IMG/VR virus record: IMGVR_UViG_3300035698_023263
Location: 1 to 46,100 of that record
Strand: one strand, 5' to 3'
DNA: 46,100 nucleotides
Source: a virus
Position 1 is the first letter of the stretch. Each line of letters starts with the position of its first letter. Positions 1-46,100 of this stretch are shown here, one piece after another. Under the pieces are notes generated by a model. That model worked only from the letters and a program-made list of their open reading frames with translations. It was not told where the DNA came from and did no database searches. Both the position numbers and the translations under genes were made by a program.

Positions 1-1470
1 CTGCTGCCTGGAATACACATTGTTTCCGCTGCGTTCGTCCTGAACTGTTACGCTCTCTTCCGCAACGGCCTGAATTATACCGGTATTGGTAATGGTCTGT
101 CCGGTATTTACAAACGATAGATGTCTATCAAAGTTGTCTATAGTACCACCAGTGGTGGGGTCCGTCGCTGTTTTGGGCGACACCATACCGTTACCAAGAT
201 CGTACGCCTGGCCCGTAGCATACTTGGCCGCATCGGACGATACCTGGAACCACAAATCTTCCTCGGTTACATCTACCCATACCCCACCGAAAGTAGTTAG
301 TCTCGAATTAGATAACCAGTTGTTACCAGTTTCGGCAAATATGGTGCCGCTGGTGGAAGCTCCGGCCCTTCTAAACGTAACGGCATAATACCTATCTTTT
401 ACTATCCCTCCGGCATCAGCAATGGCCGTATTAGTAAATACGAAATCTACAGGCTGAGCAACATCGGTTAGCCTGTAACCAATGTCTCTTAGTTCCGCTT
501 GGTTGAAACTAACCTCGGCTACCGGCCGCTCAGCGGGCTCGAACTCAATAGATAGCTCGGGAACAATCGCTGTTGGGCAATCTACCGTAGTCTGCAATGG
601 ATAAATGCTAACGACAAGGTCTCCTGCCCAATCATATCTGGTTTCAGAACTTGCCGCTCCGACAGCATCAACGCCCAGCAATAATGTTATTTTCTGAATG
701 TTGTCGGTTGTTGCCTTGAACTTTTGTCCAATCTGAGAAGTAACGTCGTTTGGCCCAATAGGCCGGTTCGGTTGCCGGCCGGTGATATTTATGCTCAATG
801 CATCAACGTCATATGCCGATCCGATCCCTTCCTGTAATACTGTCCACAGGCTCTTGGTGGAGTCAGCTACCCTAAAATCACGCCAGAAGATATCTGGCTG
901 GACATTTTGGGCCACCATGACCGCATCACGGTTTAGCTCAAATGGTGACGCCTCTCGAATAACTACATGGCCGCCCATATAAACCGAACAGTTATTATTG
1001 CTCTGGAAGTCATTGAACAGGATGGTAAGAATTCTGGTAAAGTGACGGTAAGTTGTCTGTGTTTCGTCGCGATGGAACTCCAACCGCTCCATTTGCAACT
1101 CTCCGTCAAAAGACAAACCAATGATGGCTACTTTGACACTATTCCGTCCGAACACATCGGACTCGGAAAGTTGTATTGATAGCTGGTTGCCTAAGCTAGT
1201 GTCGCTAGGCTGGGTAGTAACATCCAACCCGGTGCCATCGAAATTGCCGGCCGCCAGCAAAGCTGCCTGGGTGCTATCCAACACTTGAGAGTCAAATAAA
1301 ACCAGAGGTTCGGGCGTCTCTAATAGCACACCAGAACCAAAGAAGTTCTGAACTATAGCGGCGTCCATTTGGTTAGAATGGCCCTGTTCGGTATCTAAAT
1401 CTGACTTATCTACACGCTGGGCGTCTGTCCACTCGTTTTGTAATGTTGATACTGGTATCCTGGTAGTCAC
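1..1470 (-). CDS. Baseplate-distal structural protein, 3' end outside window
   Basis: An open frame of 490 codons runs from a GTG at 1470 to the left edge without a stop, so the C-terminus is missing. The GTG start is chosen because GAGGG lies 7 bases upstream, just after the stop of the 2214-residue gene. The N-terminus reads MTTRIPVSTLQNEWTDAQRV and is followed by beta-rich sequence with many Thr, Asn and Asp and few charged helices, as in phage fibre or baseplate proteins. No catalytic motif, signal peptide or membrane segment is visible. Its place after the gpJ-like and LamG-type proteins suggests a baseplate periphery or fibre-attachment part; that role is inferred from position only. 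I do not recognise the family. Confidence 0.8.
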   Translation of the reverse strand, partial: MTTRIPVSTLQNEWTDAQRVDKSDLDTEQGHSNQMDAAIVQNFFGSGVLLETPEPLVLFDSQVLDSTQAALLAAGNFDGTGLDVTTQPSDTSLGNQLSIQLSESDVFGRNSVKVAIIGLSFDGELQMERLEFHRDETQTTYRHFTRILTILFNDFQSNNNCSVYMGGHVVIREASPFELNRDAVMVAQNVQPDIFWRDFRVADSTKSLWTVLQEGIGSAYDVDALSINITGRQPNRPIGPNDVTSQIGQKFKATTDNIQKITLLLGVDAVGAASSETRYDWAGDLVVSIYPLQTTVDCPTAIVPELSIEFEPAERPVAEVSFNQAELRDIGYRLTDVAQPVDFVFTNTAIADAGGIVKDRYYAVTFRRAGASTSGTIFAETGNNWLSNSRLTTFGGVWVDVTEEDLWFQVSSDAAKYATGQAYDLGNGMVSPKTATDPTTGGTIDNFDRHLSFVNTGQTITNTGIIQAVAEESVTVQDERSGNNVYSRQQ

Positions 1471-1480
1471 TTTTAATCCC

Positions 1481-4400
1481 TCATGTCACTATGTTGATTT
1501 CTACCTTAGACTGTGCTGGCTTGAGTGCGTTAATTAACTCCCTCAAGGTTTGTTCCATCTTGGCGCTTCTGCTCAAAATAAGGAACGAGTCTATAACGTT
1601 TATTATAAAATTGAAAACGCCATATTTTTCATCTCTTAACGTTGTGAAATCTGTTTGCTTTCCTGCAAGTTGGTCAAAGTTGACCAAATATGTCGTATAC
1701 AAATCTGCTATCACTGGTAATACTATAGCCAGGTTGGTTTGATAATTTTCATCAATTGCCATTCCGCCGCAAGTTAATGGCGGCCGAGCAATACTGCTGA
1801 TTTTCACATTATCAAATCTGGCGGCAGCCAAATTAGTTTTATTAAATGTAGACCCTATATAAAAATCATTTATAGTGTCGGTAAAGTCTATATTAGTAAT
1901 AATTCTAGCTGCATCCGAGCCGGCATAACCCTGTCCGAAAACTAAACCGGTTCCAAATATGAAACCCTGGCCCCAACGAATAGTTCCACTTTCCCGTCCA
2001 TCTATGAATAGCCTTATCTCATCCAGGCTGTCACGCCTATTGAACTTATACTGAGCCATAATTCTATGCCACGTATCTCTTTGCCAGAATATTGGCTGCC
2101 TCACTTGATAATCAAATCCATTAGCATGTACATTGAAATTTAAATACCCAACATTATCTTTAAATATAGATATTCTATCTCCGAGGAAACCATTGGGCAC
2201 ATAAGTTACTTTGACCGGAGTTTGTTGGCTGGGTAATAACGATCCTAACGTGATAGTTTGTAAGTCGCTACCAACACTGCCGCCGACAAAGTAATCGACA
2301 CCGGTGTTCTCTACATCTGTTTGCAGCCTGATACTCAAAACGTTCGTCGTCCTTCCAGTCACTTTGACCGTGCTAGCCGTCAAACTTACCGCTTCCTCTA
2401 CCACCGCCGACGAAGCATCAAAATAATACCTTGTATTAGGATCGTTATAAGTGTCAAACCTTGGGCTTACCCAGAACTCTATAGTCCCCTCAGAGTTAGT
2501 AGCCAAATTGCCGGCGTTGTCTACTGAGTATGGACGCTCTGTGATTACCAAACTTTGGTCAAACGATGTGTTGATACTATCTGCTGACTGTAAAAATTCT
2601 TTATTTGAAAGCCTATAGAACAAAACATCATTTATGAACGGCAAATTATCAAAATGAATTAATGCTAGTGTGTCGCTATCTGGCTCGAAAGCCCGAAGGG
2701 CCGTCCAATCCGTAGTTATAGACTTCTGTCCGGAAGGCAAAGACTCTCCTACTCGAACGTCGGTTATTTTCCTAGAAAGAATTCTCAATTCATCTATCAC
2801 TGCTTTCGCCTGGTTGTTGCCAGCAAAATCAGAACCAACGTATGCCGTTTGGTTACCCACATTATCAAAGGGTATCTCTAAATAGCTTGAATAATCAAAT
2901 TCGTACCGGCCCTGTGGTAACGGATATGGAGTGTTGACCTGCCCGGCCTGCTCAAAAGTGAAGAAGCCGTTCTGGAAGCCGCTTCGTCCTATGGTGGCAT
3001 TATACACTTTGTACGTGCCATTGGTAAAGGCTACACCTGGAGCCGGAGAAACGACCGCAGAAGACGTCCCTGTGGGGTGACTGACTATCTCATATGTCCC
3101 TGCCACGGAAGCTGGGGCCGAAATTACTAACGTATTACCAATGTCGGTATCTCTAAAGAAACCGCCGGTAACAGTAGTTGAGCCATCACCAGCCAAAGTC
3201 GTACCCGAACCATCTTGGAAGCTGTACCTGATGATGGGGAACACGCTGTTTCCGTCGTGGTATGTAACGCTATATGCTTCCTTCATTTCGAAAGATACAG
3301 AGTTAGCCGTCGTGACAATCGGAGTAACCGTAACCGTTACGTCAGTAATGGTCTTCCACTTATTGACGGTGTTTTTACTCGCAGCCTCTGTAAACAAAAC
3401 TGTCTCTGTAACTCCGCCATCCGAAGTGCCGGTGATAACCACTGATACCGGGTTAGAGAAATCAACGTTTCCGCTGGTTACCCTAATCTCCAACGTACGT
3501 CCCTCTGTGGTATTTGACACGCTTGTGGGCACAAAGCCGGAGGCCACAAAATCACCACCCACAATTACAGAATTAGATGGGCCAATATTGGTTAGCGGTA
3601 GGATTACCGGTATTACCTTTACCTCGTCAAGATTTATCGGAGGGGGCATCTGGGTCTTAATTATACTTTGAGTGTTTCCCCACAACCATACACGCTCTCG
3701 GCAACGCCTATGGTCTAACCCAAGAGTCCTGATTAACACTTGGTCTCCCGCCAATGCTGGGCCAAGTATAGTCAATACTGTTTGTAATTGTGCGTTTTCC
3801 TCAATGGTATAAGATGGGAAATCAGCCCGGGTTCCGGGTATTTCCGTTTCTACCACGCCGCTCAAAATGGACACAGCCACATTGGAGGCCAAGTCCACTT
3901 CATCAGATACCACGGCGGCAAACTTATTAACAGAATAGCGTGCATCAGTGAAGGTGCTTGACACTGGAGAGTCAAGAGTCAAAGAGGTGCCGCTTACTCC
4001 CAGGATACCAAATGTGCCGAAGCCGACCTCTAAAATATCTATGGTGTCACCAACCAAAATACCGCTAGTAGTAAAATTAGTGGAGGGGGACGTCACGACG
4101 GCTGATCCTGCTACCGTATGCATGTCCTCGGCTTTTAGGATATTCTTAGTAATTGTACCCGCAACAATTTCCGGCTGAACTGTCCTAAACCGATCTCCAA
4201 CCGCAGCCACTGGACGACCACCGTATCGAAGAACATTTGGTACTTCGACTCCGTCTACAAACAGATGCATTTCGTCACGCCGCTCGTACGTATCAATCTT
4301 CCAGGTGGTAGAAATAAAGTGTTTATCGCCGGCACTCCAGTCAGAGATATCCGAGCTTAGTTTGTATTTTCTAGAACCAACATATGCCGCGGCATTGTCA

Positions 4401-7400
4401 AACACTTCAAAGCTCAGGTACCCCTGACCATCCTTATAAATCGAAAATCTGTTCTTGGTGCTAGCTTCAGCGAAATCAAACAAATAATGCAAGTCATCTG
4501 ACATGAGGGATATGCCATCAAAAGAATACCCAGGCACATAGCCATCTTGAGTGCTGTATCCGTCTGGGGAAGCGGCATCTAATGCGTCTAAATTGAATAT
4601 GAACTCCACTTCGTCTGTCCAGCTTCGCAGGGTATCGGTTGGCTCTCCTAGTCCAACAATGAACTTCACATCGTAAAATTCACCAGAGGTACCAATGTGC
4701 CCAGTATATGTGTGTCCATACCCGCCTGGTGTATCCTTTGCCAAAATTTTCCACCGCTTAACATCTTCATCATAATAAATGAACATGCCAACCTGGGTGA
4801 AGATGGCCGATGGGAGCCCCTTGGGGTCAGCTGTGTCAGATCGATTAACAGTAAATGAACCGTTTGTAAAAGTTGGGTTATGGCTATCTGAACCGATGTA
4901 GATACTGCCAGGCACCAAGTTATAACCATCTCTCTGTATCTGGGAGAAGGTTAACGTGGCATCGTTGTCCAGGCCGTCCCACGACGGTATGACCCACATC
5001 TCTAGGGTTCCCTCTTCCAAACGCAAATTGCTTGACATGGGGAAGGTCACAGTCTGGTCGGCGCTATCTAAAAGAACGCCATTGTCATACTTGCCTACCG
5101 CCAGTGTTGGTGTTCCTGTGTAGTCTATCGCGTCTTGATACAAAGAGCTTATTCCCAAGGACCAGACGTCAAATACTGCCTCAACAATGTCCGGGTCTAT
5201 CTTGGTGATGCTTGAGACCAACTGGGTCATGGCCGGGATGGTTGGCCCCTTAGTAAATGACTGTAATGCTCCCTGCAACGCATCACGATAGCTCTCTCTC
5301 GGGAAAGATGTATCGAAGCTGCTGATGATCGGCAAGTCCACTAGCGATCCAAAGTTTGCCAATAACGAGTCTCGTAAGGCTCCAACCTTGTAAGTTACGT
5401 AGTATATGGTATCTTCGTCCATGGAGCCTTCGCGGAAGTCTATTACGTTATCACCATACTCATAGCTGACCAAAATCTCGTCGGCCAAGTTCGAGTAATC
5501 CACGAAATAATCACCACGGTTGTAGTCTACGACGGGTGTTGCCCCACCATTCATTCGTAATTGATAATTAACAATTACTGCATCTCCTGAGTATGCCCCT
5601 CCAGCTAACGTGATGGTATACCCAGAGACGGTCCCAGAACTCGTCCACAATTCCGCACCATCAGATAACCGCAATACGCTATTGACCGTTTGTATCTCTA
5701 TGCCGGGACTTATATTGGTAACATTTATGACGTTACCAGCGGCAACGGTGTATTGCTCCTGACGGTTTATGCCGGCCGTAGCCAAAGTAATGACACTTCC
5801 AACGGCTGTAGCTCCATCACTGAAATCTACCCAACTATTATTGTTGTTTAAATCATATACGTCGTATACGTGCCGGACTGTTTTCACGTCATCCGTTACC
5901 GTAATGGTACCGCTATCGTATACATATGGCATTGTTGTATCGCCACCTAAAAATCTCTCATCCGCTCTATCAAATGAAGACGGCAGAATTTCGGTATCAC
6001 TGAAAGATGTATAGTTGATATCTATAGTCACATTAGAGTTCGGGTTAATACTATGATACAGATTGGATACGCTGATTATGTGGTCGTTCTGTGCGGTTAT
6101 GGCTGGCCGCTTGTAGTTAATGGTACCTAAATCAAAATCTTGACTAGCAGATGCCCCGACATAAACTATGCCCCCTTCATAATCCACAATATAATCGCCC
6201 ACTGCAAGCTTATTAATATTGCTGGTTACCGAAAGGATTTGCCCGTCATAATATAGTTCTCTTGAAAATAAATCTAAACGGCTAAAAGAGGCGCTGCTAT
6301 TGAATACTGATCCTATGACGTCCTCTGTGGATGTAATAATTCTGTTGTTTAATAGGTTAATCTTAAAGACGCGGACGCTGCTACCATTTGTTAGCTCTTC
6401 CTCTACTAACAGCAGTTCACTAAGTATATCGGAAAAGCTGGCTCGTTCTCTTTCGTTATCCGAAATTCTAGGAGCGTTATTTGCCGAAAAGAAAACCGTG
6501 GTTTCATTAAACCTATTTACAGGATAGATTTCTCCTGTGGTTTCATTTATTACACGGAAAACATTTGTAATGGGGGCGTGTTCGGTGTACAAAGACGTTA
6601 AGGTTGCCAGACGGTTATCAATCCGCTCGTTCAATTCTTCTTTATGAACGTCTGCATTGTAATCTACGCCAGGCACCAAAGTGTTTTCATAATCAAATGA
6701 TATCTTGGCATCTTCTCCGATTAATTCTCTTAAAGGAGAGGCCACTAAATCTGCGGTCTCTGGGTCATAAGTATAGTCCAGCCTTGAGTCATATGTCTTG
6801 CGATACTTGTAAGTGACGGCCGGAGGGTATTCTCCCGTACCGTTCTTCGTCGATGACTCTCCATACACAAACACTCTGCCGGTCTCATACTCAATGGAAT
6901 ACTCTCCGGCAGTAACCGGCAGGGACCCCCATTGAAACAAACTCTCTGTGGCGAAAGCGGGGTGAGCCTCAGAGAACGGAATACAGGCTCGTGGGTTTAA
7001 GAATGTCGCGCCGCCTGAAGTTGGGATTTGGTCCTGAGCAGTAACTACAGGGGCGTGAGTTAAAGAAAACTCATTGATGATTGGCGGAGCAGTCTCACGC
7101 ACTGCATCTAATACCTGTGTCACACTCACGGAGTCGGGATCAATTTGTCGACCCAGAGATTTATACTCGTAATTAACCAGAACGGTGTCGCCGGCTACTG
7201 GCGGTTCCAACCCTGATCCGAATATATTTTCTGTTAACTTGAACTGATTGTCTTCCAACGTAAATAAAGTTGAGCCATATGTCGTGTCATATTTAGACTC
7301 TTTGATTTGATACCCCAGTGTTGTTACGTCATAGGTGGCCCTGCTTCCATCCTGATATACAAAGGTAACATTTTTCAATTTGGTTACTGGGTTCTTATTT

Positions 7401-8125
7401 ACTGTTAATACTAATCCGTCAAATGTACCCGAACCGGAGCCGGCAACCAACCTTTCGTTGTTTACATCCATACGTTGCAGTGTTATGATGTCTTTAGGAA
7501 ACTCATCGTAACTTAGCGTTAAAGATTTGCCGTACCCTGTCTGAGATAGCCCAACTCTAAAAACCTCGAATGCTCCCTCTTGGTTAAGCCTATCAAACGG
7601 TCCGGCACCTCGTACGTGGCGTTCATCCTCAACTAAATGCTCCAGGTAGTTATCATTAGCTGCCTGCCCGATATCATGTAGGGCACCACTTAATACCTTG
7701 TCCTGTGAGTCTATGATATGACTTACTAGGTTGGTCCCGTCCAGATTGTAAATGTTCTGTTTCAGGTATTCTATCAGTGCATACTTAACGCTTCCGGGAG
7801 GTGATGCTGGCCCCTGAATGGTTGGGGTATTTGTCTTCCCGTCTTCCAGCAGGAACTGATCACCATTGAGCGATTTAAACCTAGTGGTAGTTGATGAACT
7901 GAATGTTACTATATAGCTTGCAAATGGCGTGAGTGGCTGCACCTTGACGTCCAGCAAATCATCCCGAATTGCAACACCCAATACCACGGGCTTGGGCAGC
8001 GATGACACTATCGGTTCTACATCCACATTTGAAGTATTAATAAGAGGGTCCAACGAGGCGGAGAACTCCGCTCGTATACCAGTGTTGCCGGTTGTTCTAA
8101 TTCTTGTAATTCGTAAGTTGGCCAT
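1481..8125 (-). CDS. Giant (2214 aa) baseplate/fibre protein with LamG-like domains
   Basis: The ATG overlaps the TAA of the gpJ-like gene by one base (TAATG), so the two are translationally coupled. The N-terminal 1000 residues contain repeated beta units of the type GDYxVDYxxGxVxV followed by an xVxYxYR strand. Two concanavalin/LamG-like regions follow, at about residues 1020-1310 and 1875-2050; each has an LEMWV or IEFWV strand and a later RRDxxxxLFxDG element. Two shorter modules with a GDT/GNT loop and an FTxxxYxV strand lie near 1340-1405 and 1640-1710. LamG-type folds often bind glycans, so a host-surface role is plausible. Position after gpJ corresponds to where gpI/tail-fibre genes sit in simpler myophages. 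Its size is exceptional. The exact role is unknown. Confidence 0.85.
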   Translation of the reverse strand: MANLRITRIRTTGNTGIRAEFSASLDPLINTSNVDVEPIVSSLPKPVVLGVAIRDDLLDVKVQPLTPFASYIVTFSSSTTTRFKSLNGDQFLLEDGKTNTPTIQGPASPPGSVKYALIEYLKQNIYNLDGTNLVSHIIDSQDKVLSGALHDIGQAANDNYLEHLVEDERHVRGAGPFDRLNQEGAFEVFRVGLSQTGYGKSLTLSYDEFPKDIITLQRMDVNNERLVAGSGSGTFDGLVLTVNKNPVTKLKNVTFVYQDGSRATYDVTTLGYQIKESKYDTTYGSTLFTLEDNQFKLTENIFGSGLEPPVAGDTVLVNYEYKSLGRQIDPDSVSVTQVLDAVRETAPPIINEFSLTHAPVVTAQDQIPTSGGATFLNPRACIPFSEAHPAFATESLFQWGSLPVTAGEYSIEYETGRVFVYGESSTKNGTGEYPPAVTYKYRKTYDSRLDYTYDPETADLVASPLRELIGEDAKISFDYENTLVPGVDYNADVHKEELNERIDNRLATLTSLYTEHAPITNVFRVINETTGEIYPVNRFNETTVFFSANNAPRISDNERERASFSDILSELLLVEEELTNGSSVRVFKINLLNNRIITSTEDVIGSVFNSSASFSRLDLFSRELYYDGQILSVTSNINKLAVGDYIVDYEGGIVYVGASASQDFDLGTINYKRPAITAQNDHIISVSNLYHSINPNSNVTIDINYTSFSDTEILPSSFDRADERFLGGDTTMPYVYDSGTITVTDDVKTVRHVYDVYDLNNNNSWVDFSDGATAVGSVITLATAGINRQEQYTVAAGNVINVTNISPGIEIQTVNSVLRLSDGAELWTSSGTVSGYTITLAGGAYSGDAVIVNYQLRMNGGATPVVDYNRGDYFVDYSNLADEILVSYEYGDNVIDFREGSMDEDTIYYVTYKVGALRDSLLANFGSLVDLPIISSFDTSFPRESYRDALQGALQSFTKGPTIPAMTQLVSSITKIDPDIVEAVFDVWSLGISSLYQDAIDYTGTPTLAVGKYDNGVLLDSADQTVTFPMSSNLRLEEGTLEMWVIPSWDGLDNDATLTFSQIQRDGYNLVPGSIYIGSDSHNPTFTNGSFTVNRSDTADPKGLPSAIFTQVGMFIYYDEDVKRWKILAKDTPGGYGHTYTGHIGTSGEFYDVKFIVGLGEPTDTLRSWTDEVEFIFNLDALDAASPDGYSTQDGYVPGYSFDGISLMSDDLHYLFDFAEASTKNRFSIYKDGQGYLSFEVFDNAAAYVGSRKYKLSSDISDWSAGDKHFISTTWKIDTYERRDEMHLFVDGVEVPNVLRYGGRPVAAVGDRFRTVQPEIVAGTITKNILKAEDMHTVAGSAVVTSPSTNFTTSGILVGDTIDILEVGFGTFGILGVSGTSLTLDSPVSSTFTDARYSVNKFAAVVSDEVDLASNVAVSILSGVVETEIPGTRADFPSYTIEENAQLQTVLTILGPALAGDQVLIRTLGLDHRRCRERVWLWGNTQSIIKTQMPPPINLDEVKVIPVILPLTNIGPSNSVIVGGDFVASGFVPTSVSNTTEGRTLEIRVTSGNVDFSNPVSVVITGTSDGGVTETVLFTEAASKNTVNKWKTITDVTVTVTPIVTTANSVSFEMKEAYSVTYHDGNSVFPIIRYSFQDGSGTTLAGDGSTTVTGGFFRDTDIGNTLVISAPASVAGTYEIVSHPTGTSSAVVSPAPGVAFTNGTYKVYNATIGRSGFQNGFFTFEQAGQVNTPYPLPQGRYEFDYSSYLEIPFDNVGNQTAYVGSDFAGNNQAKAVIDELRILSRKITDVRVGESLPSGQKSITTDWTALRAFEPDSDTLALIHFDNLPFINDVLFYRLSNKEFLQSADSINTSFDQSLVITERPYSVDNAGNLATNSEGTIEFWVSPRFDTYNDPNTRYYFDASSAVVEEAVSLTASTVKVTGRTTNVLSIRLQTDVENTGVDYFVGGSVGSDLQTITLGSLLPSQQTPVKVTYVPNGFLGDRISIFKDNVGYLNFNVHANGFDYQVRQPIFWQRDTWHRIMAQYKFNRRDSLDEIRLFIDGRESGTIRWGQGFIFGTGLVFGQGYAGSDAARIITNIDFTDTINDFYIGSTFNKTNLAAARFDNVKISSIARPPLTCGGMAIDENYQTNLAIVLPVIADLYTTYLVNFDQLAGKQTDFTTLRDEKYGVFNFIINVIDSFLILSRSAKMEQTLRELINALKPAQSKVEINIVT

Positions 8126-11100
8126 TATCGGGTCTCAATATTTATAGTGACATCATTTGCTTGTAAATATTCGTTGTCTGCTGCCTGAATGCTCAATACT
8201 GTTCCGGCCTCATCTGTTTCGTTAAAGTATAAAATCCTGGATCTATCCACGCCATCTACTCCTTGCGCCACAACCACTAAGTCCGAAGAGTCCACTACGG
8301 TTCCCAGTTCCGTAGCGTTAAGTGCAGCAGTTACGGCATCTTGCACGTTCTGCTGGACGGTGGTAGAGTTGTTTACAAACTCTGGGAACAACACAATATT
8401 CATTGTTACATCAATTCGAACCGCAGTTGCCTCCTTTCCTAGAACGTCAGCAGTAATTGGTCTCGTATCCTCGATAGCTAAAGTGGAGTCTCCAATCAGT
8501 TTGTTCAAATTAAACCTAACTGTTATTCTTTCATTTGGCTTTGGAGCAATGTAATCATAATTAGACTGGTATCGTGCTCCTGTGCTTGGCTGGTTTAGAT
8601 TGCCTACTATAAGCGACGCCGACTGAGATGATCCAGAAGTAAATCCGCTGGATATAGCCAGGGAGTCAACAATTGCGAACTTTTCGTCGCTCCACAACGT
8701 ACCGCTCTTGGAGAATAAAACGTTCTCGGTATCTCCAGTAAGCACATAATAGAAAGTTACCCTTAGCCTATCACCAACGGCCGGAGCGTTAGCTTCGTTT
8801 CCTATCGTATTAGGAAGTGTAAACTGAGTAGATGACAAAGAAGAGTTTAGAACCGACTCGCTCTTGAAAAACGCATTGTCCATTAAATGGTAGCCCTTGA
8901 TGTCATACGTATAATCAACGCTCAGAACCTCCATGCTTGAGGTCGCCTGAACGTTTTCTACACTTACTACCCTGGCTAACTTCAAATTGGCAGGAATGGA
9001 AGCACTGGAGGCTAAGTCTAAATCTGTTTTGATCGCCTGGCTAAGTTGAACGGTTCGGCCGCCTGTCCCTACAGTGAATACAGAGGCTGTCACCTTGTGG
9101 AAGGTGGTGCCGCTCAAAGTGAAAATTCCTGGAGATACTGAGCCAGAAATGGTCAAGGCTATATTGGAAGGTGCTTGCCGTAGGTTCTTAGCTATCGTAG
9201 TGCCAGAAGAGAAGATGTGAGTTGTGGGCTGTACACCAACGCCTTCCAAACTCACCGTATCAAAACCATTCAAGTTGCGTATAGCGGGTAGCTGCGGCAA
9301 CGTGGTGGCTGGCAACAGGATGTTAACATTTGAAATATAGTTAGTTTCTACTACCGTTCCGGCTACAGCGGTTGTGGTGGGCACAATGGTGATTACATTG
9401 CTGTCGAAGCTGCCTTCGTATCCATCAGCGTTAAATACGTCTACCGCATTGTATACAATTGCTACGGCATCTCCGTAGTTAGCCAGACCATCCGTAGGTA
9501 AGAAGATGGTAAACCCACTGAAGCTACCGTCGGCCTTGCTGGTATTCCACAGGTCGGTTCCGTCAGAGTCACGAACTACAGAGACCACATTGGCCACCGC
9601 AACGCTAACAACCACGGCCTCTCTTCCATTCACCAAAGTTACCGACCCGGCCTCTTGAGTAACTACGTTCACGGAGGCTACGGCAGTTATGGGATGGGTC
9701 ACGGTAGCGGTTAGAACTGAACCAGCGGCAGTTAGGGTTACCTCTTCTCTTCGAACCGCATTGGAGTATCCCCAGTCAACGCTGTCTTGTACTGTTCGTG
9801 GGTTGGGGTTGATGTTAGAAATCTTTCCATCAAAATCAACATAAGCATCAAAATCATGGACCCAAGTATAATCAACCTGCATCGCATCGCTTACGGCCGG
9901 GAGGCTGCTTCCACTAATGGTAATTCTCCCCGTTTCATTGATATTTCCCGTTCCGTCTGGGTTCTGGCTGGTAATGACGTATCTTTCTCCGGTGGTAGCA
10001 TTAAAAACTCTGGTTACATTCGTTACCGGAGAGTGAGCCAACTGGATGCTAGCTCGGTTAGATGTGCTTACGGTGCTATTTTCATTCACTACATTGATAC
10101 GTTGTGTGCTTTCGGTGATGGCAGTCGCATCGGTGAATGTCAGTGCGTCCTGTCCGTTGTATGGCCCCTTTGTTTTGTCTTCTGGTAGGCCTTCAATCTC
10201 ATCGCTAATCCAATGAATGCGGTCAAAACCCCAAACGCTGCCGGCATAGGCTCCGGTATCCTTTAAAAGCTCGTAATTGCCTGTGATGCGGCCTAGGTCA
10301 TCTACAGATTTCGCAATAAAATTATTACCACTAACTGACCCGCTTACTGATACAACATTGTTGACGGGCTGATTGGGTAAGACGCCAGTTGCCAGGTCGT
10401 CTAATCTCTTCTGGGTAACTGTTTTCCCTTCGTCCTCCGTTATCTGGCCCAATACGTGATCGTTTGCTGAGTTGGTTGGGTTACCAGTGTTGCTCTTGTC
10501 GGCGTACACCCAGCTCTCAATGATCTCCTGGAGTCTGGTTCCGAATATATAAATATCCACTTTGCCACCAGTACCATCCGAAATAACTGTACGGTCTCCG
10601 GTCTCCGGGTCAACATAAACTTGAGTGCCGTCCCGAACCATTAACGAGTTTCCAGGCTCAACCACAAAGGCATCCAGGGCTGCGGGGTCCTCTAATACGG
10701 CGTTTTGATAACCAAGTGATGTTCCGGTGTTTGCTCCACTAAAGATAGCCAAAATCCTACTCCTGAAGGTTGCATCATCTTCTGCTTGCGTGCCGCCTCC
10801 GAATGGAAAAGCATTGGTTATGTTGGATACGCTGGCGATGTTGGTGCTGGTCAAATTGTATTTTGAAATGTTTCCCTGAACACCAGCCGATGCCGCCTCT
10901 ACCAGAACCTCGACCGCAAATTCATCCGTGATGTTGGCTAAATCCAAATCAGACCTATATTGTGATGCCGTAGCTCGATATGTATTAGAGTATACCGGGC
11001 TAACCACTAGGCCGTTCTGAACACTAAAGGTCGCTCCATTTCTGGAGTTTACGATGTCCCCTCGATTGATCGGAATGTCAGAGTCTATACTGCTAAAAGT

Positions 11101-11376
11101 CAATAAGGCTGGGCCACTAGACTTGGTTCCCTGCTTACGGGTCGCCCCATAGTTGGCCGCCAATTTATCTAAGTCAGCACCCAAGGCAAGTCGCAATGAC
11201 TGCAAAGTGGCAATTCGTTCTAATTCTTGATATAACCTGGAGAGCTGGGCGCCTGGTGCATCTACTAATAAATCTCTAGACACCGTGCCCGGCTTGGTGT
11301 CCAGATTTGGCTGTGCGGTCCTAAAAAAGTCTAACAGCGCTAGTATTAATTCATTTTGTGACCGTATCCTTGCCAT
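8125..11376 (-). CDS. gpJ/gp6-like baseplate wedge protein
   Basis: The first 250 residues look like the Baseplate_J family: an N-terminal helix region with TKPGTVSRDLLVDAPG, then a helix pair with GADLDKLAANYGATR, a beta domain entered by INRGDIV, and the FGGGTQAEDDATFRSRI stretch typical of P2 gpJ and Mu gp47. The C-terminus (about 960-1083) returns to a gpJ-like alpha/beta fold with NERITVRFNLNKLIGDSTL and a repeat of nV-rich helices. Between them lie several hundred residues of inserted beta modules, making the protein far longer than the roughly 300-400 residues of simple gpJ. The ATG has AGAGGA 8 bases upstream. In the assembled particle it would form the wedge ring around the hub and pass the contraction signal to the sheath. 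Confidence 0.93.
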   Translation of the reverse strand: MARIRSQNELILALLDFFRTAQPNLDTKPGTVSRDLLVDAPGAQLSRLYQELERIATLQSLRLALGADLDKLAANYGATRKQGTKSSGPALLTFSSIDSDIPINRGDIVNSRNGATFSVQNGLVVSPVYSNTYRATASQYRSDLDLANITDEFAVEVLVEAASAGVQGNISKYNLTSTNIASVSNITNAFPFGGGTQAEDDATFRSRILAIFSGANTGTSLGYQNAVLEDPAALDAFVVEPGNSLMVRDGTQVYVDPETGDRTVISDGTGGKVDIYIFGTRLQEIIESWVYADKSNTGNPTNSANDHVLGQITEDEGKTVTQKRLDDLATGVLPNQPVNNVVSVSGSVSGNNFIAKSVDDLGRITGNYELLKDTGAYAGSVWGFDRIHWISDEIEGLPEDKTKGPYNGQDALTFTDATAITESTQRINVVNENSTVSTSNRASIQLAHSPVTNVTRVFNATTGERYVITSQNPDGTGNINETGRITISGSSLPAVSDAMQVDYTWVHDFDAYVDFDGKISNINPNPRTVQDSVDWGYSNAVRREEVTLTAAGSVLTATVTHPITAVASVNVVTQEAGSVTLVNGREAVVVSVAVANVVSVVRDSDGTDLWNTSKADGSFSGFTIFLPTDGLANYGDAVAIVYNAVDVFNADGYEGSFDSNVITIVPTTTAVAGTVVETNYISNVNILLPATTLPQLPAIRNLNGFDTVSLEGVGVQPTTHIFSSGTTIAKNLRQAPSNIALTISGSVSPGIFTLSGTTFHKVTASVFTVGTGGRTVQLSQAIKTDLDLASSASIPANLKLARVVSVENVQATSSMEVLSVDYTYDIKGYHLMDNAFFKSESVLNSSLSSTQFTLPNTIGNEANAPAVGDRLRVTFYYVLTGDTENVLFSKSGTLWSDEKFAIVDSLAISSGFTSGSSQSASLIVGNLNQPSTGARYQSNYDYIAPKPNERITVRFNLNKLIGDSTLAIEDTRPITADVLGKEATAVRIDVTMNIVLFPEFVNNSTTVQQNVQDAVTAALNATELGTVVDSSDLVVVAQGVDGVDRSRILYFNETDEAGTVLSIQAADNEYLQANDVTINIETR

Positions 11377-11393
11377 GATAAAAATCCTCTAAA

Positions 11394-11825
11394 TTATAAT
11401 GTGGTATCAAAAGTAGCGGTAGCCGACTGAAATCCTTTGGTTAGAATTCTGACTGCGACAGTAAAGTACGTCGGGTCTACAACGTTTCTGTGTACTTGAA
11501 TGTTTTGGATGGCGGCCAACAGCTCACCGGGGGTAACCCGTTGTCCATTGGCGGCCTGCTGCTTTTGCATCCGTTGTAAGGTTTCCAAATTAGATCGTAT
11601 CTGCTGTTCTACCGCAGAGCGCCTAAAGGTGGCGTCCATTACCTGGCCAACCATAGACCCAGACAATAATGAACCGTACCAAGTAAAAAAGACATTGGCA
11701 CCGATGGGAGTCATTAAAATTTTCAACACGTCCTGGATGAGCTTCTCTACGTCTTCCACTTTGCTCAAATCACCGTCGGACCCTATGACTAAATCTCCCT
11801 GGTTAATTCTTAAATCAAACGACAT
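11394..11825 (-). CDS. gp25/gpW-like baseplate wedge protein
   Basis: This 143-residue protein starts MSFDLRINQGDLVIGSDGDL and continues with a KLIQDVLKILMTPIGANVFF helix and a WYGSLLSG motif. That is the T4 gp25 / P2 gpW pattern of a conserved helix, a Thr-Pro-x-Gly turn and an aromatic-Tyr-Gly-Ser segment. The ATG at 11825 is preferred over an in-frame upstream start at 11885, because the latter would overlap the previous gene by about 50 bases and add residues that do not fit the family; AGGT lies just upstream. The middle carries a longer Gln-rich helix (about 80-105) than usual. gp25 proteins nucleate sheath assembly on the baseplate. Its place directly before the gpJ-like gene is the standard order. 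Confidence 0.88.
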   Translation of the reverse strand: MSFDLRINQGDLVIGSDGDLSKVEDVEKLIQDVLKILMTPIGANVFFTWYGSLLSGSMVGQVMDATFRRSAVEQQIRSNLETLQRMQKQQAANGQRVTPGELLAAIQNIQVHRNVVDPTYFTVAVRILTKGFQSATATFDTTL

Positions 11826-11832
11826 ATACAAC

Positions 11833-13554
11833 CTATGTAATACTACCCTTTCTTGCCAAACGAGGCGACTGCCTTGTTTGTACAAGAACTTTATCGGCGT
11901 AAGTTAAAATATTAAATAAAAGTTTTTCAAACTCTTGCAGGGTTTTAAATATTCCGGGGCGCGTACCGTTGAGCTGTTTTTGCACTTCGTCATTGATCAA
12001 TTCTGGGAAAGTATCATCCAGGCGGTGCAATGCAGAGTCATCCAGAAGACCAATCAAATACTCTATATCTATGGCCCATAATGCAGTGTAGATAGCCAGA
12101 ATGTCCACTAGCCCCAATCCAGAAACCTCCCCGGTAACAATTTCCATAATTTTCAAATTCTGTATTGCTTGTCGCCCATATTCATCCCTTTCTCTCTCTA
12201 ATTTGGTAACCGATGGAGTGAAGTCCTTCGCTGTATCGGCCACTACTGTAGTGGCGTATACGCTCTCATCTCCCACAAACTCTTCTTCCAGTTGTGATTG
12301 CCGGCTGGCTACTAATTCGGTTAGTTTCATTAGGGCAATGCTCTGCTGCTGCTTTGAAGCCTTGTTTACGCCTCCAACCGTTATTATGGTGCCTCCAAAT
12401 TCTGGACCCTCCGTTGACGGAAGAACCTGGATATCATGAGATATACGCACTTTATCAAAATCTCTAATTGATTGGTCTAATTCCAAAATCGCTACCCGTA
12501 TTGCTTTTGTTAGCATATCTACGGTTGACGTTTGAACAGAAGTAAACCCCTGAATTACATTAATTATTCCACTATCCAAAGCTACAATGGTGTCTTGCCC
12601 GCTTAAAGCTAATAGTATGGTCTTAATCCCTGCTGGGTCCGCCGTGGCCGCTGCCTTATTTTGTAATAACGTTTCGGCAGCCTTCAGGAACACTGTGTCA
12701 ACCTCTGTACTCTTTAATCTCTGCTTTATGATATATTCAAGCACAGGTCGTTTCAAAGTATGTTCCGTGTAAATCTTCGTAGACTCTTTGTCCGGTAAAA
12801 ATGGCACACAAACCCGAAGTGTCTCGGGTGTGACGGCCGTTTCTATTTCAGGAATTACAATAAATGGTTTCAGTATATGTGAAACATTCTTATATATAAA
12901 TAATGGTATGGGTAATGATGAGTCGGCTGATAAAGCTAAAGCGTAATTACCCTTAATAAGCATAACTTCAATTTCCCTTCCTGCCACGGGTTGCGTTTGC
13001 AAATCAAAAGAAAACGGATCATCTGACGGGACAGCCATCAAAAACCGCTTGGTATTTCTCATTATTGTAGCGTACACAATAGATACATCATTCTGATTTG
13101 CAAATACATTTCGCCTATTTTTGAAATCAACCTCTCTTAATTGTGATAATTGTATAATTGATGTGCCATACAAATTTAAAGTGTCATTTACACTGGTGCG
13201 GTGATCTAATGTCTCCGACTGTAAAGGATCGTGTCCAGGATTATAATATTTACCATCGGGCGAGGTTACTGGTATTCCAATCATTCTATAGAAAGCATGG
13301 GCCCTGCTTTCAACGAACCGATTTGGGTCTACATCGAGTCCAGTTAATGCTCGCCTCCCAAAGCGTTCCTGAGCCGATGCCCCTCTAACCTGAGATGTAT
13401 TGACTCCCAGTCCCGGCGCGTTAGCAATGCTACGAAACGCATCTATCTTACGCACAAACTTTGTGTACATTTGAGATACCGTTCCAACAGATTGCACATC
13501 TTCAACTGCGTCAGGTGGAACCAACTTTGGTTTTTTAGAATTACTCTCCGGCAT
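11833..13554 (-). CDS. Baseplate-region structural protein, unrecognised (573 aa)
   Basis: The ATG at 13554 lies inside the end of the previous gene (14-base overlap), which suggests coupled translation. The N-terminus is Pro/Lys-rich and short on structure, followed by mixed alpha/beta sequence and a long helical C-terminal half (about 330-573) containing ERERDEYGRQAIQNLKIMEI and a hydrophobic helix, LVDILAIYTALWAIDIEYLI, near residue 500. The hydrophobic helix is too mixed to call a membrane segment with confidence. I do not recognise the family. Location between the spike/membrane-like protein and gp25 means it is most likely a baseplate component or an assembly factor; no enzymatic motif was seen. 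Confidence 0.75.
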   Translation of the reverse strand: MPESNSKKPKLVPPDAVEDVQSVGTVSQMYTKFVRKIDAFRSIANAPGLGVNTSQVRGASAQERFGRRALTGLDVDPNRFVESRAHAFYRMIGIPVTSPDGKYYNPGHDPLQSETLDHRTSVNDTLNLYGTSIIQLSQLREVDFKNRRNVFANQNDVSIVYATIMRNTKRFLMAVPSDDPFSFDLQTQPVAGREIEVMLIKGNYALALSADSSLPIPLFIYKNVSHILKPFIVIPEIETAVTPETLRVCVPFLPDKESTKIYTEHTLKRPVLEYIIKQRLKSTEVDTVFLKAAETLLQNKAAATADPAGIKTILLALSGQDTIVALDSGIINVIQGFTSVQTSTVDMLTKAIRVAILELDQSIRDFDKVRISHDIQVLPSTEGPEFGGTIITVGGVNKASKQQQSIALMKLTELVASRQSQLEEEFVGDESVYATTVVADTAKDFTPSVTKLERERDEYGRQAIQNLKIMEIVTGEVSGLGLVDILAIYTALWAIDIEYLIGLLDDSALHRLDDTFPELINDEVQKQLNGTRPGIFKTLQEFEKLLFNILTYADKVLVQTRQSPRLARKGSIT

Positions 13555-15670
13555 TGCTCACATCCGTAGCATCACGCCTCGGCTTGATGCCAGCACCAGG
13601 CACACTGCCAACAAACGTATAAGGTACAACAATTTCTTGCACAACAGTATCTTCGTCGACATCGTCTTGGTTTAAAATCTCAGAGAAAATGTTGTTCTTC
13701 CAAGATACCTGTAACTCACCGTCGCCCCCAACACTGCTGGTTATCTCGGCCACAAACTTGCCAACATAGCCGTCCCATTCAAAATCAGAAATCTTACCCA
13801 GCGTTACCGTTCCCTTAAGCTTAGAGGCCAAATCGTCTTGACAATCTTCCGGAATGCGCGTGCTTATATTTACTCCACCAACGTCACGCAGAAGAACCTC
13901 TACACTTATTGGTCTGGTAATAAATTGCACATCGGGTTCTATTTCTATGTCGCTTTGGAACGGATCAACTGCCGCTTCGAAAACACTACAGAACGCGGCC
14001 GTGGTATCGTCACGCAATGACTCCAAACATGCAATCATCTTGTCACGGGCCTCTTCGGTCTTTTCTATAGATACGTCTTTCCGAAGCTCTGCCATTACGT
14101 TGGCCACACACGCTTGTGCTCCTGCAATATCAGGCAAGTAGTTGGGTACCTGTATAATAACAGGATCAATCTTACTATACGTGGAATTAGTTATGTCCAA
14201 CTCTTTTCGGATATCCGGAATACATCCCAAAGTCAGCAAACTGTAGCTAATCAGAGAAGCATGGTTGATATTCAATACGAAGTCCACATCGGTAACGGTG
14301 TGGCTATCGTCGGTAGTAGGCGCCGTGCCAGAATTGCTAGCATTTATGTGAATTAAGTCTTCTAGGGTTGCCTGTGTGCCATCTATGGTCAGCGGTTCAC
14401 CATTGGCTTCCCATACGGTTCCTCCCACCAAACTTAATGTACCCTCATCGTTGTCAGCGGTATCCAAGGCGTTATCCTCGTCACGAACACCTTTATACGG
14501 CTTTACAGCTACAATGGCGTTACGAACAATGATATCTCTCGGGCCGGCCACATCAGAGTCCACAAATTCACCGGGGTCATAGTCCCTAAACGTCATAGTA
14601 ACGGTGTATGGCGCTCGACGTAAAGTAGTGTCACTCTCAAATGAAACGCCCTCAGGCCAGAAGATATCACCCTCTTCGTAGATTTCTGACTGCGAACGAC
14701 TTCCACCACGATCGTCATAACTGCCATAGGTCGCCGAATATTGAGTTATGATGGACTTAAACGGATACTCTTGAGTCTCAGCATCATTGACAAACTGCCA
14801 ACTTTCCGATCTGGTAAAGAAGTCTCCACCCAGCGGGTTGGCGTTTATTTGACTGTAATAAACTAGGCGGCCCTCGGTCCCCGGAATTCCATCAGGGTTG
14901 TCCGCTACGAACGGTGGGCACACATCGTCACCACAACATTCCACATCGCCACTGCTGCCGCCACTCTTGGCACAAACAGTACGGCCACGAATATTGGCCA
15001 GTGACTCTATAATGGCAAAGATTGCGGCCAAAGCCGTGAACACGGCCATCAATGCTTCGATGATACATAACAGAGATGCAATCTTGAAGGCGGTTGCGGC
15101 GGTTGACTCGGCATCCTGTAACGTTACACCTTCTGCCAACAATACTAAGTTGCGAAGTAAATCTTCAATTATTTGCAAGATACGAGCAATAATGTATTCT
15201 ATCAGCGCCAACAACAATAGCAGCAATGCTAAAATCATAGCTAATAGGGCGAGCCATGGGAACAAATTAAGGAACGGTGGTAAACATCTTTTAATGAGTC
15301 TACGGACAGCACGGATCATAGCCCATGCATTCGGTATGGCACACAATACTTCAACGATGCACAAAATCATGTTCAGCAACGCCATGAAGAAGTTGTACAA
15401 TGATAGGAACGGAGCTATCTGGCGAAATATATCAGATAGGTATTTCAGCAAAGTGTTTGCTAGGTCGTCTACCTGAGGACTAAATGCGCCGCCCGGCCAA
15501 GGAAACGTAAGGTTATTAATGAAGTCTAATAGGTCTTCGGGAAAACCCTCTGGAAGAGAGAACCCTGGTATCGGAAGCTGAATTGGAGCAAACGGAAGCC
15601 CGAACCCCGGAATTGGTAGCGGGGGTGCTGGGCTTGGGTTCAGGTTATTGTCCAGTGGGTTACAAGGCAT
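13541..15670 (-). CDS. Baseplate-region protein with long hydrophobic helices
   Basis: The first 65 residues are rich in Pro and Phe and contain LPIPGF twice. Three strongly hydrophobic stretches follow at about residues 86-114, 133-164 (including a run of Leu) and 196-222, separated by basic loops such as RAVRRLIKR. A cysteine cluster (C233, C245, C246, C251) marks the boundary to a soluble, acidic, beta-rich domain (about 255-709). Membrane-like helices are unusual in a tail protein. Placed directly after the spike gene, the protein could insert into a host membrane during injection or form part of the central needle; this is inference. It carries no signal peptide. Alternative roles include an internal tube plug or an assembly factor. 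Confidence 0.8.
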   Translation of the reverse strand: MPCNPLDNNLNPSPAPPLPIPGFGLPFAPIQLPIPGFSLPEGFPEDLLDFINNLTFPWPGGAFSPQVDDLANTLLKYLSDIFRQIAPFLSLYNFFMALLNMILCIVEVLCAIPNAWAMIRAVRRLIKRCLPPFLNLFPWLALLAMILALLLLLLALIEYIIARILQIIEDLLRNLVLLAEGVTLQDAESTAATAFKIASLLCIIEALMAVFTALAAIFAIIESLANIRGRTVCAKSGGSSGDVECCGDDVCPPFVADNPDGIPGTEGRLVYYSQINANPLGGDFFTRSESWQFVNDAETQEYPFKSIITQYSATYGSYDDRGGSRSQSEIYEEGDIFWPEGVSFESDTTLRRAPYTVTMTFRDYDPGEFVDSDVAGPRDIIVRNAIVAVKPYKGVRDEDNALDTADNDEGTLSLVGGTVWEANGEPLTIDGTQATLEDLIHINASNSGTAPTTDDSHTVTDVDFVLNINHASLISYSLLTLGCIPDIRKELDITNSTYSKIDPVIIQVPNYLPDIAGAQACVANVMAELRKDVSIEKTEEARDKMIACLESLRDDTTAAFCSVFEAAVDPFQSDIEIEPDVQFITRPISVEVLLRDVGGVNISTRIPEDCQDDLASKLKGTVTLGKISDFEWDGYVGKFVAEITSSVGGDGELQVSWKNNIFSEILNQDDVDEDTVVQEIVVPYTFVGSVPGAGIKPRRDATDVSNAGE

Positions 15671-15684
15671 ATCTTCTTTCTCTC

Positions 15685-17769
15685 TTAAGCAAGTTCCTTT
15701 GCCATCGTTCTCTTAATCCATCTTCCTTCGGCGCTCTCGTAGTAGAACCCGATGTTTGGAGCTTCGAACATTATATTAGTATTAGACTTAAATACCATGT
15801 CCTGCTGAGACATGATTTCACATCGACCATAGGTAGCCATAGCTAGGCCCTGGTGATCAATACGGATTACAGTGAGCTGGCCATCACTCTTAATTACTCT
15901 TATATCCAAAGCGCCAGACCTGGCAGCATCATTTTCACTCGCGAACCTATCGTCCACATCACCCAGGCCGTGACCTCCGATCTGTACCAGCATGTCGCCG
16001 TCCAAACTAGCACAATAACTTATGCCGCGTTTGTCTCGACCAATGGTGCTCACTATACTTCCAGCCGTGTCAAGCCATAATGACTGACGATCTACGGTGT
16101 TGGCCCCAATGTTCATAGATAAAAATCCATCCATACTTATGGTGCCGCTTCGGCCACCAGCATTGGCTTCGGGACCATTGACCAGTATCTCATTTGTTAC
16201 AATGTCGTCTTGCTGAATTGGTCGAGTGGCGTCTTGTTTGTTAAGCCTGGAGTCAGGCATGTACCGAACTAACAATCCTCCTGGATCAGTTTCAACACGG
16301 GCTTTAGTGAACTGATAGCCGGCGAGCAATATGTTGTGGAATGATGTGTTTAGCTTAACTGGCTCTCCTAGGAACCACTCCACAGGGCCGGCCTCCCCCT
16401 CTTCTCCCTTTAGAGTAATTCCTCGTAATGCCCCATCGGTTCCAGAATGACCATAAGCTTCCAAGAAAATATCTACACCTTCATCTTCTAAAATAAAAGT
16501 GTTTGGGTCCGCTATATCTTTATTCTCATACGCCAAGGTAGAGGATAAGATGTATCTTGTTGGCAGCGGGACGTTTCCTATTTCAGAAGAAGACGGAACG
16601 TTTATTTTGAACTGGCCTTCTTTATCTACGTCCACAAAGAACGTCGATCGTGCCCGAGCGTAGTTCTTCTTTCGAGCTTCAGCATCGCTCGCTAGAGGAA
16701 CCGCAAATAAACCATCCGGCTCTGACGGGTTGGGTTTTCTGGCATTTATTTCAAAATGATAAGCTAGTGCCCTGCGGTGTGATGCTCTAATTTTTTTGAA
16801 AGCATCGGAGCGATCATTATTATCAACAAAACTAATCTCTCTGCCCAGCGGCAAAATAGACCTATTCAAATCTATTATGTTACCAAAGGTATCTACGCCC
16901 GTTCCCTTAGTTATCTCCAGCAAATGGTTGGGCCAATGTAAATTCAAGGCAAAAGTATTATCTCGGCTCTCTGGCCTTAATGCCTTTTGGATTGTCTTAA
17001 GGTCCTGATGGAATTCGCCGCTATATTTATCTATTTCCGTTTCATCTGCCTCAAAGTCTAGTCCCGTTATATCATCAAACTCATATGTAATCTCCCTGTT
17101 TTCAACTAATGAGAGGTTACGAACTACACCACTTAATGTAGCTCCGGAGACGATGCTGGCCGGGTCCATACCTACGCGCCACAAATTATCATCATAATTA
17201 TGTGAATATAAAATTGACCCTTCTACGTTTCGTAACGAGTTGAAATTGATATCCCTCTTTGTGGTGCCCCGCACAGCTCTGTGCGCAGCAGTAAAGGCCA
17301 TCTCGTTTCCAAAATTATGACTAATGATATTTCGTTTGGGGTCAAGATGCTGAGAGCTGGTGGGCGTGCCGGCAACAATTCCTTCTTCTGGGTCTAAATA
17401 TAAACGATTGGCTGCATCGTTGGTCTGAAACAACAAACGCCCAGGCAGCAATTCACCCATAATGTTGCTGGAAATCCCACCCTTCCCCGATGTATTCTTA
17501 TTAGGGAATATATTGTCTGGTTTTTCAAATCCAGAAATAAACCATTCGCCTTGACCTTGTTCTATGGTGACCGGCGTTTTCGGCTCAGGATACCCGCCCA
17601 TAAAAGCACCGTCCGGAGAACAAAACGCAATAGGTAGGCTGACTGTATGGGTATTCTCATCAGAAGATACAGATGTGCCGTCATCTAATTTGACAACTAC
17701 TTTGCCACCACCAAGATACTTGATAATGGTGCCTCTTCTCTTGAGACCTACAAGACCACCAGTTGGCAT
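15685..17769 (-). CDS. Central spike protein with N-terminal OB fold (gp5/gpV-like)
   Basis: Residues 1-90 form an OB-fold-like barrel: RRGTIIKYLGGGKVVVKLDDG, then VSLPIAFCSPDGAFMGGYP and EWFISGFEKPDN. This is the arrangement at the start of phage spike proteins such as P2 gpV and T4 gp5. The middle is long and contains mixed beta sequence; the last 140 residues have repeating short strands (SMDGFLSMNIGAN, DGDMLVQIGGHG) that fit a trimeric beta-helical needle. No lysozyme catalytic motif was seen, unlike T4 gp5. The ATG overlaps the hub stop by one base (TAATG), with GGGAG upstream. The hub-spike gene order supports the call. The tip would pierce the outer membrane during contraction. Confidence 0.8.
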   Translation of the reverse strand: MPTGGLVGLKRRGTIIKYLGGGKVVVKLDDGTSVSSDENTHTVSLPIAFCSPDGAFMGGYPEPKTPVTIEQGQGEWFISGFEKPDNIFPNKNTSGKGGISSNIMGELLPGRLLFQTNDAANRLYLDPEEGIVAGTPTSSQHLDPKRNIISHNFGNEMAFTAAHRAVRGTTKRDINFNSLRNVEGSILYSHNYDDNLWRVGMDPASIVSGATLSGVVRNLSLVENREITYEFDDITGLDFEADETEIDKYSGEFHQDLKTIQKALRPESRDNTFALNLHWPNHLLEITKGTGVDTFGNIIDLNRSILPLGREISFVDNNDRSDAFKKIRASHRRALAYHFEINARKPNPSEPDGLFAVPLASDAEARKKNYARARSTFFVDVDKEGQFKINVPSSSEIGNVPLPTRYILSSTLAYENKDIADPNTFILEDEGVDIFLEAYGHSGTDGALRGITLKGEEGEAGPVEWFLGEPVKLNTSFHNILLAGYQFTKARVETDPGGLLVRYMPDSRLNKQDATRPIQQDDIVTNEILVNGPEANAGGRSGTISMDGFLSMNIGANTVDRQSLWLDTAGSIVSTIGRDKRGISYCASLDGDMLVQIGGHGLGDVDDRFASENDAARSGALDIRVIKSDGQLTVIRIDHQGLAMATYGRCEIMSQQDMVFKSNTNIMFEAPNIGFYYESAEGRWIKRTMAKELA

Positions 17770-20700
17770 TAGAGACTCCCATCCTCAAACGGACTTTTAC
17801 CAAAACCTCCTGGGACAATGCCAGGTCGTTGTGCTTGCTTTTGTGCTTCATGCACGGCGGCATGCTCCGCCTGCCCCGCTTGAGACTCTTGCTGATCAAT
17901 AACTTTGGCGGTCTCCGCTGTTGGCTTCTTATTCTTGAACACTACCCATATGTCCAAAATGCTTGAGTATAATGCTTTTTCTTCTGGTTGAATATTGTAA
18001 GTTTGGGACGTTACGTCTTGAGTTATGCCTGGGGCAGCTGGCGAGCCTGACAGTACTTCTCGGGACATCTGCCAAGCTTGTCCAGAAGGTGAACGTGGAT
18101 TAGTCTCGTCTACTGAGATAACGCTTACTTTCTTCTCTACATCGGCAATCTTTAGGCCTTCTTGGATCGGATCGGGTTGACTTCCAGTAATGGCGCCTGC
18201 AACGGCCTGCACCCCTTGTGCTACTAAAGTAGTTCCAGTCGACTCTCCTGTAGACTCAGGTCCAAACCGTCTCTTGGACGGAGTCTTGAGCCAGCTTATA
18301 ACCTCATTAGCTACAGCCTCCAAGTTGGCATCTGCCGTTGTCCCCTTGCTGGCATTATAATATTGTCTAATCTCAATATTAGTTTCTTTATTTAAACCGG
18401 TTTCGGCGCCGGCTAATGTTGTAAGCATGCTGGTGAGTACCTTTCTGTTCTGATCTCCGTACTTGCCTTCTACTAATTGGGTTAAAGGATCGAAATCATA
18501 CCCAGTTTCAAATGGAACCAACCCATCTGTTATTAAAACTCCCAAAGGCTGACTACCATTGGCGGCACCACTGCGAATATGCTTCACCAAATTGGCCTGG
18601 TGCCGTTTCGAGTACAATCCTTTTCCTACTATATCAAGCATGGTTGGAAAATATTCGCCTGGATTGTGACCGTAGGTCAAAGTTAAACTTGTGGTGAATA
18701 CGCCACCAAAATCAAAATTGTGCGATACCCCTTCTACATAAAATAATAAATCCCTACTCTCAATATAAATAACCTCTCCAGGTTGCATAAATTCATTTCC
18801 AGAAATCGTTACCGTGCCACTAATTATCTTTCTTCTTTGTTCATTCAGCATCCACGTAGCTAGCGGTGCAGCCTGAGACTCGGGGTTGGAGATGAATGGG
18901 GCGGGACGTGCTTGCCCCACCTTAAACCCATACATTCTCCACAAATCATAATCCACACCAATAGCAGATGCTAATCCGTTGCTGGAGCCCTTGCCGCGGC
19001 CAAAATTCAAACTGGCCGGAGGCTCTTTGTACCCCTCTCCAAAAAGACCGTTAACCTCAATGGTGGTAAACTCCGGCGGCTTCTCGGAAATGTTCCATGA
19101 AATGATTTGGTTTTCTTTGATAATATACCGTCCGCCTGAGCCTGGACCTAAATCATCTTCTTCTTCGTCCTCAATCATGTGCTCAATAATGGAGGGAATT
19201 TCCGTCTTCTTATTTAAGAATGGGAATAAAGCCGCCTTGCCTGCTTTCGGGTCATTATTAATCAGAATACCCTGTTCTAAGTTTTTGATAGCATTGGAAA
19301 GTGACTTTAACAAACTCTGCCGCTCGGTCATGAATTGCGAAACCTCTTTAACTACCTTCAGCACATCGCCCTGAGTACGAGTACCACCCCTAGCATTAGA
19401 GAATAGCTCCGTCATACTAGGGACCTTCATGCCTTTTCTTAATCTAAGACGGCCCGCAATACGCTCGTACCTTTGAGACACAGGAGGCTTTACCTGCTGA
19501 AAACTTTCTTTATTAAAAACCGCTTTCAGTTGAGCATTATGATTAAATAAAGCCTGTTGTCTGGCCTGCCCAGCTATGGATGAGCTTATCTTTTTCAATG
19601 GAGATTTCTCTACATCTTCCCTGGCATCAGGTTGTGACTGCTGAACCATGGCTCTGATGTTGAAGGGCTGGCCGCCGAAGAACCCAGTGGTTTCGCTAGT
19701 TAGGAAAGTGAACACAAAGTTGGCTCCAGGCCCTAAAGCCAAAGCCGTAGTAGGTCCACTTAAGAACTTGACCGTCGCAGCATCATTATCAATGCCCAAT
19801 GCCGTGGCCCGCAACCTAAGCTCATCCTCAATGATCTCCAGCCGCTCCATCAGTCCTTCTGCTTGATTTACAAATAATGCCTCTAGCTGCTTGGGGTATA
19901 GCCGACGCCTATCTGCCACCATACGGTAAAACACAGAGCTTGGCATTTTGTTAAATCCTGGAGGCCGAGCCTGGATGTGTCCCTGGGTATCAGCAAAAAC
20001 CTCCAACCCTAAAATGCCAGCTACAGTTCCTATCTGAGTAAATGTATCAGAATATTCTGATTTAAATAATTCCATCCGGCCGGCTAATGCTTTCTCAAAA
20101 GCCTGAATGTCATAATCTTTATCATACTGATCGTCTACAATAAATAAGTTCTGATCTTCATTTGATTTTACTTTCCATAAACGCCTTTGCGTTAAATATT
20201 TTATTTTCTTTCTTAGCTGGGCCCTTTGGGCGGCGCGAGCATCCTCACCAATTTCATTACCAGCTCCGGAATACGCTGGATCATACGAAAAGTCATCTTG
20301 CCAAATTCTGAAATTTCCATCATTAGTATTTGACTGCCCCAAAGCTCTTACTAGTTCTTTTTGATGCTCCATCAATTGGGAGTCTAAAGCCCTTATTTGG
20401 CCCAAAGCAGTTCCTACCTCCGGATTGGAGGTGGTCATTGCTGGCCGTGCTTTCCTAAGTTCCGCAATGCTGCTACTAGTTAAGGTTCCGCTAAGATCAA
20501 CATTGAAAATATTAGGGTTGCCAGAAAAGTCGGCGGTTACGGCCGTTATGGTATCAAACAACGTGGCTCGCTCACTAATGATTTTCGACATCTTAGAAGA
20601 AGCTACCTGGGTGCTGAATTGGCCTTGCAACAAGAATTTGAGACTGCGCTCATTCACTATTAGCTTTTTGAACGGAATAAAATTACCCCAGGTGAGGTTG

Positions 20701-22931
20701 TTTATCTGTAAATCAGAAACTAGATTTCTAAAGAAAGATAAAGCCACCTCAATGTTATCAACATTGTTTCCGTCAGGTGTGTTGGTACTTTCTACCGACA
20801 GGTTACCACTCTTTATTGCAGAGGTAATAAATGTATTATAGTTATACGGGGCTCCCGTAATTAATAATGATATAACATTCATCACATCTTGTCCCGCAAA
20901 TGGGGTTTTGGTTAATGTGGGCGAGGTTTGTTCTCGAATTATATTTGAAGGATGCCCAGGGCCCTCAAAAGTATATGTTCCTACGCCGGATTTCCACCGG
21001 TACACAAACCCATCCGGATCATAAAATGTCCTTTGTAAATTCCTTTGACCGTCATTCTGTCGGTTAGTATCCCCAACCACATACAGATATTTAGTTAACG
21101 GCGACCCGAGGAACTTTGACCCGTTTTTGAACTTTACGCTTCCAGTAGCTAACAATCTTTCGTTCTCTGGAAGTAGTGCGGGCGTCTCTCCATCCACGAA
21201 ACCAGTCGAAGCATCAAACTCCAGTTTAAATGGAGATAACGGATCGTAAATCTCACGCTCGCGGACATCTACACCAGGCTTTACATTGATTTGTCCCTGC
21301 CTAAAATATTCAGAGTTGTCAAGTATCTCAACGGATAACTCATACTTGCCGCTACTATAACTTTCCGTAACCGTATTGACTATTCCTGCAAAAGTGTGGA
21401 CGCCAGCTGCTTGCCGGGTAAAATCGTTTCTCATCGATACCCACAGCCAGGTGGGGAAGTCAGGACCCACTATCGCGTCCTTCTCTATCTCCACAAAACT
21501 ATTCCTGTCCGTTCCTCCAAAAAATCCCGTAAGATTATTGAAGCTTTGTTCCAAATTACCTATCGTGCTATTTAACATGGACAATAGGTTGTTGCCTGGT
21601 GACGTAATCGTAGACTGATCGATACCAATAATCTTGTTATCCACCTGAGTCTTGGAACTCATGAATACATGCACTTCGTCCATGACCTGAATGATATTCT
21701 TGTTCATGAACTGCAAACGCATCTTTTCTCTGACATACTGGATTTCTTCCCGGTTTTCCTCGTTTTCTACATCGTTCAGCTCTTTAGCCTGAGTACGACG
21801 CAAATTCAAAATCAAATATGTGTTTTTAACTATGGTTTCGAAGGTTCTCTCTTCGGAACTGTTTAGACCGTTGGGTCCGGCCCTGCCGCTGGGGTCCAAA
21901 TCCACACTGGCCCCGATACCCAATACTCCAGGATCAAAAGTAAAAATAAGCTCCTGGCCTTCTTGATCAATGAATGCCCGAACCCGTTTGAATAAAATAG
22001 AGTCGTCGCTTGTTTTAATAACAATTGGGGCGGCACTCCTGAGCATCCTAGCTGAGGTCAGCTCTTGCATCAGCCTGTTGTTTTGCTTTGCTAGCTCTTC
22101 CCCAGAAAACTGGAACAAAAAAGAGTTTTTAGTCGGGTTGTATATGTCCGCTACGGCCTTGTCTATATCTAAATCCGTAATGTTCAGCATGTGGTACGGG
22201 TCTTCTATCTTCATGGCAGCTTTCCCGCCGCCTAATTTAGTGGACGTGGTGGTATTAATTGATGCTACCAAAGTAAGCTCGAATACTCCAGTGCCCTCTC
22301 CAAAATCTGAAGGCACATTAGGATCGACCAGCCACGTTGTGTACTGTGCTGGCTCCGAAAACGCCTGAAGCTTTCTAATTTGATCTATAATAGCTTTGGT
22401 TTTCGTATCATATACCTTAAACCCTAATGCGTCCAAAGCATCTAACCCAGATGACAATAGAGGTACCATATAGTCATCCATTACGCCTTTGGTCTGAATG
22501 ATCCTCTCCATCTTGGTGAGGCGCTCATATACCGATATGGCTTGACATTTGTTTTGAAATAAACGCCGGGTCGAACGCATAAAGTTCTTCTCTGCGTTGT
22601 CCATCAGATCAATACGGTAATTGTCAATTAAAGAAGAGAACAGCCTTTTTTTAACAACAATCGTTAAATCCGGCTCCTGCATAAGAGTTTCAAAATGCCT
22701 TGGCTTTACATTTCTGATATACCCGCTTTCTACATACGAACGGTGAGCCGACTGATCTACCTTGCTAGCAAAATCTCCCAGCGCACCATAGGCTACCATT
22801 TTTGTTGGATCATTAGGATCTGGGGCATCCAGGCTTCGGGGAGTATTCTCCGCCATACCCATCTGATCGTTCAATGAATTTAATGCGTCCTGGGCAAAAT
22901 CCTTAATTGGTGAAAGAAACCTTTTTCCCAT
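17769..22931 (-). CDS. Giant baseplate hub protein (gpD/gp27-like), 1720 aa
   Basis: Two regions resemble hub barrels. One, near residues 485-590, has PTWLWVSMRNDFTRQAAG and a KYELSVEILDNSEYF strand. The other, near 1370-1430, contains GNEFMQPGEVIYIESRDLLF, then FYVEGVSHNFDFGG and LTLTYGHNPGEYFP, which is the pattern of the late-control gpD / gp27 barrel. Between and before them are long helical and mixed segments; the last 200 residues are Gln/Ala-rich and look poorly ordered. Typical hub proteins have about 350-400 residues, so this one carries large insertions. It is followed at once by the spike gene, as expected for hub and spike. It would connect the tail tube end with the spike and anchor the wedges. 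A tape-measure function is less likely given the barrel motifs. Confidence 0.78.
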   Translation of the reverse strand: MGKRFLSPIKDFAQDALNSLNDQMGMAENTPRSLDAPDPNDPTKMVAYGALGDFASKVDQSAHRSYVESGYIRNVKPRHFETLMQEPDLTIVVKKRLFSSLIDNYRIDLMDNAEKNFMRSTRRLFQNKCQAISVYERLTKMERIIQTKGVMDDYMVPLLSSGLDALDALGFKVYDTKTKAIIDQIRKLQAFSEPAQYTTWLVDPNVPSDFGEGTGVFELTLVASINTTTSTKLGGGKAAMKIEDPYHMLNITDLDIDKAVADIYNPTKNSFLFQFSGEELAKQNNRLMQELTSARMLRSAAPIVIKTSDDSILFKRVRAFIDQEGQELIFTFDPGVLGIGASVDLDPSGRAGPNGLNSSEERTFETIVKNTYLILNLRRTQAKELNDVENEENREEIQYVREKMRLQFMNKNIIQVMDEVHVFMSSKTQVDNKIIGIDQSTITSPGNNLLSMLNSTIGNLEQSFNNLTGFFGGTDRNSFVEIEKDAIVGPDFPTWLWVSMRNDFTRQAAGVHTFAGIVNTVTESYSSGKYELSVEILDNSEYFRQGQINVKPGVDVREREIYDPLSPFKLEFDASTGFVDGETPALLPENERLLATGSVKFKNGSKFLGSPLTKYLYVVGDTNRQNDGQRNLQRTFYDPDGFVYRWKSGVGTYTFEGPGHPSNIIREQTSPTLTKTPFAGQDVMNVISLLITGAPYNYNTFITSAIKSGNLSVESTNTPDGNNVDNIEVALSFFRNLVSDLQINNLTWGNFIPFKKLIVNERSLKFLLQGQFSTQVASSKMSKIISERATLFDTITAVTADFSGNPNIFNVDLSGTLTSSSIAELRKARPAMTTSNPEVGTALGQIRALDSQLMEHQKELVRALGQSNTNDGNFRIWQDDFSYDPAYSGAGNEIGEDARAAQRAQLRKKIKYLTQRRLWKVKSNEDQNLFIVDDQYDKDYDIQAFEKALAGRMELFKSEYSDTFTQIGTVAGILGLEVFADTQGHIQARPPGFNKMPSSVFYRMVADRRRLYPKQLEALFVNQAEGLMERLEIIEDELRLRATALGIDNDAATVKFLSGPTTALALGPGANFVFTFLTSETTGFFGGQPFNIRAMVQQSQPDAREDVEKSPLKKISSSIAGQARQQALFNHNAQLKAVFNKESFQQVKPPVSQRYERIAGRLRLRKGMKVPSMTELFSNARGGTRTQGDVLKVVKEVSQFMTERQSLLKSLSNAIKNLEQGILINNDPKAGKAALFPFLNKKTEIPSIIEHMIEDEEEDDLGPGSGGRYIIKENQIISWNISEKPPEFTTIEVNGLFGEGYKEPPASLNFGRGKGSSNGLASAIGVDYDLWRMYGFKVGQARPAPFISNPESQAAPLATWMLNEQRRKIISGTVTISGNEFMQPGEVIYIESRDLLFYVEGVSHNFDFGGVFTTSLTLTYGHNPGEYFPTMLDIVGKGLYSKRHQANLVKHIRSGAANGSQPLGVLITDGLVPFETGYDFDPLTQLVEGKYGDQNRKVLTSMLTTLAGAETGLNKETNIEIRQYYNASKGTTADANLEAVANEVISWLKTPSKRRFGPESTGESTGTTLVAQGVQAVAGAITGSQPDPIQEGLKIADVEKKVSVISVDETNPRSPSGQAWQMSREVLSGSPAAPGITQDVTSQTYNIQPEEKALYSSILDIWVVFKNKKPTAETAKVIDQQESQAGQAEHAAVHEAQKQAQRPGIVPGGFGKSPFEDGSL

Positions 22932-22940
22932 AATTATCTC

Positions 22941-24011
22941 TTATAACCAGAAGGCATCCAAAAGGATATCGTTAGTATTATTTTTTTCAGCATTGCTGCC
23001 ACCCGGATGGTTAGCAAATCCATCAACTACCGCACCAAACAACGAAGGCTGGTCCACAGGCCGTTTACCTGCTGAAGTTTGTGGGCCCGGATTAAGCCGA
23101 CCAAACGAATGAGGCGGGCCACCTGGGCCAGAGTCACTAGGACCGAAGGACGGATGCTTGTGCCAAGCGTAGAAGTTGTTCCGGTATCCTCGCTTCTGAG
23201 TTACGTTAAAAGTAAATTGATAATCAAATAAACCGATATTGTCAGCGCTCTCAGTAAAACTAAAATTCTCAAAGTAGCCACGATACACTTCGCCCGACCA
23301 ATACATCTCAACTGTGAATGCCAACGTAGCTAAGGTTGGTTTATTTCTGGAATTTATTATGTTGGACTCTCTAGAGCCCCCTATTAAATCCCCTCCCAAT
23401 CCGGCCAGCTCGCCCACAAGACCACCGCCCAATCCTAATGGCCCATCACTTCCAAATAACAGATCGTCAAAACTCTCTTGCTCTGCTTTGTCCCGCTCAG
23501 CTTCTAAAAATAAAGCAAAAGGATCAAACATCAATTGCTCATTGCGATACACGTCCAACAATACATTAATTCCCTCAATACCTGAGGTGCCTGTCGTGCC
23601 ATCTACTGCCAGTGCCGTCAAGTCCTCGCCCCAATACTGTAAGGTATAACCGCCTTTAGTTCTCTGTTTCGTAATTAACTTTTTGTATTGATACTTAATG
23701 CTCTTGGGGTTCAAGTACATTTCCACCATAGGCCGTTCTGGCACCAACCACCTAATTAACTGACGAGTTGTTGTGCCGTCCCGATAAGGCGGATTTGCAC
23801 TCTGTCTGGTACCATACCCACTAGAGGACGGAAGGTTCCTAGCTTCAAAACCATACCCTCCACTTAGTGCTCCACCAGCCATACTGGCATGACGCATGGC
23901 ACTGTTCATGGCCGCGTTGGCAGCCCCTCCTATGGCATTTATGGGGGAACCACGGCTAATGTGTTGTCCCTCTATACCTCTTCCCTCAAACGGTGGCGAT
24001 AATGATGTCAT
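22941..24011 (-). CDS. Tube-to-hub adaptor / tail initiator candidate (356 aa)
   Basis: After a flexible Gly/Ser-rich N-terminus (about 70 residues), the sequence has PERPMVEMYLNPKSIKYQYK and GGYTLQYWGEDLTAL, then a variable Gly-rich loop and a strand pair reading VYRGYFENFSFTESAD and FDYQFTFNVTQKRGYRNNF. This pattern, with a membrane-free tube-like beta sandwich, is seen in adaptor proteins between tube and hub in contractile systems (the Pvc7/Afp7 or XkdP position). I see no clear LysM repeat. The gene lies between the tape-measure candidate and the hub, as such adaptors do. The assignment rests on position plus general fold pattern, so it is tentative. Confidence 0.7.
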   Translation of the reverse strand: MTSLSPPFEGRGIEGQHISRGSPINAIGGAANAAMNSAMRHASMAGGALSGGYGFEARNLPSSSGYGTRQSANPPYRDGTTTRQLIRWLVPERPMVEMYLNPKSIKYQYKKLITKQRTKGGYTLQYWGEDLTALAVDGTTGTSGIEGINVLLDVYRNEQLMFDPFALFLEAERDKAEQESFDDLLFGSDGPLGLGGGLVGELAGLGGDLIGGSRESNIINSRNKPTLATLAFTVEMYWSGEVYRGYFENFSFTESADNIGLFDYQFTFNVTQKRGYRNNFYAWHKHPSFGPSDSGPGGPPHSFGRLNPGPQTSAGKRPVDQPSLFGAVVDGFANHPGGSNAEKNNTNDILLDAFWL

Positions 24012-24013
24012 AA

Positions 24014-24586
24014 TTAATCCCCAACCCCAGAAATAGTCGATGGAGTTTGGCCACCGTTAGCTATTGATGCGTTCAACCTTGCTTGTCCAAGTACCTTTCC
24101 TTCCGGGGTTTGCAAAATGATCTTTATTTCCGATGGTGTTAAGCTAATCGAAGTTCCTGCGCCGGCCACACCAGGAGCCCCCGGTACGGTCGGCTCAACT
24201 GCCCCAGTGGGCCCTTCCGGCACTCCTGCAACTGGAGACCTTCTGCCGGCCGCTGCGGCAGCCGCCGCAGCCGCCGCAGATTGTGCTTCACGTAGTTCCG
24301 GCTTTTTGGCGGCGTTCTCTGCTGACTCAGATTGTACGTCACTTATACCAAGGCGTTTCTTGAGCCCGGGCCCCGAAGCCTTTAAAATTCCTTGGGCACT
24401 TTGTACTACCCGGTCGAGGGCAGCCGTAGCTTCAAGTGCCGGGCCTCTGTATGTGACGTCACCTGCTTGAAGGTTTTTTGCCCGCCCTCGTTCGACGCTC
24501 TTCACCCGTTTCTGTCGCCCAGCAACAGCTAAGTTGCCTCCACCCAGCGTTTTCCGTGCCTTGGCAGCCACAGCTATAACGCCCAC
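24014..24586 (-). CDS. Ala-rich tail-region protein with poly-Ala tract, start uncertain
   Basis: The protein is basic at the N-terminus (many Arg and Lys), then has a run of 10 Ala at about residues 104-113, a Gly/Pro-rich collagen-like hinge, and a short C-terminal strand-helix unit containing SLTPSEIKIILQTPEGKVLG. I do not recognise it. The GTG at 24586 lacks a ribosome-binding site. The frame stays open upstream to the previous stop at 24623 with no ATG, GTG or TTG, and the added residues (ANNTRLLADVGVIAVAAKAR) continue smoothly, so an ATT start near 24616 is possible. It lies between the tape-measure candidate and the adaptor, so a linker or assembly role in the lower tail is inferred. 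Confidence 0.65.
   Translation of the reverse strand: MGVIAVAAKARKTLGGGNLAVAGRQKRVKSVERGRAKNLQAGDVTYRGPALEATAALDRVVQSAQGILKASGPGLKKRLGISDVQSESAENAAKKPELREAQSAAAAAAAAAAGRRSPVAGVPEGPTGAVEPTVPGAPGVAGAGTSISLTPSEIKIILQTPEGKVLGQARLNASIANGGQTPSTISGVGD
24251..24285 (-). repeat. GCN trinucleotide tract encoding poly-Ala
   Basis: A short imperfect array of GCC/GCA/GCT-type triplets encodes the run of ten alanines in the Ala-rich protein. The codons are mixed, so the tract is only moderately prone to slippage, but its length may vary between isolates. Confidence 0.7.
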
Positions 24587-24622
24587 GTCGGCGAGTAATC
24601 TAGTATTGTTCGCAATCTCATG

Positions 24623-26113
24623 TCATTGATTTAATTGTCTCTTTTGGGTAGCATCATCAACTTTCATCGCCTCATCAACAGCTCCCCCAGTGGTATCTCT
24701 GGTGAAGTCTGTTAAGTTACCACCCGCCATGGCATCCAATAATCTGGACGCTCCCTTCTCCCCACCAACTATGTCTCCAAATGGGCCCTGGGTTAACATG
24801 GCTTGCTGTCTCATTCTGGTAGCAGCGGAGGCATCATCTTGAGATGCTTCTTCTAATGTCACTATTCGGCCGCCGAACTGTTTCATTAGGGTATCTTGCA
24901 TTTTTTTATACACTTCATCCATATTGCCATCGCGCATTAATTTCTCTATTTCAAATGCGCCCCGTAACCCTCCGGACCCACCAGTTTGAGCAGACATAAA
25001 TGCCCGCTGAGCAACGTTAAGATCAGCTATACCTCCTACCATCTTTTCTACAATTACCGTCGCTGGCTCAATACCCATACCGGTATTCATTAAAGCTTTG
25101 GTTAAACCGCCAGTCAAATTGATAACCGATCTCGTGTTATCACCAAACATTGCAAATCGGCGACTAATATTTATTATTGGCTTTTCCAAATCAGCAAATC
25201 CAACACCTAACTGCTGAGACAGCTTATAAGTTCTAGCTAGTAATTGCTCAGCTCCGTCGTACTTTCCGAAATTCCTAAATTGGAAAGTCAAAGCACTCAT
25301 GGAGTCAGCGAAATCACCAGTAGTTCCTCGGGCTAACCGAATAGCAGCTTCCAAACTGGTCATAGTTTGATCCTCGCCTGCACCCAATTTTATTGTCTGA
25401 TCATAAAGCCTGGGCAGCTTCATAATCTCGGCAACATATCCGCTAACCTCAGTTGAGGCTAAATTCACGGAGTTAGCAACCGCTGTGTTCGTGCTCTTGA
25501 ACCTCGTCATTTCCTGATCAAGACCGCCGACGAAACTTACACGATCTGCTGATTGGCCTTTGTCTTTCCCTGAAAACCCACCATGCCTAGCCCTTAGGGC
25601 AGTTAAATTGTTTTCATCTTCTCGGGCATAAGCAATTTGTTCCGCCCCTTCCTTAAATGGCTCTAAAGCTTTGGCAATTTTAGGTCCTAAAAATGAAAGC
25701 TTTTGTGCCGCTTCTATTACTGCCTGTATACTATCAGCTGTACCTCGGGCGCTTTTATTACCGAGCGTATTTGCAGTCTTCCAGTCTCGCATCACCCTGC
25801 TGGCACCCATTATTTTAAGGCTTAAAAATGAAATTGCCGTGCCAGCCAATTCAGCATTATCAACAAGACTGCGATTTTGGCCCAGGACGCCTTGGACAGC
25901 CTCGCCTAACTTTTTTTGTTGGTCAGCGGCCTTTTCGGCTGCGCCACCCATTGCTTCCGTTTCTTGGGAGACTCTTTTTGCGCCATCTCCTAGTAACTTT
26001 GCTCCATCAAGAAATTTTGCATTGACCTTGTCTAATATCCCATCAATATTACTCATCGTGGCGCTTAGGCCTGACATCGCTTCATTTATTTTTTTTACAA
26101 CCTCAGAGTCCAT
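24623..26113 (-). CDS. Tape-measure protein candidate (496 aa)
   Basis: The sequence is almost wholly helical and begins with a heptad-like region (about 1-75) with many Ala, Lys and Glu. A middle part contains RDWKTANTLG and GTTGDFADSMSALTFQFRNF, and ends in Gln/Asp-rich helices. Phrases such as LARTYKLSQQLGVGFADLEK and GGLTKALMNTGMGIEPATV resemble helical segments of TP901-type tape-measure proteins. It follows directly after the frameshifted chaperone pair, the standard place. It is short for a tape measure: at the usual 0.15 nm per residue it would give a tail of only about 75 nm. The start ATG at 26113 has AGGTGA upstream. The fallback reading is a chaperone-bound helical tail protein of other function. 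Confidence 0.65.
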   Translation of the reverse strand: MDSEVVKKINEAMSGLSATMSNIDGILDKVNAKFLDGAKLLGDGAKRVSQETEAMGGAAEKAADQQKKLGEAVQGVLGQNRSLVDNAELAGTAISFLSLKIMGASRVMRDWKTANTLGNKSARGTADSIQAVIEAAQKLSFLGPKIAKALEPFKEGAEQIAYAREDENNLTALRARHGGFSGKDKGQSADRVSFVGGLDQEMTRFKSTNTAVANSVNLASTEVSGYVAEIMKLPRLYDQTIKLGAGEDQTMTSLEAAIRLARGTTGDFADSMSALTFQFRNFGKYDGAEQLLARTYKLSQQLGVGFADLEKPIINISRRFAMFGDNTRSVINLTGGLTKALMNTGMGIEPATVIVEKMVGGIADLNVAQRAFMSAQTGGSGGLRGAFEIEKLMRDGNMDEVYKKMQDTLMKQFGGRIVTLEEASQDDASAATRMRQQAMLTQGPFGDIVGGEKGASRLLDAMAGGNLTDFTRDTTGGAVDEAMKVDDATQKRQLNQ

Positions 26114-26120
26114 GCGTCAC

Positions 26121-26477
26121 CTATTTTTGAATTCTTCGCCTACGATGTTTAAATTCTGTTAATGCATTCCTTTTCTGTGCTACCTCTCTCGCCTTGCGTA
26201 CCACATCAGTTGCCTCTTCCATCTCTTCTTCAGATGCCTCAAAGTCTGGATCATCTCTCTTTGCCATCTCTCTTGCCATATTAGCATTATGAAACGAACC
26301 TAAAAACAATGCATAATCTTTATAATTCTTGTGCATGTCCTCCTGATCTTGCATCCAACTTTGATACATCCATACCCACGTATATTCATCCATTTCCTCT
26401 ATGAATGGATCGTCAGGCGTGATGTGAAATGTTTTACACAGAAACCAGATGAACCTGTGATCTGGCTCCCTTACGAT
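26121..26477 (-). CDS. Tail assembly chaperone, -1 frame C-terminal extension
   Basis: This frame is reached by a -1 shift from the upstream chaperone at 26477-26483 and gives a 118-residue extension, for a fusion of 325 residues. It is open from the slip site; the first in-frame ATG, at 26393, is internal and has no good ribosome-binding site, which argues against a separate gene. The extension is acidic then basic, with DDPDFEASEEEMEEATDVV and a final KHRRRRIQK. In phage lambda the equivalent pair is gpG and gpGT, where the T part binds the tail tube and the G part the tape measure. The neighbours (tube before, tape measure after) match that arrangement. Confidence 0.88.
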   Translation of the reverse strand: MVREPDHRFIWFLCKTFHITPDDPFIEEMDEYTWVWMYQSWMQDQEDMHKNYKDYALFLGSFHNANMAREMAKRDDPDFEASEEEMEEATDVVRKAREVAQKRNALTEFKHRRRRIQK

Positions 26478-26483
26478 TTTTTT
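26437..26483 (-). promoter_or_regulatory. Programmed -1 ribosomal frameshift site
   Basis: The slippery heptamer A AAA AAA (26483-26477) lies in the correct phase: zero-frame codons GTA AAA AAA TCG TAA. The zero-frame stop comes one codon later. Starting 11 bases downstream is a perfect stem CCAGAT/ATCTGG (26465-26460 with 26450-26445). Its loop contains CACAG, which can pair with CTGTG at 26441-26437, so an H-type pseudoknot is possible, although the connecting loops are short (0-1 and 3 bases). Confidence 0.87.
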
Positions 26484-27097
26484 ACATTCTCAACCACTTC
26501 CTCTGCTTTGGTTCCTAAATCCTTGTTTAAACGATCCTGATGTGCATCTAACATCTTAGAATACTCTGACCACATCTTCGACACAACCATTTCTTCTAAT
26601 TCGTTTATTAACTTTATCTTATCTACAATCTTGTCTGATCCTATATAAGAATGAGTCGATTGACCATCAATCTGATAAATAGCATATGCCAGCGTACTAT
26701 TTCTAATGGTGAGCGCCTCGCCTACATTTGTGGTGGTTAGCGCCGCACGGTCCATAACATCACGTAACTCTTTGCTTTTCAAAGACCTAACGGAAAATGT
26801 TACATTCTCAATTACAACATCCTGAGTCAAACGGCCTATACCGATTAATACCTCAAAACGCTGAGCTGCAACCTTGGTGGCTCGATGAGAAGCTTCATGC
26901 TTCTGCCTACGAGCGTCTTCCCTTTGTTGCTCTATATCGTTGATGTTTGACCCTTCACTACTCCAACTACGACTAATTTGCTCCGGTTCGGGAGCCCGAT
27001 CCTCTTCATCCACTACTAATACTCCTTGTTCCTTTACTTCGCCTAGATCAATACTGCCAAGAGAACTCTGCACAGTCCTTCGTCTCCTGTGTTCCAT
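26471..27097 (-). CDS. Tail assembly chaperone, short form (lambda gpG-like)
   Basis: This 208-residue acidic, helical protein lies between the tail tube and tape-measure genes. The first 75 residues are highly charged and likely flexible (many Glu, Arg, Gln, Ser); the core has FEVLIGIGRLTQDVVIENVT and SLKSKELRDVMDRAAL. The last codons carry the -1 slip site, so part of the ribosomes make the 325-residue fusion described separately. The ATG has AGGAG 7 bases upstream. In known phages the two forms coat the tape-measure protein and recruit tube subunits, and are absent from the mature virion. Sequence similarity to known chaperones is not obvious by eye; the call rests on position and the frameshift. 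Confidence 0.86.
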   Translation of the reverse strand: MEHRRRRTVQSSLGSIDLGEVKEQGVLVVDEEDRAPEPEQISRSWSSEGSNINDIEQQREDARRQKHEASHRATKVAAQRFEVLIGIGRLTQDVVIENVTFSVRSLKSKELRDVMDRAALTTTNVGEALTIRNSTLAYAIYQIDGQSTHSYIGSDKIVDKIKLINELEEMVVSKMWSEYSKMLDAHQDRLNKDLGTKAEEVVENVKKS

Positions 27098-27115
27098 ACT
27101 TACACTCCTATTATC

Positions 27116-27131
27116 GGGGAGGAATTTCCCC
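27116..27131 (-). other. Short GC-rich hairpin upstream of tail chaperone
   Basis: A 5-bp stem GGGGA/TCCCC with a 6-base loop lies in the 77-base gap between tube and chaperone genes, just upstream of the chaperone ribosome-binding site. There is no T tract after it, so it is not a standard terminator. It could adjust translation or protect RNA ends. The function is not shown. Confidence 0.4.
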
Positions 27132-27174
27132 TACTGATATATATAACCAGTAATTTTAAAGACTTATTTGGAAC

Positions 27175-27801
27175 TTATAGATTGCTACCGTCGAAGGCAT
27201 TGATAAGCCCGGCGGCATCCAGAGCACCACGGTAAATACCAGTGTCGGCCTGGGTCTCAAAGTCGTTCATTCTTACGGATTTCAAATCGGAAATGGCCGA
27301 GTCAGCAGTTCCCTGCTTAACACTGTTAATAGCCTCGGCTTGCCAAGTCATCTCATCAACAATAATAAAATCTTCAGCACTATAGGTATACGAAATATTT
27401 TTAATCCATACGTTTTCGATTGTTGTAATTACAACATCGCTTTTGTCACCTTGAATTAAATCATAAACCTGAATGTTAAAAGGAACACGCTGGGCGCTAA
27501 CGTGAATAAATCCTCTCCTGAAGGCTTCTCCAACTCTCTTGCCATCGAACCTAGTTCTGGTGCACGAGCCGGAGATATTTGTTGACGCGCTTGGGGCACT
27601 ATCAATGAACCCATCCGTTCCAACTTCTGGTATCGTCTTTATTTGACGCTCTTCAGTAACTTGCAGCTTCGTTACCGCACCTACCGGCAAGTCATCAACT
27701 GCGATATAAATATTAGTGGATAAGTGAGTACCAGTCCTGTTTTGATTCGAAGCCGGATCTTTAATACTAGTAATACCATTCGTTACATTTCTAAGTGGCA
27801 T
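27175..27801 (-). CDS. Tail tube protein
   Basis: This 208-residue protein has a beta-sandwich pattern typical of contractile tail tubes: THLSTNIYIAVDDLPVGAVT, then LQVTEERQIKTIPEVGTDGF and the GSCTRTRFDGKRVGEAFRRG stretch, closing with ENVWIKNISYTYSAEDFIIV. The VGAVTxLxVxxxRxxxxIxExGTDG signature fits tube subunits that stack as hexamers inside the sheath. It follows the sheath gene by 27 bases and precedes the chaperone pair, the standard order. The ATG has GAGGT 6 bases upstream. No signal or membrane segments. Expression is expected to be high and late. Confidence 0.92.
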   Translation of the reverse strand: MPLRNVTNGITSIKDPASNQNRTGTHLSTNIYIAVDDLPVGAVTKLQVTEERQIKTIPEVGTDGFIDSAPSASTNISGSCTRTRFDGKRVGEAFRRGFIHVSAQRVPFNIQVYDLIQGDKSDVVITTIENVWIKNISYTYSAEDFIIVDEMTWQAEAINSVKQGTADSAISDLKSVRMNDFETQADTGIYRGALDAAGLINAFDGSNL

Positions 27802-27828
27802 AGTTTTACCTCAGATTGAGTGGCCCAA

Positions 27829-30291
27829 TTATAGTAGGCCAACAGCTACCTTGACATAAATAAAGTTCACTGGGTATACCGGCTGTACCTTAACCGTTAT
27901 ATTCCACTGCGTGGGATCAACCGTGTCACGAGTGATCTTTAAATCGCGCCATTGGGTGATAAGTGATTGACCAATAAATCCTGCCAATACCGATTTAGCC
28001 CTGGCTACCAGAGCACTCTCAAATATTGGAGAGTCAACCTGACCAACAAACCCATCAAATGCCGTACGTAATTGCTTGGCAATACGGTCACGAATGAATA
28101 CGATGCTAACTTCACGTTCCTCGGCAAATCCGCTATTCGTGGTAGTCTGGCCTCGAACCACTGCTCCGCCACCAGCCACTGGCTGTAGTACCGTAATGCC
28201 TGCCGCAGTAAGCTGCTCTAGTACAATTGGCCTGTATAGACGATCCCGTAGAATGGTAAATCCAGTCAATACCTTGCGAGTTAATGGCATCGCTACGTTT
28301 GGAGTTCCGGAGAACCAACCAGCACCAGCTGCTGCCATGAAGAAGCCGTCTACCAAAGTTCTATCCGCACCAATCTGCAATACAATGCGGTCCGGGTAGA
28401 AGTACATTACACGGAAAGTACTGCCAAATGCATCCTGAACTCCGTAGTTGGCCAAGTCTTCTACGCTTCCTGCCAAAATCTCGGAAACATCATCACCCTG
28501 AATTCCTTCAAGGATACCAATGTCTTCTACAGCCGCTGGGGTTGTACCAATGACGTTAGCTGGCTCAAGCCCCTGAATGGCACCGATGAACAACACACGC
28601 TCCTTGCGGTTCTTGATGTTGCTTAGGGTCCTAACGTGGGCCGCACCATTTTGGAAAATGGCAGAGATGGTCTGGGAAGGCAGCGGAACTACGATGTCAA
28701 TATCAATTCTTTCAATTGACTCATAAGCACTAATCCATCCCACGTCGAAGAAGTCCGCGTCCCTGGTATCTACTATGGTTGCCCGTAGAGATGCACCGGC
28801 CGGTAGTTGTGCGGCAAGGTCGTCTGTTAATAGCACCTTGGCACTATCTTCAGAGGTATCAACGATCTGGAACTCAATGCCAGTCTCGGCCACGAACGCA
28901 GCACCCGTCATGGTAATTACACCATCGGTCACGCTAGCGATCGGGAAGGTTCCGTTATTGACCGCATTTGTAGCATTGAAAATCTTCACCTCGCGAGTGG
29001 GTGCCAAATCATCAACTCCGAAGCTTACTGACGCACTAGATAGGGTTCCTGTCGTGCCAGCCACCAAAGCTACCACGCCGTCATTGTCTTCTTTAACAAC
29101 AGCTTCGTCCAGGATGACCGTATAGGAGTACGAATACAGTGGATTATCAATGAATTCGGAGTATGGACTGGCAGTAATGGTTGCGTTCCAGAAGGTCACC
29201 TTGTTGGGGATAATCTGAGACTCAACGTCAGTTACTGGGTCGGTAACGAAGAAGTTAATGTTGGTGTCGGTATCGGGAATGACATTGAGTGGCAAAGCGA
29301 ATTCCATGTCATTTTGGGTCGCTCCACCGGAAGCCGACTCTTCTAACAGATAGGAAACACGTCGCGGCACGGCTGGGGCCGCCTGGCATGTCCAAACACC
29401 AGGAGTACCATTAGCAAATGCCAACTGAGCGCCTAAAGAAAGCCTATTGGTTAAGCTCGGAGAACCGTGCTTTAAGCTCAATTCGTCTAAATCTGTGAAG
29501 AATTCCAAGTCGTTGATATCTATCTCTGCAATATATGTTGCAGAAAGACTGTCGTCCGCACTCAAAACACCGCTTGCAACCTGAATGGTAAATACGTCAC
29601 CTTCTCGGAATGGCGTGGCTCCCTCAGTGATCGCAAAGCTTAAAATGGTATTGCTGACAAGATCGCCGTCGGACTGCCAGAATATCTGATTACCATAGCC
29701 GTCCAGAACGTTTCCACTAACCGAACCGATCGCTACGAACTTGGCATAACCATCAATCGGAACACCACTACCGTCCCTAATTACTGAGGAACAACGGACA
29801 GTCCAGGTCTCATTTGGCGCATTAATATCAGCTAAGGTCAGGGTACCAATAGTACCGTTGCCTTGGTTTAGACTGCTAGCAGAATAGTACGCTCCGCCCT
29901 GATCTACCAAATGGGCGGTCTGTAACTCAATCTGACCAGTCGCAATATCAAGTTTGTAATCGTAATCTGTGCTAAACGCACTTCCGCTAATGGCTCCCTC
30001 TACCCCAGTAAGCGCTACGCCATTTTGATATAATGTGGTTCTGTTACTGACAACGGGGGCGCTATTTAGCAAAAAATGTCGACCGTCGGCCCCATTAGTT
30101 CCTGTGTAAGTGGAGTCTAACCCGTCGTTACCACCACTGTTTGCGGAGGCAACTAAGGTCTCCCGCCTGGCACCTTCGCCCATAATTACTGCAAGCCGAA
30201 CTCCAGAGGGAATGGCTAACCCACTGGAATACGTCTCAACTAGCGTATATACGCCTGGAAGTGCATTACTTGAGCCTGGAAAGTTTGGCAT
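27829..30291 (-). CDS. Tail sheath protein (820 aa, with large insert)
   Basis: The N-terminus (PGVYTLVETYSSGLAIPSGV, then LAVIMGEGARRE) and the C-terminal 280 residues match contractile sheaths. The latter contain MPLTRKVLTGFTILRDRLYR, GITVLQPVAGGGAVVRGQTT and a final domain with DRIAKQLRTAFDGFVGQVD and KVQPVYPVNFIYV. Sheath subunits link through strands at both ends, which are preserved. About residues 45-530 form a large beta-rich insertion with YQNGVALTG and DYDYKLDIATGQIELQTA units, which would project outward as decoration. T4 gp18 has 659 residues and simple sheaths 380-500, so this one is large. The ATG has AAGGGA 7 bases upstream. Confidence 0.94.
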   Translation of the reverse strand: MPNFPGSSNALPGVYTLVETYSSGLAIPSGVRLAVIMGEGARRETLVASANSGGNDGLDSTYTGTNGADGRHFLLNSAPVVSNRTTLYQNGVALTGVEGAISGSAFSTDYDYKLDIATGQIELQTAHLVDQGGAYYSASSLNQGNGTIGTLTLADINAPNETWTVRCSSVIRDGSGVPIDGYAKFVAIGSVSGNVLDGYGNQIFWQSDGDLVSNTILSFAITEGATPFREGDVFTIQVASGVLSADDSLSATYIAEIDINDLEFFTDLDELSLKHGSPSLTNRLSLGAQLAFANGTPGVWTCQAAPAVPRRVSYLLEESASGGATQNDMEFALPLNVIPDTDTNINFFVTDPVTDVESQIIPNKVTFWNATITASPYSEFIDNPLYSYSYTVILDEAVVKEDNDGVVALVAGTTGTLSSASVSFGVDDLAPTREVKIFNATNAVNNGTFPIASVTDGVITMTGAAFVAETGIEFQIVDTSEDSAKVLLTDDLAAQLPAGASLRATIVDTRDADFFDVGWISAYESIERIDIDIVVPLPSQTISAIFQNGAAHVRTLSNIKNRKERVLFIGAIQGLEPANVIGTTPAAVEDIGILEGIQGDDVSEILAGSVEDLANYGVQDAFGSTFRVMYFYPDRIVLQIGADRTLVDGFFMAAAGAGWFSGTPNVAMPLTRKVLTGFTILRDRLYRPIVLEQLTAAGITVLQPVAGGGAVVRGQTTTNSGFAEEREVSIVFIRDRIAKQLRTAFDGFVGQVDSPIFESALVARAKSVLAGFIGQSLITQWRDLKITRDTVDPTQWNITVKVQPVYPVNFIYVKVAVGLL

Positions 30292-30386
30292 TGATAAATC
30301 CCTTAAAAGCTAGCTGAATAAGTTCTACTCTCTAAGATATGATATTATTACTATCAATTGAGGCTTTTCCTTACAGCTTTTCTGCC
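30292..30386 (-). other. Gap between terminator candidate and sheath, with stem-loop
   Basis: About 95 bases separate the two genes. A 6-bp inverted repeat, TGAGGC (30359-30364) and GCCTCA (30384-30389), overlaps the upstream stop codon, with a 19-base spacer and no T run, so it is not a good terminator. AT-rich sequence with TTGATA and TATCAT elements follows, but no well-spaced promoter could be assigned. The rest holds the sheath ribosome-binding site. Confidence 0.35.
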
Positions 30387-31184
30387 TCAGATTACGTCGT
30401 CTTCAGTAGAAATGGAGTCTTCTAACTCAACTAGAGTATTAACCTGAAGGTTCGGAGCCGTGGTTCCTTGAACATTCCCAAACTCCACACAGAACGTAAT
30501 TACGTCCACTATATCGGTGATTGGTATCTCCCGTCTCCATTCTCCCCTGATATTTACATCAATTGACTGCCTAAGCAGCTTGTCATTACGATCCTCACTC
30601 TCAGAGGGAGAACCTATACTGATGTCCGGTTTAATTGAAACTCCCGCCCGAGAGAGGTTGTTCCAATTAAAAGAGATAAGATACATAGAAATTAATTCTA
30701 TTAAATCATCTCTTTCTCTTATTCCTCGGGAAAGAACATCGACTACAATTGATCCTTCCCACGCGCCCGCTGACACAAATTTGTCGGGCATATTGACCCA
30801 CTTGCGATTTCCGTTGTCATCATAAAACTCTACACTCTTGTACTCAATCCGATACTGGTCCCTATTTAATGAGATGGGTTTGTAACGGAATGATCCTGCC
30901 TTAACTAAGATGGCGGGGTAAGAGATTACATCAAACCTGTTGGCCTCGCCCACGAACACCCTAGTAGTAAGGTCATCAAATAACCCGGCCTTTATAGGAA
31001 CGTCTGTCAGGTCGGGCGTTTTAGGAAATCCCCACTCGTCCATGACAAAATGATATTTCGAGTCACGACTGAAAAACTCTTTCAATGATGCAATGATCAG
31101 ATCCTTAGGGTAACGGATCATTGAGTTCTGTACGGTATTGTAAATCTCATAAAGGTCTGTGATCTGGTTAAATCCTGCTGCCAT
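30387..31184 (-). CDS. Neck/tail terminator candidate (265 aa)
   Basis: The protein starts MAAGFNQITDLYEIYNTVQN and contains SYPAILVKAGSFRYKPISLN, YRIEYKSVEFYDDNGNRKWV and a two-helix unit IRERDDLIELISMYLISFNW. A small alpha/beta protein directly upstream of the sheath is most often the tail terminator or a neck connector, which caps the tube and joins it to the head. That role is inferred from position; I see no diagnostic motif. Its mRNA likely starts at the divergent promoter just upstream (31212-31239), making it the first gene of the sheath-to-baseplate transcript. It has no clear Shine-Dalgarno sequence at the ATG (31184). Confidence 0.72.
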   Translation of the reverse strand: MAAGFNQITDLYEIYNTVQNSMIRYPKDLIIASLKEFFSRDSKYHFVMDEWGFPKTPDLTDVPIKAGLFDDLTTRVFVGEANRFDVISYPAILVKAGSFRYKPISLNRDQYRIEYKSVEFYDDNGNRKWVNMPDKFVSAGAWEGSIVVDVLSRGIRERDDLIELISMYLISFNWNNLSRAGVSIKPDISIGSPSESEDRNDKLLRQSIDVNIRGEWRREIPITDIVDVITFCVEFGNVQGTTAPNLQVNTLVELEDSISTEDDVI

Positions 31185-31211
31185 AATGGAATGCCATCTT
31201 ATTAGTTTGGA

Positions 31212-31239
31212 ATTATATTGTAATAAAGGGCCTTGACAA
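31212..31239 (-). promoter_or_regulatory. Sigma70-like promoter for the tail operon (leftward)
   Basis: On the minus strand TTGTCA (31239-31234) and TATAAT (31217-31212) are separated by 16 bases, giving 5/6 and 6/6 consensus matches. The predicted start is about 20 bases before the ATG at 31184. Its -35 box overlaps the -35 of the rightward lipoprotein promoter. Confidence 0.6.
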
Positions 31240-31261
31240 AAAGTTACTGAGTGGCTAAAAT
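31233..31261 (+). promoter_or_regulatory. Sigma70-like promoter for lipoprotein 1 (rightward)
   Basis: TTGACA (31233-31238), a 17-base spacer and TAAAAT (31256-31261) make a near-consensus promoter, with AT-rich sequence upstream. The expected start site, about 7 bases after the -10, coincides with the ATG at 31268, so the transcript may be leaderless. GAGG at 31262 is only 2 bases from the ATG, too close for normal use as a ribosome-binding site. Confidence 0.68.
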
Positions 31262-31267
31262 GAGGTC

Positions 31268-32257
31268 ATGAAATCAGCACTATTCCTGTCGGCAATTCTT
31301 TTGTCTGGACTTGTCGTTTCTGGCTGTAACCCGCGACCACAGTCCCCTCAATTTCCACCGCCACTTCCGGCCCCGCAGCCTGAAGCCCAGCAGCCCTCCT
31401 CTGAAGAAGACTGTAAAAAAGGAGTCGTAAAGGCTTGCCGCTTCGCCGCCGGTCTATACCACCGAGGAATTGGTGGGCCGCCTGACGGTAGCAAAGCTGC
31501 CTTTTATGCAGATATTGGGTGTAACCTTTCGGACTACGAGTCCTGTATAATTCTGCACCACTATCAACCGTCTCCGGAGTTGAATAAACATATTGCTATG
31601 TTGGCAGAAGACTTGAGCAAACAAGAAGAAGAAAAAAGGCAAAATCGGGAACGAGATGAGGAGCGAGAGCGGCAGGAGGATTTTGCTAATAAAGTTCGAC
31701 AATTAGGCTTAGAACTTGCAGACCTGAGTCCACCTTGGGACGCAGAGAAGCTGAGCCATTACCAGCAAGCCGCCCGAACCTACGAACGATTAGCAGAACA
31801 CGAGCTGGCAGCTGACTATGAAGACAGCCTAGAGACTTCTAAACAGCGACTGAGCAAACTCCAACGCTCAGCTGAAGCGGCCCAAAAGAAATTCGAACGA
31901 GAGCAGCGGAAGAGGGAAAAGAAAAGGGCAGCCAACGAAGATAAACGAGGAAAAATTGCTTCCAAAATGGCCTGGATCGCTGTATCCAGAACGTTGAAAG
32001 TACCCTCTACGGCCCGCCTAGTCAGTGGCAGCTGGGATGTGGCCCCAAATGGAATTTTTCTAATTCATATGGTCGTTGATGCACAGAATAGTTTTGGAGC
32101 AATGCTCCGAAACAGAATGCGAATTTTTGTAGATGTTGACCGTAATGTGGTCGTCGATGGTGGCGGAGATAATATTTTGGTCTGGCGCTACTGTGTTCGT
32201 GGCGATTGTTCCATTCTAGAAAATGTTATGGCCAACCCAATGGATAGGATCAATTAA
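31268..32257 (+). CDS. Moron lipoprotein 1: Hcp/Sel1-like repeat and coiled coil
   Basis: A type II signal peptide (MKSALFLSAILLSGLVVSGC) ends in the lipobox V-S-G-C20, so the mature protein is lipid-anchored. A Pro-rich spacer follows. Residues 49-96 look like one Sel1/Hcp-type repeat, with cysteine pairs C49/C57 and C85/C93 each separated by seven residues and the AGLYHRGIGG core. A highly charged coiled coil (about 105-235) leads to a C-terminal domain with LKVPSTARLVSG and VVDAQNSFGAMLRNRMRIFV, a motif found in secreted bacterial proteins of unknown role. It lies on the opposite strand to all tail genes with its own promoter, which marks it as a moron. Modification of the host envelope, for example superinfection exclusion, is a plausible but unproven role. 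Confidence 0.88.
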   Translation: MKSALFLSAILLSGLVVSGCNPRPQSPQFPPPLPAPQPEAQQPSSEEDCKKGVVKACRFAAGLYHRGIGGPPDGSKAAFYADIGCNLSDYESCIILHHYQPSPELNKHIAMLAEDLSKQEEEKRQNRERDEERERQEDFANKVRQLGLELADLSPPWDAEKLSHYQQAARTYERLAEHELAADYEDSLETSKQRLSKLQRSAEAAQKKFEREQRKREKKRAANEDKRGKIASKMAWIAVSRTLKVPSTARLVSGSWDVAPNGIFLIHMVVDAQNSFGAMLRNRMRIFVDVDRNVVVDGGGDNILVWRYCVRGDCSILENVMANPMDRIN

Positions 32258-32271
32258 AAAAATGAGCACCC

Positions 32272-32299
32272 TTGACAACAAAGTCTGAATGGTTATATT
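32272..32299 (+). promoter_or_regulatory. Sigma70-like promoter for lipoprotein 2
   Basis: TTGACA (32272-32277), a 16-base spacer and TATATT (32294-32299) lie 15 bases after the stop of lipoprotein 1. The sequence from CCTTGACAA through the spacer resembles that of the lipoprotein 1 promoter. An AGGA ribosome-binding site (32311-32314) follows, 8 bases before the ATG at 32323. Confidence 0.65.
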
Positions 32300-32322
32300 C
32301 ATTGGAGCAAAGGAACACTATC

Positions 32323-33072
32323 ATGAAATCAGCACTCATTCTATCTATTCTCTTGATCGGTTGCGGGGGCAGCTCTACAGCTACGCGCACCATGGATAAC
32401 GAAGCTGGAGCCGGCGGGGAGGTTTCTTCTTCTGGTGGGTCGGTCAGCGACACTGGTGGTACCGGTGGGTCAGAGACCGGTGGCTCGGAGTCCGGTGGCT
32501 CGGAAACCGGTGGCGCAGGCGGATCAGTCATCGGAGGCGCTGCTGGGGACCCCGGAACCGGAGGGACTGGCAACTCGGAAACCGGTGGCGCAGGCGGATC
32601 AGTCATCGGCGGAGCTGCTGGGGAACCGGCAACCGGGGGGACCGGCAACATCGGGGGGAACTGCGTGCCCTGGGACCTGGACAACATCGCCATCTACCTA
32701 GCTGGCTGGACTCCTGAAAGCGGAGACCCACTTCCGCAGGCATGCGAAATGGTTCAGGACCCGTGTACTGGTCAGTGGGTTGATGCTGGGGAGTGTGGTT
32801 TTTTTCAGGAATGCGGAGCTGGCAACACCACGGTAGAGGGCATTGGCACAATTGATGGCTTCTATAATGAGCCAGAGCGTTACAACCCCATACCAAATAT
32901 CTGTGGCAATTCCTGTGTTGAACACCGCGTCTCATTCGCCTCAGACACCTGTGATGATGGACAGAACTACGCTGTTGTTTGCGTAGAGGAATACTTTGGT
33001 AGCCAAGTTCCTGTACCTGATGGTTGCGAAGAAGGAACACGGGTCAGCTACAGTAAATGGTGCTGCCGCTAA
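32323..33072 (+). CDS. Moron lipoprotein 2: Gly-rich linker and Cys-rich domain
   Basis: The signal peptide MKSALILSILLIGC has the lipobox L-I-G-C14, and shares MKSALxLS with lipoprotein 1. The ATG at 32323 is chosen because it has AGGA 8 bases upstream and starts the signal peptide; earlier in-frame codons lie inside the promoter. Residues 25-110 are a Gly/Ser/Thr/Ala/Glu linker that includes a 25-residue tandem duplication. The C-terminal 138 residues hold 12 cysteines (likely six disulfides) with DPCTGQWVDAGEC and CEEGTRVSYSKWCC and no recognised catalytic motif. Linkers of this GG-T/S/A type plus a small Cys-rich domain are common in myxobacterial surface lipoproteins. A role in surface masking or adhesion of the infected host is inferred. 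It ends 4 bases from the convergent fibre gene. Confidence 0.88.
   Translation: MKSALILSILLIGCGGSSTATRTMDNEAGAGGEVSSSGGSVSDTGGTGGSETGGSESGGSETGGAGGSVIGGAAGDPGTGGTGNSETGGAGGSVIGGAAGEPATGGTGNIGGNCVPWDLDNIAIYLAGWTPESGDPLPQACEMVQDPCTGQWVDAGECGFFQECGAGNTTVEGIGTIDGFYNEPERYNPIPNICGNSCVEHRVSFASDTCDDGQNYAVVCVEEYFGSQVPVPDGCEEGTRVSYSKWCCR
32499..32648 (+). repeat. 75-bp tandem duplication in lipoprotein 2 linker
   Basis: Two adjacent 75-bp units (32499-32573 and 32574-32648) encode SETGGAGGSVIGGAAGxPxTGGTGN. They differ at few positions, giving D/E and G/A changes. The close match points to a recent in-frame duplication that lengthened the linker; further copy-number change is likely. Confidence 0.88.
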
Positions 33073-33076
33073 CAAA

Positions 33077-36000
33077 TTATTGTATGTATATGATTTCTAT
33101 ATAAAGAACCAAACCAATAAAGTCGGAGGTGCTATCTATAGTGCTATAAAAATCAACAAATGGCAGGTCGGTCGGGGTTGGGGCAAAATCTACATTTGCA
33201 GTTAATGGCCCGTCATCCCATCCTTGGGAAACATCAGTTGGTGCTGCGAACCCGTCACCAACTGACAAGTTCACCTGATTGGTTGCCGAAGGTACGCCAA
33301 CTCTATTATAAATAGCAGAAACGGTATCTACCCATGCCCCAACAGGAATCAACGGCCGCATATCTATACGCCAATTAAACCTTACTGACGTTCCATCTGC
33401 TGTTAAATAATGCCACTCTAAACGATATGGCCCGTCCCAGCTAACATCTGTATAGCTTGTTAACAATGATGTTCCTACAACGCGATCATCAATTGTATGA
33501 TTTCCATCGATAACAGGAATCCTAACGGTAATCCGGTGATTTTTGTTATTCAGGATTAGGTTTCGTTCTCCAAAAGAACTAATCACATCATCATTAGTTT
33601 CCGCCTCATCAATATATACACTATCGAATGTATTTCCAATAACTGATGAGTAGCCATCCGAAGCTGTCAGTTTTCCACCTACCGTAATAAAAGAAAGTAC
33701 ATCATGATCATGGCGATATAGGAGGTTATTTTGAATACTGACGGGTGGCCCCTCTTCATTCGAAGACCAAATACCGTAAGTGGTGAAACCTGCAATTGTA
33801 TTACCGAAAATATTCGCTGGGCCAGTAACGTTTATTCCCGCTCCATATGTTAACAGTGTGCTGCTGTCATGTGACTGACCGGCAGAAATAATGTTATCGG
33901 AAATCACTAGGCTGGTATTGGCATAAATGCGAATGGCCGAAGTGCCCATCAAAGACGGCTGAGTATATGATGTTTGCACCAAGGTGTTATCCGAAATAAC
34001 CATTGATGTATAGCCGTCACGTGGCTTATCAAAATTCCAAGTCTCGGCGTATATCTGAGCACACGAGTTGCCCCGGATTAGAACGTTGCCATATCCAACA
34101 TTGTAGACAGCGGTCGACCCGTATATATTGCTAGTGTAAATAGCATAACAGCTGTTGTCTGTTATTCTTAAGTTGGTTTGCAACGCCGTCTGGGCCTCAC
34201 TGATATCGCTCGACGTGAAGAACCCAATCTTGCCACAGGTGTTCTTGGAAATGTTCATGTCCCGTACTGCGATCGGAGCCTTGCTTTCTCCACTCGGAGC
34301 CGCAATGTCACCAACCACATAGATGCCCTGTTCCGCGTCGCACACGTTTTTTTCAATATTCCAATGGTCCAGCACGGAGTGTGGCAACTCATCCGTATTG
34401 ACATCATAAATCACAATGGCTGCCTGGGTAGGAGCGGTCGTATCTAGGAAAGTGTTGTTGCGAACAGCAACGTTCCTAGCCAGCGTATCATCCGTTTTGA
34501 ACAAAATCATTGGCCATCTGTAGGAACCAGACTGCACGCCTTCGAAAATGTTGTTCTCAATGGTTACGTTGCCCAGCGAGTCCGAGTCCAAATCGACTAC
34601 GATACAGCCAGCATCCCCTGCGTTAACCAAGTTCGAAGATCCCGAAGATAATTGATTATATTCAAATCGGCATCCGCGAATAGTAATATTGCTGTTAACT
34701 CGGAAACAAACATTTGAACTTGCAATATCGAATGTAGAATGATATCCATCACCCTCAATTACTAAACCATTATCAAAATCTGACAGGTCTACTTCAGAAG
34801 TAATAGTTACTCCTCCCCGAACCTTTAATGTATTCTGGACCTCAGAGAAGTTTCGCATCCACCAGATAGCCGCTTCAAAAGACCGGAAGCTGCCAGTGGT
34901 TTCGCCATCCTCATCTACTACCACTAGCGGAATGTTCATTGACTCATTTTCAACAAACTTCCGTGCATCAACTACTGTGCCAATAGTAACCGAAGCAATG
35001 GTTACCGGAACTACCGCAATAAGAGTTAGGTCTTTACGCACAGTAAGTAGTTCAAGTGCGGTCACAGATGGAATGTAGTATGGGGTTCCTGGCGGATTTG
35101 TCACAGCAAAGAAGTGTTCTTTAGTTGTGGTCAGAGGGATAATTTCAAACTTAGACTCTTCGTTGACACAAACGGCCCAGTCCAATGTACTCAGTCCGCC
35201 ATCGTTCGTAATCTCAGGAATACGTACCCGGCCTGGGTTGACCGTAGCCACCGTGCCGTTTACCAACGCCACACCACCGTCGAACTTCATGGTGCTAAGT
35301 GAAACGTCATCCGGGTCTATCTCTACGAAGGCCAGGCCTCTGATTACACCATTGGCGTGTACCTGAGAGTCCACTGCCTTAATGAAGTTCTTTGCCGACT
35401 GAGTGAACTCTTGTTCGCTAACAGAACCAATAGGACGCCGATCAATTACGCGCTCCACAATTTGCTGTCCGGTCTGCGGCTGCCAGTTGATTTCAGCAGT
35501 GGCCAATAACAAGAACTCATCATCCAACGACAACGTTGGGAAAATCTCTATATCCACATATGCTGGGGCAGCAATCGTACTAGCACTTACGCCTGTTTCA
35601 ATAAACATCAATTCTACGTAGTCGTTGCCGCTGTGGTCATAGAACTTGGCGGGGACATTCTTTCTAGCCGTGATTATCGGTCCGGTGTCATATATGTCGG
35701 AAGTTACCGGGTCTCTCCGGCCAATATATCCAGTAAACTCTCCCGAGGTCGCATCATAACTTAATACATAGAACCTAACCCACTTATTTAGGTCCGCACT
35801 GCCCGAGTCCAAAAAGCCTTTAAGCTTGGGAGACACATTGCTGATGTGCCAATTCGTGGAGCCTAACTCGTCGCCAGCTGCTGCCTGGTCGGCTTGCATC
35901 CTGGCCCGCTCATGACTAAAGGTTTGAGCATTGCCGGTGACATAGATTTCATGCAGTCGGTGGTAATTGGTAGAGTTCCCCGCGCTATCAATCATATTAT

Positions 36001-38209
36001 TTAGATTGAACCCAGTTGTGTCATTACCAAAGTGCAAACAGACCGTTAGGTCGGCGGTAGCCATAGTGGAAGAAGCAATGGCGTTGCCGTCTCCATGAAT
36101 TCCGTTTACTACCTTGATTATGGTTTGGCCAGAGTCACCAGGACAGATTGGAACATATATCACGCTCTTAATCATGAAGCGACCATAGTCAACATCCTGA
36201 TACAATGGATCGGCGAAGGTTACCGACGGCTGTACAGTTAATGTTTTGCCAACCTTTAATCCGGCCTCTTCTAGGCGTTCTTCTACTGTATAGGTGGTCT
36301 CTACGCTGCTACCCGTAACGGTGCGGTCAGTAATCTTAGCTTCCCAGTAGCCATCTACTGTGCCTAATGCCGATCTTAAGAAGTCACGGCGAGTACCGTC
36401 CGACACATAGTATCTGGTTTTGCGGGGAGTCAACAGAAGAGTCGGGCTTTGAGCGTCAGTAGAGTCTACATAAGAACTACGCCAAGCCGGACTGGCCAAA
36501 CCAGCTCCGTTAGCACCTAGCCCCAAAGCATCGTATTCTTCGGCACTGGCGTCACCGATAACGTTCTCTGTATAGTTGCCCACCGCCAAAGTTCCGGTAA
36601 CCTGATCGCCAGAAACAATAGAGAAGGACACACCATTAAGGGGGTCAGTCATGGACAAACCGAAGTTGCCATTGTGTTGGAAGGCTAAAAATCGTAAATT
36701 GAAGCCAGCCGCACGCAAAGAACTATTGGTAGCTTGAACTACGCTGTCCAAAGTGTATTCGCCGGGAGTGGCACCAGCATTGCCGGACACATCTATACCA
36801 GTTAGGGCGCCGATTGGATCTTGGGCCAAAGTGATTACATGGTCTTCTGGCCGACCCGTTGGGTACATTTGTAAATAAAGCTTATAATGAGTCGAGTCAA
36901 TCTGATTAGGATCGAACCCTATACCCAGAGCCATGGCGGACCGTGGGTCGGCAACCGTAATGCTGCCCATAAAGTCGGTACCTTGAAGCGCAGCTGGTAC
37001 TACGTTGGCTGGAGCAGCCACAACGATGTGCTGGATATTCGGATCGAACAATGGCCGATCAATTCTAGCAAAAGCGGTAGCGGTATTATATATGTTGTTA
37101 GCATTTATACGAATAAACCATTCGGCACTTGGCACAAACCGGAACGACTCTACGGTATACATAGCCGAAGCGTAGCCGTCCCCGTAAGCAATACGAATGG
37201 CATCGCCAACACGAACCTGGCTGAACTGAGCGTCTAGCTTCAAGATGTCGGCAGCAGCAGATGGCGCTAGGAACTTGACAATCATGTCGCCATTGACTAC
37301 ACTGTCAACAGGGGCCGTTCCAGGGAAGGTGCCTACGTATGTCTGCACGCTATGCGGCAGCACTACGGTTGAGCCATACCCATCAACTTCAACGGCTTCC
37401 GAGTCGGTTAGAACTTTGATGGCTTCAGAGCGTGCGTCAACCGGCACTCCAGCAGAATGCATGGTTGCCCGGTGTATACCCATTCTGGTTTGTTCGGCAG
37501 AGTCCAAAGACTCCAGGGACTTCTGAACCGTGTTGGCGGTTGTAGGGATTTCTGTAAATGGAACGGTGTCTACAAAGATAGCAGACGCATCGTGGGCGGC
37601 CGTGGTCTCATTCTGGTGACCGGTTAGAGCATCATTGATCTGGAGTAAAGCGTCGGCCGCCTGGGTAGCACTTCTTAAAACTCCATCCTTGTCTTTTATG
37701 CCGGCCCAGGTGTACAACGGATCACGCGAGTCGGTGGGCACCGCATTTAAATCAATATGGCTTACCACATGCCGAAGGGATGCTGCGGGACCTCCAGCGA
37801 TGTGAAGGTTAAATCTAGTTTGGTTGCTGGACGCCACATTTGATACGGCAGTAATTGACGACCTGTTGGTTTGAATTAAAGTAAATAACGAAGAGGTACT
37901 ATGATCCAATGTTAATTTGGACTCAAGAATGCCGGCGTTGATCCCAACATCTGCGTTATCGATAGGTAAGGTGACTAGTCCGACAGCAGCTAAAGCGGAA
38001 GCTTTAATGGTTCCGTCTGTGTTGTGCGAAACTCCCAAAAACTCTGTTATGTTGGATTTGGTTCCGGACGGAGTGATGCCCATCTCGCGTTGCATTTTAA
38101 AAATAGCATCACGAACTTGATTAAAGTTCGCGCCAGCAATTTCACTTATATTATCATCCACGCGAACAATAGTGGTATCATCATCCAGGGTATATGGGTA
38201 TAAAGACAT
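33077..38209 (-). CDS. Giant tail fibre/tailspike with beta-helix (1710 aa)
   Basis: The N-terminus (YPYTLDDDTTIVRVDDNISE, then NQVRDAIFKMQREMGI) is a phage fibre start, likely the virion-attachment part. A TANTVQKSLESLDSAEQ element near 240 resembles trimerisation motifs of fibres. Mixed beta domains fill residues 280-1090. Residues about 1100-1545 are a right-handed parallel beta-helix with repeated short N-x-I/F-x-x-N units such as VTIENNIFEG, VAVRNNTFLD, LRITDNSCYA and LVISDNTLVQ, as in polysaccharide-binding or -cleaving tailspikes. A jelly-roll-like C-terminal domain of about 150 residues ends the protein. Substrate residues could not be identified. It ends head-on to lipoprotein 2. Six DGY tripeptides occur in it. 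Confidence 0.88.
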   Translation of the reverse strand: MSLYPYTLDDDTTIVRVDDNISEIAGANFNQVRDAIFKMQREMGITPSGTKSNITEFLGVSHNTDGTIKASALAAVGLVTLPIDNADVGINAGILESKLTLDHSTSSLFTLIQTNRSSITAVSNVASSNQTRFNLHIAGGPAASLRHVVSHIDLNAVPTDSRDPLYTWAGIKDKDGVLRSATQAADALLQINDALTGHQNETTAAHDASAIFVDTVPFTEIPTTANTVQKSLESLDSAEQTRMGIHRATMHSAGVPVDARSEAIKVLTDSEAVEVDGYGSTVVLPHSVQTYVGTFPGTAPVDSVVNGDMIVKFLAPSAAADILKLDAQFSQVRVGDAIRIAYGDGYASAMYTVESFRFVPSAEWFIRINANNIYNTATAFARIDRPLFDPNIQHIVVAAPANVVPAALQGTDFMGSITVADPRSAMALGIGFDPNQIDSTHYKLYLQMYPTGRPEDHVITLAQDPIGALTGIDVSGNAGATPGEYTLDSVVQATNSSLRAAGFNLRFLAFQHNGNFGLSMTDPLNGVSFSIVSGDQVTGTLAVGNYTENVIGDASAEEYDALGLGANGAGLASPAWRSSYVDSTDAQSPTLLLTPRKTRYYVSDGTRRDFLRSALGTVDGYWEAKITDRTVTGSSVETTYTVEERLEEAGLKVGKTLTVQPSVTFADPLYQDVDYGRFMIKSVIYVPICPGDSGQTIIKVVNGIHGDGNAIASSTMATADLTVCLHFGNDTTGFNLNNMIDSAGNSTNYHRLHEIYVTGNAQTFSHERARMQADQAAAGDELGSTNWHISNVSPKLKGFLDSGSADLNKWVRFYVLSYDATSGEFTGYIGRRDPVTSDIYDTGPIITARKNVPAKFYDHSGNDYVELMFIETGVSASTIAAPAYVDIEIFPTLSLDDEFLLLATAEINWQPQTGQQIVERVIDRRPIGSVSEQEFTQSAKNFIKAVDSQVHANGVIRGLAFVEIDPDDVSLSTMKFDGGVALVNGTVATVNPGRVRIPEITNDGGLSTLDWAVCVNEESKFEIIPLTTTKEHFFAVTNPPGTPYYIPSVTALELLTVRKDLTLIAVVPVTIASVTIGTVVDARKFVENESMNIPLVVVDEDGETTGSFRSFEAAIWWMRNFSEVQNTLKVRGGVTITSEVDLSDFDNGLVIEGDGYHSTFDIASSNVCFRVNSNITIRGCRFEYNQLSSGSSNLVNAGDAGCIVVDLDSDSLGNVTIENNIFEGVQSGSYRWPMILFKTDDTLARNVAVRNNTFLDTTAPTQAAIVIYDVNTDELPHSVLDHWNIEKNVCDAEQGIYVVGDIAAPSGESKAPIAVRDMNISKNTCGKIGFFTSSDISEAQTALQTNLRITDNSCYAIYTSNIYGSTAVYNVGYGNVLIRGNSCAQIYAETWNFDKPRDGYTSMVISDNTLVQTSYTQPSLMGTSAIRIYANTSLVISDNIISAGQSHDSSTLLTYGAGINVTGPANIFGNTIAGFTTYGIWSSNEEGPPVSIQNNLLYRHDHDVLSFITVGGKLTASDGYSSVIGNTFDSVYIDEAETNDDVISSFGERNLILNNKNHRITVRIPVIDGNHTIDDRVVGTSLLTSYTDVSWDGPYRLEWHYLTADGTSVRFNWRIDMRPLIPVGAWVDTVSAIYNRVGVPSATNQVNLSVGDGFAAPTDVSQGWDDGPLTANVDFAPTPTDLPFVDFYSTIDSTSDFIGLVLYIEIIYIQ

Positions 38210-38232
38210 AATGCTTCTTTAACAGTGATTAA

Positions 38233-38634
38233 TTATTCAGTTTCTTTTCCAACAACTTTCTCTACTTCTGCGTCAACCCTTTTGGGACCGAATTTTTTGT
38301 AGTAAGCCATGATACGCGGATACAGGAATGCAGCAACTAGCCCAACCACAATTCCTAAAAATATCCTAGCCATTACCGTTTCATTAAATGGTTCTGGATA
38401 TGGGTACTGTTCGACAAGGCCACCTATAGCTCCACCTACGACTAATGGTGAGGCCGGAAGGATTTTCTCCCGCCATGCCCACATCCACCACGGCTCCCAT
38501 TTATCTGGGAAAATATAAGCAATCTTGCTAGCGAGCAACTCAACAATTGACCTTAGTAATTTTACAATAAGAAAAATAATTACACATAAAACTAAAACTG
38601 GTAATGTAAGCAAACCTGCTAGGGCCTGGTCCAT
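38233..38634 (-). CDS. Small membrane protein, holin-like candidate
   Basis: The 133-residue protein has hydrophobic segments at about residues 5-24, 59-74 and 89-106, an aromatic cluster (WEPWWMWAW) at 46-54, and a charged, Lys/Glu-rich C-terminus of about 25 residues. A VVGGAIGGLV and FLGIVVGLVAAFLY pair of Gly-rich helices resembles small phage holins or other pore-type proteins. The ATG at 38634 is preferred over a GTG at 38646, because GGAGG lies 5 bases before the ATG. It sits between two fibre genes, an odd place for a lysis gene, and no endolysin is visible nearby. A structural or envelope role is possible instead. Confidence 0.72.
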   Translation of the reverse strand: MDQALAGLLTLPVLVLCVIIFLIVKLLRSIVELLASKIAYIFPDKWEPWWMWAWREKILPASPLVVGGAIGGLVEQYPYPEPFNETVMARIFLGIVVGLVAAFLYPRIMAYYKKFGPKRVDAEVEKVVGKETE

Positions 38635-38671
38635 AACTACCTCCACGGTTCAGTAGAATACTGAATTATGC

Positions 38672-41600
38672 TTAAATGTCTTCACGCACAATTGACGTTT
38701 CCCAATCGAACGTAGTAGAAGAGGTTGGTGCTGGTGGGGTTGTATAATTCGGCTCGGTCCTTTCAAATATCCAACCCGCCGGGACCACATTCACGAAGTC
38801 TTGCAGGTCGGCGCTGGTTTCGTTTCGGGTGAACAGGTTATTTTTAAAAATACCCTTAAAGGACGCATTGGTGACGGTTGTGGGCATATAGATACCATGG
38901 GCTCCGGCAGGTATTTCACCAACTCGATGGTAAATATTGTCGGTTATAATGTAAGAAACAACCTGGCCCGCAACATCATTCCTGACATAAATCTCCATCC
39001 ATCCCAACTCGCCCGCAGACCAAGTGGCACTATCATTAATAAACACCAAAGTATTTCCTGATATATTCGCCCTCTCCGTCGCTACATAAAGGTTTACACA
39101 TTTATGATTAGATGTATCGGAGATCACTCTGGTCCTCATGTAAATAGTATTGTCCTTTATAGAGGAATGGGACGGCCATTTTTGCGTCTCGGAGAATGTG
39201 GCGTATTGCGAAACGGTCCATACTGCACATGCAGCTGTTCCCTTGGTACCATCGGCATCAGCAACATCTGCATATATGGTATTGCCTTCCACTGTGGCGC
39301 TCCATCCCGGAACGAATATCTGACACGGTCCACCCAATATATTTCCCTCAAACTCACCGGTTACTAAAGCAGCAGGGAAACCTCTCCAACTAGTAAGTGC
39401 TGTATGGGTTGTACGCTTTTTGTGACCGATATTATTATCACGCACAACGATGGTTGGCGGCATGATTACATCGTCCGTTCCACTAACATCAGTCTCTGTT
39501 GCCGCTACGCTTTCTGTAAATACACCAAATACATTCGGCGAATACCAACCGGGGTCCCTCGAATAATCCTGAATGACATTGTTCTCCACAATAATTTGAT
39601 GAGTCATCTCATATAGCTCGTTACTATCCTTATCATACTGAGAGCCGTCAGCTCTAATTAACAGTGGCTGCGTGCCGCGGAATGTTGAGTTAGAAACAGT
39701 GGTCTGGTATTTAGATACAATATAGAAAGATGGTAAACCATAACCTAAGGTTGTGACGGTATCATAGTCCTGATCCGGCCCCTCAGAGATACAACCATCA
39801 ATACGAATTTTCCTAGCTGACACCTCAGTAAATGCAGCTATTTTGCTGCTGGCATCCGGGTCAATTAACGTAGTTACAATTGGAGTATATTTACCACTTA
39901 AAATATCTGCGCCCAAAATCTGACAGTTCTCTATATCTAAATCTCCCTTATCATCAAGGTTAATCCAAATGTACCGTTGTTTATAATCAGCAATACTGTT
40001 GTCATCGAACAAGGTGTCTATTCTGGTGGTACCAGAGGTTGGGGTCTGTTCCCACGGAGCAAACCTACAGTCATGAAGTGATAGCCTAAAATTGTATGAA
40101 GTGGTCGTGGCTTCTTCAGCCGCATGTAAAGCGTAACCCCATCCTGCCCACTGACAGCTAGAGAAACGAACATGTGTCCCGTCCGTATTGACATAAACAG
40201 CCAGCTCGTCCGTCGGCCAGGTGCCCTTTGCGTTTAGCCTAAACCTACATGAAACGAATTCTGTCATAGCATTCGTTCCACTGTTGTTCGCAGTAGCACG
40301 ACCAGTTAAGTCATCAACGACAACAGGCATTATAAATTCTACATTTTTAATTAGCCCCAATTTAGAAATAGAGTTGGTGGTGGTGGTAATAGAGTTTTGT
40401 CTGGCCGCAGATGAATTATCAATAAATGTGACATTTTCTATTCGTGGGCCCAACCTTGTAGTATTTCTCCCAAATAAATCTGTAATCGTACTTCCCAAGG
40501 TTACGACAATTTGAGCGGTAGGACTATATGGCATTGGTGGTGGACCAAAGAGATTGACGTGTCCATATCCAGTTACTGTGGTGGTCATGTAATAGGTGCC
40601 GGGCCCTAACCGAACACTACTTTCAAGCTTGCTATTACCTATTAAAGACAACCTATCTAAAACAATATCCAAAGCGTCCTGGCCGGTAACATCACCCACC
40701 GAAAGCGATCCGTCACCAATTGTAATCTCAAAGTTTCCAACGTTCGCAAGGCCCCAACTATTGCCTAACGAATTGAAACCACGAACAGTATTCGTGCCGC
40801 TATTGGTATTAATAAACCGTGAATTCTCTGTAACGGAAGCGCTGGAACCTAATCCACCTGAGTTATTGATAATAGTAAACTTGACATCGGCGTCGGTTAC
40901 AGCGTCTGTTTTTACGTTGATACATCCGGTCGCACCGAACGTTCCATCATTCACACCGTATAACCAGTTGCCCGAAATGTTCGCCGTACACCTTGTGGTG
41001 TTGATTGCGTAATTGTTCGCAGCAGTACCGTTAGTTCCAAAATACCTAATACGGCAATCCTTTACCGTCAAATGATCTGGAGCGCCACCATTCGAACTGA
41101 AAATGACGCCGCAAGAGAACCCATCAAATAAACAGCTGTCGATATCCACAATGGTCGGATCGGTCGTAGAGACCAAAGCGTTCGACCCAACGGCAACCAA
41201 GTCGGCAGTGGCGGCAGCCGCAGCAATACTTCCGAAGCAAGTAACATTGTCAAGCTTTAATACCGCACCATCATCAACGCTGATCATGGGTACGCCTTGC
41301 AAATGATAAAGCGCCTCATTGTGTAGGTTGCTTATCAGGGTCAAGTTCCATAGCTTGGTTTCCTGAGCGCTGTACAGGGCCTCCTGTGCCGACACACTCT
41401 CGTAACCTAATGACGTGCGCTTCTCTTGGTCTGCCGTCAGTATCCTGAACATAGGAAGGTTCAATGTGCGGCTATTGATAATCACGCCGCCTGGTTCTCC
41501 CCAAATGGCAATACCTGATGGAACCGACACTGTAGTCGAAATGGTGTATCCCCCAGTGGTAGCGCCCGGGTCCCCTGCCAATAACAGCACCACTCCGCCG

Positions 41601-41980
41601 TCTTGCAAATGGGTATCGGCAAACGCAGCTGTAAAGGCGTCGTTTAAATTAGTAATACCGGTATCACCGACATTGTAATCACCCGTGGCGTATCCATACG
41701 TGGATCCGGCGCCAATTGTAACAAATGCACCGCCAGCACCGCCAGCGCCACCACCAATAAACGTTTCTATTAACTCTAATGTTGTTTGAACGTCATCGGC
41801 TTCTAGTGGACCGCTCAATGGCGGGTTCATATTAATCTGGTCAGCACAATGCTTATCATTCTGCCCGGACGTATGAGCGTTAAAGTCACGCTTATGAACG
41901 GCTAAAAATCCACCATCTGGCTGCCTAGCATTACGGCTATTTAGTGGTGTTCTGGCTGGTACGCATCTTCTGATTGCCAT
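38672..41980 (-). CDS. Tailspike-like beta-helix protein (1102 aa)
   Basis: A short N-terminal part contains an LEADDVQTTLELIETFIGG segment, like the trimerising segment at the base of phage fibres, then a Gly/Ala-rich hinge. From about residue 150 to 1070 the protein is a right-handed beta-helix: PSGIAIWGEPGGVIINS, then many coil units such as LKLDNVTCFG, LTVKDCRIRY, IVENNVIQDY and ISGNTLVFIN. Such proteins bind or cleave surface polysaccharides; acidic clusters that could be catalytic were not assigned. It is the second beta-helix fibre of the window, but it shares little direct sequence with the 1710-residue one. The ATG has AAAGGA 7 bases upstream. Confidence 0.86.
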   Translation of the reverse strand: MAIRRCVPARTPLNSRNARQPDGGFLAVHKRDFNAHTSGQNDKHCADQINMNPPLSGPLEADDVQTTLELIETFIGGGAGGAGGAFVTIGAGSTYGYATGDYNVGDTGITNLNDAFTAAFADTHLQDGGVVLLLAGDPGATTGGYTISTTVSVPSGIAIWGEPGGVIINSRTLNLPMFRILTADQEKRTSLGYESVSAQEALYSAQETKLWNLTLISNLHNEALYHLQGVPMISVDDGAVLKLDNVTCFGSIAAAAATADLVAVGSNALVSTTDPTIVDIDSCLFDGFSCGVIFSSNGGAPDHLTVKDCRIRYFGTNGTAANNYAINTTRCTANISGNWLYGVNDGTFGATGCINVKTDAVTDADVKFTIINNSGGLGSSASVTENSRFINTNSGTNTVRGFNSLGNSWGLANVGNFEITIGDGSLSVGDVTGQDALDIVLDRLSLIGNSKLESSVRLGPGTYYMTTTVTGYGHVNLFGPPPMPYSPTAQIVVTLGSTITDLFGRNTTRLGPRIENVTFIDNSSAARQNSITTTTNSISKLGLIKNVEFIMPVVVDDLTGRATANNSGTNAMTEFVSCRFRLNAKGTWPTDELAVYVNTDGTHVRFSSCQWAGWGYALHAAEEATTTSYNFRLSLHDCRFAPWEQTPTSGTTRIDTLFDDNSIADYKQRYIWINLDDKGDLDIENCQILGADILSGKYTPIVTTLIDPDASSKIAAFTEVSARKIRIDGCISEGPDQDYDTVTTLGYGLPSFYIVSKYQTTVSNSTFRGTQPLLIRADGSQYDKDSNELYEMTHQIIVENNVIQDYSRDPGWYSPNVFGVFTESVAATETDVSGTDDVIMPPTIVVRDNNIGHKKRTTHTALTSWRGFPAALVTGEFEGNILGGPCQIFVPGWSATVEGNTIYADVADADGTKGTAACAVWTVSQYATFSETQKWPSHSSIKDNTIYMRTRVISDTSNHKCVNLYVATERANISGNTLVFINDSATWSAGELGWMEIYVRNDVAGQVVSYIITDNIYHRVGEIPAGAHGIYMPTTVTNASFKGIFKNNLFTRNETSADLQDFVNVVPAGWIFERTEPNYTTPPAPTSSTTFDWETSIVREDI

Positions 41981-42016
41981 AATTCATTCCTTTAAAACAT
42001 ATTAAAATAACGCCAG

Positions 42017-44884
42017 TTACAAGACTATTTCGTGCGTATGGCCCAGGCCGCTATCCTGCACAACCCCATTAATAATGGCATGATTGTGGTTTTCTGACAC
42101 AGAAGTTGTCTGATTTATCTGTGATAATACTAAAATGTTTTCATTTACTACGATGTCATGGGTATGCGGTATTGGTACATTGTTCGGGCCGCGCAATAGG
42201 CCAACAGTGGTGGTGACCGTCTGTGGCAATAAAGCCGTGTTCCGAATGGCCCGCCATTGATAAATCGGACTCGTCTTGCGCACCCTCTGTACTGAGAAAT
42301 GCTGATTTCCTATTTGATTGAATAACAGCTTGTTTCTGGTAACGTCCAGAACCTCATATCTATATTCTTCAGTTCCGTCTGGATTAAATCTAATTAAAAC
42401 ATCCCTATCTCTAATTGTAGGAATTGGGAGGGTCCAACACTGGAATACGGCATGGTTTTCCAGGCCGGCCTCTTCCATCTTCAGGTCTTCGGCTGCTGGG
42501 GTGAACCTGACCATAATGCGACCATCAGATCGTCTGGGCCAGAAGTATTGTTCGTACCCGGTGATAAAGCCTGTGCCGTAGCAGTTATGCGTAACGACTC
42601 CTTGAACAACATATGTATTTCTCTCTTCCACCTCTAAGTTATAGACCTTTCCTACAAATTTTTTGCGCTCAACCTTTCTGATTTTTGATAGTTTTTGATC
42701 GTTAAATTTCCAACGATTTTTACGGTTTGATCTTACAAAATCTGTTTCGGCCCAATTTGTAAAATATACTTTCTTTCTTTCGTTCCCGGCCGGAGTAGGG
42801 ATGGTATTTATAAATTGTCTGATAAGAGGTAGCTCACCGAGACGGTGCAATATTTCAGATATTTGCAACGATAATATCTCTGATGTTTGACCGATTTCGT
42901 TACAAGATTTATCTCCATCACCGTCGTAAATACCCCGCAATAAAGCTTGCATCTTTTTACTAGGAAGATACATTAACTCTTCTGGTATATGTTTATTTTC
43001 ACACCCTCGGCCCAGCCACTGTGAAAACCACTTACATAACGTTGTGCCATTTACATTAATATTTATACCATTACCATTATCACTACACTGCCGCACTTTG
43101 CTATTGTATCCATACTTTGCAAATAATGATGTTACTCTATTCGCAAAATCTTGTTCTTTTTTATGTAAAGCAAAGTTTATACACCTCCGGCCAGTCGATC
43201 CTTCTGCTAAATACAAGCCCACCATCCATAAAAATTCTTCGTCAACAACAAACTTATCTTTGCCATTTCTGTTAGAGCTGTGCTCTACAAATGACGGAAT
43301 AACAATCTCTGATACATCTCTGATTTGCTCTGGCCATTTTGCAACCAACCAATCTTTATCGGTTATTGTGTCGGCGGCATCCCATTTTAATACATGTCCG
43401 ACGTTTTCTAGTCTAAAATTATTGACCGCCTTAGTGGCCTTTTCCTGTGTGTCAAACGTGCCTATGGCTTTCCGGACTTTATTCAAACTAACTCTAGCGT
43501 GCCATCTGCCACTTGGTAGCTGCCTAACATCAATATTATGTGCAAAGCCATCCCCACGTTTGATAAAATTGTCGCACTTTGGTCCACACCCAATTTCTAC
43601 ATCATGGTCTCCTCTCATTACCAAATGCGGATGCTCAGGAGTAGACCATATAGTATCCGTAGATACAGATGGAGTTATTCCCACCAATTCCCCATCAAAA
43701 TCATTCTCAAAAGTCGTCAAGACCCTCTGGAACGACCCATCATCAGCAAGCACATAATCCCCAACCTTAATTTCTCTAATGGGACGATAACCGCTTGACG
43801 TCCTAACTAAAGTGTCTCCCGTGAAACATTGATGGCACCTGTGGTCCGGGTACTCCTGATTTGGCTCATAGCACGAACACGTAATGCCCTTCCACAACCT
43901 CCGCATTAGCATTACCTCATCGCCAGTTCCCATCTGCTCCAATAAAAACTCCTGACGCCTCTTAGCCTGGTCACTTATAGAGATATTCCTAATCTGACGA
44001 TTTACTCCCAAGTATCCGTCGGCACAAAAGTGCTCGCCGCCAATATAGGTGTCTTGACACATCCCATTGAAAAACAACTTGGGATCGGTGCGGTGCCAAC
44101 CAGAAAAATCATAAGGTGGGAAATCAATATTGTCTTCGTCTTGATTTCCTAAATCTGTTGTTAGGACGCCCTCTTTGTTGGCTATCCGATACCCATCTGA
44201 AACCGTGTAGATGTTGTGGTCATAATTGAAAGTGTTTTGTTCCTGGATGATGTTTAGGTTCTGCTCTTCTAGGCCGTACCAGAACCTTACCACCGGGCTC
44301 AAATACTCGTACCCATCGTACCCATCTGTAGTGTGCTCCCTGGCTTCCGTATTCAAAAAGCCACGCTCGCCAGTAAACAAAAGGTTGTTTGGTATATCTT
44401 TGGATATATACCGGATCAGCTCATATCCTACTTTAATCACGCCCATGGCTGGGAAGATATCTGCATCCGTTATTGGAATGGTGGTATCCTCATCTGTGAT
44501 GTCACTGGCCAATAGCGTCTCAGGATAGACGTGTAAATAGCCGTCGGTCTGAGCTGGGTCCGTCGGCAACAGTTCAATGTTGTACCATGAAGGGTCATAC
44601 TGGGTGGCCCTGATAACGAAATAATAAGTATCGCCTGGGATGAAGTCAATAACATTCGCCAATAAAGTATCGTTGTTGGTCGAAATGAACTTGGGCCCCT
44701 CGGCTATGGCATTGCCCTGAGTGGAGGAATAATAAATGTTATATGCCATGCTCATGGACGCAGGCTCAGCATAAGCCTGGTGCCAGACCATACTGATAGT
44801 ATACCCGTCACCGACGGCATTAATTACCTTAATTCCATTCTGACTCCATGGAAAATAAAAAGGTACACTAGGATTGCATGCCAT
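42017..44884 (-). CDS. Virion-type protein interrupted by an intein
   Basis: The host protein (540 residues after splicing) has an N-terminal beta domain (SQNGIKVINAVGDGYTISMV, YNIYYSSTQGNA), a middle beta region and a zinc-finger-like segment. The segment runs C336-x-C338, then C350, and the last ligand is the first cysteine after the intein (C768), as in CHQ/CYGTGF. Its C-terminal half after splicing has VRFTPAAEDLKMEEAGLENH and a beta-rich end with SENHNHAIINGVVQDSG. The ATG at 44884 has GGAG 5 bases upstream; a TTG at 44899 is less likely. The gene starts inside the metallopeptidase-like gene by 17 bases. Zinc segments of this CYGTG type occur in phage structural proteins. The exact virion role is unknown. 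Confidence 0.87.
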   Translation of the reverse strand: MACNPSVPFYFPWSQNGIKVINAVGDGYTISMVWHQAYAEPASMSMAYNIYYSSTQGNAIAEGPKFISTNNDTLLANVIDFIPGDTYYFVIRATQYDPSWYNIELLPTDPAQTDGYLHVYPETLLASDITDEDTTIPITDADIFPAMGVIKVGYELIRYISKDIPNNLLFTGERGFLNTEAREHTTDGYDGYEYLSPVVRFWYGLEEQNLNIIQEQNTFNYDHNIYTVSDGYRIANKEGVLTTDLGNQDEDNIDFPPYDFSGWHRTDPKLFFNGMCQDTYIGGEHFCADGYLGVNRQIRNISISDQAKRRQEFLLEQMGTGDEVMLMRRLWKGITCSCYEPNQEYPDHRCHQCFTGDTLVRTSSGYRPIREIKVGDYVLADDGSFQRVLTTFENDFDGELVGITPSVSTDTIWSTPEHPHLVMRGDHDVEIGCGPKCDNFIKRGDGFAHNIDVRQLPSGRWHARVSLNKVRKAIGTFDTQEKATKAVNNFRLENVGHVLKWDAADTITDKDWLVAKWPEQIRDVSEIVIPSFVEHSSNRNGKDKFVVDEEFLWMVGLYLAEGSTGRRCINFALHKKEQDFANRVTSLFAKYGYNSKVRQCSDNGNGININVNGTTLCKWFSQWLGRGCENKHIPEELMYLPSKKMQALLRGIYDGDGDKSCNEIGQTSEILSLQISEILHRLGELPLIRQFINTIPTPAGNERKKVYFTNWAETDFVRSNRKNRWKFNDQKLSKIRKVERKKFVGKVYNLEVEERNTYVVQGVVTHNCYGTGFITGYEQYFWPRRSDGRIMVRFTPAAEDLKMEEAGLENHAVFQCWTLPIPTIRDRDVLIRFNPDGTEEYRYEVLDVTRNKLLFNQIGNQHFSVQRVRKTSPIYQWRAIRNTALLPQTVTTTVGLLRGPNNVPIPHTHDIVVNENILVLSQINQTTSVSENHNHAIINGVVQDSGLGHTHEIVL
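42584..43828 (-). mobile_element. Intein (415 aa) with LAGLIDADG domain and AP2-like insert
   Basis: All splice elements are intact: Cys1 in CFTGDTLVRTSSG (block A), T63-P-E-H66 (block B), a block F ending in VVTHN415, and Cys as the first extein residue. The homing endonuclease is a two-motif LAGLIDADG type: WMVGLYLAEG (about 201-210) and LLRGIYDGDG (about 296-305), each with an acidic catalytic residue. Between block B and the endonuclease lies a region of about 45 residues (102-145), with LPSGRWHARVSL and IGTFDTQEKATKAV, which fits an AP2-like DNA-binding domain. A CGPKC motif (81-85) precedes it. The endonuclease would cut intein-free alleles and spread by recombination. Confidence 0.93.
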
Positions 44885-45368
44885 TCCTGCTCCGCGCAAT
44901 GTTTAATAGTTCGTCTTTCTTGTTCTCCCTATCTTTCCCTTTAGCGTCATGATGATCCAATACTTGGTCAATGTAGTCTTCGGCATCTTCTTCACTATAT
45001 TCGTCAGATATGTATGCCGTCTGGTTTTGAAACCCTTCTTGCTCAAATTCGTTCGCTAAATAGTCACCATCATTAGAGCTTTTGGTAGGCTTATCACCAT
45101 AACATTGCTGCAAATAATGGGATATCTCATGGATTAAATAATGATCATTATCCATGTCCTCATTACCTTTATCCAATAATTTATACCCTAAATATATTAT
45201 TCCATGATCCGTTCTGGCTGAAACATCTAGGTCAGCAAAAGCCACTGGTATTAAGTCCAGTATATCCTCTTCCGCATCCCAGTCCTCAAGCATCTCTTGC
45301 AATACTTCATGGCCCCGGATTTTTTTCTTTAATCTATTAATATATTTAAGCAAAAGCGTTCTGTTCAT
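44868..45368 (-). CDS. Small HExxH metallopeptidase-like protein
   Basis: The 166-residue protein has HEISH at residues 80-84 and a Gln-Gln following, plus an acidic segment (E107, E109, E111) about 25 residues later that could supply the third zinc ligand; this is the gluzincin pattern seen in small phage and plasmid peptidases. A basic N-terminal helix and an acidic region (about 25-50) come before. The substrate is unknown. Possible roles include processing of a phage or host protein; capsid-protease families look different. It may be translated after the 45.4-45.8 kb genes. It overlaps the intein-containing gene by 17 bases. Confidence 0.74.
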   Translation of the reverse strand: MNRTLLLKYINRLKKKIRGHEVLQEMLEDWDAEEDILDLIPVAFADLDVSARTDHGIIYLGYKLLDKGNEDMDNDHYLIHEISHYLQQCYGDKPTKSSNDGDYLANEFEQEGFQNQTAYISDEYSEEDAEDYIDQVLDHHDAKGKDRENKKDELLNIARSRNGMQS

Positions 45369-45401
45369 TTGTTTAATTCCATGTATTCTACGCCCTAAGT
45401 A

Positions 45402-45413
45402 AATGCCGGCATT
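45402..45413. repeat. 12-bp perfect palindrome AATGCCGGCATT
   Basis: The palindrome lies in the 63-base gap between the Cys-rich gene and the peptidase-like gene. ACGCC/GGCGT arms further out can extend a stem. There is no T tract. It could be an operator, a processing hairpin, or chance. Confidence 0.35.
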
Positions 45414-45431
45414 GGCGTATAAATGGCTAAA

Positions 45432-45755
45432 CTACCCCTTTATATTTATCAATTCTGGGGCCTCAGAACACTGTTCTTCCTTGGTTGCACAGACATTTGG
45501 CGTCCTAATTTCTTCGCAAGACAGAGGGAAAGCTTTAAATCTGAAATATGGCAAACCACAACGCTTGCAGTGGCTTACTGACCAGTGGCCGGCGTTTTTA
45601 TACAAATGACCCAGCATGCCAGTGTACACAAATTCGCTATGCCAATCATGTGACTTCTTCTTTTCTCCAAAGTCTCTTTCTTTTACGATCTTTTCTTTCT
45701 TCCTACGGATGCGTAACTGGCCTAGCTTCTTGGCCTGTTCTGGTGTCATTGCCAT
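45432..45755 (-). CDS. Small Cys/His-rich protein, zinc-binding candidate
   Basis: This 107-residue protein has a basic N-terminus (LRIRRKKEKIVKERDFGEKK), then HCKRCGLPYFRF and, after a gap, SCEEIRTPNVCATKEEQCSE. The CxxC followed by further cysteines suggests one zinc-stabilised finger. The ATG has GAGAGGT upstream, within the stop region of the preceding gene, so the two are likely cotranslated. No match to a named family is evident by eye. DNA or RNA binding is possible. Confidence 0.7.
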   Translation of the reverse strand: MAMTPEQAKKLGQLRIRRKKEKIVKERDFGEKKKSHDWHSEFVYTGMLGHLYKNAGHWSVSHCKRCGLPYFRFKAFPLSCEEIRTPNVCATKEEQCSEAPELINIKG

Positions 45756-45758
45756 AAA

Positions 45759-46076
45759 TTACCTCTCTGGTAGACTATATATCGGTTTTGTGCCCAGCTT
45801 TCTATTGTGTCTATCCTCTCTATGTTGGCCAGCACAAAAATAACAAAAGACCCCAACATACTCTTTTTTAGGGTAGCCCCAAGATATTTTCTTATTTAAA
45901 ACTATCGTTTTCCTCCGAAGCTCCCACCTAGTTCCTTTTACCACAACATGCTCTTTTATCGGCCGGTGAGACCACTTTGCCGTTCTTCCTTTTTTGCGTT
46001 GTTGCCAAATTTCTCCATGAGCTAAACTATTGCGGCTACCACAATTAAAACAAATTATATAGCCTGTCTTTTTCAT
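45759..46076 (-). CDS. Small zinc-ribbon-like protein, possibly 5'-incomplete
   Basis: The product has IICFNCGSRN near the N-terminus and FCYFCAGQHREDRHNRK near the C-terminus, two CxxC pairs that could form one zinc ribbon, with a basic Arg/Lys-rich middle (QQRKKGRTAKW, RWELRRKTIVL). The ATG at 46076 is taken as start, with GGGA 4 bases before. The frame is open up to the right window edge (GTG at 46085 and codons before it), so the true start may lie outside. A role in nucleic acid binding is possible but not established. Confidence 0.65.
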   Translation of the reverse strand: MKKTGYIICFNCGSRNSLAHGEIWQQRKKGRTAKWSHRPIKEHVVVKGTRWELRRKTIVLNKKISWGYPKKEYVGVFCYFCAGQHREDRHNRKLGTKPIYSLPER

Positions 46077-46100
46077 TAATCCCACTTTCTTGGCATAGTC

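Follow-up and report, generated by a model that had tools for sequence, protein, structure and literature searches.

An intein at the codon of a putative zinc-ligand cysteine in a probable neck stopper gene of a large phage

The window, the 46,100-nucleotide stretch of viral DNA analyzed here (IMG/VR virus record IMGVR_UViG_3300035698_023263), contains a gene in which an apparent intein directly precedes a cysteine of a possible metal-binding segment. This locus raises the question of which protein is interrupted, whether the insertion is an intein, and how one position could serve both as a splicing nucleophile and as a structural zinc ligand. A first-pass annotation, made from the DNA letters, had placed an intein on a zinc-ligand cysteine of a phage tail-region protein; its coordinates and residue numbers proved exact on re-derivation. 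The features of the gene are as follows.

42017..44884, minus strand: precursor gene, stopper-like neck protein with an in-frame intein, 955 aa from the ATG at 44884 (an alternative upstream TTG at 44899 in the same frame would give 960 aa).
43829..44884, minus strand: N-extein, 352 aa, with a fibronectin type III (FN3)-like N-terminus, a central part and the first portion of the stopper domain, including three of the four cysteines of the putative zinc loop (AlphaFold2 model of the relative L048, pLDDT 85).
44603..44827, minus strand: FN3-like domain, limits approximate (Pfam fn3 E = 0.0099 in the relative L033; profile match to neogenin FN3, E = 2.3e-4).
43829..43879, minus strand: zinc-loop segment CSC-x11-CHQ with the putative ligands C336, C338 and C350 (spacing equal to that of the zinc-bound gp97 loop).
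42584..43828, minus strand: intein, 415 aa, a Hint domain with an inserted endonuclease; Cys1, T63-P-E-H66 and His414-Asn415, followed by Cys+1.
43613..43828, minus strand: N-terminal part of Hint, blocks A and B (Pfam Hint_2 and PT-HINT; alignment of five inteins).
43394..43513, minus strand: AP2-like DNA-binding segment between Hint and LAGLIDADG (Pfam AP2, PHROG).
42779..43237, minus strand: LAGLIDADG homing endonuclease domain (LYLAEG ... IYDGDG; intein E209 and D304; Pfam LAGLIDADG_3).
42584..42688, minus strand: C-terminal part of Hint, blocks F and G, ending in VVTHN (Pfam Intein_splicing).
42581..42583, minus strand: codon of C768, the +1 nucleophile of the intein and fourth cysteine of the putative zinc loop.
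42020..42583, minus strand: C-extein, 188 aa, with the remaining stopper domain and a histidine-pair tail.
42020..42180, minus strand: C-terminal tail containing three HxH pairs, whose six histidines are invariant in 68 of 68 relatives.

Numbered from the ATG at 44884, the N-extein cysteines are C336, C338 and C350, Cys1 of the intein is residue 353, and the +1 cysteine is residue 768. The N-extein ends in ...TCSCYEPNQEYPDHRCHQ and the C-extein starts with CYGTGF...; removal of the 415-aa intein from the 955-aa precursor leaves 540 aa, in which the junction reads CSC-x11-CHQC. C768 completes the CxC-x11-CxxC segment, and the +1 cysteine is its last cysteine, as had been proposed. The start codon of intein-free relatives is the methionine equivalent to the precursor ATG. 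The adjoining gene (44868-45368, minus strand) encodes a small protein that may be a metalloprotease; it carries an HExxH sequence (HEISH) and has weak Pfam matches only. Two consecutive small CxxC-rich open reading frames that resemble zinc ribbons follow at 45432-45755 and 45759-46085 (minus strand).

All residues of a class 1 intein were found in the window copy (C1, T63-P-E-H66, H414, N415 and C+1), and, as in class 1 inteins, the insertion is in-frame and has intein-free alleles at the same site. An alignment of five divergent inteins with 39-58% mutual identity displayed Cys1, the block B histidine, the His-Asn pair and Cys+1 in every copy. Pfam Hint_2 matched the window intein above its cut-off (2.3e-6); Intein_splicing stayed under the cut-off (4e-6 to 4e-7) and was above it in the relatives L128 and L129. 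LAGLIDADG_3 also scored above its cut-off (6.8e-6), with two dodecapeptide motifs carrying acidic residues; these acids, E209 and D304, are conserved in all five inteins. For the segment between the two domains, Pfam AP2 gave E-values of 4.4e-5 (whole intein L138), 6.6e-4 (L166) and 0.0033 (window sub-segment), and PHROG matched the AP2 part of an HNH endonuclease (E = 5e-5). All AP2 scores lie under the gathering cut-off, and therefore we name the segment AP2-like only. The GC content is 39.6% in the window intein and 46% in the exteins. A chance resemblance is excluded, because intein-free relatives are collinear across the junction and related inteins occupy the same codon in four other contigs. 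Together with the splicing residues and the two domain matches above cut-off, this sequence evidence confirmed the initial reading: 42584-43828 (minus strand) encodes a class-1-type intein with a predicted LAGLIDADG endonuclease and an AP2-like segment. A His and a Cys pair just ahead of the AP2-like segment (intein residues 75-85, ~43574-43606, minus strand) are likewise shared by the five inteins and may have a metal or redox role.

The spliced extein, used as the query in close-relative and tblastn searches, gave no match. Relatives were instead reached via the neighboring sheath gene, which pointed to a group of large phages whose contigs reach ~460 kb. Twelve contigs of this group contained collinear intein-free relatives, and broader searches brought the stopper family of the window (family A) to ~80 distinct members; a scan of 395 Bacteroidota genomes returned only the already known contig. 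A second, very divergent jumbo-phage stopper family (family B) comprised ~28 loci and was linked to family A by hhalign (98.1%, E = 7e-14). The intein-free homologs that the first-pass annotation had suggested seeking thus exist; they are collinear over the junction, where the cysteine is present in almost all of them. A subset of family A stoppers (L097, L099-L100, L102-L107, L109-L110, L112, L114, L116, L118-L122, L124-L127) is ~120-140 aa longer, and the long stoppers L045 and L043 (the latter the same protein as L109) have a single extra segment near residue 170.

The 68-row alignment of family A contained 62 rows with all four loop cysteines and 6 with none, the latter forming one clade in the family A tree. 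Among relatives added later, five more lacked all four and two more had the complete set; a partial set was seen in no row. This all-or-none pattern, found in every relative checked, indicates that the four cysteines act as one functional unit. Intein-free homologs without the junction cysteine had been named as evidence that would speak against the reading, and 11 such sequences were in fact found. Since each of them lost all four cysteines together, they favor a shared metal site, and the zinc reading survives.

What this unit binds is suggested by gp97 of Staphylococcus phage 812, in which a tetra-cysteine loop (CPC-x11-CPRC) coordinates zinc in the crystal structure (PMC12886913). The window loop and the gp97 loop align without gaps and have identical CxC-x11-CxxC spacing, and family B aligned likewise (hhalign against gp97, 88.6%, E = 2.7e-6). 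In hhalign controls, the link to gp97 was lost when the cysteines were masked and also when the rest was shuffled; this short link therefore needs both the cysteines and their context. Because the spacing equals that of the zinc-bound loop and relatives have all four cysteines or none, the tetra-cysteine segment is very probably a zinc site, as had been claimed initially. The motif has been described as limited to Herelleviridae and present in no other phage group (PMC12886913). The motif in family A and family B relatives, together with gp97-like Cys-rich loops in L133 (phage G gp175), L132 (Arash gp234) and L134 (Vibrio phage D69), indicates otherwise; judged by sequence, the zinc tetra-cysteine stopper loop probably occurs in at least two jumbo-phage families beyond Herelleviridae. 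With its three C-terminal HxH pairs, the stopper-like protein may hold a second metal site besides the loop.

Next to a putative zinc site, the position of the intein could bear on splicing control. In the initial view, splicing was required for the zinc site to form. This does not follow, because Cys1 occupies the future place of Cys+1: the precursor already has CxC-x11-CxxC with Cys1 at the ligand position, and the same was found in all five inteins. It could thus be proposed that C336, C338, C350 and Cys1 bind zinc in the precursor and lock the Cys1 thiol, which would delay splicing until the zinc is released or the fold changes; metal or redox state would then time stopper maturation. The exact placement of Cys1 in all five copies fits this proposal, and zinc on the catalytic cysteine blocks splicing of Mycobacterium smegmatis DnaB and Cryptococcus neoformans Prp8 (PMC7360933, PMC6805012), which makes zinc- or redox-sensitive splicing plausible here. 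However, any intein with Cys1 and Cys+1 placed before a ligand cysteine would look the same, no extra conserved feature that requires regulation was seen, and a gate protein that is needed in time should select for fast splicing. We therefore regard zinc-gated splicing as unlikely, although it is the strongest of the alternatives. A bolder version, in which loop and intein share one metal, the zinc or redox state of the infected cell sets gate maturation and this control explains why distant jumbo phages retain the site, appears more doubtful still.

The identity of the host protein was addressed by fold comparison, based on the AlphaFold2 model of the intein-free relative L048 (68 alignment rows); a first model from 13 rows, of low quality (pLDDT 52), was excluded. 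Foldseek against the PDB placed neck chains of phage 812 first (8q01_S, E = 1.2e-4, prob 1.00; 8qkh_A), the former being gp97, the stopper of this phage. The next matches were necks of Pam3, phiKZ and phiCD508, XkdH of PBSX, and the lambda and SaPI1 necks; 8hdr_A reached a TMt of 0.66. Whole-protein TM-scores were low, because the match is confined to the stopper domain, and the Foldseek table does not indicate which residues were aligned. The top viral match was phage G gp175 (E = 1e-10). Profile comparisons, through the stopper domain, also connected the protein to gp175 and to Salmonella phage Arash gp234. In phage G, gp175 is encoded within a run of head and neck genes, directly ahead of the tail chaperones and the tape measure; the window gene lies ~12 kb away from the tail sheath gene. 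Searches of PHROG and Pfam returned weak matches to "virion structural protein" and left the host otherwise unnamed. A match to phrog_26446 (anaerobic ribonucleotide reductase) was rejected as host homology, as it lies mainly over the intein. From the modeled fold, the host is probably a phage neck stopper (head closure) protein rather than a tail protein, and the initial assignment to the tail region was not borne out. Several probable stoppers are annotated as unknown, structural, hypothetical or minor tail proteins, namely, L133 (phage G gp175), L132 (Arash gp234), L134 (Vibrio phage D69) and a protein of Tunturiibacter phage Tunturi_5 (H29).

An FN3 N-terminus and C-terminal HxH pairs are frequent in tail and fiber proteins, one relative is annotated as "minor tail protein," and the sequence link to gp97 is short. 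The host could on these grounds be another virion protein (tail, baseplate or fiber) whose likeness to the stopper loop arose by convergence on a short cysteine motif. We consider this improbable, given that the best Foldseek matches are neck stoppers of several unrelated phages and that the stopper-domain profile leads to Arash gp234 and to gp175 with its place among head and neck genes. For the probable stopper, it is more improbable again that the four conserved cysteines, which would also fit an iron-sulfur cluster or disulfides, form no zinc site: their spacing and context are identical to those of the crystallographic gp97 zinc site (PMC12886913), the loop belongs to a virion structural protein, and Pfam searches returned no Fe-S family.

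The intein was next compared across phages. Four other phage contigs carry a related intein, 39-50% identical, at the same codon before the fourth cysteine. Besides the window, family A contains L128 (JAIXLO010000160.1), on a 383-kb phage-like contig with a sheath of the same type that was binned in a Chitinophagales MAG, and L129, on an 84.6-kb contig. The family B carriers are L138, on a 301-kb contig and found with three inteins as queries, and L166. The intein-containing stopper and the sheath of L128 in the Chitinophagales MAG may reflect a phage binned with a possible Bacteroidota host. An Enterococcus phage intein (H1) was discarded as a same-site case; it resides in a different protein, near a ribonucleotide reductase gene.

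In the tree of family A, intein-bearing members are interspersed with intein-free ones. Between families A and B, the inteins are 39-50% identical and the stopper domains only 23-29%, whereas within families this order is reversed (inteins 40-58%, stopper domains 54-70%). Inteins that are more alike than the stopper domains across families must have diverged after the families split, which indicates transfer from lineage to lineage. This conclusion rests on the identity contrast, because the small intein tree does not settle the matter: one clade per host family was not rejected (p-AU 0.149, five inteins). Strict vertical inheritance since the split of the stopper families was likewise rejected on the identity contrast, with the tree leaving it unsettled, and an independent origin of the five inteins was rejected in view of 39-58% identity over the full length at a single site. 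These comparisons indicate a transfer of the intein between phage lineages at a single codon, as expected from homing.

Taken together, we think it likely that the window carries a mobile homing intein at the codon of the fourth zinc ligand of a jumbo-phage stopper, that the precursor splices to a zinc-binding 540-aa protein, and that homing has taken the intein across two stopper families. Splicing, zinc binding, endonuclease activity and the place in the virion are the predicted parts of this scheme. After folding of the precursor, Cys1 would begin the N-S acyl shift, the N-extein would pass to Cys+1, and Asn415 would cyclize. The joined 540-aa stopper would retain CSC-x11-CHQC, bind zinc as in phage 812 gp97 and take part in the ring by which the DNA channel is sealed once packaging is complete. 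In gp97, tail attachment pushes the loop outwards, and the loop shifts together with the core during opening of the gating loops (PMC12886913). At the DNA level, the LAGLIDADG part, with the AP2-like segment, would cut intein-free stopper genes at the conserved codon, and the intein would be copied in; cutting at a conserved codon would keep it at one site while it crosses two very different stopper families. It is very improbable that the Hint domain, as an autoprocessing domain or a decayed intein, cleaves without splicing and leaves a two-chain or truncated stopper, since, despite the Intein_splicing score of the window copy under the curated cut-off, the frames are open, close relatives score above it, the window copy has Cys1, the block B Thr/His, His-Asn and Cys+1, and all of these except the threonine are kept in the five divergent copies. 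An ordinary homing intein that self-splices and restores the zinc loop thus remains the most likely reading by its sequence.

If so, such a phage would need protein splicing for every one of its mature stopper subunits, and a virion gate protein and a metal-ligand cysteine would join the short list of intein sites. The locus would also provide a natural system that pits the splicing nucleophile against a structural zinc ligand at a single position, with the zinc site supplied by the extein. The literature surveyed yielded no report of an intein in stopper or head-closure proteins or at a zinc ligand, which is weak evidence of absence, as subscription literature was thinly covered. The host had at first been called unusual. 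It is less so than stated, because inteins are known in portal proteins of mycobacteriophage cluster C1 (PMC5050341) and of Eggerthella phage LE2-3; the site is indeed unusual. The chemistry appears to be standard for inteins, and the record of transfer to this site is unusually clean.

Among known systems, phage 812 gp97 (Herelleviridae; 8Q01, 8QKH) shares the stopper fold and the CxC-x11-CxxC spacing, with zinc seen in its crystal (PMC12886913); unlike the window protein, it is 292 aa long, has an external beta-sandwich and lacks the intein, the FN3 N-terminus and the HxH tail. The portal inteins of cluster C1 and LE2-3 also reside in a phage neck-complex protein, but in another host protein and at another site, and the LE2-3 intein is 23.6% identical and lies outside a zinc loop as far as is known. 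M. smegmatis DnaBi1 and C. neoformans Prp8 offer a parallel for zinc on the catalytic cysteine as a possible splicing block; their zinc ligands come from the intein, whereas here three would come from the zinc loop of the N-extein. Phage LAGLIDADG inteins (Staphylococcus phage 6ec DNA polymerase, ribonucleotide reductase, terminase) show the same combination of Hint and LAGLIDADG, a patchy distribution and insertion at a highly conserved residue. The window intein differs from them in the AP2-like segment between Hint and LAGLIDADG and in a host protein that is no enzyme.
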